Of a stretch of DNA of 64,000 bases, positions 1-64,000 are shown in pieces. Location of the stretch: positions 1-64,000 of the forward strand of contig OZ004588.1 in NCBI GenBank assembly GCA_963924555.1, written 5' to 3'. How positions within the stretch are numbered: position 1 is the stretch's first letter; each line of letters begins with the position of its first letter. Both the position numbers and the translations under genes were made by a program. Origin of the DNA: Crambe crambe (lineage: Eukaryota > Porifera > Demospongiae > Poecilosclerida > Crambeidae). The notes below the pieces were generated by a model. That model made no database searches and was not told the DNA's origin. It was given only the letters and a program-made list of their open reading frames with translations.

Positions 1-3000
1 CTAGCCCTAGCCCTAGCCCTAGCCCTAGCCCTAGCCCTAGCCCTAGCCCTAGCCCTAGCCCTAGCCCTAGCCCTAGCCCTAGCCCTAGCCCTAGCCCTAG
101 CCCTAGCCCTAGCCCTAGCCCTAGCCCTAGCCCTAGCCCTAGCCCTAGCCCTAGCCCTAGCCCTAGCCCTAGCCCTAGCCCTAGCCCTAGCCCTAGCCCT
201 AGCCCTAGCCCTAGCCCTAGCCCTAGCCCTAGCCCTAGCCCTAGCCCTAGCCCTAGCCCTAGCCCTAGCCCTAGCCCTAGCCCTAGCCCTAGCCCTAGCC
301 CTAGCCCTAGCCCTAGCCCTAGCCCTAGCCCTAGCCCTAGCCCTAGCCCTAGCCCTAGCCCTAGCCCTCAGCCCTAGCCCTAGCCCTAGCCCTAGCCCTA
401 GCCCTAGCCCTAGCCCTAGCCCTAGCCCTAGCCCTAGCCCTAGCCCTAGCCCTAGCCCTAGCCCTAGCCCTAGCCCTAGCCCTAGCCCTAGCCCTAGCCC
501 TAGCCCTAGCCCTAGCCCTAGCCCTAGCCCTAGCCCTAGCCCTAGCCCTAGCCCTAGCCCTAGCCCTAGCCCTAGCCCTAGCCCTAGCCCTAGCCCTAGC
601 CCTAGCCCTAGCCCTAGCCCTAGCCCTAGCCCTAGCCCTAGCCCTAGCCCTAGCCCTAGCCCTAGCCCTAGCCCTAGCCCTAGCCCTAGCCCTAGCCCTA
701 GCCCTAGCCCTAGCCCTAGCCCTAGCCCTAGCCCTAGCCCTAGCCCTAGCCCTAGCCCTAGCCCTAGCCCTAGCCCTAGCCCTAGCCCTAGCCCTAGCCC
801 TAGCCCTAGCCCTAGCCCTAGCCCTAGCCCTAGCCCTAGCCCTAGCCCTAGCCCTAGCCCTAGCCCTAGCCCTAGCCCTAGCCCTAGCCCTAGCCCTAGC
901 CCTAGCCCTAGCCCTAGCCCTAGCCCTAGCCCTAGCCCTAGCCCTAGCCCTAGCCCTAGCCCTAGCCCTAGCCCTAGCCCTAGCCCTAGCCCTAGCCCTA
1001 GCCCTAGCCCTAGCCCTAGCCCTAGCCCTAGCCCTAGCCCTAGCCCTAGCCCTAGCCCTAGCCCTAGCCCTAGCCCTAGCCCTAGCCCTAGCCCTAGCCC
1101 TAGCCCTAGCCCTAGCCCTAGCCCTAGCCCTAGCCCTAGCCCTAGCCCTAGCCCTAGCCCTAGCCCTAGCCCTAGCCCTAGCCCTAGCCCTAGCCCTAGC
1201 CCTAGCCCTAGCCCTAGCCCTAGCCCTAGCCCTAGCCCTAGCCCTAGCCCTAGCCCTAGCCCTAGCCCTAGCCCTAGCCCTAGCCCTAGCCCTAGCCCTA
1301 GCCCTAGCCCTAGCCCTAGCCCTAGCCCTAGCCCTAGCCCTAGCCCTAGCCCTAGCCCTAGCCCTAGCCCTAGCCCTAGCCCTAGCCCTAGCCCTAGCCC
1401 TAGCCCTAGCCCTAGCCCTAGCCCTAGCCCTAGCCCTAGCCCTAGCCCTAGCCCTAGCCCTAGCCCTAGCCCTAGCCCTAGCCCTAGCCCTAGCCCTAGC
1501 CCTAGCCCTAGCCCTAGCCCTAGCCCTAGCCCTAGCCCTAGCCCTAGCCCTAGCCCTAGCCCTAGCCCTAGCCCTAGCCCTAGCCCTAGCCCTAGCCCTA
1601 GCCCTAGCCCTAGCCCTAGCCCTAGCCCTAGCCCTAGCCCTAGCCCTAGCCCTAGCCCTAGCCCTAGCCCTAGCCCTAGCCCTAGCCCTAGCCCTAGCCC
1701 TAGCCCTAGCCCTAGCCCTAGCCCTAGCCCTAGCCCTAGCCCTAGCCCTAGCCCTAGCCCTAGCCCTAGCCCTAGCCCTAGCCCTAGCCCTAGCCCTAGC
1801 CCTAGCCCTAGCCCTAGCCCTAGCCCTAGCCCTAGCCCTAGCCCTAGCCCTAGCCCTAGCCCTAGCCCTAGCCCTAGCCCTAGCCCTAGCCCTAGCCCTA
1901 GCCCTAGCCCTAGCCCTAGCCCTAGCCCTAGCCCTAGCCCTAGCCCTAGCCCTAGCCCTAGCCCTAGCCCTAGCCCTAGCCCTAGCCCTAGCCCTAGCCC
2001 TAGCCCTAGCCCTAGCCCTAGCCCTAGCCCTAGCCCTAGCCCTAGCCCTAGCCCTAGCCCTAGCCCTAGCCCTAGCCCTAGCCCTAGCCCTAGCCCTAGC
2101 CCTAGCCCTAGCCCTAGCCCTAGCCCTAGCCCTAGCCCTAGCCCTAGCCCTAGCCCTAGCCCTAGCCCTAGCCCTAGCCCTAGCCCTAGCCCTAGCCCTA
2201 GCCCTAGCCCTAGCCCTAGCCCTAGCCCTAGCCCTAGCCCTAGCCCTAGCCCTAGCCCTAGCCCTAGCCCTAGCCCTAGCCCTAGCCCTAGCCCTAGCCC
2301 TAGCCCTAGCCCTAGCCCTAGCCCTAGCCCTAGCCCTAGCCCTAGCCCTAGCCCTAGCCCTAGCCCTAGCCCTAGCCCTAGCCCTAGCCCTAGCCCTAGC
2401 CCTAGCCCTAGCCCTAGCCCTAGCCCTAGCCCTAGCCCTAGCCCTAGCCCTAGCCCTAGCCCTAGCCCTAGCCCTAGCCCTAGCCCTAGCCCTAGCCCTA
2501 GCCCTAGCCCTAGCCCTAGCCCTAGCCCTAGCCCTAGCCCTAGCCCTAGCCCTAGCCCTAGCCCTAGCCCTAGCCCTAGCCCTAGCCCTAGCCCTAGCCC
2601 TAGCCCTAGCCCTAGCCCTAGCCCTAGCCCTAGCCCTAGCCCTAGCCCTAGCCCTAGCCCTAGCCCTAGCCCTAGCCCTAGCCCTAGCCCTAGCCCTAGC
2701 CCTAGCCCTAGCCCTAGCCCTAGCCCTAGCCCTAGCCCTAGCCCTAGCCCTAGCCCTAGCCCTAGCCCTAGCCCTAGCCCTAGCCCTAGCCCTAGCCCTA
2801 GCCCTAGCCCTAGCCCTAGCCCTAGCCCTAGCCCTAGCCCTAGCCCTAGCCCTAGCCCTAGCCCTAGCCCTAGCCCTAGCCCTAGCCCTAGCCCTAGCCC
2901 TAGCCCTAGCCCTAGCCCTAGCCCTAGCCCTAGCCCTAGCCCTAGCCCTAGCCCTAGCCCTAGCCCTAGCCCTAGCCCTAGCCCTAGCCCTAGCCCTAGC

Positions 3001-6000
3001 CCTAGCCCTAGCCCTAGCCCTAGCCCTAGCCCTAGCCCTAGCCCTAGCCCTAGCCCTAGCCCTAGCCCTAGCCCTAGCCCTAGCCCTAGCCCTAGCCCTA
3101 GCCCTAGCCCTAGCCCTAGCCCTAGCCCTAGCCCTAGCCCTAGCCCTAGCCCTAGCCCTAGCCCTAGCCCTAGCCCTAGCCCTAGCCCTAGCCCTAGCCC
3201 TAGCCCTAGCCCTAGCCCTAGCCCTAGCCCTAGCCCTAGCCCTAGCCCTAGCCCTAGCCCTAGCCCTAGCCCTAGCCCTAGCCCTAGCCCTAGCCCTAGC
3301 CCTAGCCCTAGCCCTAGCCCTAGCCCTAGCCCTAGCCCTAGCCCTAGCCCTAGCCCTAGCCCTAGCCCTAGCCCTAGCCCTAGCCCTAGCCCTAGCCCTA
3401 GCCCTAGCCCTAGCCCTAGCCCTAGCCCTAGCCCTAGCCCTAGCCCTAGCCCTAGCCCTAGCCCTAGCCCTAGCCCTAGCCCTAGCCCTAGCCCTAGCCC
3501 TAGCCCTAGCCCTAGCCCTAGCCCTAGCCCTAGCCCTAGCCCTAGCCCTAGCCCTAGCCCTAGCCCTAGCCCTAGCCCTAGCCCTAGCCCTAGCCCTAGC
3601 CCTAGCCCTAGCCCTAGCCCTAGCCCTAGCCCTAGCCCTAGCCCTAGCCCTAGCCCTAGCCCTAGCCCTAGCCCTAGCCCTAGCCCTAGCCCTAGCCCTA
3701 GCCCTAGCCCTAGCCCTAGCCCTAGCCCTAGCCCTAGCCCTAGCCCTAGCCCTAGCCCTAGCCCTAGCCCTAGCCCTAGCCCTAGCCCTAGCCCTAGCCC
3801 TAGCCCTAGCCCTAGCCCTAGCCCTAGCCCTAGCCCTAGCCCTAGCCCTAGCCCTAGCCCTAGCCCTAGCCCTAGCCCTAGCCCTAGCCCTAGCCCTAGC
3901 CCTAGCCCTAGCCCTAGCCCTAGCCCTAGCCCTAGCCCTAGCCCTAGCCCTAGCCCTAGCCCTAGCCCTAGCCCTAGCCCTAGCCCTAGCCCTAGCCCTA
4001 GCCCTAGCCCTAGCCCTAGCCCTAGCCCTAGCCCTAGCCCTAGCCCTAGCCCTAGCCCTAGCCCTAGCCCTAGCCCTAGCCCTAGCCCTAGCCCTAGCCC
4101 TAGCCCTAGCCCTAGCCCTAGCCCTAGCCCTAGCCCTAGCCCTAGCCCTAGCCCTAGCCCTAGCCCTAGCCCTAGCCCTAGCCCTAGCCCTAGCCCTAGC
4201 CCTAGCCCTAGCCCTAGCCCTAGCCCTAGCCCTAGCCCTAGCCCTAGCCCTAGCCCTAGCCCTAGCCCTAGCCCTAGCCCTAGCCCTAGCCCTAGCCCTA
4301 GCCCTAGCCCTAGCCCTAGCCCTAGCCCTAGCCCTAGCCCTAGCCCTAGCCCTAGCCCTAGCCCTAGCCCTAGCCCTAGCCCTAGCCCTAGCCCTAGCCC
4401 TAGCCCTAGCCCTAGCCCTAGCCCTAGCCCTAGCCCTAGCCCTAGCCCTAGCCCTAGCCCTAGCCCTAGCCCTAGCCCTAGCCCTAGCCCTAGCCCTAGC
4501 CCTAGCCCTAGCCCTAGCCCTAGCCCTAGCCCTAGCCCTAGCCCTAGCCCTAGCCCTAGCCCTAGCCCTAGCCCTAGCCCTAGCCCTAGCCCTAGCCCTA
4601 GCCCTAGCCCTAGCCCTAGCCCTAGCCCTAGCCCTAGCCCTAGCCCTAGCCCTAGCCCTAGCCCTAGCCCTAGCCCTAGCCCTAGCCCTAGCCCTAGCCC
4701 TAGCCCTAGCCCTAGCCCTAGCCCTAGCCCTAGCCCTAGCCCTAGCCCTAGCCCTAGCCCTAGCCCTAGCCCTAGCCCTAGCCCTAGCCCTAGCCCTAGC
4801 CCTAGCCCTAGCCCTAGCCCTAGCCCTAGCCCTAGCCCTAGCCCTAGCCCTAGCCCTAGCCCTAGCCCTAGCCCTAGCCCTAGCCCTAGCCCTAGCCCTA
4901 GCCCTAGCCCTAGCCCTAGCCCTAGCCCTAGCCCTAGCCCTAGCCCTAGCCCTAGCCCTAGCCCTAGCCCTAGCCCTAGCCCTAGCCCTAGCCCTAGCCC
5001 TAGCCCTAGCCCTAGCCCTAGCCCTAGCCCTAGCCCTAGCCCTAGCCCTAGCCCTAGCCCTAGCCCTAGCCCTAGCCCTAGCCCTAGCCCTAGCCCTAGC
5101 CCTAGCCCTAGCCCTAGCCCTAGCCCTAGCCCTAGCCCTAGCCCTAGCCCTAGCCCTAGCCCTAGCCCTAGCCCTAGCCCTAGCCCTAGCCCTAGCCCTA
5201 GCCCTAGCCCTAGCCCTAGCCCTAGCCCTAGCCCTAGCCCTAGCCCTAGCCCTAGCCCTAGCCCTAGCCCTAGCCCTAGCCCTAGCCCTAGCCCTAGCCC
5301 TAGCCCTAGCCCTAGCCCTAGCCCTAGCCCTAGCCCTAGCCCTAGCCCTAGCCCTAGCCCTAGCCCTAGCCCTAGCCCTAGCCCTAGCCCTAGCCCTAGC
5401 CCTAGCCCTAGCCCTAGCCCTAGCCCTAGCCCTAGCCCTAGCCCTAGCCCTAGCCCTAGCCCTAGCCCTAGCCCTAGCCCTAGCCCTAGCCCTAGCCCTA
5501 GCCCTAGCCCTAGCCCTAGCCCTAGCCCTAGCCCTAGCCCTAGCCCTAGCCCTAGCCCTAGCCCTAGCCCTAGCCCTAGCCCTAGCCCTAGCCCTAGCCC
5601 TAGCCCTAGCCCTAGCCCTAGCCCTAGCCCTAGCCCTAGCCCTAGCCCTAGCCCTAGCCCTAGCCCTAGCCCTAGCCCTAGCCCTAGCCCTAGCCCTAGC
5701 CCTAGCCCTAGCCCTAGCCCTAGCCCTAGCCCTAGCCCTAGCCCTAGCCCTAGCCCTAGCCCTAGCCCTAGCCCTAGCCCTAGCCCTAGCCCTAGCCCTA
5801 GCCCTAGCCCTAGCCCTAGCCCTAGCCCTAGCCCTAGCCCTAGCCCTAGCCCTAGCCCTAGCCCTAGCCCTAGCCCTAGCCCTAGCCCTAGCCCTAGCCC
5901 TAGCCCTAGCCCTAGCCCTAGCCCTAGCCCTAGCCCTAGCCCTAGCCCTAGCCCTAGCCCTAGCCCTAGCCCTAGCCCTAGCCCTAGCCCTAGCCCTAGC

Positions 6001-8579
6001 CCTAGCCCTAGCCCTAGCCCTAGCCCTAGCCCTAGCCCTAGCCCTAGCCCTAGCCCTAGCCCTAGCCCTAGCCCTAGCCCTAGCCCTAGCCCTAGCCCTA
6101 GCCCTAGCCCTAGCCCTAGCCCTAGCCCTAGCCCTAGCCCTAGCCCTAGCCCTAGCCCTAGCCCTAGCCCTAGCCCTAGCCCTAGCCCTAGCCCTAGCCC
6201 TAGCCCTAGCCCTAGCCCTAGCCCTAGCCCTAGCCCTAGCCCTAGCCCTAGCCCTAGCCCTAGCCCTAGCCCTAGCCCTAGCCCTAGCCCTAGCCCTAGC
6301 CCTAGCCCTAGCCCTAGCCCTAGCCCTAGCCCTAGCCCTAGCCCTAGCCCTAGCCCTAGCCCTAGCCCTAGCCCTAGCCCTAGCCCTAGCCCTAGCCCTA
6401 GCCCTAGCCCTAGCCCTAGCCCTAGCCCTAGCCCTAGCCCTAGCCCTAGCCCTAGCCCTAGCCCTAGCCCTAGCCCTAGCCCTAGCCCTAGCCCTAGCCC
6501 TAGCCCTAGCCCTAGCCCTAGCCCTAGCCCTAGCCCTAGCCCTAGCCCTAGCCCTAGCCCTAGCCCTAGCCCTAGCCCTAGCCCTAGCCCTAGCCCTAGC
6601 CCTAGCCCTAGCCCTAGCCCTAGCCCTAGCCCTAGCCCTAGCCCTAGCCCTAGCCCTAGCCCTAGCCCTAGCCCTAGCCCTAGCCCTAGCCCTAGCCCTA
6701 GCCCTAGCCCTAGCCCTAGCCCTAGCCCTAGCCCTAGCCCTAGCCCTAGCCCTAGCCCTAGCCCTAGCCCTAGCCCTAGCCCTAGCCCTAGCCCTAGCCC
6801 TAGCCCTAGCCCTAGCCCTAGCCCTAGCCCTAGCCCTAGCCCTAGCCCTAGCCCTAGCCCTAGCCCTAGCCCTAGCCCTAGCCCTAGCCCTAGCCCTAGC
6901 CCTAGCCCTAGCCCTAGCCCTAGCCCTAGCCCTAGCCCTAGCCCTAGCCCTAGCCCTAGCCCTAGCCCTAGCCCTAGCCCTAGCCCTAGCCCTAGCCCTA
7001 GCCCTAGCCCTAGCCCTAGCCCTAGCCCTAGCCCTAGCCCTAGCCCTAGCCCTAGCCCTAGCCCTAGCCCTAGCCCTAGCCCTAGCCCTAGCCCTAGCCC
7101 TAGCCCTAGCCCTAGCCCTAGCCCTAGCCCTAGCCCTAGCCCTAGCCCTAGCCCTAGCCCTAGCCCTAGCCCTAGCCCTAGCCCTAGCCCTAGCCCTAGC
7201 CCTAGCCCTAGCCCTAGCCCTAGCCCTAGCCCTAGCCCTAGCCCTAGCCCTAGCCCTAGCCCTAGCCCTAGCCCTAGCCCTAGCCCTAGCCCTAGCCCTA
7301 GCCCTAGCCCTAGCCCTAGCCCTAGCCCTAGCCCTAGCCCTAGCCCTAGCCCTAGCCCTAGCCCTAGCCCTAGCCCTAGCCCTAGCCCTAGCCCTAGCCC
7401 TAGCCCTAGCCCTAGCCCTAGCCCTAGCCCTAGCCCTAGCCCTAGCCCTAGCCCTAGCCCTAGCCCTAGCCCTAGCCCTAGCCCTAGCCCTAGCCCTAGC
7501 CCTAGCCCTAGCCCTAGCCCTAGCCCTAGCCCTAGCCCTAGCCCTAGCCCTAGCCCTAGCCCTAGCCCTAGCCCTAGCCCTAGCCCTAGCCCTAGCCCTA
7601 GCCCTAGCCCTAGCCCTAGCCCTAGCCCTAGCCCTAGCCCTAGCCCTAGCCCTAGCCCTAGCCCTAGCCCTAGCCCTAGCCCTAGCCCTAGCCCTAGCCC
7701 TAGCCCTAGCCCTAGCCCTAGCCCTAGCCCTAGCCCTAGCCCTAGCCCTAGCCCTAGCCCTAGCCCTAGCCCTAGCCCTAGCCCTAGCCCTAGCCCTAGC
7801 CCTAGCCCTAGCCCTAGCCCTAGCCCTAGCCCTAGCCCTAGCCCTAGCCCTAGCCCTAGCCCTAGCCCTAGCCCTAGCCCTAGCCCTAGCCCTAGCCCTA
7901 GCCCTAGCCCTAGCCCTAGCCCTAGCCCTAGCCCTAGCCCTAGCCCTAGCCCTAGCCCTAGCCCTAGCCCTAGCCCTAGCCCTAGCCCTAGCCCTAGCCC
8001 TAGCCCTAGCCCTAGCCCTAGCCCTAGCCCTAGCCCTAGCCCTAGCCCTAGCCCTAGCCCTAGCCCTAGCCCTAGCCCTAGCCCTAGCCCTAGCCCTAGC
8101 CCTAGCCCTAGCCCTAGCCCTAGCCCTAGCCCTAGCCCTAGCCCTAGCCCTAGCCCTAGCCCTAGCCCTAGCCCTAGCCCTAGCCCTAGCCCTAGCCCTA
8201 GCCCTAGCCCTAGCCCTAGCCCTAGCCCTAGCCCTAGCCCTAGCCCTAGCCCTAGCCCTAGCCCTAGCCCTAGCCCTAGCCCTAGCCCTAGCCCTAGCCC
8301 TAGCCCTAGCCCTAGCCCTAGCCCTAGCCCTAGCCCTAGCCCTAGCCCTAGCCCTAGCCCTAGCCCTAGCCCTAGCCCTAGCCCTAGCCCTAGCCCTAGC
8401 CCTAGCCCTAGCCCTAGCCCTAGCCCTAGCCCTAGCCCTAGCCCTAGCCCTAGCCCTAGCCCTAGCCCTAGCCCTAGCCCTAGCCCTAGCCCTAGCCCTA
8501 GCCCTAGCCCTAGCCCTAGCCCTAGCCCTAGCCCTAGCCCTAGCCCTAGCCCTAGCCCTAGCCCTAGCCCTAGCCCTAG
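1..8579. repeat. Telomeric array (CCCTAG)n / G-strand (CTAGGG)n
   Basis: About 1,430 head-to-tail copies of a 6-bp unit fill the first 8.58 kb. Read inward from the left end, the + strand is the C-rich strand, which is the polarity of a true left telomere: the G-rich strand would run 5' to 3' toward the tip. The G-strand unit is CTAGGG, one base different from the TTAGGG typical of animals. The only irregularity I see is one 7-base unit (CCCTCAG) near 366-372. The array has no flanking sequence on its outer side within the window. Known: CTAGGG occurs as a minor variant in human telomeres and can fold into G-quadruplexes. Inferred: here it is the main telomeric unit, which would need a telomerase RNA template of matching sequence. 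An alternative is a subtelomeric satellite that happens to resemble telomere DNA. Confidence 0.88.
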
Positions 8580-9237
8580 GAGTGGTGGGCATCAATTAGG
8601 AGTGGTGGGCATCAATTAGGAGTGGTGGGCATCAATTAGGAGTGGTGGGCATCAATTAGGAGTGGTGGGCATCAATTAGGAGTGGTGGGCATCAATTAGG
8701 AGTGGTGGGCATCAATTAGGAGTGGTGGGCATCAATTAGGAGTGGTGGGCATCAATTAGGAGTGGTGGGCATCAATTAGGAGTGGTGGGCATCAATTAGG
8801 AGTGGTGGGCATCAATTAGGAGTGGTGGGCATCAATTAGGAGTGGTGGGCATCAATTAGGAGTGGTGGGCATCAATTAGGAGTGGTGGGCATCAATTAGG
8901 AGTGGTGGGCATCAATTAGGAGTGGTGGGCATCAATTAGGAGTGGTGGGCATCAATTAGGAGTGGTGGGCATCAATTAGGAGTGGTGGGCATCAATTAGG
9001 AGTGGTGGGCATCAATTAGGAGTGGTGGGCATCAATTAGGAGTGGTGGGCATCAATTAGGAGTGGTGGGCATCAATTAGGAGTGGTGGGCATCAATTAGG
9101 AGTGGTGGGCATCAATTAGGAGTGGTGGGCATCAATTAGGAGTGGTGGGCATCAATTAGGAGTGGTGGGCATCAATTAGGAGTGGTGGGCATCAATTAGG
9201 AGTGGTGGGCATCAATTAGGAGTGGTGGGCATCAATT
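8578..9237. repeat. Subtelomeric 20-bp satellite, 33 identical units
   Basis: Thirty-three tandem copies of AGGAGTGGTGGGCATCAATT, with no differences that I can see, abut the telomeric array directly. The junction shares the bases TAGG, so the last hexamer runs into the first 20-mer without unique DNA. The + strand here is G-rich, the opposite strand bias to the telomere next to it. Each unit junction reads TTAGG. There are no spacers, so this is not a CRISPR-like array. No coding potential is claimed. Confidence 0.95.
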
Positions 9238-9900
9238 AGAAAAATATGCGTATTTGGCAATTGACATGCGCAATTATCTTAATATGTGTGTTAAGAAAAG
9301 TTTAACAAAATGTCGGTGAATATTTCGAAAGTTAATAGTGAAAAGACTGTACTGAATAGTTGAATTTTGTTGATATGGACAAAATATGCATATTAGCAGA
9401 AAGTTTACACAGAGAACAATGCTATGATATCAAAATTATATGTATACACTTGATATTTCAAAAGTTATGATAGCCAGAAGTCACCATCAGTTATCAGTAG
9501 ATTAGAAATTTGACGACCCTTTACCATGTATTTTGAAAATTGTCGGAATGGACAAAGTAAGTATATAAACAGAAAGCTTACATAAAGAGCAATACTATGC
9601 TATAGAAATTATCTGTATACGATTGATATTTCAAAAGTTATGATAGTATGAATTCGTCATCAGTTACTTTGAAGACCTATTATGATACATTTTCGAAATT
9701 ATAGGTATGGCCAAACTAAGCATATCAATAGATAGCTTAAACAGAGGGCAATGCTGTTATATAGAAATTTTTTGTATTTTCTTTATATTTCAAAAGTTTT
9801 GAGCGAATGAAAGTATTGCATTATAGGTGGGTATCGATATCCACAAATTAAACGTGTGAAATACACACAGAGAGGATATCGGAATTATCTGTATAAATTT
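9238..9900. repeat. Degenerate ~160-175-bp tandem repeat, AT-rich
   Basis: At least three diverged copies of one unit can be aligned by eye. Each has a block reading roughly GGACAAA..ATATA, then AGAAAGCTTACA, then a conserved TGATATTTCAAAAGTTATGA and a CATCAGTTA ending. Matching points lie near 9377, 9550 and 9709, a period of about 160-175 bp. A weaker partial copy may precede them. No ORF is credible here. It looks like an old subtelomeric satellite between the homogeneous arrays and unique DNA. Confidence 0.65.
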
Positions 9901-10420
9901 ATAATAAAAACATGAGCGAAAGGAAAATTTCTTTTAAAGTTAGTAGAAATGGCATGACTGGCTCGGTTTGAGGTATGAAATTAATCGCTTGTAACCGGCT
10001 ACGGGGGTTACGACCAATGCAGACTGGGGCAGAGTACCGTCCTTGGCTCAAGAAACTCCAACAATGCAGTGAAGTATCTTTTTCCACCCAATCGCAAGGC
10101 AAGTTTCCAATGTTTTTTGTATTTTATGATGTAGCTAGGAACTCCTACGATGCAGCCCTTGTTATATAGGAATGGTGTATCACGAGGCAAGTGTCTATTA
10201 ACCATCCAATAATGAGGCAAGTTTCCAATCGCAAGTTTCCAATGTAGCCACACCACTTTAGCAGGTGTCTCCAAACTATTTTTGGAAAACATGACGTCGT
10301 TGTGACGCTATGTTCTGGCCCCTCCTTCCCCCACCTCATAACGTCACATAGTCATTAGGCTGTTGGCATAGACTACAACCATATTATAGTGTGACGTCTA
10401 CGAGAAAAACTGATTTGTGC
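9901..10420. other. No gene recognised; short local duplications
   Basis: No convincing coding region. The motif CAAGTTTCCAAT occurs three times between about 10,100 and 10,240, within partly duplicated stretches that also share AATCGCAAG or AATGAGGCAAG. The overlapping short ORFs on both strands look like chance. Confidence 0.5.
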
Positions 10421-10422
10421 TA

Positions 10423-10629
10423 TTAGCTTTTCAAACAGACGGGACAAATGAAATCTGGGTCTGTATGCCGAAAGGGATATTTTTCTGGGAGACACCTAAT
10501 GCATGTCCAGTCGATGAAGCATTGAATACGTTCCACCCACTTGTCTCCTTCTTCGTCTTCCTCTCCAAAACCACAAACCAAGCACACTTCTTTATCAGTC
10601 AAAGTAGCTAGGTTCAGATGTGGGTTCAC
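10423..10629 (-). CDS. PHD/RING-like zinc-finger ORF fragment
   Basis: The minus strand encodes about 68 residues with a cysteine-rich pattern: KEVCLVCGFG, an acidic stretch, KWVERIQCF, WTCIRCLP, and a terminal DFICPVC. This C-x2-C ... C ... C-x2-C ... C-x2-C spacing, with a central W, resembles PHD-type fingers found at the C-terminal end of many invertebrate transposase-derived proteins and of chromatin readers. The usual Cys-x2-Cys-x-x-W-x-H block is incomplete. No upstream exon is certain; the 27-bp minisatellite lies just upstream on the same strand and may encode a Thr/Ser/Gly-rich linker. Probably a decayed or terminal exon. I cannot name the gene. Confidence 0.35.
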   Translation of the reverse strand: MNPHLNLATLTDKEVCLVCGFGEEDEEGDKWVERIQCFIDWTCIRCLPEKYPFRHTDPDFICPVCLKS

Positions 10630-10868
10630 CAGTTACTGCAGCTATTGTGGATCCACCAGTTGAAGTAGGTTCACCAATAGACATAGCAGATGTGGGTCCA
10701 CCAGTTGTCGTGGCTGTCGTGGACCCACCGGTTGCTGTAGCTAATGTGGACCCACCAGTTGCTATAGCTGATGTGGATCCACCGGCTGCTGAAGTTAATA
10801 TGGACCCATCGGTTGCTGTAGCCAACGTGGTTGTTATAGCTGATGTGGATACACAGGTTGCTGTGTAG
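10620..10868. repeat. 27-bp coding-like minisatellite
   Basis: About nine imperfect copies of a 27-bp unit, open on both strands. The + strand would encode 9-residue repeats of the type VDPPVAVAN; the minus strand would encode TGGSTLATA-like repeats. Because the period is a multiple of three, all copies keep frame. The minus-strand reading leads toward the zinc-finger-like ORF at 10,423-10,629. Whether either strand is translated cannot be told from the sequence. Confidence 0.7.
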
Positions 10869-10946
10869 GAACTCCAACATTGTAGCCATCTGATATTAAT
10901 TTAAAATACAATGGTTGCCTGTATTCACCCCTTTAATACAGGCAAA

Positions 10947-11231
10947 CCTGCAGTAACCTCCTGTAACCTCAAATAACCTGTAACCTGCAGTAACCTCCTG
11001 TAACCTCCAGTAACCTCCTGTAACCTGCAGTAACCTCTGTAACCTTCTGTGACCTGCAGTAACCTATGATAACCTACTGTAACCTCCTGTAACCTCTGTA
11101 ACTTCCTGTAACCTGCTGTAACCTGCAGTAACCTCCTGTAACCTGCAGTAACCTCTGGTAACCTCCTGTAACCTCCTGTAACCTGCAGTAACCTCTGGTA
11201 ACCTGCAGTAACCTCCTGTAACCTCCAGTAG
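10947..11231. repeat. 10-bp minisatellite, TAACCTCCTG/TAACCTGCAG type
   Basis: Around 28 units of a 10-bp motif TAACCTNNNG, with alternating third parts CCTG, GCAG and CTGG, and occasional 9-bp units. The minus strand is G-rich (GGTTACAGGA-like). Open frames across it, reading as EVTGGY-like repeats, are by-products of the periodicity. Confidence 0.85.
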
Positions 11232-11299
11232 AACCCACCAGCATGGATCCCAAGCCACACCACATGGGATATCCACTGAGTAGACATGGATGGGGTCAA

Positions 11300-12240
11300 G
11301 TTCTTATTACTGTCTTGCCTATATCTGAATAGATATTATCACATAATCGGCATTTATCGGTGTATTGGCTGATCTTGCCTGAGTTTGTTGCAGACACAAA
11401 CCCTACTCGCTGCATGGACTGTATTTGTCCTCTGCTAACTGTCAGATTACACATAAACTACTGCCATATTATGGCTACTCCTTGTAGCAAGGTTATATAA
11501 ATACTGAGTGAATACAGTAAACTCCCTCTAATCGGGATCCCTTAAATGAGGCAACCCCTGTATTCTGGAAGTCTCAATGTATCGTGTCTTAACTGCAGTT
11601 GTAGTTATGTAAACTATATTACAGTGAATTACAAGTTGGTTGTCCAATTCCAGATGCAAATCTAAAAGATTTCGACTCTATCTAATTAGCATCTTGTCTT
11701 TGAATGCTGTAGGCCTATGTGAGGTTCTCCAGCTATTGTTATTTGGAAAATCTTGCTGAAGACCATACAATTGTTATAACCCTTTCCTATATCTATCTCT
11801 TTAGCTATTGTCACTGTGGCCAGCTGGAGCTATGTAGCTGTGTTCATCCCTATTGTTCTTAGCCACTCCCAGCCACTTCATTGACTGGAAGAGCCAGGAG
11901 ATCAGGCTTGAATCAAACCATTGAGGAGAAAGCCTCTTCTTGAGAGCCCAGGAAGATGGAAGCATCGTGTCAAGCTAAATCCTCTTTCCAACCCGGTACC
12001 CCTACGTAGGTTCATTTCTGATAGTCCAACCGTTTGTGAGTTACATTGGCTATAGCCAGTCTGTTAAAATATCCATAGCCAGTTTGTTAAAGTTATGCAA
12101 CTGTACTGAAGGTGGATACAAGTTGGAAATCCTACATTTGTCACATGATCTTACCTTTGTAGCTGATTCGAGTTGATTCAGTAGATGATGATAGCAAACC
12201 CAACTCTTCTGATATATAATCAGCCTTGCCAATTAGCATC
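11300..12240. other. No gene recognised; possible pogo/mariner-type terminus
   Basis: No ORF supports a gene. Near 11,515 the sequence ACAGTAAACTCCCTC followed by AATCGGGATCC and, 30 bp on, CCCTGTATTCTGGA resembles the terminal inverted repeats of pogo/Tc1-mariner-type elements in invertebrates. I do not see the partner terminus, so this could be a broken MITE or chance. Confidence 0.3.
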
Positions 12241-12736
12241 AGCAGAAATCGGGTGTATTACATATTGAACCTTCAGCTTCTTGTCCATTCACACGTGGTT
12301 CCTAGATATTTTCAGAAATTTACCAAGGCTGTAGACTTGCAATTTTTGCAAGACAGATAACACTCAAATGTGAATCTAAACATTCAGCATGATGCCTAGC
12401 CTCACTTTTTGACTATTAAAATCCACAAAAAAAATTTTCCTACCAATGCTATAGACTTCACCAATTTTTTCACGGGACCTAATGTCAATCTGAGCATTCA
12501 GAGTGATACCTAGATTCACGTGTTAAAACCCAAAATCGGTCATAATGATTTTTTTGCAATTTACCAAGGCTGGAAATTTTACGAGACCAATAGCACTCAA
12601 ATATGAAGCTAAATGTTGAGCAGATGCATAGATGCACTTTTGACTGTTAAAACCAAAGGCTTTTTCCAAGGCTTGGGAAATAATGTCAAGAGTTGGAGTG
12701 ACCTTGTAATATGCTTGCAAATCACCATTAGGAGTT
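12241..12736. repeat. Dispersed non-coding repeat, copy A (left part)
   Basis: Contains CCTTCAGCTTC.TGTCCATTCACAC near 12,270 and two or three diverged ~115-bp subunits, each carrying CATTCAG..TGAT.CCTAG, TTTGACT.TTAAAA and AATGTGAA.CTAA-like blocks. Related blocks occur near 17,000-17,260, 22,190-22,620 and 59,180-59,450. The LTR element at 12,742-16,936 sits inside or at the edge of this repeat. No protein is encoded; it behaves like a MITE or other non-autonomous element. Confidence 0.55.
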
Positions 12737-12741
12737 CTTTG
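12737..12741. repeat. Target-site duplication, left copy (CTTTG)
   Basis: The 5 bases CTTTG directly precede the left LTR and are repeated directly after the right LTR, as expected for integrase-mediated insertion of a Ty3/gypsy-type element. Confidence 0.85.
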
Positions 12742-12915
12742 TGTGGTATCTCCGAAATAGTATAAGAGTAATAGTCTGTTGATAGCTAGTTCTCTCTATA
12801 TAAAACAGCTGCTGGAATGATAATGCACCTCTAAGCAGGTGCTAACCTGTAAACATGTAACCTAATTATAAACAGTACATGTAACTACATGTGTAACTAG
12901 TATAGTTATACCACA
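12742..12915 (-). repeat. LTR of the gypsy-type element (downstream copy)
   Basis: 174 bp, beginning TGTGGTAT and ending ATACCACA, so the ends form an 8-bp inverted repeat with the standard TG...CA termini. By eye it is identical to the copy at 16,763-16,936. A purine-rich tract on the element's own strand (opposite 12,916-12,926) is a fitting polypurine tract. Confidence 0.95.
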
Positions 12916-15900
12916 TCTCTCTTTCTGAGTTTGGTTAGAAATGGAATCGGTCAGGGGGGTGAATTACTGTTCCGGTTTGGGACCTTGTCATAATCTGGCG
13001 GGGAGGAGTATCAGGTTGTTGAACTCCATCGGAAGTCTGGTCATTAGGAATAACATTGAGGTGGCGGCGATTCCTCCTCACTAAGCCAGTGGGCGTTTCA
13101 ACTATGTATGACCTTGGAGCATTGGCTGGTGTGATTACCTAGCCTGTGGTCTCAGTCCCAGATGTGATTTGCACTTCTGTGTTGTTAGGAATAGGAGGGA
13201 GTACTCGAACACGATGACGGCTGTCAAAATTCTGCTTCTGCTTTTGTTTAAATTCCACATCCTTACGTCAAAATTCGTCCAGATATGGCCATTTCGGTAG
13301 CAACAGATCATCAACTTGTGGCAGTGCTGTACGGAGCTGTCTGCCCATTAGGAGTTCTGCTGGAGAAATATTACACCAGGGAAGGGGTGTGCTTTGGTAA
13401 CTGAGTACTGCTTGGTAGGGATCTTTTGACTCCTTCAACAGCTTCTTAACTGTTTGTACGGCCCTTTCGGCTAGGCCATTGGATTGCGGATAATGAGGGC
13501 TGCTGGTAATGTGGCAGAAATCGTAAGTTTTGGCAAAGTTAGTAAACTCCTGGGAAGAGTATTGAGGGCCATTGTCACTCATCAGGGTTTCTGGTATACC
13601 AAATCGTGCAAGTATGGGTTTCAAAACTTCGATGATGCTGGCTGAAGTGGTGGTTTTCAACTTCATAACTTCAACAAATCTGGAGAAATAGTCTATGACT
13701 AGTAGATAGGTGGCTCCATTCAGCATGAATAAGTCTGTTCCAATCCTCTGCCAAGGGTAGTCTGGGAGTTTAGTTGAGAGAAGTGGTTCGCTTTTCTGTG
13801 AGGTATTTTTGATGCACTCTGGGCATTTTTCAACCATGTCAGCGATATGCTGTAAAATACCTGGCCACCATACTGCTGTTTTGGCTCGCAATTGTCACCG
13901 TTGTATGCCCTGGTGACCACAATGTATTTTGTGAAGAATTTCTTTCTGCAGTTGTTTAGGTACTAGGATCCTTCTGCCATACAAAAGTAGATTGTTATGA
14001 ACTGTGAGTTCACTTCGTACACGCCAATATGGCTTGAGTGTGACATCGATGTCCCTTTTTTCATTTGGCCAGCCATGTCTGCAGTAATTAATGAGGGATG
14101 AACAAACAGGATCTGTTGCTTGTGCCTTCCGGAAGTCGTCTAGACGTGAACTGTTAGCTGGTAAGTGGTCAACACACATTTCCATCAGTGACTCTGCCTC
14201 CTCCTGGAGTTTTTGGTCTCCATAGTATGATAATGGGGCTCGAGACAGCGTATCTGCAGTGTACAATTCTTTTCCTGGGACATGGATTATGTGATAATCA
14301 AATTGGTCTAACCTCAATCGAAATCGGAGAACTCGGGGTGGAAGGCTATTGAGGTTTTTTGCTCCCAGCAATGGGACCAGTGGCTTGTGATCGGTCTCAA
14401 TTATGAATGATTTTCCCAAGATGTAGCTGGAGAACTTTTCACATGCCCATGTGCTGGCAAGGGCCTCCTTTTCAATTTGTGCGTAATGCTGTTCAGTCTC
14501 GGACATAGAGCGGGAAGCGAATGCTACTGGCTTCCAGGAGGTTTCAGATTTCTGCAATAGGACTGCACCCAGGCCGTAAGATGATGCGTCAGCTGAAACT
14601 TTTGTGTCTGCTTCTGGGTCGTAGAGTGCCAAAATTGTTTCATTAGAGAGTTCTGATTTAACCTTTTGGAAAGCTTGGTCCTGTGGAGTGTTCCACACCC
14701 ACTGTTTCTGTTTGCTCAGTAGTTCTCGTAGAGGTTTAGTCAAATCAGCCAAGTTCTTTGAGAATTTCCCCAGCTGGTTGACCATTCCTAGGAACCTCCT
14801 CAGCTCAGACACTGTTTTAGGGGGGTCCATCTCCAGAATAGCTGAGGTCTTGTTTGGATCTGCTTTGATTCCTTTCTCGTCAATGATATGACCAAGATAC
14901 TTTAGTGATCTTTTTGCGAACTCACATTTTTCCAAATTTAATGTTACTCCTGCAGCTTGAATTCGCCTGAAGACTGTGTCAAGGCGAGTGTTGTGCTCAT
15001 GTAGGTCTTTCCCAAAGATAAGGACATCATCCATCGAACAGAGTACGCCATCAAGACCAACTAGGATTTCAGACATTCGTTTCTGGAAGTGTTCAGGGGC
15101 ACTCGAAATGCCAAACGGTAATTTGTTGAAACAAAATCGTCCGAATGGGGTCAAGAAAGTTGTGAGAAGTCTTGATGGTTTGGCTAGGGGTATTTGCCAA
15201 AACCCACTGTTTGCATCAAGTTTGCTAAATACTCGTGCACCGGCAAGTTGGGCCAAAGTCTCATCAACTTTCGGTAAGGGGTGAACCTCTCGGAGAACAT
15301 TTGAGTTAAGGGGTTTCAAATCTACACACACACGGATTTTATCCCCTTTTTGGCACAACTACCATTCCAGCGCACCATTCGGTTGGTTCATCAACTCTTG
15401 AGATTACTCCCATCGATTCCATTTTTTCCAATTCCTCCTTGACTTTAGAACATAACGGAATTGGAACATGCCTCGGGGCAAATATTGAATGTGGGGATGC
15501 ACCTGGCTTTAATTTGATAGTATACTCACATCCAAGGTTCCCAAGTCCTTGAAACATTGGTGAGTATTTCTGTACAATCTGTGAGCGAATATCTGTAGTT
15601 TCCCCCACCCTTGCTACCAGGTTCAGCTGAGTAATAGCAGGGAGACCAAGCAGGTTATTCTTGAGTCCGTTGATTACGAACACTTGTTGTGTAGTGGTGA
15701 TCTTCCCCTTTGAGAGTTTGGCCATGAATTGTCCTGTGACATCCAAAAGTTGTTTGGATGGTCCATAAAGGATCTTTTCTGCTTTACTGAGTCTGGGTTT
15801 ATCCAGACTTTCAAACGTTTGCTGGGAAATGGCAGTGACTTCTGCTCCAGTATCCAATTTAAATACTGTTTCTTGTCCGTTTATACTTATCTTGTCGACC

Positions 15901-16744
15901 CAAAATGTTTTGGGGTTAGATTCAACAGTATTCAAGAATGCTGCTTCCAAATTACATTCTTCTGTTACTTCTACTTCTGAAATTCTTTTGCTGAAGCATT
16001 GAGAGCTAAAATGCCCTCTCTTTTTGCAATTATGGCACTCGGCATCTATGGCTGGACATTTTTCACGGGGGTGTGGGCCTCTCCCACAGCGAGAACAAGC
16101 TTTAGGTGTCCTGGAATTGTATTTTCTGCCTGTTGCGGGATACTTTCCTCGTCTTGAAGCTAGTTCATTCACAGAACTGAATTCTTTTGACCCTTTTAGT
16201 TCCTGTTGCTGTTCATGGACAGCTTCGTTTTGACGTACCATTTCTTTTGCTTTTTCCAACAAAAGATCAGGGATTAGTTGAAGTCTCTCAGACAGTTCAG
16301 AATCAAGTATTCCCACAATGAGACGATCGCGTATGAGTTCTGGTGTCATCGTTCCATACTCACAGGTTTCTGCCAATTTGTATAGTTCAATGATGTATTG
16401 TTCCACAGATTCCCCCTGTTGCTGATTTCTTCTGTTGAAAACAGCTCTTTCAAATATAACATTCCTCCGTACTTTGAAAAATTTGTCAAATTGCAATAGA
16501 ACTGAGTCATATTTCTTTCTGTCATCTTCTGAAATACCTGTAGAGGTCAAAACATTCTCTGCTTCTTCCCCAAGACAATATAGCAGGGTACTAATCTGTC
16601 TATCTTCAGGATCCCTACTCAGGTTTGATGCAACTCGAAATTGTTCAAATCTTTTTTTCCATCTGGGCCAGTCATTAGGGTTGCGGAAATTAAAGGCATC
16701 TGGAGGTTGTAAACGAATATGAGACATTTTCAATAGCTAGTGTT

Positions 16745-16762
16745 CAATCACCGCTGCCACCA
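16745..16762 (-). other. Candidate primer-binding site
   Basis: Next to the upstream LTR, on the element's strand, the sequence starts TGGTGGCAGCGG, complementary to a tRNA 3' end reading CCGCTGCCACCA. The matching tRNA was not identified. Confidence 0.6.
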
Positions 16763-16936
16763 TGTGGTATCTCCGAAATAGTATAAGAGTAATAGTCTGT
16801 TGATAGCTAGTTCTCTCTATATAAAACAGCTGCTGGAATGATAATGCACCTCTAAGCAGGTGCTAACCTGTAAACATGTAACCTAATTATAAACAGTACA
16901 TGTAACTACATGTGTAACTAGTATAGTTATACCACA
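16763..16936 (-). repeat. LTR of the gypsy-type element (upstream copy)
   Basis: Identical by eye to the 174-bp LTR at 12,742-12,915. It is short for the superfamily. Its outer edge is followed by the second CTTTG target duplicate. Confidence 0.95.
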
Positions 16937-16941
16937 CTTTG
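16937..16941. repeat. Target-site duplication, right copy (CTTTG)
   Basis: Matches 12,737-12,741 and defines the right insertion boundary. Confidence 0.85.
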
Positions 16942-16989
16942 TAATCTGGAAAAGGTGAGGGCATACATGGTTGAGCCTGGCATGAATTA

Positions 16990-17260
16990 ATTTTATTTGC
17001 TAGTTGAACTAAATTTTAGCACATCGTGTCTGTCTAGAAGCCAACAAATTTTCCCACCAAGATGACTGATATGCATCTCCTTTGCTCTACATTAGGTGAG
17101 GAGAAATTTACCATGACACGAAACCTGTGAGATAATAATAGGTGGCGATATGACTGATCCTTCAGCTTCGTGTCCATTCACACATAATGCCTAGCTAATG
17201 GCCTAGATTCACTTTTGACTTTTTAAAAATCATCCAAATTTTTAATTCAAATTTTTATGA
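16990..17260. repeat. Dispersed non-coding repeat, copy A (right part)
   Basis: Shares with 22,490-22,620 the order TTTTAGCAC.TCGTGTC, then AGAAG.CAACAAA, then AAGATG.CTG. It shares with 12,270 the block CCTTCAGCTTC.TGTCCATTCACAC. It appears to be one dispersed repeat, or a cluster of repeats, interrupted by the LTR element. Confidence 0.5.
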
Positions 17261-18900
17261 CCATCTATGGTAGCATGGTGATAACCCCTTAATAACTAAA
17301 TTGTTGCGGGGATATAGTATAATTGCAGGAGCTTGGCTTATCCAAGTGCTTGTGGTAAGCATTTACAGCTTTCTGTATGGAGCTTCCCACCACTTAGATG
17401 ACTGCTTTCTAGTATGTCGACAGCCTGACACAGTTGCTAAAGATTTGAAGCACTTGCTCACTGTCAAATGGTTCGCATTGCCTTAGGATGATACTTAAAT
17501 GAATAATTAAAGAGTACCTAGCTAGCAATTTAACAATTTGGCCAAGGAACAACCGTTACATAAATGACCACAAGAGTAGACTAGTTTGCTGCAAAAGTGT
17601 TTCTTACCAGCAGAAGAAGGCCAGCAAACAGCTCCAACTGTGAAAAATTTGATAGAGAAATGCAGGCTATTAGCAAGTAATTTACACCATTATTCATACA
17701 CTTACCAGTTAACGGGAAGAAGGCCGAGAGCAGAAGAACTAACAAAGATGACAGTAACGAGAGACAGCAACGAACTGAAGTCCAGCAGCAGGCAGACAAA
17801 TAGTCTTCTCTGCCAAAAGGCCTTTTATAGGCTCTAACCATAGATACGCGTCATAATTATATCACATTATGGCTTGACATGACGTAGATTAATATTTGTA
17901 CCTGGCCCTTGACCCACATTGTTGGATCAATCACTGCTCTCCTTCAGCTCCCTACCTCTACCGTGTCTCCTTCAGGGAACTCATAGTTAGGAGAGGATTG
18001 CAAGATTGCAAGGATGATTGTAAGTTGTGAGGATTGCTAGTCGGTTGTCCAATGAGAGATGCAAAACTCAAGGCTGTTGCTCAGTTTTTTATTGCATCAA
18101 TTTGTGCTTTACATTTGGACAGCAGACTTGTAGATGAGACATGGTGTAATGTAATGCCAAGTTGTTTGTTGCAGGACCTTGTAAACTAGTGGCACGGGTG
18201 GGGGATCACATACAGTATTTCGTGACAGTCTGCTAGAAGATATTATATAGCTAATTTGGGCCTGACCTTTGACCCTAATCTCGATGCCAAGTAAGTTTAT
18301 CCCCCTTGCAGGCAAGCCAGCTTAAGGACTGGTTTGAACTGGAACGCTACCGGCTACTATGATGGATGCTATTTTATGTCTCCTTCTGGTGAGGATTGTA
18401 TGGATGATATAATTAATTCGTGTGTGGAATGCTGTCCAGTGGTACAAGTGGCGTGTAATAAGTGAATTACCCTGACAGTAAATCTCAAATTTGATTTTGT
18501 TTCCTCTAAATTGGCAGCGACAGCATTGGCAGACATAGCCTTTCTTTTAATAGACACCAGGTTTGAATGAAACTGTTGGAGCTACGACACGGGGTCTGAA
18601 ATGAGGCAAAGAAATAGGTTAGAGACCAGACAGGCAACGTGTCTGCCAATGCTGTCGCTGCCAATCTTAAGACTTATTGTGCCTCGTCACCTTTATTACC
18701 GTCACCTACTAAAGTATAGGCCCATTAAGTTGTTGGCTAATCACAGAAATGGTTGACTTTTGGCATTTGTCAAAAAAGTTTTGAGCATAATAGGTACCTA
18801 AATGAGCATAATAGGTAAAATTTTGGGGAATTGCTCAAAACCATGATAGGCTTAAAAAAAAGAGAGCATAATAGCCTCAGGCCTAGCTATGGAATATTCA
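17261..18900. other. No gene recognised
   Basis: Short ORFs of 60-86 codons occur on both strands (for example 17,301-17,486 + and 17,581-17,841 -). None shows a recognisable domain, and sense/antisense pairs overlap. The segment holds the inverted repeat described separately and three copies of GAGCATAATAG between 18,780 and 18,870. It is probably degraded repeat DNA between the LTR element and the transposase remnants. Confidence 0.5.
18510..18665. repeat. Perfect 26-bp inverted repeat with 104-bp loop
   Basis: Positions 18,510-18,535 (beginning ATTGGCAGCGACAGC) are the exact reverse complement of 18,640-18,665 (ending GCTGTCGCTGCCAAT). The match stops at both ends. Both arms can be read as SANAVAAN in the appropriate orientation, which hints at an inverted duplication of a short coding or repeat segment; it may equally be a small inverted-repeat transposon remnant. 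Confidence 0.85.
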
Positions 18901-18913
18901 GAATAATGTCTTT

Positions 18914-18971
18914 ATCAGTTGCTTGCATTCAAATTCTTTGTCTTCATCAGTTGCTTGCATTCAAATTCTTT
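18914..18971. repeat. 32-bp tandem duplication
   Basis: ATCAGTTGCTTGCATTCAAA and the next few bases occur twice with a 32-bp period, just upstream of the transposase-like exons. A small local duplication of no evident function. Confidence 0.8.
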
Positions 18972-19012
18972 TTCCTTTAAAGTGATTTACTTCTTAGCTA
19001 TTGATGTTTGTA

Positions 19013-19578
19013 GGCTGATCTACTGCAGTGGAATCCAATACATTGCGTACTTTGAAGAGTGGACTGAGGAACTTATAGACTCCGGCGTGTTCGATAATGG
19101 AGTTTCTACCGAATTGTTCTTATCTTGGCAGGTACTACTACGTAATGCAGACACTTTCGGACCAGTAAAGTGTCCTGAGTCAAGGGTGAATATAAAGAAA
19201 AGTCCTGTTTAGATGCTATAGTTCATGGTGTGCAACTATTAGGGTATTTTGGAGATAGTACCTGAAACTTCCAAATGGTGTGGAATGATAGAGATTATAT
19301 CACAATTATTTTCATGGAGTGCGTAGGTGTGTAACCCATGACATTTTCCAATTTTTTTGGCAGACATGGGATCTTCTACGAGTTATGGTGCAGTGGACTT
19401 TCTCTCCACTCACCCTGGCCATCACATCAACCCCAAAAGAGTGAATGGAAGTGCGGTGGAGACCCTATTTGGTCAACTCAAGCACATGACAGGTGGAAAT
19501 CTAACAGGGCATAGCTATGAGACAGCAAAAGCCACTATGCTCACAAAAAGAATGGTCCATGGAAGGAAGACAGAGTGA
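19013..19578 (+). pseudogene. Fragment resembling the C-terminal part of a P-element/THAP9-like transposase
   Basis: An open segment after a splice-acceptor-like TTTGTAG encodes a stretch with FEEWTEELIDSG and ELFLSWQ. Further on, TWDLLRVMVQ and HINPKRVNGSAVETLFGQLK follow, then TGHSYETAKATMLTKR. The order WQ.WDLLR..V, then NGSAVE..F.QLK, then TA.ATMLTKR resembles the end of transposase-derived proteins that I associate with P-element/THAP9-like families in invertebrates. This is recalled similarity, not a search result. The TWDLLR segment and the next segment are in different frames, so either a short intron or decay separates them. No N-terminal DNA-binding or full catalytic region is visible. 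It is a plain DNA-transposon remnant or a terminal exon set of a domesticated gene. Confidence 0.4.
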
Positions 19579-19669
19579 CTACAGAAATACGCCTCTGAAT
19601 GTCCAACAGTTGGAATTAAAGAAGAAAACAAAAAAGTAGGTACATAATTAAACATAATAATGGAATCCA

Positions 19670-21025
19670 TCAATAAATAGATCCTTTTTCCATTGCATAA
19701 GACTTCAATTTGTCTCTCAGTCCCATATTCACGTCCACAGCCTTCTTTTCTTTAATGCAGTTCAGTTTGCTGATAGTTCGTACAAACTCATTGCTTGTAG
19801 CATTATATATTTTTGCTAACAAAGCTCCATGCACCCTTTCAATGACATCCGTATGTGTATCAGGCTGCAGTTCATTAACTGCAGTCTTAAATTGTGTCAA
19901 AAGAGTTGCATCCAATATAATGCTGTCTTTTGTAACCTGTGTAAGAAAGTTTGATTAAATTCATGCATTGCTGTGACGGATGTGCATACGTAATAACTTC
20001 ACCTTGAAAATATTCTTGCAATACCTCCTGTAGCTTCTATCATTTAAAACTTGTTTAATGCTACTCTCTACTGCATGCAGCCAAGGTAATAAGTTTGAGT
20101 GTACAAATGTAAGCCCTCCCCGATCCATATATTGAGCTCCAGTTGGTAAATTAATTATCAGTTCTTGAGGACGCTTGAGTGCTGTGAGAAGTTTTATTTC
20201 ATCCTCTACTAGTGCCTTATTCCTCCTGCCATACTTAATATCCTTTTGTCTGTGGTCAATTGCAGACTTAACTGCCCAGCCTGATATTCGGTAACATGCT
20301 GTATCATCGGATACTTTTTCTGGCGCTAACTCAAGGCTCTGGTTATCTTCCATGTGGGATGAAATTTGTGATTACATACCTTCCTGTACTGCATGAAGTA
20401 TACTGGATATCACTGTTCGTTGAGTGCTATCTGAAACTGAACCATGATTAGATTGAACTAAGGCCCACTCAGCTCTTGTTTCTTCAGTTTGATGGGGTAT
20501 ACAGGTGTAACTTCGAATGTAGTCTAACCATGCTAAATAGAGGTGGGCATACTTGTCTTTCCCTTTGCTATACTGGTCATACAGCTTAAGGTACCTATCC
20601 ATGGAGTTAGTAATGAACATCTTCAACTCTTCAGTGTCCTTAATGGATGACCATACTTCCATTCTCTCTGGAAAGAGAGAAGGCACAAGTTGTTTTGGTG
20701 TGCTTGTGAGAATGTGCAGTAGTACTGCTTCTTGGTCAATACTTTTTTTTATGTCTACTCTCTCCTCCTTTTTAAGTAGTCTTGTTGTTTTTTTCTGTTA
20801 CAGGGGGACAAGGGGAAGAATCCAAAGTAACACCAAAGTTGGAAGTGCCTGAACAAGAAACAAGCAGAGTTTTGTGTTTTATTTCTTACACCCACTTTTT
20901 CACTATGTCTGTCTGTCTTACTTACCCACTATATCATTATTGCCACTGTCTAGCTCTTGACAATCTGAAAGCAATTCTTCAACAATATTATCAAAACAAA
21001 ACTGGTTAGCTAAAAACTCTTCCAT
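19670..21025 (-). CDS. Unrecognised spliced gene, about 4-5 exons
   Basis: Minus-strand exons read in order: a start MEEFLANQFCFDNI with donor GTAAGT near 20,930; a middle exon with LHILTSTPKQLVPSLF, DRYLKLYDQYSKGKD and HLYLAWLDYIRSY ending at a GTATGT donor near 20,379; an exon with ISGWAVKSAIDHRQKD and LTFVHSNLLPWLHAVE; and a last exon with HTDVIERVHGALLAKIY ending YAMEKGSIY. The sequence is hydrophilic and shows no signal peptide or membrane segment. One junction near 20,790 does not keep frame through a run of seven A, so the gene may be damaged there or spliced differently. It converges with the transposase-like fragment at 19.0-19.6 kb and could be a companion ORF of a sponge-type element. 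Function unknown. Confidence 0.5.
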
Positions 21026-21379
21026 TGCTTGCGCTTGCAATACATATGTATATGGGACAAAGTGGTCACGTGTGAATGCGTGGGTTGTCGCACGCGCTAA
21101 TGAATTTCTATAAATAGTAACACTTTATTTATCGCTGTCTAATGGAGTTGCATGCCCTCTCTTCCTAGATCCTCTATACGCCCTTGCTTCCATGCACGAT
21201 GGGCATGGGGCCGGGTAAAGTCTCCGGCAATCTGATTGGTCACCGTCAATCTATTAATTTGCAGCAGCCGTAAGCTTACTGATTTGTGACCTTTGCACTC
21301 CAGTCAACTTCTGAGTAAACTTGCAAGTCTTACAGGTAGATATATATAGCCGGCCAGCCTTATCAATGGCAGCATAGGC
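21026..21379. promoter_or_regulatory. Likely upstream region of the 19.67-21.03 kb gene
   Basis: No coding signal. The segment is less AT-rich than its surroundings, with several CpG dinucleotides and an ATTGG (inverted CCAAT) near 21,236. It lies immediately upstream of the minus-strand start at 21,025. Confidence 0.35.
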
Positions 21380-22064
21380 CTATACTGGATTAAGTCCAGA
21401 TATGTCGGGCAAGGTAGCACTACCATTGCTCACTCTTGTTTCAGAGTATACAGGATTGGGGGTTGCTTTCAAGGGGGGAGAAGGACTGGTAGAGGTACTG
21501 GGAGTGTTTGAGGACCCAGTGGGGCCATACACAGGATTTGGAATTGCTGGACCACCTGCAGTTCGCATCTCCTTCTTGGCTGATTGGACATTCTCATAAA
21601 GTGGGATTGGACGGGTTTGTGCAACCATTAGCAGCTTCAGGATGGGGGAAGTCATATGTATTGCTCCTGACATGACGGCCATTCTCTGCTGGTAGGTCAC
21701 AAGGGTCAGCCAGGTGTGGCAGGGATCCCCTCTCTCCATACATGTAGTTGGACTTGAGTTCATCACCATGGCCACCCAGTGCCAGACTGAGAGCTACAGT
21801 AACAAGTGGAAAATTTTTGAATGCTAGATACAAAACAACTTACAATGAAAATCTCTTTTCTTTTTTCTTATGTGGCAACATAACTATAATGAAGAAGAGG
21901 AGGACGACCACTCCTGCCACCACACCAATGATGATATACAGGGTGTCTAAGCACACAAGTGTTTACAGTCAGCACACACATAGTTGCAATAGTCTGTTGA
22001 TATTTTAGTCAACTTACTTCCAGCTAGGTTGTTGAGATCAGTAGTTGTATTTGAAAAGTGGGTA
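21380..22064 (-). CDS. 3' end of a single-pass receptor-like gene with NPxY tail motifs (partial)
   Basis: An exon ending FSNTTTDLNNLAG (possible N-glycosylation sites) joins one encoding a hydrophobic segment LYIIIGVVAGVVVLLF followed by the stop-transfer run HKKKEKR, so a type I membrane protein fits. The cytoplasmic tail has YMYGERG, NTYDFPH, then two NPVY motifs (IPNPVYGPTG, TPNPVYSETR) and ends SGLNPV. A 46-bp GT-AG intron at 21,580-21,625 would keep the two tail parts in frame; introns this short occur elsewhere in the window. NPxY motifs bind PTB domains and act in endocytosis (LRP, integrin beta, EGFR-type tails). I find no ectodomain exons upstream: 22.1-23.0 kb is repeat-like. It is therefore either a gene with distant 5' exons or a truncated copy. 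The receptor family is not identified. Confidence 0.5.
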
Positions 22065-22189
22065 CTGCAAAAAAAATAATATGTAATGGATGTACTACAC
22101 AACTACAAGGAAATGCAAACATACACCCACATCAATAGATACCACATAATTATATCAGATACCAATAATCATTTTTTTTAAACAAAATT

Positions 22190-22620
22190 GGTCACAAAAT
22201 TTTTTTTCTGTAATGCTTTGCTTGGGGAATGGCCAATTTTGAACCTAAACATTCAGCATGATCACTTTTGACTCCAAATTGCAATTTTAGAATTGATGGC
22301 CAATTTTTTTATAGTTAGTACTCAAAATTAAATAAATGTGAATCTGACTGTTAAAATCAAAAAAATGGTCACGATAATATTTTTTTTCCTAATTTGGAAA
22401 GACATTGGAAATGGCAAATTCTTTAACAAGGTCAAAATGTGCATAGCATGCATTCATCATTCATGCTGCACAAATAAAATTTTAGCTGATTTAACTACTA
22501 TGAATACATACTTTTAGCACGTCGTGTCCAGCAAATTTTAGAAGTCAACAAAATTAATTGTCCTGATTGAAGATGGCTGGCCCAGGCATATTGCCACCTA
22601 TTCGTATTATTTTTCACCAA
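22190..22620. repeat. Dispersed non-coding repeat, copy B
   Basis: Contains CATTCAGCATGATC, TTTTGACT and AATGTGAATCTGACTGTTAAAA blocks like those at 12.3-12.7 kb, then TTTTAGCACGTCGTGTCC and AGAAGTCAACAAA as at 17.0 kb. It ends with GCCACCTATTCGTATTAT, whose reverse complement resembles ATAATAATAGGTGGC at 17,134-17,148. No coding capacity. Confidence 0.5.
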
Positions 22621-23070
22621 GCAAAGTTTGTCATCTAACTCTACTAAATGCACAGAGCCCCATCCACTTCACCAATGGCCCACTGACAACACCCTTTTAA
22701 CCTCCCTCCCACACAATTGCCATTCGTGGCCTCAGAGCAACAAGCCAGTATAATAATGCCATTTAGCCTACTTTTGATTCTAGATGAGAATATCACTCGC
22801 CTCACACAAGATGGGGCATATTTCTTCCATACTATAGCATGAACATTATCGATTAACAATGCACATTCTAGATGAGAATATTTATAGCTTGCACTTCTGT
22901 AATCATGATTATAATATTGCTTCACACAGGGCATCTGACTAGATGATGGGCACTTCACTGTGATTTAGCCTGGGATAAGTCAGTCTTTTGGAATGTTCTT
23001 AGACTTTGCATTAAATTTTGTATGTTTCTCTTCATCAGTATTTCTTTAGTTCTTAAATGAGACAGAATTT
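22621..23070. other. Spacer without recognised gene
   Basis: Contains two copies of TCTAGATGAGAATAT (near 22,780 and 22,868) and an unsupported 104-codon minus-strand ORF. No domain or splice pattern was seen. Confidence 0.4.
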
Positions 23071-24952
23071 CTACTTGGCTCCACCTGCAATACTAGACAA
23101 ATTTCTCAAATAATTTGTAGTTGTACAAGTGATGAAAAAACATACCTCTGTTTCCATGTACTGTTGCTGTAAAATAGCATTCATTTCCAAGTCCTTTTTT
23201 ATTTTCACTTTTAGGAGAGAATGTTTTTCTCTACAACCTGAAGCAATGAATACACTTATTGAAATAAGTATAAGAAAATTCCTAATCAACTTACAATCAT
23301 ACTCTGCTATTATTCTAAGTGAAGTGGAAGCTTCTGAATTGATATCACTACTGCATGTTTCCAAAAGTTGCTGTGGTTGCTTCTCCATTAGTTGATTGAG
23401 ATGCTGTAGAAAAGTCTGAAGATGCAATTTTCCTGCATAGTGAGACTGCTTATTGTATAGGGATGCAAAATTCAATTGACATATTTGGCAGGCGAGAACG
23501 CTATCGTCATCTTCTCCAGAAAAATTAGTTCTGATAAAACTCTCAGCCTTCTCTAGATTCATTCCTGAAGTCAAAAATAATTATTATAACTTCATGCACA
23601 CACGGCACATTAAATACTCTCAGACCTTTATAAGAGTAAGATAGATATTTTTTCAGTTCTTCTATATATCTTACTCTGTCTGCCTTGGCTCGACTGTAAT
23701 ATTCCTATGCACAAATTAATTGCTACTACTCTGTTAATAAAGTTTTCCCTTACATTTTTCTGTTCTGGACCAAGTTCTGCCCACATCTTTCCCAACCTTC
23801 TGGACAATACTGACATTGATTTGGTACCACATTGCTGCTGAACAGCAAGTCTATTCTCAGAGATATAGAGAGAGTACCTTCAAAAAAAACAAAAAACAAA
23901 AAAAAAAACAATAAATTCACTGTGGGCGAAGAAGACTTTTTTTTTAAAAAACTCGTACCCAGTAGCAGGTGGCTTTGGCAAAGCTACCTCAATTTGAGGT
24001 TTTCTACTCTTGCCCTTTGGCCAGCCACCTCCATGCTGTTTCTTTCTGGGGGAGTCCCTTCTATTCACTTTGATTTCTCTTCTTTTCACAGCATGTGGCC
24101 TGTACACTTCTTGTATGTGTGCTGGTGCTGATTTTCAAGGCACCGTCATTATTGATCTGTTATTAACATACTTACCATTTAATGTCAGCACTCCTGACTT
24201 ACACGACTCGAGAGGTAGATGAGAAAAAGTAGGAGGCACAGAGGAAGACCTATGTCCTGATGGCACGACTAACGAATCTTGATGATTGCTATTGGGATGT
24301 GTTACACTGTCCATAATTAAAGAGTTGCCAGTATGAGAAGAATTTGTACTGTTATCTGTCATGTCAGGAGATCCTGCTGGTGATGCAGATTCCAGCAGAC
24401 GTAAAATCTCTTCTTCATTCCCTTCATCTTCGGCCAACAGATACATTGGCATCTCTGAGGGAACTTCCACTAAAATATGAATTATTAGCAGCTCAACAGT
24501 GAGGCAGTCAATGCCAAGAGCCTCAGAAATATGTGCAGTTAATGTATAACTGTTTGAGCAGGTGAGGCACATAATTATAATGAAACTGACCGGGTTCTCT
24601 GTGAGAACGACTAGAATTGGACTCGGAAGGAATAGATGGTGAAGCTGGTAGAGATTTAGTCTGCTTAAACACCGAAGATGATGCCACGTTATAGCGTGAA
24701 ATGTCTGTTGGCAAGAGTGGCAAGGGGTATCCCAATGGTTCTTCACCCCTGATCTGTCCGTGGCCTGAATGAAGGGTACTATACTAGCTCAGTAGCTAAA
24801 ATCAATCGCCCCATACCTTCATTTGCTGATGTGCACGGAGATATAACACCAAGTTTGCCATCATTTGCCACAGGAGATTGCAGAGCACCGTTACTACCCA
24901 ACAGAACCTGTAGATCGTCCACACTACCAAAGAGTTCCTTCAAGATATCCAT
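23071..24952 (-). CDS. HMG-box protein (HMG20-like) with a matrin-type C2H2 zinc finger
   Basis: A spliced gene starting MDILKELFG at 24,952 and ending SSIAGGAK at 23,071. N-terminal exons are acidic and Ser/Pro-rich (YLLAEDEGNEEEILRLLES). A basic stretch GGWPKGKSRKPQ leads into an HMG box split by an intron: LPKPPATG, then YSLYISENRLAVQQQ, SVLSRRLGKMWAELGPEQKN, and EYYSRAKADRVRYIEELKKY. The GGWPKG-KRK lead-in and box resemble HMG20A/HMG20B, which sit in LSD1/CoREST-type repressor complexes. After the box comes LACQICQLNFASLYNKQSH and GKLHL, a C-x2-C-x12-H-x5-H finger of the U1/matrin type, then a helical, Gln-rich tail. Vertebrate HMG20 proteins, as I recall them, lack this finger. Likely a nuclear DNA/chromatin-binding protein; orthology is uncertain. 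Confidence 0.72.
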
Positions 24953-25100
24953 TCTCAACTACGATGACGTATATTAGTTAAGACGCATGCGCAAAACTAA
25001 CAGTACTAACACACGTTGCTAATTGGTAGTAAGTTATTTTTTTCACACTCTAAAGTGTGAACATGGATCCTAGTGTGAAGTAGTGGCAGCAACTGTGGAG
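24953..25100. promoter_or_regulatory. Putative bidirectional promoter, HMG-box gene / EF-hand gene
   Basis: Only 148 bp separate the divergent start codons at 24,952 (-) and 25,101 (+). The segment contains CGATGACGTA, a CRE-like TGACGT core, and GACGCATGCGCAAA, an NRF1-like GCATGCGC. Both motifs are common in compact animal promoters. Confidence 0.55.
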
Positions 25101-28100
25101 ATGGCGACTAGAATGATACCTCCTTCCCCACTGCTAGGAAATAAAGAGAACAATCTGAAATTACCAGATGTGCCAGGAAAATTTCAGACTGAAATGTGTA
25201 TCAGCGCTAAGCAGGTAACACCTCACAGAGATCAAAAAGAACACTGTAAACTTCAACTACACTCTGATGTACTCCAATTGGGAAGTAAGCGATCTGACAA
25301 TGTAAAATCTACAAATGAGGTAAAATACAGTAATTAGTTACTTTCTCTTACTAAAGTTCATTCGTTTAGCTCTATGAGGTATTGAAAGCAAAATTGCACA
25401 GTGGATACTATCATGCTATGTGCCATTCTTTCAAGTCATTTGACCCACAAGGAAATGGATCAGTGACCAAAGATGCCCTGTATCGTTTGTTGTGTAATTT
25501 TTTACCAGGTTTGGGTTCAGCACAGTTTAACTTGCTACTCAGCAGGTATGGTCACCATTCTGTACTGAATGGAGTAACATTCCCCCACCCACCCACAGAT
25601 TGAATCTACAAAAGAAAGTGATTTCTTTTGAAGAATTTTGTTCCAAATTTAATGTGGTCAACGACAAAAAGAATCACTGGCTAGACCCTGTTACGAGACA
25701 CGCATCTTCCCAATTGTTGCCACCCATGACCTGGCGCCATGTTCATGAAGAACTGATTGCAAGGACTAAAAAAAGGTATTATACCACTTGTCGTCCATTG
25801 ATGTATCACCATACCTTGGTATTTTTGCAGTTTGTCTGCATTCTTGTGTTATAAGCCTCAAATACTTACAAAGTCAGAGTTCCAGAACTTTCTTGTATCG
25901 CTGTCTTTGATGCCAAGAGAAGATCAATTTGTATGCCTTTGGAATAGGTTTGTGTTATTAGAATTTTGATGGTTTTGATATGTGCATTATTTTGATGAAA
26001 GATATGTACCTGAGGGGAGCAGTTACTTGTCCCTGCAGTCCTTACTGCATCAGCTTGGTGTTGATGTCACTTCTATTCCGCAAAGTGGTAAGTAATCATG
26101 ATGCTTATTTTGCTGGTGAACATGTGACAGGACTATTAAACTCAGACACTCGTGATGTTTTGTGCATAAATAATTATGGGTCCCATAATAGCCTTGTATA
26201 TTTCAAATTTTTTGGCAGTTAATAATCTCTATACTTGATGATTATAATATTTCTCGATGTTTGAGACTTGGTAACATTTTAAAGTCTCGTTTCCGTAGGT
26301 GAAAAAAAGAAGGCATTTGTGCCCTCTCTATCCCTTGATGATGTGAAAGAGCAATTGCTAAACCACTTGGAGCTAGCAGACACCTTGCAGAGTGGAAGGG
26401 TAACTTCAATATCGAATTATTAATCTATTGACATTGCCATTACAGGTCAGTATTGCTCAACTCCGCATGGTTTTGTGCAAAGCTGGAGTATTGCTCTCAG
26501 AAGGGCAGTTGAGGGATCTTTTAGAACGGCTAGGTTTCCAAACTAATAAAATGATCTTTTATCGAGATTTCGTTAATCTATTTGCAAATCGGAATAAAGG
26601 CAGCATTACTCACACAGTGCTCACAAATCAGAATAACAGGTACTATTGTACAAGTTTAACCAGTTAAAACTCCTTACGTCAACCATTTTTAGGTTTTATC
26701 AGAAACAACTCCATAGGAGTTGTTCTTCTGCACAAGATGCTGAAAACTCCATCGTAACTCTCCTGCAAAGCAAATTTCTCGCATTATTAGCGGCTTTCAA
26801 GTGAGAAAGACAATTTTCGTGATAATGTATTGCAAGGTTTATTGTTTCATAGAGAACATGATCCAAAGAACACTGGATACATAAGAAAAGATGACTTTAA
26901 GCTGTGTGTGCAGCGCTTGTTGGCCTGCAGCACAAGTACACGCTCACTAGACCACTTGATATCGATTCTCTGTCATGACAGTTCTTCACAGTGCATGGTT
27001 CCTTATCCAAAATTCCTTGCGATGTTTGATGCAAAGGGACCAGTTCGTCCCCTGAGCAGCCGCCCATTAGTTTGGTATCCTCCTACCAAGGATTTGATGT
27101 TGCCCAGCAGAGTACAAAGGCATACTGAACCTGAGGTTAATTCTACAGTGTGATTCAATTTGTGTATTAATAATAATTCGTGTGCAGATAGTGAACCAGA
27201 TCTCGCATCTGGTGACTCGTGATACAGCTCTTCTTACAAGACATTTCAATAAGATGGATGAGCTAAATACTGGACGACTAACCCTTCCTCAAACATTGGA
27301 ACTCTTATTGCAGTACGAGTCATCCCAGTTATTCTTGTTCATCCAAATCATCTTCCAACTACACAGATGTGGAATTTCAATTGCAAAAGACCAATTTCAA
27401 CCTTTGTGGGAGAAACTTTTGAAGAACAGGGATGGTACTGTAAGTTTCCAGCAATTTTTGAAGGAATTTCACAATTACTTCAATGAAGGTATATCGTATT
27501 GCAATTTGCACAGTGCACATATAATAGTATGAAGTTTTACTACAGCAGGGTGTCTAGAAAAGAGGTGGACAGAAGATCATTGTTTTATGCGCTCTAAAAC
27601 TCTCCACAGAGATGAAGACATGCTACTCAATGCACTGAGCTCCAAACTAGCTTATTACCAGCAAAACCTGATAGAACACTTTCGTTCACTGGATGAAAAT
27701 TCTTCTGGCCTTATCACGGTTCTAAACTTTCAAGTATGATGTATAATCGAAGAGAATGACTGTTCATGTTGTGTTGTTGTCCTTCATTAATAGCGTGTTT
27801 TAAGGAAATTATGTCCCAGCCTGACCGATCCAGAGCTAGATATGTTGGCCAACAAATATCAAAAAGGATCAAGTGGTTATGTCGAATATGAGAAAATGCT
27901 AGCATTCTTTAAACCAACTGTGAATCCGTACAGGACTGGCTATGGCTTGGGTCGGCTTTTGGCTCAACAAGAAAGAGATGTAGTCATGGAAACTGCTGCT
28001 CCGCATTCCTTGGCTACTAAACCAAACCATGGATTACCTGGAGTCAAAGGTTTCTTACAGAAACAGGTACATTTCTGCTTACCACAATGTATTCTCTAAT

Positions 28101-28328
28101 ATGTAAATGTGACAGGTAACCAAAAAGTGGAAGGAAGTTCGACGAATGTTTAAAAGTGTTGATTCAACAGGTACAGGAAATATTTCTGTGAAAATGTTCA
28201 AGAAAGTGTTGAATCATTGCCAGTTGAAACTTGACAATGAGCAGCTGTACCATTTGTTAGAAACCCTTGACCCACAACTCTCAGGCCAAATAAACTACCA
28301 TGTTTTCCTTAATGTAATTTTGGAATAA
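25101..28328 (+). CDS. Multi-EF-hand protein, EFCAB6-like
   Basis: About ten exons with short introns, starting MATRMIPPSPLLGNK (25,101) and ending VFLNVILE (stop 28,326-28,328). Repeated ~80-100-residue units carry degenerate EF-hand pairs: SFKSFDPQGNGSVTKDAL, REHDPKNTGYIRKDDFKL, NKMDELNTGRLTLPQTL, FRSLDENSSGLIT and MFKSVDSTGTGNISVKMF. Several loops keep the D-x-[DNS]-G spacing but lack the final acidic residue, so not all are likely to bind calcium. The array and order resemble EFCAB6 (DJBP), a sperm/ciliary protein, though this version is shorter than the human protein of about 1,500 residues. No signal peptide or membrane segment; likely axonemal or cytosolic. Assignment is by pattern, and other EF-hand repeat proteins are possible. 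Confidence 0.7.
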
Positions 28329-28429
28329 TAATATAGCTATAAATTAATATGCAATCATGATAAATTCCTTTTTAATTATTAAAAAAAAAAATGAAAGGCG
28401 TGCATGACTAAGGAGGGAATGAGTTGCTA

Positions 28430-31400
28430 TCATCTATACAGTCGAGCAAAGTCCTTGATAGTACGCATCATTTGGTCCACACTATCACTCCTACATACAT
28501 ATAAAGGCAAAGGGGTTTGGTCATAAAGTGGTTTTCTGTGAGGATTCGGTTTACATAGTGACTACACCCACTAAATATTAAACAGCTAGCCTTAAAACAC
28601 AACTTGCTCACTCGGAAACAGATTCTATGAACTCCAGTTTTTGTTCAGGAGTCACTTCAATCTTCCTAAACCTTCCATAGGAGAAATTCTCTAACGAGTG
28701 CTGTAGCAACTGACGCATCAACTGCAAGATCATTATCTATAAATTTCCTCTTTATAGTCGCAAAAGAGGTACCTCTTTGGCTGATTTCAGTAACTCCCAC
28801 ATCACTTCTGCTGAATCGGCAATCATGACTGACGATAGATTGACAAATCCTGATACTAATGCTGTATGAAATCTATTTCAATAAAACTCCATCTAATTGT
28901 AATACAACACCTACCGTCCATTAAAGTCACTCCACTCTGACCAAGAAAGGTTTGTACTGTAGCAATTCTGATCTCGTGTTCAGATGGACTCTGAAACGAA
29001 ATAATATTCGTTATTGAAGTGCAACACTTGAATTACTACCTCCACATTCTCTTGAGAGAGATGCAGCAAATCACGGAAATACTTCATTACACTGGCAAAT
29101 GCTTCTCTATGGTTGATAGTCGCAGCAGCTAGTGCACACTGTGTGGCTGTTGCAGCCACAGGACTGCCCAGATAGGCCAAAGGGCAGCGCTGCAGGAATC
29201 TGTAGATTATTCCCATTTATAATTACACGACAATAAAAAGAATAAAGTCACCTTGAACACAATCTAAACATATCGTCGACTGTGTCTGGATGTTGAACCA
29301 AACCATCAGGAGCAGCCAGAATAGGAAATGCAACTTCAGCTAAAGCTAAAAGAAAGTCCACGAGTCCTTGTTGAAACGTCACTTCACTTCCAAACTCGTC
29401 CACCACAACAGAACCGAGATAAAGGAAGCAAGAATGTTGGTGCTCCCGGTAAATACTCACCATCTGAACGTAAAGGGCTTTACTAGTAGGACATCTACAC
29501 ACACTCTGTAACTCACCAAGTTAACTAAAGGCAGCAAAATGGAATTTGCTCCTAGTCCCACGCAACGTATCATGAAACGAATACATCTGCGAATATAAGA
29601 GCGAAGGTCACTCGCTACCCACTTCTCTAGGTCCTCTCACCTGCATGTTCTCTCCACGATACGCGTGTCATTCTTGAACTTGAGACAAATATTAGAAACA
29701 AATGGCCACACCTCCGAGACCACTGGATTACATGGGTGTTCAGGATGCTGTTGCATGTATTCCTTATCCAGTACACAAGCACGAAAGACTGCAGCCAACC
29801 TATCCAACCATACACACGGGTCAGACGAACTCCCACTAGGCCCAGCCTCACCACCAGGGCTTTCAATCAGCTAGATAGAATAGATAGCCATAGCCATAGG
29901 GTAACCAAATGTTTCCATTATCTCTTTACCTGATGTAAAAATGAAGTATGCAAGCGACAGAGACTGGCTATACCAGTTGTCATGACTTCTGGAGACATTC
30001 GAGATATGACTTCTGTTGCACCTTTCAATAAACCTATAATTGCATCATTTGATATGCTAAGATTATCAGCAGCTTGAATGATCTGAAGCAATCCATCTAT
30101 GTGAGGAGCCATTCTCAGTCTGCACGTTTGACAGACATTCTGCACGGCCTTAGCAGCATAGCTAGAAAGTGCTGGAATTTGCAAACCATCCAGCAAGAAT
30201 TGAAGAACCAAGTCCAGAGTGTCAGGATGCTGATCGATCCACTCGGATAACTCGCTCACCAAACGCAAGGTGGTGGCTCTGATGGCGTAATGAGTGTCAG
30301 GTGAGATAGACAAAAGAACAGGCACAGCTATTGGCAGCAACTCAGATTCGTCCCTAGGTGCAACATCCATACAACACATTTTGAAGCAGATATAGAGCCA
30401 CAGTATGACAGCATTACTTGTGAATAGCAGGAGCTACAGCATACATCACAAAGAGACATGCCTCCGTTGTATTCCAACCAGTCCCTGGCTTACAGATGTT
30501 GGAGTAGAGCTGCAAGGTGGATATGCAGTTAGTGATGTCTAGATTCCAATAATAGTTTCCTATGGAGAATGATTAACCTCCGAAAAACAGGAGAGGGAGC
30601 CAACCAGGAATACGACATCACGAATTAATTCTACTACATTTCTCCTGAAATTGGTGAAGTCGTCGCTATCATCAGAAACGACAGTGGTCTTCAATGTAGA
30701 GATAATATCAATGAGAGACCAATGCTTGCAAAATGGATATGCTGGGGCTCACTTTACTGGTGTCCTCGTCCAACTGACAGTGAACACAGAGTTGTCCTAT
30801 CAAGCGTTGAATATATGGCCGAAATAATTCGTGCAACTTCTCGTCCTTGCTCTTGATCAGTTCCTCACTCAACCGATACCAAACATTGAATGTGATGTCA
30901 GCAATCTGAAAAGAACTAACATTACCAGCCATTAGACAGACACCACAAATTTAATCACATCGTAATCCTGATGAGCTACACAGGCCAACAGTAAATCCAG
31001 GGTCTGTAATCCACCCACCCCCAAGTTGGGTTGATGAACCATGTGATACAGAAACGTCTCTGCCATCTCAGTAAAAATACGACACAGACACTGCGCTCTG
31101 CACAGAAATAAAAAAGGATTTCATACTTTCTAATGACAGCTGTACCTGGTGCCGTCTTCAGACTCTTCTGCTGCTTTAAAAACAGGAAGTAACTGATGGA
31201 CCTGGGTCTGCAGCACTTGAGCCAAATTGTAGTTGGAGGGGAAATCTTCACACATGAAGAGCGTGGAACATATGCAGTCAGAAGCTGCTTTGTAGAGATT
31301 TTGCGGCACCTCCAATAATTTCTGTATGAAAAGTCATCATCTTGCTAACATAAAGACTGACTGAAAGTCTTTGCTCACGAGAGTTTCAAAAGGGGCAAGA

Positions 31401-32402
31401 ATGAGCGTGCTCTGTGCTAATGCATCTCCTGGAAAGTTCCCCAGCTGTACCCAGCTTCCCATGCAGGCATACACCTACAACAATGCTGCCAATCACTCGC
31501 ATGATGTGGACTACACAATGTACAGATTACTCTAGTGGTGATGTCGGAGTTGGCAGGGTTGGATGATATGCAGGCATCCAGGAATGAGAGCACATTAGAA
31601 CAATTCTGTCCCAATTCTTCTCGTAGTTCCTTGCGCCGGTTCTGACCAAGGTTCAGCGATCGGTTATTCAACTGACAAGATCAGAAGAATATGATGAATT
31701 GCAATACACATTCCACTAGAACATTACCTCTTCCGGTAACACTATTAGTACATCGAGCAGTACAGAAATAGTAGATAACTCTGCACCAAATCTACTTGAA
31801 GAACACACTTTTATAATCATGATAGTTGTCTGCTTAAATCCGACCTTTGAATTAAATCGGTGACTACGGTATTCCAACCAGACATTTGTAGAGCTAAATC
31901 AGCCAATGCCATAGCAAGCTGCATAGAACCCACATAAAAGGTCCGAGGACATAAGGAGGGGGGGTTACCTACCTGACGTGTTATGAGAGGGGGTGCCTCA
32001 CACAGTTGTTGCAAATGATTTATCAGCGAGTCTCTTAGAGCCTGATTTAAGGAAAATAAAGTGACTAGTAGGCAGTTAGCTTAGTGATGAGACTTACTGG
32101 GTGTGTCTCTGCTGGTAATTCGTGAAATGAATATCGCACTTTATTCTGCATTGTCTGAGCAGCAAAGTAACTAGTCTCCACATCCCTCTTGAGTAAAAGT
32201 AACTGGTCAGCTATTTCCCATGCATGCACCTATCAAAACACACAACTTTGGTGGTGTGCTTTAATAAGAAATCAGACACCCTCACTGATGAATGTAATTT
32301 CATGAGCCATAGTGATGCCTTTTCTTTGTCACCAGCATTTTCTGTGCGATATAACGCATCTAAAGTTTGTAACACAACTTCCAAACTAGGTTTCTCCATC
32401 AT
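28430..32402 (-). CDS. TNPO3: Transportin-3 (importin-beta family nuclear import receptor)
   Basis: Spans about 4 kb in many small exons. It starts [19 protein letters not shown] at 32,402 (or at the second Met, 32,399) and ends [13 protein letters not shown]. The HEAT-repeat sequence follows TNPO3 closely throughout: [122 protein letters not shown] and the C-terminal DFARL. TNPO3 imports SR-type splicing factors in a Ran-GTP-dependent way. It is a single-copy housekeeping gene, head to head with SNRPE, so two splicing-related genes may share a promoter. Confidence 0.93.
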
Positions 32403-32544
32403 CGATCGATCGACCCCCCCGACCAAAGCCACGCCTTTTACCCTACCCACGTGTAGCCGTACGTACAAGGACGACTAGCTGGCTATTCCAGAGAAGCAGC
32501 TGTTTCAACTGTATCTGAAGTACTTTTAAGCCCAAGGAAGCGAG
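32403..32544. promoter_or_regulatory. Putative bidirectional promoter, TNPO3 / SNRPE
   Basis: 142 bp between the divergent start codons at 32,402 (-) and 32,545 (+). It includes CGATCGATCGA near 32,403 and CACGTG inside ACCCACGTGTAG near 32,447, an E-box core. Confidence 0.6.
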
Positions 32545-33051
32545 ATGGCGTACAGAGCTCAGAAAGTGCAGAAAGTCATGGTCCAACCGATTGTATCCCT
32601 CACATAGCTTTAATGTTCTAAATAATGCGCATCAAGATTGATTTTCTTGACCAAGCTATTATGCAGAATCTCATATTCAGATATTTACAGAATGTAAGTT
32701 ATAATGGTTGTCAAATTAATTTGTCATCTGTGTATGCAGAAATCTCGAGTTCAAGTGTGGCTTTATGGCAGAGGAAAGATGAGGATTGAAGGTGTCATCA
32801 TTGTAAGTGCAGTTTTATGATGCAAGCAGATTGTCGTTACAAAATTGTTACTAAATTAGGGATTTGATGAGTTTATGAACTTGGTGATGGATGATGCCGA
32901 AGAAGTGTTGGTTAAGGAGCAATCTAGAAAGTCCATAGGTTCGTCTCTTTGGTCAATGTTTAGTGTTGATGCTTTTCGTCATTATGTAGGTCGACTCTTG
33001 TTAAGGGGCGATAACATAACATTAATAATGCAAGTAGATAAAGGAAACTGA
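32545..33051 (+). CDS. SNRPE: Small nuclear ribonucleoprotein E (SmE)
   Basis: Four short exons encode roughly 90 residues: [44 protein letters not shown] with [18 protein letters not shown], and [20 protein letters not shown]. These are the Sm1 and Sm2 motifs of SmE, including the FMNLV loop and the RGDNI signature that binds U-rich snRNA. SmE sits in the heptameric Sm ring of spliceosomal snRNPs. Donors such as AAT/GTAAGT and acceptors such as TATGCAG are clear. The stop is TGA at 33,049-33,051. Confidence 0.95.
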
Positions 33052-33156
33052 TTATGCAATTAATTTTTTAACTACTAAAGTCGAATGTGGGCGGGCTGCG
33101 ATTTGTTTCTATGACAACGGAATGCCGTTGGGCATTATATAGCTAGCAAATGCATT

Positions 33157-35635
<2,479 letters not shown>

Positions 35636-36122
35636 AATTTTTTTTTACTATTAGATAAGAGCATGCGCGGTACTGGTTCCTAATCTATTTTTAGAACACA
35701 TCCACTGTGCTATAAATAATCTTTTTTTTACTGTCGCACACCTATTACCTTCAGCCAGCTCAGCTAATGTAAAAAGAGAGTTGATTGTAAGAGAGACTGT
35801 TCTGGTGGAGCTAAGAGGAAGTTCAAAGTCTTCGAAGTAAGAGGCAATGATACCTAAAACTAGAAAAGCATTATCCTCAGATTCGTTTATAGCAACCCCC
35901 CCTGATGACCCCACTGTTGTAGATAGTTATAGCAGTAGTTGCTACTCTATTAAATATTTGTTGGGCAGTCATTCCTTATTGCTGTATTCCTGCTGTTATA
36001 TGTAGGATACTTGGCAGTCTTTGGTCTCTTTTTTTTTTTTTTTTTTTTTTTCACCCCCAATGTTTTGATACTGGGTGTGGTCACCAATCTGACTTCCCTG
36101 CAGTGTGAAGGCTGAAGCAGTA
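35636..36122. other. Spacer between CAPS2-like and Ras genes
   Basis: No supported gene. An 87-codon minus-strand ORF (35,651-35,914) has possible splice signals but no known domain. A run of about 22 T lies near 36,030-36,051. The right part is the Ras gene's upstream region. Confidence 0.5.
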
Positions 36123-36981
36123 ATGGCTGCATCTAAAGACTTGACTGAGTATAAATTGGTAGTGGTAGGTGGAGGTGGTGTGGGAAAATCGGCACTCACC
36201 ATACAGTTCATTCAAGTAAGACAAGTTTGCTCACTCCAGTTAAATGTTGTGTCATGTTATGTCTCACACATACCAGAGTCACTTTGTAGAGGAGTATGAC
36301 CCTACGATTGAGGACTCTTATAGAAAACAATGTGTGATAGATGATGAAGTAGCAGTGTTGGACATACTCGACACAGCAGGACAGGAGGTCAGTTTCAGTA
36401 TTTGACGATGCTAGCACGTCATCCCCACATCCATGCATGCAGGAATTCAGTGCCATGAGAGAGCAGTATATGCACACAGGCGAAGGCTTCCTATTAGTAT
36501 ACTCCATCATAGACAGAAATAGCTTTGAAGAAATTCCAAAATTTTATCGGCAGATATTGAGAGTAAAAGACAGGTATGAGAAGTGTGTGACAGTTTGTAG
36601 CGTACTTGGTTTTATTTCCTTGATAACTCTTAGGTCAGAGTTCCCCATGATACTAGTCGCAAATAAAGCAGATTTGGAATCGGAAAGAATGGTTAGTAAA
36701 GAGTGGTCGGTACTATATCACTATTTGACAAGTAATTCTGCAGGTTTCAAAGCAGGAGGGCGATGAAACAGCTCAGCAGCTGAAAGTAAGCTTTTTATTC
36801 GCAGTTGGTTGTATGGTTCCAACTTTTTGCCATGCAGGTCAAGTATGTAGAAGCAAGTGCAAAGCACAAGTTAAATGTAGAGAAAGCATTCCATGACCTG
36901 GTCCGGGTGATCCGACAAGCTCAAAAACCCAACAACCAGGACAAGAAGAAACGGAAGAAAGGGAAGTGCACGTTATTATAA
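36123..36981 (+). CDS. RRAS: Ras-family GTPase, R-Ras/M-Ras type
   Basis: Six exons encode about 195 residues. [15 protein letters not shown] is followed by the P-loop GGGGVGKS (residues 16-23), switch [16 protein letters not shown], switch [19 protein letters not shown] with the catalytic Gln kept, the base-binding motifs NKAD and EASAKHK, then RVIRQAQ, a lysine-rich stretch and the C-terminal box CTLL. The Leu at the CAAX end predicts geranylgeranylation, as in R-Ras. The P-loop [19 protein letters not shown] is R-Ras-like, while LILRVKDR-type and [15 protein letters not shown] segments are closer to M-Ras. It is a membrane-anchored signalling switch. An in-frame upstream ATG at 36,105 is possible; 36,123 fits the family length better. 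Confidence 0.93.
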
Positions 36982-37276
36982 TGCCATTCACTACATTTAC
37001 AACTGCCTACACAAATATTATTATGCCATGCCGTGTATGTATTATAGTGTGTCTGTGTTGTGGCTAATCTTCAACTTTTAAGCTCTATTCTAAACACTCT
37101 TATAATTATGCATTTTAAAAATATTAATTTTTATCTGGAAATGGTTGTTAGTTTGTGTTTTGTTTTGTCTCAAAATCATACTTGCACAATTGGCATGCAC
37201 TTATTACTGTGTGTCTTGTAACAATATTATTGAGCATCCTACACGTACATGGAATAGCTATATCTTGTTGGTTTCA

Positions 37277-38053
37277 TCAGGAAAATATTTCACCATAGGT
37301 CGACTTGATAGGAGCATGCAAGCTTTTTTCAGTTGGAGCTGCATTAGGGTCCCCTCCACGAGACAAGTAGAGATTATTGTATGGAAACTGCCGAGGTACC
37401 TGTTGAAAAAAAAAACAAAAAAAAACCAGCGAAATCTACCAGTGTAGATGAGACTGCATTGACCCCTGCTGATACAAAACTAGTGATTATCACTTACACA
37501 AGGCTTGCGTGAATAAGATTCATAGAGTTTAGACAGTCCGTAAACAAACCCAAGAAGAGAAAACATTGCTGCCAACTGACCCAAGGCCTCCCATCTAATG
37601 AGGAAGGGGTAAATTGGCATCTGCATGGGCAGCGCACTCACCTGGTGTAACGACCATTGTTCTCAACATAGTCACAAACCCACATATTTAGTATGTCATC
37701 TTGTTCGTGCAACTGAATATAGAGAATATAGATATTGTGATCTTGATGCTAATATCGATACCTACCGGGTCTCCCTTATTCCTGCGGTCTTGATCATCCC
37801 ACCACCCTTGAGCTGGAAGTTCCTGGGCTGAACGCCATGGCAACGCAGGATAATCACCAAGTGAGAACCCTTTATCTTTCTCGTATCCGCCTGCTCTGTA
37901 ACTGTAGCCTATTTTAACCATACTGTGGGTATCCCGTCATTTGTGACCATAATTGTGACACTTACCTCTTATGAGCTGTGAGGACGAAATTCTAGAAAGG
38001 GAAATAACGGCATCGCTTAGCCTAGACAACCGAAAAATTCTTAACAGAGACAT
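37277..38053 (-). CDS. NDUFB8: NADH dehydrogenase 1 beta subcomplex subunit 8
   Basis: Four exons. MSLLRIFRLSRLSDAV begins a basic, mitochondrial-targeting-like leader. Next come YSYRAGGYEKDKGFSLGDYP with ALPWRSAQELP, and a single membrane helix exon (RWEALGQLAAMFSLLGFVYG). The last exon reads RQFPYNNLYLSRGGDPNAAP and ends YGEIFS. The GDYPxLP, PYNNLYLxRGGDP and membrane-helix order is that of NDUFB8, an accessory subunit of the complex I membrane arm. It is convergent with the Ras gene (295 bp apart) and head to head with the secreted MRH-like gene. Confidence 0.9.
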
Positions 38054-38218
38054 TTTCTCGCTATCTTGACATTTTGCATTTGAAGTTCAAAGGTCGTGAT
38101 TGGTCGCACGTGCGATCGATATGACAAGCACGTGACCTTCACCGACAGGCGCATGCGCATTATACAGATCCAGCTAGCTAGCTAGCTAGGCGGAGCTGCT
38201 GAGCCTGCGGAGCTAGCT
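38054..38218. promoter_or_regulatory. Putative bidirectional promoter, NDUFB8 / MRH-like gene
   Basis: 165 bp separate divergent start codons. It contains GGCGCATGCGCATTA (an NRF1-type palindrome GCGCATGCGC), fitting a nuclear gene for a mitochondrial protein, plus CACGTGCG and CACGTGACC E-box cores and a GCTAGCTAGCTAG run near the + start. Confidence 0.65.
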
Positions 38219-38838
38219 ATGGCCACGGTAAAAGTTATCCTGGCAACTTTAGTGGTGTGTGGACTTCTAGGGACAGGATATACTGCTCAATGCATGCCTG
38301 ATCCAACCAATCCTTGTAAAGCAAGATGCAATGGCACTATGTTTGACATCACCAACCTCTTTGACTACCCGTAAGCATTGACGGTAGTTATGACTCTAAC
38401 TAGCTATAATAACACTTTGCATAGAGTGAAGTTGAGTGAAAGTCGTGGATATGTATATGTGTGGAGTCCTTGCACAGGCTACACGCAATGTAACACCAAC
38501 AACCCTCGAAATGACCGTGACTGCGCTGTGTGCCAACATGCTGACCAATACTACAATCTCGGACATGCATCGGATCCCATTTACCTCTTCAATTACCATT
38601 TTGACTCCTTTATGTACCAGATCCAGTACCCTTGGGGAGTTGATTGGAGGTACATACGTAATTTACACAATTGGACATGTCGACACCACTAGCTAAAACT
38701 CTTAACTTGTACTTTCTCTACAGGATGTCAGTTTTTACGTTTCTTCAAGATAAAACACAGGAAGAAACCACCATAGAGTTTACTGGAGAGGATCCATACC
38801 TCCAATATGTGAGCCTTGGTATCCAATGTAACAGATAA
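38219..38838 (+). CDS. Small secreted protein with a mannose-6-phosphate-receptor-like (MRH) fold
   Basis: Three exons encode about 155 residues. MATVKVILATLVVCGLLG is a clear signal peptide. The mature part has KARCNGTMFDITNLFDYP, SRGYVYVWSPCTGYTQC, RDCAVCQHADQYYNLG and, in the last exon, SVFTFLQDKTQEETTIEFT and SLGIQCNR. The C...G..FD[IL]..L opening, paired cysteines, AVCQ and a late beta-rich C-terminal Cys resemble the MRH domain of M6P receptors and related ER/secretory lectins. The mannose-binding Q/R/E/Y set cannot be assigned by eye. No membrane anchor, so likely secreted or lumenal. An AATAAA overlaps the stop region (near 38,837). Confidence 0.6.
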
Positions 38839-39028
38839 TAAAGCTCGAGTATTGTGCACTGCTCTAACTGTGTAGAACTTTCTAGTGAGGGGGAAATGTG
38901 TCGGTCAGCAGGTTTTTGATGGAAGTTGTAACAAGAACTTGAAGGAAAAAAATTAACCTGAAATATTAATTTCTTACTATAAACTTGTCCTTTTATCCCT
39001 CCAAAATAATTGTTCGATGTTTACTTAA

Positions 39029-42000
39029 TTAAGAAGCAGTTCCTGGCACATTAGCAGGTGCTGAGGCCTTCTGTGAAAGGTTAATTTTATCTCCAAGACT
39101 CAGTGCCATTCCCTACAATTGAGACAGGACAGGACAGGGTATGGGTACATACTCAATATTGAACTATTACAACACCTGTGTCTTAGCTCTGATGCGAACA
39201 TGACCTTGCACCGGAACATCTTCACCACCATCCAAGGGCTTCTCTATGCTCAAGTTCGCCAGAGCATCTTCACCAAATATACTGCGAGCGTAGAGATTGG
39301 CAGCCAAAAATCCACACTCACCAGTCAAGGCCTACAAGTGGAGAACAATTGCTGACACAAATTAGGCAATAAAACAACCACATGCATAAAGCACCTGCTT
39401 GGGAGTGAGACACTTCATGTTTGTAGTGGCTAAGAGATGCTCCAAGAACCCAGACAAATCCTTGATATTAGTGTTCACTGTGATCTTGTTCTCCCATTCA
39501 AATTCCACCCACATCTTCCGAAACTCCACCTCAGTACAAGTAGCAGGCTGAATATAGTCCATGATATCAATGTGAATATTGTTGAGCACCACACAGTTGC
39601 GATCCGCAGTAGAGCCAACAATATCATACACTGTAATGTAAGAACAAGTACATACAGATGTCTACATAACTGGATCCATACTTGCTGCTTAGAACTTACC
39701 AATGTTTCCAAAGATGATTCCATTCTCAGTGGATGAGACCTTAATGCTAGCCTGCAGCAGATAAATTCAACACTTCAATCCTACCCATTACATTGTGCTA
39801 TGAAGGCAAAGTGTCCCTTACCTTGATATTGATGAAGTCATGTGGCCCCACTGTACAGGGCATGGGCTTTTCCACCAGTTTGAGGTCGCCTAGTGTAGCC
39901 AGTTCTAAGGCAAGTCCTTGGAGAGTGTCGGGGGTTTGATTCACCACCAATACATCCAGCACAATGTCATACTGGTTCACGTTCACATATGCCTCGGCAT
40001 ACACAGGGTCAGAAAATCCAGTCAGTTGCACCACCTACATCATAGTGTAACGTTATACACGATCCATATCCTTATAAGGCACGTACTTTGTTCAATTGGG
40101 AACTGAATTTATCCCCTTCTTTCTGAACTGCGGTACTGCCTCCTGCAGTGGCCGTCAGCAAACTAAGCTCGTACTTGTTTTCCCCGATCTCATCTCGCTG
40201 CCCAGCCAGTTGCAAGAAGTTGATCAACTGGTCCGCATGGATATTTACTCCTTCCTCCTCCTCTGCAATCTGCAAGCCAAAAACTGTAACAAAAAAGGTA
40301 TTTTGAAGGAGATTAATTCGTACCTTTTTGTCTGTTTTTGCTTCCTGTTCTCGGACTTGGAGCATTTTTGCAAAAACGGAGCGAGACTGTTCTCCAAAGA
40401 CATCGGCCAACAATTGACTACGCTCTGACAGCACACGCAAACACACACACAAACGCTCAACGTCATCCTCTGTGATAGGCTACAGTCAACAAAGTGGTAT
40501 CAAGATGTTATCACCGTGAGAGGTAAAGCACCTTTTTGCAAATTCCAGAACGGCCAAGATGCAAGATACTAGCAATGATCAGCATGGCTTCTGCACAAAA
40601 GGCCTACAATTCCACACACACCAGCATGAGAGCAAACACAAGAAAATAGTTGAATGACTTACATTCCTACTCTCTGCCTGCTGCACCTCCTGCACGTAAC
40701 GAATGCTGAGCTTAGTCAGGGTAGAACTTAGAGCTGCTGCAATAAAGAATTTCCCCTCCAACAAATATCCTCTTAGTGGTGGACTATCACGAATAAAAAA
40801 CCATAATCTCGAGTAAACCAACAAACAGCACAACTTACACTTTTTCCTGCTTTGACACAGGAGTGGCAGTGAAGGCACTCTGAGTGGCATATGTCCCATG
40901 TGCAGTCACCAATGTGGATGCACCTGAGGAAGAGCTGCTCTGTTCGTTACCATCTCCCTCTTCCTCCTTTCCAGCAGCTTTCCGTAGCTCTGAGTCTACA
41001 ATGGGTATCTACCAAAGTGGAAAGAAGAGCTTACACCAAGAAAGATTAAGATCTCTAAGATACCTCTCCTAATGCAGTCCTTATTTCTGATAACACTCGA
41101 GAGATGTCTTCAACACTTGTGCAGTATTCCCCCAGAATCCACAGGGCTGCTCGATGGATACTAAAAAAAAATTTAAAAATTACTCTCGGTATTGCCTTCT
41201 TCCTGCATACTCACTTGACTGATTTAATGTGGGAGAAAACCTCCAGCAGTTTGCTGACCACATTAGGTTTAAGCTGAGGGTAGCGCTGTACTGCCTCTCT
41301 CACAAACACCAAAACATCCTCAGACGTCCCTTCATCACTATCCGAGAGAAACTCCAACAGCTGAGGTAAGACAAGACTTCCACAATTAGTGTCAGAATGA
41401 GAATGATAGCCACAAAACATACCAGAGGTACCACAGCAGGAGCTACGCTCGTGAATCGAATGGAACATGAATGGAGTGTTCGAACAAGCGACTGTCGATA
41501 GCTGGCTAGGTCGGCACTATCAGCACCACTCTCGCTACTGCTACCGTTGCTACTATTTGCTACTTCCTTCTTCAACACCATCACCACCTACGCACCCACA
41601 ATAATACCCTTACAGATCAAGGTGAGATTGGACATACTTCTTCCACATTCCTGGAATTAACAAGATCTAACACCAATTCCAATGTCTTTTTGCGAACGTC
41701 CAAAGATGGAGAAGATAAGACATGAAGAATATCCATCAAAAGATCCTAAAGAAGACAGTCGATAAATCACAAATTTCTCACAATTAAGTCATACCTGAAG
41801 AACTTTCTCATGAATACGCACATCCTTAAGGGAAGTAAGCCGATCCAAAACTATGAGTTTGATATTGTTGTCACTCTCCTTCACAATCAGGTCTATGTAG
41901 CATTGAGCAGCAGCCTGTGGTAATCATGGATTAGATAGTCTGTACTCAGCTTTTTTGCACAGAACACACCTTGACAGCCGTGGGTGTTGAAGTAAGGGTG

Positions 42001-43137
42001 ACCAGTGTACCTGCTGCCTCATAGCGTACAGCAGCACTAGTAGAGTTCAGCAAGTTGTAGATGCATCGTATGAACCGAGCACGCTCAGCAGGATTGGCAT
42101 GACAAACCTGAAATACACGTTTGTAGCGCAATCTTTGAAATAATAGTACGGTAAGATGAATCACTCCACCTTGTACACCAACTCCACAATCACCAACTGC
42201 AGAATGTCATTGAACTCATTCACTTGATCAATGCAAGATGTCAGATAGTCCAAGGCCCTCTCCTACGTTATAATAAGTGGAGGTGACATGTTGTACTCTA
42301 GCTCGTGGACATTGGCTAACTCAACGTTAACCAACATACAGACCCTGTCCACATGAATTAGCATCATGAAGGCGTTTCTCTTGCATGATGCATCTTGCTC
42401 CCCTTCCAAATAGGTGTGAATCAGTTCAGGAGCATCTGGGATCAGACCATCGAAATTCCTGCAAGGAATTGAAAGAAAGAAATCGTACCTATTTCATTAC
42501 GCAGAATTGAGTGGACTCTGACCTGAAGATGGTATAAATGGCCAGCACGGCATTCCTTCGAACATAAGCATGGCGATGATCAAGACAAGCACGGATGGAT
42601 GGCATTAATGGTTCTAGCAATTCAGGCTCCTTCAGTTTGCACAAGAAACGCAAAGTAGAACCACGAATGAACTCGTTTGGATGTTGGAGATCCTACATAA
42701 TTATATGCGCACAAAGTACAACCATAAGACCGTTCATCTTTCACCCCCACCAGTCCATTCACCTTACGATAAGCATCACAGACCAAGATCATCTCATGGA
42801 GAAGTTTACCATCAGCACTGGTTTTGGGCCATATTTCCCAGAAAATGAGGAGTAGCTTTTTGATTTGATGGTCGTTACAGGGCAGGACAAATCGTATGAT
42901 GGTCATGAGCAAGCCAGGCAAACGTTCTCCATTCAGCACCAGCTGGATCACTTTCTTCAAGGCCCCAGCTTTTCCACGATTGTCACCATGTTCTGATAGA
43001 GAGAATGGATAGCATTATAGTTTATAGTGATTATTAAATTTAACCTCACCTAAATCGTGCTTGATCTGCTGTTCGTTGGGCATCTCTGTCTCGTGAGGGT
43101 TATTTATAATGGTGTAGCACGGTTGCTCCCCAGACAT
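39029..43137 (-). CDS. COPB1: Coatomer subunit beta (beta-COP)
   Basis: About 950 residues in many exons, from [16 protein letters not shown] at 43,137 to [16 protein letters not shown] and a TAA at 39,029-39,031. The adaptin-like N-terminal half has [57 protein letters not shown] and [20 protein letters not shown]. The appendage half has [37 protein letters not shown] and [16 protein letters not shown]. These are the beta-COP adaptin and appendage-platform regions. It is a subunit of the COPI coat for Golgi-to-ER traffic. It lies downstream of USP47 on the same strand, 236 bp away, and converges with the MRH-like gene. Confidence 0.96.
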
Positions 43138-43373
43138 ATCGCTCTACACTCTCGAGGAACAGTATGTAAAAAGTCAGTCCACGAGTACGACAAATGCTGA
43201 ATGATGATTTCTAGTAAGTGCGCACTAACATCATAGACACAGCGACCTTTACCAAAATGCTTTATTATTAAGACAAAAAAAAACGTGCAATAAATTATAT
43301 TTTTACAGAGAAAGAAGAAAAAGAAGAGATACTACGCACAAATTTTTAAAAAGAATAAACTACTGCAAGAAAA

Positions 43374-46300
43374 TCAGCCTTCAGAGGCTGCTGGGGAAGT
43401 GACATCATCATCGTCAGTCTTTATCTTGACGGCTAGTTCAGGCTTACGGACCCGATTGGATGATCCTGTGTACCCACTCAATCTAACAAAATAAAATTTT
43501 AAAAGTTCATTTATCAATCTTAACCCTTTAGCTATTAAAAATAGTAACTCCTCATACCCCTTATGCTTTACATAGTAATTCCTTATAGCCCTTATGCTAT
43601 TGAAAATGGGCTAACTCCACATAGTAACTCATTGCAGCTCAGTAACTTGCAAAAAGTAACCTTATTTTTTCTTCTTTTTGAAGTTTAGTTCTCTTGTCAG
43701 TGCTGAGTTCAGAAACTTGTTCCTCAGAATCCCTAGAATTACATCAAGTGAATGAATTACTTTGGGGAAAGGAGGTCGAATGTACTCACTTGAAATAGAG
43801 GATAGCGCCATCATCGTAGATGGCCAGCGGAGAGGAATTGATGCTGGGCACTGCAGGATTCCACTCCAGATCACTCTCTAAATCAAGCACTGACATCTCA
43901 CATGGAAATGATCCAAAAGCCTACAAAAATTGGCCACATCAGCACATGGTTACATCATACCACCAACACTTCTTACCTTTGCAAATTGAACTCTTTCCAC
44001 GGGAATTCCACTGAACTCTGATAATTTCTGTTTCAAGTGTTCAGGTGTGTTTTCATCTAAAATGACTTCACTAGTTTTGTCCACACTGTAGGTGCTGGGT
44101 CTCCAACGACGGACATACACTTGCATCTGAGTAGCATGCTTCATAGGGTCATCACCTGGACACATTGCCGACACACCATACATATCTACTTCATGCTACT
44201 TTCTGCACATGCACACCTTCCAAAGGTTCAATGAACATCTCATAGTTGGCAAACACATGGATATCCTTCTCAAAGACTTGATCATCAAGGTATATTGTAC
44301 CAGGAGAGCGCCAAGTCTTCTTACGTAGCCGCATTCTAAGAAGATCACATAAATACTATGATGCGAAACCACATCTTCATTAGTTCAGTTAAAAAACTAT
44401 TGTGTAGATATTGCTGGCTAGCAATGAAGGTATCAATCCATGTAAAATTCCAGTGCCCCACCCTCTCCCCCCCCCCATATGAAACACTGCCTTCACCTGT
44501 CCACTTTCAATGGAAATTCAACTCCTTGTTCGTATGCCTCCTTGACAAGTCTGTGTTTCAGCTCTCGTACTGTCATACCTTTGGCCACAATGGAGTCTAA
44601 CAGAGACTTGAAAAACTGAAATACAATATGGCATCACAATCAACTAGTGTCCATGTACACTACAGGTCGAGGTACAGCCAACAGCCAATCCTAACTATGC
44701 TAGCCATAATGCAGGCACATGAGAACTCACCTCCACTTCATTTACACGCAGCAAGGAGAGTTTGATACGGAATTCTCCGGGTAGCAGTGCCCGCCCCAAA
44801 CGCACTATCATTCGTGTTTCATTAGGCACATTCTGTAAAGGATCCTGCAAACGAAAGATCTCGTACTCCTGGTTATTGCTATACACCCTGTAAATCTGTG
44901 CAAGAGTACACACAAACAAACCAACACATCAATATCATAAGGGAAAACAAGTTTATAGTCTAACCTTGAAGTCAGCAGCAGGCACTTGTACTATGTCCTC
45001 CAACACTTGCTTCAGATCACCCAAGTTCTTCCTGCGGTCTATCTGAACAGTGATGACTGCATATCCACACGTGCATACGTGATGATTCCAGCAGATGTTA
45101 CTAAGAAACTGTACCTCTCTGTAGGGGTCTGTTGACATCATCCATGTCCCTCCTGACTTCCTCCTCATTATTCGTGTTCTCCGTTGAGTTGGCCTCCTCT
45201 GCAGGTTTGTCCTCCTCCATCTTAACAGGGGAGGATGCCTCTCCTGCCACACTTGTTCCTTGATCTTCAACCTCTACCTCTTGTTTCTGATTGTTTCTCT
45301 GCCCATTCCCATTTTCCCCCTCCTCACTCCCATCCATACCCTCCCCCAACTGCTCACCAGCCACTGCCTCTGCTCCACCCACATTCTCACCCTTGCCACT
45401 TGCATTAGCATTATTCGGGTCTACAAAATTGTCTTTAAAACCATTCGCAGTGTCGTCATTCACTTGAGGCTGGGCACTCGGTTTGCCCTTCAGTCGGGCT
45501 GGAGTGGGTGGAACTGTCACCAAGAGAGTGATGGTGTTGGAAAACTTGTCAATGACACGATTCATGATGGAGCTCTGATAATCTCTGCAAAAGTCCTCAG
45601 GGTCACAGCACACAAATACCTACGGAACACAAACACACATCATTCACAACCTCATTAAAGAAGAAGAGGCCAACCGTGTGCTTTCTGTTATAAAAGCCTT
45701 CACTTTTGAGAGTTTGTTCAGGAGGCTCCAGAGGTTTGCCTTCATTCTGGTAAGTTTCAATAGCTACAACCATTACATCCGCAGCCAAACCACAACAATG
45801 CTGCAAATCACAGTCAAGAAAATCAAGATATTCTGTGGATATTTGATACACATACATTAGCAATTTCAATCTTGAGTTGTTGCACAGTCCAGCCTTGCTC
45901 TGCCCTCATCTGCACAGGCTCTCGCACCTTTTCCTCGGGAAGATCTATCACCAGCACTTTCAAATTCAGCCCACCTTTATTATAGACTTTAAACTGTGAC
46001 CCCTCGGGACGAATCTCCATGAAGATTTCAAAAGAATAGTAGGAGCGGGCACCACCCACATGGGAACCAAATGTCACCTCCTACATTCGAGTACATGTAC
46101 ACGACATCTAGCTAGCAATCCTCATGAATCAAGTCAAACCAGTATAACCAAGGGCCCAATAACTGGTTGACTTATCACATACTGGTTGGAGTTTATCATG
46201 AAAGGTCACAAAGGTGTTAATATAACATTCATATCAACTGTATAAACAACACACACACTATGCCAGAGCACACAGGTACGTATGTACCTCCTGAGTAGTG

Positions 46301-49300
46301 TCAAAGGACTGGTCCAACGTCTCAGTGTACTCGTCATATCGAACTAAGCGACAACGATCCAATGGGACCAACTCAGAAAGACCTAAAATCTACACCATTC
46401 AATTTCAGATCAGAATAGCTACACGTAGCAACTACTACTACTACTCACCTTGTATGCCTCTAATGTGGCCTCTCTCAGGGTTTTATCTTTGTGTATTTCA
46501 AGTTTTCTCTCCACCAGCTCATTGGTGGACGGATGACGCATAAATACACGAAACTAAAACCAGTCAATATGAAGAGATGTGCTTAGATTACGAAATTGCA
46601 TACTTTGCAGAGATTTTTCTCCCACTTTTCTCGTTCCCTCTCACGCTGCTCTTGCTCCTTCTCCTCCTTAATCTGCTGCAATATGTGCTCTGGTAGTTCC
46701 TCATTTTTCGGGAACGCTGCATGTCCATGCATGTTGCACATGATATAGGTCGCATGGTATCAACCAGTACAAGCTGGATAACTTACATTGGTTTTTTGTC
46801 TTGTCCACTTGACGGTACATTAACATGTATGCATTGGCCGAACTGGGGCAAAACAATGGACTCATCCAACTTTCCAGATCGTGTGCCTATGGCACTCAAC
46901 TCACCTAGCATACATTGAAGAATAGTAAGACCTCGTCCTGTCATTCCCACCAAATGCTTGTTCTATATCATGGCGTGAGATCTGTACAAATCCAAGAATG
47001 TAGTTCAACCAGCACTTTAGACCTGGCAATCACATCAACTATCACTGCTCACCCTGGTCACTGACTGGTCATTGAAACTGTACCACTGCTTATCAGAAAG
47101 AGATCTGCAGGGAAAGAAGAAAGGTCATGTCTTGTCCTCCGATGCTTTACCAGACTGACTTGATGTACGCATAATAGTGCCCACCAATAGCACTTCCAGA
47201 ATGGATCATGATAGAAAACAACTCGTACACATAAGGACCCTATTAAAAACAATCTCAAGCAATTAAAACCTACATACTTTAGATCACTGAACCTCTTTCA
47301 ACATCTCTGCCAGTTTAGACCCTGTTGCTACTCCTTCTTCTTCTCCGTCTGATTGAGATGCAGACTCCGCAGGTCTTATGCTAGAACAATGTGCACACTC
47401 AGCAAGGACACCAACAACAGAAATGACTCACTATGACGAACGACTTCCATCAAACTTCTCAGTGACAAAATCCTTGTACTCTTTCTCGAAATCCAAATCC
47501 TCATCATGTTCAGGCTAAGAATTATATGGAGTACTTATGTTCATTAGCATCTAGGAAAATAAATTTCCCAAGTCTATAACCTTGGTAAATAATTGAAAAT
47601 GGCTTAAAATTTTTACATAAGCAGATTTAAACTGAATGCTTAGATTCGCATTACATAATTTCAACTGGTTCCCTCTTCATAGATACTGCATGCCAACCTC
47701 ACCATGTCTGAAGGATCCACAAATCTGTTGAGATTGAGAACATTGGGAAAAGTCATTCTGTCGTTGAGTTTCATCCGATTCATGGTGGAATAATCAAAGT
47801 CAAACCTCTTCAATTGCAAAGTCAGCAGATAAGGAAAACGTGTAAACTTCAATCCCTAAAGTGCACAAGAAAATGAGTTGAGGAGCTTCAAATGACATCA
47901 CGATATACATGTGCTTCATAATAATACATTAACGTTATCCAGCCAAATAGCACCATATACATTAGCTATCACTATGGTAACTATATACCTTCCGAGCATC
48001 ACATTTTCTTTTACAGTTTTCGCAAGAGTACTGGTTGTCACCACTCAATGTTTCTGGGGCAACAAACCCATCCAGAGCTTCTTCCTGCATATTTATGCAA
48101 AAACTTACACACACCAGACACTATCTTATCCTGCTCACCACACTGCCATAAGACTTGGAGCCACCAAAGGGCTTAATCACCAGCGGAATGTCGAGAAAAT
48201 GGTCCTTTCTTGCACTCTCATTTTTGCACTGGAGAGAGAAGCCACCACTGAATAAAAAATGCTCTCACAGATAGACAGAATAATACCTCAAGACACTCGA
48301 CATAATCCTTCATGTCTCCCTGGTAGAGTTCATTGATGAGTTCGGGTCGCTTATGGCCATCTTTCCTCAACCTCTTCTCCAAAGCATCAAACATGACTCT
48401 GCACAGTTCCTGCACATCATGCTGCTGCCAAGCTGCCAAAACAAATCACTCGTCACAATTATATCACCCCAGTCTTGCCAGTTGGCTATACCTTCACTAC
48501 TATCCCACCCAAAGCTCTTTGTGACATCAGTTGTCTCCACTGCCCTCTTGATGGAAGTCTAAAGGAAATTTAAAAATCAAGTGTATCGAGTTAACATTCT
48601 TTATCGAGTCACCTGAAGATGAATGAAGAGTCGCTGAAGTTGATAAGGGATGCTCTTGATACCTTCTCCTACATCTCCATTAAACTTCCAGCTGATTAAA
48701 CAAGCCAATATATAATTGACACACCCACCTTCCCACTGTACATATCTCCACTGCACTTACCCATAGAGAGCAATTCTGAACTCGGGGGTCATGTACAGTG
48801 TTTGAAGGAAGCTGTTGAGGTAACAAGTCATGGCTTGATTCACCAACCCCACAAAACCTGCAAAAGACCCTCACTTCATAATTTGACCCTCCACAAGCAA
48901 CACACTACGTAGCCCAAAGAAGCAACTTAAGTAGCACACACCTGTATCAGACTTGTTTGAATAGCTCCAAGAAGTAGTGGTCGTGGAGGAGGTAGGGTTA
49001 TTAAGTTGAGGAGAACTGGTTGTCAGAGAGACGGAGGTAGCTGTGCTTATTGTTGTCTCAGCTCCTTCTGGCTGTTGGCTAGTGTTACTGACTATGATGG
49101 GAGGAGCATCCGGCCCATCCCGCAGAAACAGAGTGCAGCGCTCCGGCTCCGAAGGCATCCCCAACTCATATAGAGTCTGAGTAGATTTGGGAGAGAGCGG
49201 AGTGGCCAAATCTGCATTATCTGAGTCCTGATTGTCCCACGCCAGCAGAAATGACTGGTCTTCATAGCCTGCAGGCATTTAAAAAAAAGATAAACATGAC

Positions 49301-49738
49301 CCCCTTCTATCAAATGCCATGATTACTGTGACATGTTACCAGCATTATTCACAGACCTGCTTCCTTGGCCACAGCAGAGTAGAGATCTGTGACTGAGCAG
49401 GAAAGCGGAAGGGAATAGTTGTAGCGTGACTTCTGCTTGTCGGTGTCTGTAATATCCTTGATCACAAACTTAACGGCTGGCTCCTGCACGCCTGCAGCAT
49501 GCCTCACCACCATCTTATCCTCACTCGAGCCAACATCAGCTTCCATCTCAGTACTCCCTCCATTGGCACTAGCATCCTCTCCTGGGGTCACACTCTTCTC
49601 TGGCCCCATAGCGGTCATCTCCACTGCTTCACCCTGAGCCTCTGTTGCCTCCTCCCCCTCCCCAACATTAGAGGGTTGGGAATCTGCTGAAACAGCACAG
49701 CCTGCAGCACCTTCTATGGCTTCAGTACGTTCAGCCAT
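43374..49738 (-). CDS. USP47: Ubiquitin carboxyl-terminal hydrolase 47
   Basis: A large gene of more than 20 exons from [20 protein letters not shown] at 49,738 to [13 protein letters not shown] at 43,374. The catalytic domain has the Cys box [19 protein letters not shown] (near 48.8 kb), [19 protein letters not shown], the zinc-binding pair [28 protein letters not shown] and the His box [14 protein letters not shown] (near 47.2 kb). C-terminal ubiquitin-like and USP47-specific regions include [25 protein letters not shown] and [17 protein letters not shown]47 deubiquitinates DNA polymerase beta and other targets. The Cys/His elements are intact, so activity is expected. The Thr/Ser-rich stretch after the first ubiquitin-like part is lineage-specific. 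Confidence 0.95.
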
Positions 49739-50101
49739 TCAAATACTAAACCAAAAAGAGCACAGCTAGATAAATGATCATCAAAAAAATCACTATGGCT
49801 ATATAAAATCACAACATTACCTGCCAGCCAGCCTTTTTTCCACAACTGGATTTCGAGTCCTTCACAGGATAGCTAGCCAGCTAGCTACTGACTGGTCACA
49901 CTACCAGATAATAACTCGAGCACCAATTCTTTTAAATATAGCTAAAGCTCAAAGAACCAACATATGCTTGCTCGGTCATAGACTTAATCACGTGATATTA
50001 AGGTATCGTGCACGCGATAGCGCAAAATTTATTATTGTATCTTGATGATTTCGGCTGCCTCGGTTCGCTCAAACACCGGTGTTCTTCTTTTTAAGCGCGT
50101 C
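49739..50101. promoter_or_regulatory. Putative bidirectional promoter, USP47 / PCBD
   Basis: 363 bp between divergent starts. No ORF. Contains CACGTGATATTA near 49,990 and several CpGs around 50,005-50,100. Parts of it are probably 5' UTR of both genes. Confidence 0.5.
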
Positions 50102-50463
50102 ATGGTGAGTGAGGCACGTTACTGTGGTAATGCTATCACCTTCTTCTGTAGGCATCATCCCCTAAAAGAATTAAATTGAGTGAGGAAGAACGCTCAAAAG
50201 ACCTGAAGCGTCTTCAAGAAACTGGATGGAGTCTTGTAGATGGAAGAGATGCCATCAAGAAGCAGTTTAATTTTGGTGATTTTAATGGAGCATGGGGGTT
50301 CATGTCACGTGTGGCACTCAAGGCAGAGAGTATGAATCATCACCCCGAATGGTTCAATGTCTACAACAAAGTTGAAGTCACTCTCTCAACACACGACTGT
50401 CAGGGACTCTCCATTCGAGATATAAAACTTGCCAACTTTATGGATTCCCTAGCTAATAATTGA
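50102..50463 (+). CDS. PCBD1: Pterin-4a-carbinolamine dehydratase (PCBD/DCoH family)
   Basis: Two exons. ATG at 50,102 is followed at once by a donor (GTGAGT) and a 47-bp intron ending TTCTGTAG. The second exon continues [18 protein letters not shown] and ends FMDSLANN. The protein (about 104 residues) has [40 protein letters not shown] and [16 protein letters not shown], the family core in which the H-H-P-E-W segment supplies the catalytic histidines, plus [12 protein letters not shown]. It dehydrates 4a-hydroxytetrahydrobiopterin in BH4 recycling and in vertebrates also acts as an HNF1 dimerisation cofactor. PCBD1 and PCBD2 cannot be told apart here. Confidence 0.92.
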
Positions 50464-51270
50464 TTTTTTCATAAATGTAGTGCGCATGCGGCGTCAATTG
50501 CTTCGAGCTACGCCCCGGTCGGCCTACCCGACGGCCCCGCCCAGTATCGTTTATCTCTGTTAGAGTGTAGGCCAGACTAATGGTAGTGCTGTTGAAACCT
50601 CTCCAGCGACCGTTATTTCTACCTGTCTATGGTTGATCGGATTAACTAATTGTAAGTCGATTTCGAGCCCAGATTCCCAGCCGTGAAAATCTAGCTAATT
50701 GACAAGCTGTTTATGCTCGTTAATTACAGCTAATTTGCTATAAATGCTGCAGATTGCATGTTGCTCTACTCAACTGCAAAAAGATTGGTCAAATTTGGTG
50801 CTGGGCTTGGGACTATGTGTAATGTGTTATGTAGCTGCAATTTCCATGAAATCTGAGTAGCCAAAAAAACTCAAAATTATGTATTGCAGCATGCCTGACC
50901 ACTCACCTGTATAAATAAAGCCAAAGATTATATGATAAACAACTAAGTTGCCCACTTGACTTGTTCCACTGTGTCAACACTGCCTCTGCATTCCATGATT
51001 TCCATCATAGATATTCATGGCCAGGATATTACTTATGTTTAATGTGTAGCAGTAAGTCGTGTTATATGGATTCAACATATTAAATAATATTATGACTAAG
51101 TTTCCCTGAATCACAGAATTGTTGTGTTCCTGCATGACCAGCTGTTAAAGTTATAGTAGTCTCCTAAGTTTATATATCTCCCATGGTTCCACTCTTCATG
51201 TAAACATCTTAACAGTATTCTTTCAGTTCCTGCACGGTTAGCTTTTATCTCCATTTTTATTATAATACAG
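50464..51270. other. Spacer and probable 5' UTR/intron of the PH adapter gene
   Basis: No coding signal. TATAATACAG at 51,261-51,270 looks like an acceptor directly before the adapter's first coding exon, so a non-coding first exon probably lies in this segment; CpG-rich sequence at 50,480-50,540 is a candidate promoter. Confidence 0.45.
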
Positions 51271-51282
51271 ATAGTGTCAGTC

Positions 51283-52996
51283 ATGACTAGTACTTTCTCA
51301 ACACGTGAAAGTGTCCATGATGGCATTCTCTACAAAGTAGGGGGAAAGGTTAAGTCCTGGAATAAGCGTTTCTTTGTCCTGAAGTCAGACTACTGTCTTT
51401 ACTACTTCAAGGATACGACCAAAGCACCGCTGGGAACCATCTCCTTGAGGGACCCAATGTTCAAGGTCCGCAAAGGGGAACCAGGGGATATTTCATGGCC
51501 ACGAGGGACAAAGATGGAGAATACTATGGCCATTGTTACTGCACATCGGACATACTTTGTCTTTTGTAGTTACTCTCATGAGATAGAGGAGTGGATTCGT
51601 ATATTGACCAAAACCAAGGAAAAGATTGTAACTCAGAGCTGCAATGATAAGTCGTTATCAGGCAATCGGTCTTCTAGCAGCAGCAAAGTTGAGCAATCGA
51701 AACAGGCTCATTCTAATCAAATGAACGGGAGTGTCAGTGCTAGCGAGTGTGCTCAAGAAAACTATGAGGCAGTCTATGACCTTCCTGGTGAGAAGAATGA
51801 CTCCATGACTTCATCACATGAAAGCAAAGTAGAGTCTTTTTATGCTCTTGCAAACCAAGAAACTATTCCTGAACAACCACTCTATGAAGACATAGACCAG
51901 AATCATTCATCTGACCAGGCTGCTCCTGCTCCAGCAAGAATCCCACCCTCGTACGAAGATGTCTGTCTTGACAATGAGGCCTCTGAAACACAGAAAAATA
52001 AGGAGGAGCTGGAAGTATATGATGACATTGTAACAGATCAATCTTTGCAACCATTGTATGAATCCATAGAAGCCCCATCTGATGACTCGACTCATTGCCT
52101 CCAGCAAAGTACGTCAGGGTCTAATTTATCGGAAGAGGAAAGTAGCCCTCCACGAAAAGACGATCTGCCCCCTCTCCCACCTAGAATGGAAGCTCCTTCT
52201 TTGCCACCAAGGGACGACCACCCCTCAAATGAGAATAAAGATACCATCCCACTTTCCATGCACAGTACCCCTCCTTTAACTCCTCCTATTTCACATAGAA
52301 GCACACACCTAACTCCTCCCAAGACCCCACCTACACCGCATACTACCACATCTACCCCATCATCAAATGATGGCAACGGTCCCAGTCCCAAGCCTTCACC
52401 CGTTCCCAGGCGAAAGATCTCTAGCCCCCAGCAACAACCTTCATCAACTACCAAACCTGTAGCAAAAGCAAGAACTCGCCACTGTGAGTTCACAAAGCAA
52501 CCGACATAGCAGTCATTTATTATGCATGCAAGATAGGGATTCTGAACAGTGGGATAATTATTTTGGTCTGTTTATAGATACAGACTCTGAAATAGAAGAA
52601 ATACCACCCTCAGAGCAGCAGTGTGATATCAGAGAACAAGGCATGCTTCTCTTCAAGCTTCAGAAGCAGCGACTACAAGAAACAGTACATGAAGACGTTA
52701 AAAGAACTAAAACCCTCTGTTTACTGGAAGAAATTGCAACTGACCCAACTCTATCACCATCAAAGAAGGCTGTTTTTGCTGAAACTATGCGAGAGGTGAG
52801 ACAAGTATGCTAATATCCCAAAGGTAATAACATTTCAATGTGTGTATAGGTGGAGCAGGAAAAAATGTTGGCCAGCGAAGAACGTTTCAAGTGGGAGAGG
52901 GAGCGCAAAAAACTTGAAGAAGAGCGACAGAAATTTGAGGAAGAGAAGAGGCGACTACAAGAAGAAATGGAAAGAACACGCTTGCAGATATCATAG
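51283..52996 (+). CDS. PH-domain adapter with multiple phosphotyrosine and proline-rich motifs
   Basis: One long exon plus two short ones. Residues ~10-115 form a PH domain: GILYKVGGKVKSWNKRFFVL, LYYFKDTTKAPLGTISL, RTYFVFCSYSHEIEEWIRIL with the conserved late Trp. The middle region carries at least seven tyrosines in SH2-ligand-like contexts: NYEAVYDLP, SFYALANQ, PLYEDIDQ, PSYEDVCL, EVYDDIVT and PLYESIEA. Then come proline-rich SH3-ligand-like runs (PPLPPRMEAPSLPPRDD, KPSPVPRRK). After a GTGAGT donor the C-terminal part (SEIEEIPPSEQQ, VFAETMREVEQEK) ends in a charged coiled coil, RLQEEMERTRLQIS. This is the layout of Gab/Dok/SKAP-like scaffolds, but I do not recognise an ortholog. It likely binds membrane phosphoinositides and recruits SH2/SH3 proteins after tyrosine kinase signalling. 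Confidence 0.75.
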
Positions 52997-53316
52997 CTAG
53001 TAATAAATTTATTATGAGTGTAAAAATAGAAATTAATTATTATTAATACGTAAAAGGATCGAGGTGGGCGGGGTTTGACAGAGATTAATTTGTTGTGGTT
53101 GATTGAGGTCTCTGGTTACCGTGGACGACCGCTAAGGCTGTAAATGATTTCTAACGAGAGTGATAGCTAGCTTGCTTGTAAATGTTGCCGTCGAGCCTGT
53201 AAGTGCTGATAGGTGTTTCATTTTTTAATTAGGCAGTTTGTGTAGACTAGACTTCAATTTTGTTTACATGTTTGATGGGCGGGACTGTATTTATTGGCAG
53301 CTAGCAGGTACTAGGT
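52997..53316. other. Intergenic spacer
   Basis: Contains polyadenylation-like AATAAA near 53,003 for the adapter gene and the upstream region of the first TMTC3-like gene. No gene seen. Confidence 0.5.
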
Positions 53317-56300
53317 TTGACATGCTCTTTTGCATGCTGCATGCCCAGGTCAGTGCAGCAAGCTTCTCTGCTGTGTGCAGCAGTGGCTTTGCTCCTCTAC
53401 TGCAACAGCCTCAGCTGCGGATTCTGCTTTGATGATTTGTCTGCAATCAAAGAAAATCATGATTTGAGACCCTCCACCCCATGGAGCAATCTCCTATGGA
53501 ATGATTTCTGGGGAACACCAATGCACATAGAAGGAAGTCACAAGTCCTATCGTCCTCTGTGTGTGGTCACCTTCAGACTGAACTACATGTTGCATGGACT
53601 GGAGCCAATGGGCTATCATCTGGTGAATGTGCTCCTGCATGCAGTGGTGTGTTACCTCTACGTCCAGCTCTGTGCAGTAGTCTTCACTAAAGTCTGGCCT
53701 GCACTCATAGCTGGACTGCTCTTTGCCGTCCATCCCATACACACCGAAGCGGTGAGTAACAGTATGTGTATGTGTTACAAGTTCCCCTGAGTATCTTGTT
53801 ACTGGAGTGGAATATTGCTAGTTATGGAATGTAGTGTGGGAGAGCCTGTGTGGAACTTGTTGCATTTTTGTGTGCAAATGATCATGTTTGTTCTAGTTGT
53901 GTTTTCCATGCAATTTGTGCATGCAATTGTTGCAGGTGTCTGGGGTGGTGGGGAGAGCTGAGCTCCTTTCATCGATTTGCTTCCTTCTTACACTTTGGGC
54001 CTATTGGAAAGCTGTCTCTCTCACTAGACAGTCCTCACAGAGTAAGCTACTTTTATAAAGAAGATAATGTTTACAACACCAAATTGATGGGGAAAGACAC
54101 CAATTAGGGAGAGAAACATTGTGTAAATGTGTTCCCTCCTTGTTAGCCTATTGAGGCATGATGTAAGCATAAGTGGTAATTCAGTGGTCTAGAGTTTGTA
54201 AGCAAACACTTAGCCGATCTGCATTCCATAATTATACCACACACAGCTGCTGGTGGTGGAGCAGTCAAGTGGTTGGTGTCCAGTCTGTGTTTCTGCCTAT
54301 TCTCTGTCCTTTGCAAGGAGCAAGGAATCACGGCTGTAGCTGTCTGCTTCACCTATGACGTGTTCATCTACCATCAGGTACACAAGTCCCATATCGGTGT
54401 ATACTGACTGACTCTCACCTACTAAACAGTTGACACTACCGTCAGCCATCAAGCTGTTATTCAAAGGTGGTGTAGAGTTTCGACAGCTGCTATTTCGAGG
54501 GTGTGCCCTTGCAGGGTTTACAATGACAGTCATACTCTTACGTCTCCAGGTCATGCGTACAACTTTGCCTATCTTCACTGTGTAAGTTAGTCTGACACTC
54601 TTAGGTCATTGCAAAAGGAAACCACTCAAAGGAGAAAATATATTTGGGAGGTAATATAAAAGCTCTGGTGTTTATATAGCATCATTTTAGAAAGCTGACT
54701 GTACTCACAATCAACCGAATACATATCTTGCATCCTCTTAGATCGCATAATTATATTTGTAGCCATGACAACCCTGCTGTGGCATTCCCCAGTCCCTACC
54801 GCCAACTTCACTGGCTCTACCTGACCTCTGTCAACCTGTGGCTCCTCCTGTCTCCTTCCTTCCTCTGTGCAGACTGGACCATGGGTACTATCCCCCCCAT
54901 CTCCTCCCTTGCTGACCCACGACACCTATCCACTCTCCTTTCTCTCCTCTCCGTCTTCATGCTCCTCACCTATGCCCTTACATCCTCCTCCAAACGTGCT
55001 AAGCTTGTCCTCTTTGCTCTCGCTCTGATCATTCTCCCCTTTATTCCGGCTTCAAACTTTCTCTTCCCTGTTGGGTTCGTGGTGGCAGAAAGGGTGCTCT
55101 ACCTTCCCAGCATGGGCTACTGTTTGTTGACAGCCTTGGGCATCTGGTTAGTGCTGCAGACAAAGCGTTGGAATACTCCACTCCTCTTCTGTTTGATAGC
55201 CTGTCTGGGCATTCTCTCCTTCAAGACATTTGTAAGGAACCAGGATTGGAAAAACGATGATCACCTTTTCCAAGCCGCGATTCGCATAAATCCAGGGAAT
55301 GGTAAGATTTATAACAATTTGGGACATGCATACGAGGGAAGAGGAAACTATTCCTATGCTGAGAAACTTTTTCGCATGGCATCTCGAGTTCAGCCTGACG
55401 ATATTGGGGCTTTCATCAACCTTGGACGCACCCTAAAGCAAATGGGACACTACCGAAAGGCAGAAAAGGTGAGCTCTTCTCTATGATAACATACTCTTTC
55501 AATATCTCCAAAGTTATGAAAATACCGAGTCAAACTTCAAAAAATTGGTTTACACACACACATACGGAAATTTTCGTAAATAATAATTCATGTTTACTTT
55601 TTGTTGTTACAGCTAATGTACTTGTAATTAGCTTTTTCATGTGATTAATTTTCATGACCAAGAAAATAACATTGTAGTGCTTACAACTGATACTGTTTTT
55701 AATTTCACAGGCATACTTGCATGCCATAGACTTGATGCCATCAGGCAAGTCCTTCCGAATAGCTCCTGGTCACATCAATGTGTACTACAACCTAGCCAAC
55801 CTTGTCAAGCTGGATACCAGGCGGATGCAGGAAGCTTACCAATTATACCAGCAAGCAATCTCCATGAAGCCTGATTTTGTGGAAGCCCATATGAACAAAG
55901 GTGACCTCCTGCTTCAGATGAACCAAACAGAGGATGCACGGCAGTCATTTGAGACGGCACTCAAACATAATCCGCACTACACAGATGCTCACTACAACCT
56001 AGCCACTGCCCTGTTACAGTTGGGCAGACACAGAGATGCAGAACTCAGCTATCGACGAGCACTTGCTCTGGATTCTTCCCACATCCACTCATTGCTTGGC
56101 CTGGCAAGTCTCCTCCAAGAAGGAGGTCACACTCAGCAAGCACTGCAAATGTAAGTAGCTATATACTGTGATGGCATCTATAATGTATAGCAATTCTTGT
56201 CCATGTTACAGGTTCCAGCAAGTGTTGACCCTTGACCCCACCAATATCCGAGCTTATTTTAATCTTGCCCTGCTCTACCTTGATCAGCAGGACATGCAAA

Positions 56301-56877
56301 GTTCAGAGTCCATGTTCTTGCAGGCTCTGGCTATCGATCCAACTTATCGCAGTGCTTTATACAACATTGCAGTGCTATACAGTCACCAGCAGAGAGTGAC
56401 AGAAGCTATAGGACACCTGCAACACCTTATTTCCATCTATCCCGATCATTTAAATGGAGCACAACTGCTTGGAGATTGCTATATGAGATTGCAACAACCA
56501 AAGTTAGCAGAAAAACTATATCACCATGTCCTTGACAGGAATCCTAACCATGTAGCTGCTCTGCATAACCTTGGTGAGTAAATAACTAATATACTCTTTT
56601 GGTCATGGGAGCGTAATTGAAGGTACCTGGCACGATGTGGATCCATATTTGACCACAAGGTACAAAGTGTATGCATCATAATGCTATTTATGTTTAATAA
56701 TAATCCATAGGTGTGGCAAAAGCAGAAAGCAGTCACTTTGAGGACGCCATTACTCTATTTCGAAAGGTCTTGACAATAGAACCATCACACTCAGCAGCCA
56801 GAAAACACTTAGAACAAGCTCAGCTTCAAACTCGCACATCAAAGCATGCTAATTCTACCAAGCACTCAAAAACATAA
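53317..56877 (+). CDS. TMTC3: TMTC3-like O-mannosyltransferase, tandem copy 1
   Basis: A multi-exon gene from about [19 protein letters not shown] (start least certain) to ANSTKHSKT, stop at 56,877. It reads through a first membrane helix, [125 protein letters not shown] and [24 protein letters not shown] array follows ([40 protein letters not shown] and others). The FDD motif, VHPIHTEAV and the DUF1736-TPR order match TMTC proteins, closest to TMTC3. TMTC enzymes are ER membrane O-mannosyltransferases acting on cadherin-type domains. Copy 2 lies 88 bp downstream. Confidence 0.93.
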
Positions 56878-56965
56878 TTGTTTTTTTAATGCCTCATGAT
56901 AAACTATTTAATCCGTAATTTAACTCCGTACGTTGCTACACGTGGCCTGTGGCCCTGTGAGAGAG

Positions 56966-59900
56966 ATGATGAATGTGTGGATTTGTGCAGGTCTAGTGTG
57001 TGCTGTGTTAGGTGCTGTAGTGTACTTAGACACTTTAGATTGTGGGTTCTGCTTCGATGATGATGCTGCAGTAGAAAACAATGATGATCTCAGACCAAAT
57101 ACTTCTTGGGCCAACCTTCTCTGGAATGACTTCTGGGGACTCTCAATAAGTCATAAAGACAGTCACAAGTCCTATCGTCCTCTGTGTGTGGCCACCTTCA
57201 GACTGAACTACATGTTGCATGGACTGGAGCCAATGGGCTATCATCTGGTGAATGTGCTCCTGCATGCAGTTGTGTGTTACCTCTATGTCCAGCTCTGTGC
57301 AGTAGTCTTCACTAAAGCCTGGCCTGCACTCGTAGCTGGACTGCTCTTTGCCGTCCACCCCATACACACCGAAGCTGTGAGTAATGCACACCTTGATACA
57401 TGTATTGGATGCATGCTGTATAGTATGACTAGGTTGCTGGGTTGGTGGGTCGAGCTGACATTCTGGCTGCTCTCCTCTTCATATCTGCAATACTCTTGTA
57501 CCGAAGAGCATTACTGGAGGAAAGAACATCTCCATTGATTTCTCTCTCCCTCATCTTCTGTCTCGGCTCTGCCCTCTGTAAAGAAATAGGCATAACTTCA
57601 GTTTCCCTCTGTCTCTCCTACGAGTTTTTCATCCACATGCAGGTAACACGTGGTAACCTCCTGTAAATGCACACATGAAAGCGAATTGATCTCTTCCCTG
57701 TTAGATGGATCTACCAGCTTCTCTCTCCCTCTTGAATGGTCTGTGGAAGGGTCGACTTTGGTCATCCAGGCTCATGCCTTTCGTCAAACGAGTGTTCTTA
57801 TTCGTTCTGTGCACTTTGACCTTTCTAGTGTTCCGTTTCAAACTCAATCAAGGACCTCCAATATTTTCAGTGTGAGTTTCAGAATAGTTGCTTCCCTTCA
57901 CTGTATTAGTTCCATTACTTGCAGGCATAATAACCCGGCATTGGGATTTGAAACCCCTTACCGACAGCTCCATTGGGCCTATCTGATTTTCTACAACCTG
58001 CAGTTGCTATTTCTTCCCTCTGGTTTGATGGCTGAATATCCCATGGGCACCATTCCTCCCATTTCCTCTCTACTCGACTATCGGAACATTGTTACATTGG
58101 CTACATTTGCCACCCTCTTCTTCTTCAGCTGGAAAAGTGTCACTTGCTGTGACTTGTACACCAGAAAACCTCTGGTCTTTGGTCTGGCACTAATGATCTT
58201 CCCTTTCCTCCCAGCCTCCAACCTCTTCTTTCCCGTTGGGTTTGTGGTGGCTGAGAGAGTGCTTTATATCCCCAGCATGGGATTCTGTATCTTGGTGGCC
58301 TTGGGATTTTGGAAGCTGAAGCAGTCGTGTCCCTTCATCGTGAAAGTGGGAATTGCTTACTTGCTAGTAGTCCATTCTACCAAGACTTGTGTGCGAAATA
58401 GAGATTGGTATTCGTCCATAGACTTATTTCAATCTGCAGTTACTGTAGCTCCAAATAATGGCAAGATGTTCAACAACCTTGCATCGCAGATAGACTTGGC
58501 AGGCAACAAAACTCTTGCAGTACAATTATTCCGCCAGTCCATTCGTGTGGAGCCATATTTTATCACAGCATATGGAAATCTGGCCTACTGTTTACGAGGA
58601 CTTGGCAACATGTCCGAGGCAACCAAGGTCAGTTAAACCTTGTCCTCTGAGATAGAATTTCAAGTGGTTGGTATGACCTGTAGGTGTACCAGCAGGCAGC
58701 AGATTTGGTAACACGGGGGCTTGGAACAAACGAAACCATCCATGTCACTCCCAAAAATGTCAAGATGTACAACAGTCTCTCTAACATGCTACGAGAGCAT
58801 TCAAATGATGGTGCGGGGGCTCTGTACTATGCCAATAAAGCTATAGAGGTGGAGCCTGACTGGGAGAATGGCTACCACTCGAAAGCCAATGCTCTGGTCC
58901 ACTTGGGCAAGCTGCAAGAAGCAAAGCAAGAATTTGAGAAGGCCCTCAGCATTAACCCCCAATTTATGAAGGCTCGCTCCAATTATGGAGACTGTTTAGA
59001 GAAAATTGGCCAATTTGAGCAAGCTGAGGAGCAGTACCGAAAAGCTCTCCGAATAGAACCCACCAGTATTCTGGTCAAGTTCAGACTGGCAGGGCTCATT
59101 GTCAAGTATAAAAGTGCCACAACACAACTCCTTTTAGAGGCAGAACAATTGTGAGTTGTAGCTTGGAACTTTCTTACTCAGACATTCAGCGTGATGCGTT
59201 GACTGTCAAAAGCTAAATCGGTGTGAAATCGGTCACAAAAAACTAGCCATCTATAGACTTGGGAAATATCCAACACTCAAATGTGAATCAAAGTATGGTG
59301 CCTTTTGAGCAGTAAAACCTAAATTGGGATTTTTTTTGCCTATTTCCAAGTCCATAGACTTCTGAAATTTCCGAAAATGTCATGAGATCAATTACACTGA
59401 AATGTGATTCTGAAAGTGTGAATCTTTAGTTAACATTTACATTTGAATGTCTGGCCCTGTTGGATTGTGCAAGACTTCCGTGTTTGAGATTTTCTTCATT
59501 TGGGATGACCATCAAAGGTCATGCCTGCGGCATTACCAATCTGATTTTGCATGGTACTGGGCTAAGCTGTGCTCTCCTTCCTCTAGCTAGCTGTTTCAGT
59601 GAGGCAGCATTGTCTCTAGCACCTGGCTTGTCACCGTCCAAGTCTTGTATATTGTTCTCTTTTCTAGCTTAGACTTACTACAGTGGTGCCTCCCCCTTTT
59701 CATGCCTAGCACATTAAATAATTGTACAGGTTAAAGGACGTGCTAGTGGTGGAGCCAGCCAATGGAAATGCAACCTTCACTCTGGGACTGGTTTTTTATG
59801 ACCTGAAGAGATATGTGGAGGCTGAACAACTGTTTCAGCAAGTCCTTCAGATTTCTCCCAATGACAAAGGAGCTCTCTATAATCTTGGTGTCTTGCTCAC

Positions 59901-60343
59901 TGCACAAGAAAGGTCGGACCTCAGTCAATTATATGCACACACCTGATAATTATTGTTGTATTTTAGGTATGGGGAGGCAATAGACTACCTTCAACAGCTT
60001 CTCACCCACCATCCTGACCACGACTCTGGACCCAGCCAGCTTGCCACTTGCTACATGCAGAGCAACCAAACCTCTCTGGCCAGGGAGACCTTTGAACTGG
60101 TTTTGCAGCGAACCCCTAATAATGCCATGGCTATTCAGAACTATGGTATGTAGGAATGACACATGGAATTCTGTATGAACAATGAAATGGTTATTATCAT
60201 GTAAAGGGTTGCTGTGTATACGGGAAAAGGACTATGAAAAAGCATTGGAACTGTTCACTCAACTTCTCCAATTGCAACCCGACAACCTTCCAGTACAACA
60301 GCAAATTAAACAACTTCAGAAAGCAACAAGGAAAAAAATTTGA
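56966..60343 (+). CDS. TMTC3: TMTC3-like O-mannosyltransferase, tandem copy 2
   Basis: Starts MMNVWICAGLVCAVLGAVVY (56,966), with a hydrophobic first helix, and ends LQKATRKKI (stop 60,341-60,343). Same layout as copy 1: [122 protein letters not shown], then TPRs (ENGYHSKANALVHLGKLQEA, YVEAEQLFQQVLQISPNDKG). The acidic FDDD pair and the membrane core are kept, so the enzyme looks functional. It is diverged from copy 1 over most of its length but nearly identical at 57,161-57,384. The intron at about 59,155-59,728 is enlarged by a dispersed repeat. Confidence 0.93.
59180..59450. repeat. Dispersed non-coding repeat, copy C (in a TMTC3-like intron)
   Basis: Shows CATTCAGCGTGATGC, TTGACTGTCAAAA, AATCGGTCACAAAA and CAACACTCAAATGTGAATC, like the subunits at 12.3-12.7 kb and 22.2-22.4 kb. 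It lies on the coding strand of the intron. Confidence 0.55.
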
Positions 60344-60479
60344 TGGCTGGGTCATCTTCCGAGATGTGACAATTTTTAATGGCAAAAAAATTATTACACA
60401 TGTACATCTATCATGATTGAAGTTCACTAGCTATAGCAAATAAAAAATTCTCTCTCTAGACAGAACTGGTTGATCGTGT

Positions 60480-62396
60480 TCAAACATCAGATGCAACTGC
60501 AGAGGGTGGGGCTTGCTGGGGAGGCTGCTGCTGAAAACGAGACTTGTACTTTCCAAACATGGAGTAGAGGACTCTTAGTGTACTCTTCAAGTCCTTATAT
60601 ACCACCTCTAGAACTCAACACATGTAGAATCAATTCAATTCTGAGAGAGCTGAATTACCTTCAGGCTTGGGTCTCTCCTGGGGCAGTCCAGCATCTGCCA
60701 TCAGAGAAAAAGCCAACGTCACATTATCCAGCTGCATCATTGTTGGCACACGCAACTAAAATGAAATGGTAGAGAACAAACCAGATCAACTCACATTTTG
60801 TTCATGGTTCTTTGGGGTGTAGTGCCACTGCCATAGAGGGATGAAGTAGCCCTCCAGCAGACCCATCATCAAAACCAGATTCACACCATTAAAGAACTAC
60901 AAAGAACATCAAACACTGCCCAACTGTAGCATACTGCCTACTAAGGGAGCTGACCTGTGTCTCTATGTCAGTGATGACTATATCCATGTCCTGCAACACT
61001 CGAGTGGCAAACTGACACAATGACTAATAATGTGTGTACATTGTGACCGTGCAATCGTATCAAGAAAACATCATGTAATGCCTACTCTTTTCACTGGCTC
61101 CAACTTCTCAGGGGCTTCATCAAAAAGTTTGTCAAACACATCTCTTTCAACTGCACAGTGAAGGAAGGAGGAGAAGTGATTGACTAATTCACTAGCTTCC
61201 ATGATATCATCACTCGATCACTCACCTACTTTCTTGAGGGGAGCTCTAAATAGAACACAAGAGCAAAATGAATAGAGCAATACTCTGGATTAGACTAGCC
61301 CTATCTGGATTACTCATTAGACTATCTATCTGGATTAACTTATCATCCAACTGATCACAGAGTGTACTCATATAAAGGTGGGTGGGGCCAGGAGTTTCTC
61401 CATTACTTACGTTGGTCCAATATCATCTCCAGTGATCTGTTCCACAATGATCTGACTGTCCAGTCTATTCTCCAGCTGCTTGAGAAGGATTCTGCGAATG
61501 GATACATTGCGGGGGAGGACATGGGGACATCGAAAATGACGTGCCAGAGCCACCGTCAAGTGGAGGATTGATACCACATCCTTAGAATGGATTGCTATCA
61601 TACAGTACAGTACATAAGATGGATCAGCAAGTGATCACCCTCTCTCTATTAACATCTATTGAGAGGCGCTATATGAAGTATCCTAGAACATTTACTGTGG
61701 ACACTCCACTTCTTCAAACGCTCCTGCTCATCCAGTTGGAGCAAACTGTCCACCTTGCCCAGCAAGTACTTGAGTTTGTTGCGTTGCATGTAGGAGGACT
61801 GTGTGACAGGAACAACGTTCACCTCCTGTGAAGTCAGCTCAGCTGCAAGATATAATCACAGCCTCGCAACCAGCTCTAAATCATAGGCAAACTCACATAG
61901 CAGTTCTCCTAATATCTGGCCATCGTACAGATCCTCCACTATGTCTCTGACTATGATGCGGCGCCCTTCAAGGACATCATTCAACCACTGTAGCAGTGTC
62001 TAAACCAAACACAATAGCCAATGTACAACATGAGAGACTGGCAGATCTAAATGACAAATGAACTTACGTCTATGAGCTGGCTAACTTGAGGATCCTCCAA
62101 GGCATGGGGAGCCAATTCAAGGCGCTGCTCTCCAATCACTATCACCAAAAATCAACACTAACTCCTCCCTTGCTCATCACAATGAAGCAAGCTTACCCAT
62201 AATCTCACTACTCTCGTGCCATTCTGTGATTTTATTGTGTTCATCAGATTGAAGAGAAATGGCTTTGGCCCCTTCCTTCTCTAGTTCCTGAACTGCATGC
62301 CATAAAATAATCAATATAATCAATAGACAACTAATCCAGCCCCATACCTTCTTGAGTATCTCTGGAGCGAAAAAGCGTGTTGAACTTAGTCGCCAT
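60480..62396 (-). CDS. parvin: Parvin (actin/ILK-binding, two CH domains)
   Basis: About nine exons from MATKFNTLFRSRDTQE (62,396) to PPSAVASDV (60,480). First CH domain: WLNDVLEGRRIIVRDIVEDL and YDGQILGELL, followed by SKDVVSILHLTVALARHF and VERDVFDKLFDEAPEKLEP. Second CH domain: FFNGVNLVLMMGLLEGYFIP, QLDNVTLAFSLMADAGLPQE and LKSTLRVLYSMFGKYKSRF, then a short Gln/Pro-rich tail. The order and the C-terminal KSTLRVLY..F.KYK match alpha/beta-parvin, the ILK-PINCH-parvin subunit that links integrins to actin. The N-terminal region before CH1 is short. Tail-to-tail with TMTC3-like copy 2, 136 bp apart. Confidence 0.93.
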
Positions 62397-62823
62397 TATA
62401 ATTACACACTTCGAAGATAAACAAGTTCTTGCTCATGACGACCTTTACCAAAGACATGCTTAATGCCATGCCAATGACCTTATTTGGCAACATTATACTT
62501 GGGGAGTTAAAAACGATTATGCATGAACATGTAGTGAGTTGAGGTGGATTAAATGCTAATATTTTATAGCAAAAGGAATGTTATAATAAACCTAACGACG
62601 TGAAAAGAAAAAAAATAATTTCCATTTGAAGCAAAAATAAATAAAGACTCTAGTTGTAGAAAGTTGTTGGAGGGAGAGTGAAGGAAAGATGAGTCAGTCA
62701 GTTGCCATCAGATGGGAAGAGGGAAGGAGGGAAATGAGTCACAGTGTGGATGGATGGATGGTTGAACGGTTGTTGGATGGATCAAAATGGTATGGGATGG
62801 GGAGGTGTCAGGTGGATCGAAGG
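62397..62823. other. Parvin upstream / TEAD 3' UTR spacer
   Basis: No gene. 62,660-62,820 is purine-rich on the + strand, with GGATGGATGGATGG tracts and two ATGAGTCA motifs (near 62,690 and 62,735). On the minus strand this would be the TEAD 3' UTR. Confidence 0.5.
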
Positions 62824-64000
62824 TTAGTTCTCCTTGATTAGTCGGTAGACACGATGTTTTGGTCCGTCATTATTCGTCACTACCTCAAACACGTAAGCTA
62901 GACACAGTAATGTCTCTTGAGTTTCTCTATTGGTCACAACCTGAGCAAATTATCAAACAGAAATTAAATTCCTCCTTGCAGGCAAGTCCCAGCCCTCCAC
63001 TGAACCATGCCTTACATGCGCGCATACACACACACCCACCTGGAGAATGGTGAAGTTTTCCAGAACGCTGTTCATCATGTATTTTTCTGGGAGGTGCTTG
63101 AGTCGGTGTATGAAACTGACCATATAGTCACACATTGGAGAACGGCTGATTTTATATACAAATCTGCCCTTGTCAAACCGAGCATACTCGGTCTGATTAA
63201 ACAAAGAAGATAATGTTTAGCAGGTTACAATTAATCCAGACACTCACCTCAACCTTTTCCACCACTTGTTTACCAAAGGAACAAACTTTGGTGGAGCAGG
63301 AGATGGTCATATTGTCACTAGACTCGTACTGACTGGTCACTCCATAAAATGTGTTGTCATTTTCATCCAGCAAGTCAGAATTGATATCTGCCCAGAACTT
63401 AACCAAGAAGAATCTGTCCTGAGGTCCCTTCTCAAAAAGGTCCTTCAGTCCTCCATTCTTTTCTGGAAATTTGTCAGCTATGTGTCGAATGTCCACTGCC
63501 TAGAATTATGGACAGAGTATGAGCGGAAGTATTCTAATTAATGCACATTGCCATACCTCCATGCTTGGGTCGACAAAACTTGTGGATGGGCCAATGTTGA
63601 CAAATTCATGGGAAGTATCCTGAAGAGTGAGAAAAAAGTTAGAAGAGGGAGGGGAGGGTGCATGGGAAGGGTGGAAAGGGGAGGGGTGGGAACGTACAGA
63701 TTCTGATTCAGTTTTGGACTTGTCAACAAATGCCACAAATTCAACCATCTTGAGGGGCTGGATGGAAAGAAGCAATTGATGCATTGTAAGAGAGAAGTTA
63801 GTGAGACAGTCTTTTCACTGACCAGATTAGGAGGAGGTATGTTAGGGGCTACGATTCGATCCAGAGGATTAGTAGCCACACGCTGCACAAAAAACATCTC
63901 AGATAAATATAGTCAGAGCCAAGGGATGCAGCCAGAACTTACTGGAGCAGCACTGTCATCGGCTGTTGTAGCAGTGGCACTTTGGATTGCCTGCGGGCTC
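62824..64000 (-). CDS. TEAD: TEAD-family transcription factor, C-terminal part (cut by window end)
   Basis: The minus-strand exons encode the YAP/TAZ-binding domain: [125 protein letters not shown] and [20 protein letters not shown], ending [10 protein letters not shown] with TAA at 62,824. This is the conserved C-terminal half of TEAD/Scalloped, the DNA-binding partner of Yorkie/YAP in Hippo signalling, including the [14 protein letters not shown] core. The TEA DNA-binding domain would lie beyond 64,000. Exons upstream ([18 protein letters not shown]) are Pro-rich linker. Confidence 0.95.

Follow-up and report, generated by a model that had tools for sequence, protein, structure and literature searches.

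Terminal CTAGGG arrays in place of TTAGGG at chromosome ends of the demosponge Crambe crambe

The stretch of DNA analysed here (the window, 64,000 nucleotides, C11:1-64000) forms the start of a chromosome-size scaffold of Crambe crambe, C11 (7,656,483 bases), and opens with an almost uninterrupted array of the hexamer CTAGGG. We interpret this array as the left telomere of the scaffold, and the telomeres of this demosponge as having switched from TTAGGG to CTAGGG, a reading to which we assign a probability of roughly 0.9. The most likely mechanism behind such ends is a telomerase with a changed template.

Terminal arrays on C11 and the other chromosome scaffolds

Tandem Repeats Finder described positions 1-8579 of the window as a repeat of period 6 with 1429.7 copies and 99% matches. 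The content of this stretch was 1428 exact CTAGGG units and a single odd unit (Table 1). The forward strand of the window reads CCCTAG, so the 3' direction of the G-rich CTAGGG strand points toward base 1, which is the polarity of a telomere, and base 1 of the window is base 1 of C11. At its inner edge the array passes directly into a satellite (8577-9239), the letters TAG being common to both.

The genome searched comprised 143,139,886 bases in 119 contigs, with 18 chromosome-size scaffolds and thus 36 ends. The published assembly of this poecilosclerid, odCraCram1.1 (GCA_963924555.1), is described as having 18 chromosomes, 124 scaffolds and 143.20 Mb, based on PacBio HiFi data (459x) with a consensus QV of 58.1 (PMC12166358). 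Coverage at the starts was 10 kb for 17 scaffolds and 600 bases for C21; at the right-hand side, all 18 were covered over their final 600 bases. The hexamer was scored in the terminal 600 bases, as CCCTAG at starts and as CTAGGG at ends. CTAGGG-type arrays with >97% hexamer coverage of the terminal 600 bases were present at 28 of the 36 ends (15/18 starts, 13/18 ends), and all 28 were oriented as expected of a telomere. At the right end of C6 the array was followed by a 13-base degenerate tail. A TTAGGG telomere was found at 0/36 ends in the terminal 600 bases, where TTAGGG-type hexamers covered at most 1% at any end. The preliminary description, drawn from the letters of the window, had claimed an 8.58 kb single-hexamer array in telomere polarity, taken it for the chromosome end of an early animal and would have been contradicted by TTAGGG at the other ends. 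On these points it was borne out: the array has one odd unit only and reaches the first base of C11, the organism is an early-branching animal, a sponge, and the two repeats stand at 28/36 versus 0/36 ends.

Eight of the 36 ends had no array at the tip (left ends of C1, C12 and C15; right ends of C1, C10, C13, C17 and C21). No array was present in the last 600 bases of the five right ends, the stretch covered there, and the 10 kb examined at the left end of C15 held nothing beyond a 49-base degenerate CTAGGG-type piece. The starts of C1 and C12 carry arrays arranged head to head further inside (Table 1), which reflect either misassembly or a real end fusion. At the C12 junction, palindromic CCTAGG was frequent, and satellite variants differed between its two sides. 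The right end of C21 (C21:5,670,725-5,671,324) had a GC content of 0.57 and a 176-residue open frame that resembled a bacterial ABC-transporter permease by eye, with no database match. It is probably symbiont DNA joined onto the smallest chromosome scaffold.

Unit purity was determined in the 14 start arrays reaching base 1 among the 17 scaffolds fetched to 10 kb (83,221 bases in total, array lengths 4.8-8.6 kb). Exact CTAGGG accounted for 13,813 of 13,870 units (99.6%), as would follow from template copying, which is expected to give homogeneous units. The 57 odd units included 20 CTAGGGG, 13 CTAGG, 8 CTAG, 3 ATAGGG, one TTAGGG and one TTAGGGGG. The eight CTAG units are probably pieces cut off at the scaffold edge, since the arrays open with CTAG. 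Odd units lay mainly in the outermost (33/57) and innermost (23/57) quarters, 18 of the latter 23 on C13 and C17. Both the TTAGGG and the TTAGGGGG unit belonged to the C13 array, in which 10 of 11 odd units were in the innermost quarter.

Genome-wide, (CTAGGG)6 occurred at 18,839 + 21,531 places (approximately 40,000; reversed-pattern control 0), by arithmetic about 240 kb in all at one place per unit. Among the matches listed, all were on C1, and one was a 61-base internal run. By comparison, (TTAGGG)4 occurred at two places, both short and internal. CCCTAA islands on C6, C8, C9 and C13 were considered as TTAGGG relics and dropped. The islands near the starts of C6, C8 and C9 proved to be an AACCT-rich subtelomeric satellite of approximately 204-224 bases, the AACCT blocks of which are mistaken for CCCTAA in hexamer counts; similar CCCTAA-type islands occurred at the start of C13, judging by hexamer count alone.

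The satellite adjoining the array in the window is built of the 20-base unit TAGGAGTGGTGGGCATCAAT. All 32 genome matches to an exact 40-base dimer of TAGGAGTGGTGGGCATCAAT were on C11 (32/32), and this private variant suggests local homogenisation. With a phase-fixed pattern, the 20-base satellite was found to abut a telomere at four places (C11 8577-9239, the starts of C5 and C20, and C12 at 15.1 kb). Retrotransposon-type and TMTC-like frames lie further inside the window (Table 1).

Table 1. Position, strand and description of the features discussed in the text.
Feature	Location	Strand	Description
Terminal telomere array, (CTAGGG)n	window 1..8579	-	about 1430 units; up to the first base of C11
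Sole odd unit of the array, CTGAGGG	window 365..371	-	7 bases, one extra base near 369; seen in the printed sequence
Subtelomeric satellite	window 8577..9239	+	33 copies of 20-base TAGGAGTGGTGGGCATCAAT; adjoins telomere
Retrotransposon-type domains near telomere	window 13268-16736	-	protease, reverse transcriptase/RNase H and integrase in separate open frames
Two adjoining TMTC-like open frames	window 54680-58636	+	TMTC_DUF1736; TPR repeats over cut-off in the first only
Head-to-head arrays, C1 left	forward from ~10,210, present at 17,000; reversed by 20,000, present at 24,300		from 10.2 kb inside
Head-to-head CTAGGG/CCCTAG arrays, C12 left	762-7762, then 7780 to ~15,129		from 0.8 kb inside
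TERT RNA-binding domain (Telomerase_RBD)	C6:7555175-7555665		two pieces over Pfam cut-off
POT1-like gene 1	C20:502,097		POT1 domain E 7.4e-25; protein vs human POT1 E 1.4e-32
POT1-like gene 2	C21:151,856		POT1 domain E 4.4e-11; protein vs human POT1 E 6.5e-12

Telomerase, cap proteins and DNA structure

By homology, Crambe crambe encodes TERT, which was seen as pieces and not as a full-length gene (Table 1). In straight six-frame translation the first piece is interrupted by a single TAG, which may mark an intron. The T motif (SFFYVTE...KKVW) aligned to human TERT with an E value of 8.5e-5, and motif 1/2 (LRFIPK...RPIVN) aligned weakly (E 0.13). The presence of a TERT with these motifs bears on the possibility that the CTAGGG ends are genuine and yet maintained without telomerase, by ALT-like recombination or by a terminal satellite system. 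Such maintenance could account for the telomerase RNA not being found (see below), and the head-to-head arrays of C1 and C12, together with the end-private satellite variant, might be traces of end recombination, or else of misassembly. We consider it very unlikely, given the TERT motifs and the 99.6% exact units, which fit template copying.

Maintenance by telomerase would, in our preferred reading, involve a template that reads CUAGCCC(U) in place of CUAACCC(U), from which CTAGGG repeats would be added. Telomerase copies its RNA template, so arrays of almost pure CTAGGG point to a template reading CUAGCCC. The simplest route to the switch would be A to G at one position of the telomerase RNA (TR) template. 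No second change would be needed if the template is short, about 1.3 repeats, because the altered base would then occur once. A snail telomerase reportedly has an 8-nt template, and in published sponge TRs the pseudoknot, CR4/5 and H/ACA domains are retained (PMC8480181).

The template-like sequence CTAGCCCTAGC with broken flanks (pattern DCTAGCCCTAGCD) was present at 74 places (38+36), as opposed to 12 (8+4) for a reversed-pattern control. This roughly sixfold excess came partly from clusters and a dispersed repeat. Candidates were examined at 57 of the 74 places (56 loci), leaving out 13 in a C12 tandem cluster and four of a five-place C14 cluster; inspection of these 57 revealed no TR-like locus. 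A cmscan of the 56 loci and three further loci gave no match to an Rfam telomerase family at E<=10. A home-made pseudoknot filter, which was strict and had no positive control, was passed by 0 of 60 sites (the 57 places and three from a pattern of template, T-run and A-run) and by 2 of 122 shuffled controls. Patterns of the latter kind gave 27 matches, several of them overlapping (reversed-pattern control 2), and 1 match (control 0). Four places of the first pattern were examined, and the remaining ones, as well as the single match, were seen over their first 80 bases. One place, on C20, had a flank resembling that of human TR; it was rejected, as an inverted repeat on both sides, noticed by eye, suggests a transposon-like element. 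The other three examined places were rejected as well.

Animal telomere sequence is strongly conserved, save in some arthropods and nematodes, since any change must suit telomerase and cap proteins together. POT1-type and double-strand telomere proteins of Crambe crambe would have to tolerate, or may now prefer, a C at the first position. Two POT1-like genes were identified by sequence match, on C20 and C21 (Table 1). Both contain POT1PC matches, with 24% identity between the two, and this divergence possibly reflects a duplication with divided roles. Arg273 of human POT1 presumably contacts the thymine that would be a C in CTAGGG. Counted on alignments of the two Crambe proteins with human POT1, which are uncertain in this region, the residue is kept in neither POT1-like protein, an observation that we take as a lead only. 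In human POT1, OB1 binds TTAGGG and OB2 binds TTAG, and the Myb domains of TRF1/TRF2 recognise TAGGGTT (PMC7617103). Given these recognition sequences, the base changed in CTAGGG lies within the recognised letters. A genome search for the TRF domain (PF08558) gave no match, and its controls gave no match either.

Two further proposals of the preliminary description concerned these components. For the POT1-type proteins, which would have to bind CTAGGG, two POT1-like genes are present. A changed telomerase RNA template is inferred from the repeat: the repeat is CTAGGG and TERT is present, and the RNA was sought and not found.

With respect to DNA structure, d[AGGG(CTAGGG)3] forms a chair-type quadruplex with two G-tetrad layers (PMC6330691). 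In a simple DNA fold that ignores quadruplexes, (CTAGGG)8 reached -5.2 kcal/mol versus 0 for (TTAGGG)8, a difference that arises because CTAG is self-complementary. When the letters of (CTAGGG)8 were dinucleotide-shuffled, they folded even better (mean -9.09), so the fold indicates no special design.

Assembly and base calling as sources of the repeat

The real telomere might still be TTAGGG, with CTAGGG as an adjoining subtelomeric satellite and the distal TTAGGG lost in assembly. Assemblers can trim terminal tracts, and the fetched arrays stop at the scaffold edge, hence nothing distal would be visible. Against such a hidden cap, (TTAGGG)4 occurred at just two short internal places in 143 Mb despite 459x HiFi data, and all 28 terminal arrays had telomere polarity. 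TTAGGG-like units were confined to the C13 array, where odd units were mostly innermost. We regard a lost TTAGGG cap as a little less probable still than maintenance by recombination.

Telomere miscalls are known in some nanopore basecallers. A sequencing or consensus artefact by which TTAGGG was miscalled as CTAGGG has next to no chance here, since 459x HiFi data with a QV of 58.1 (PMC12166358) leave no credible room for a consistent error at every sixth base. In addition, TTAGGG made up one of 13,870 units, CTAGGG appeared at 28 ends, on the left as well as on the right, and the two internal TTAGGG tracts were called as such.

Reach of the switch and comparison with known telomeres

For the lineage-wide switch raised in the preliminary description, one weak hint from a second poecilosclerid came to light: LWTN01000175.1 contains an internal 35-base CTAGGG run (5749-5783). 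This record has been placed in the MAG of a Cycloclasticus symbiont of 'Poecilosclerida sp. M'. In view of its Helitron and PIF1 domains it is probably mis-binned host DNA, and the record title and the Helitron point to a sponge as its probable origin. No DNA match at 1e-5 was found between it and the window or the other Crambe crambe loci fetched, and the MAG holding it contained no (TTAGGG)3 and no further (CTAGGG)3 places. In the prokaryote collection, (CTAGGG)5 was found in 38 stretches with no unbroken run longer than 95 bases; the other 37 were in records titled bacteria, with runs of 30-95 bases, and the viral collection gave two stretches. Such runs evidently arise in other ways, which makes LWTN01000175.1 a weak indication.

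With odds that we place somewhat short of even, CTAGGG may be ancestral in a sponge clade that includes at least Poecilosclerida, and may represent the first full replacement of TTAGGG outside Bilateria, with one template base altered and a duplicated POT1 diverging alongside. If true, an animal can have all its chromosomes capped by a repeat linked to human telomere instability. The one-letter change would require changed telomerase and cap proteins, and the co-evolution of template RNA and POT1/TRF-type proteins would become directly testable. Work on such sponges with TTAGGG probes, TRAP primers or telomere-length software could overlook their telomeres or read them wrongly. The nearly pure CTAGGG of this sponge amounts to a natural one-base switch, to a repeat that reportedly weakens the binding of human TRF1/TRF2 (PMC3919612).

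Sponge telomeres have been described as exclusively TTAGGG, in three species (PMC5793068, citing Sakai 2007, the title of which names FISH). Species with CTAGGG telomeres were not reported among the literature matches listed, which comprised titles and abstract starts, with closed-access papers and supplements outside. The TeloBase article contains no CTAGGG in its main text, the database itself being outside this scope. The word 'telomere' and its derivatives were absent from the main text of PMC12166358, and by word count 'telomere' was absent from each of the 11 sponge genome notes surveyed, Crambe included.

The telomeres of Crambe crambe resemble canonical animal (TTAGGG)n in having a six-base G-rich terminal repeat, in polarity and in kilobase length. 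They differ in the first base, which is C instead of T in practically every unit, and in the lack of any TTAGGG array, of which the genome has just two short internal tracts. CTAGGG also occurs as a human variant repeat (PMC3919612, which lists Mendez-Bermudez 2009); the hexamer is shared, although it is a minority inside human TTAGGG telomeres and practically the sole unit in Crambe crambe. CTAGGG diminishes TRF1/TRF2 binding, and extension by human telomerase reportedly raises first-position variants (PMC3919612). Telomere-motif switches in Hymenoptera and Coleoptera are assumed to follow changes in the telomerase RNA template (PMC9841428). The repeat has been replaced likewise in Crambe crambe, in this case in a sponge and by another substitution.
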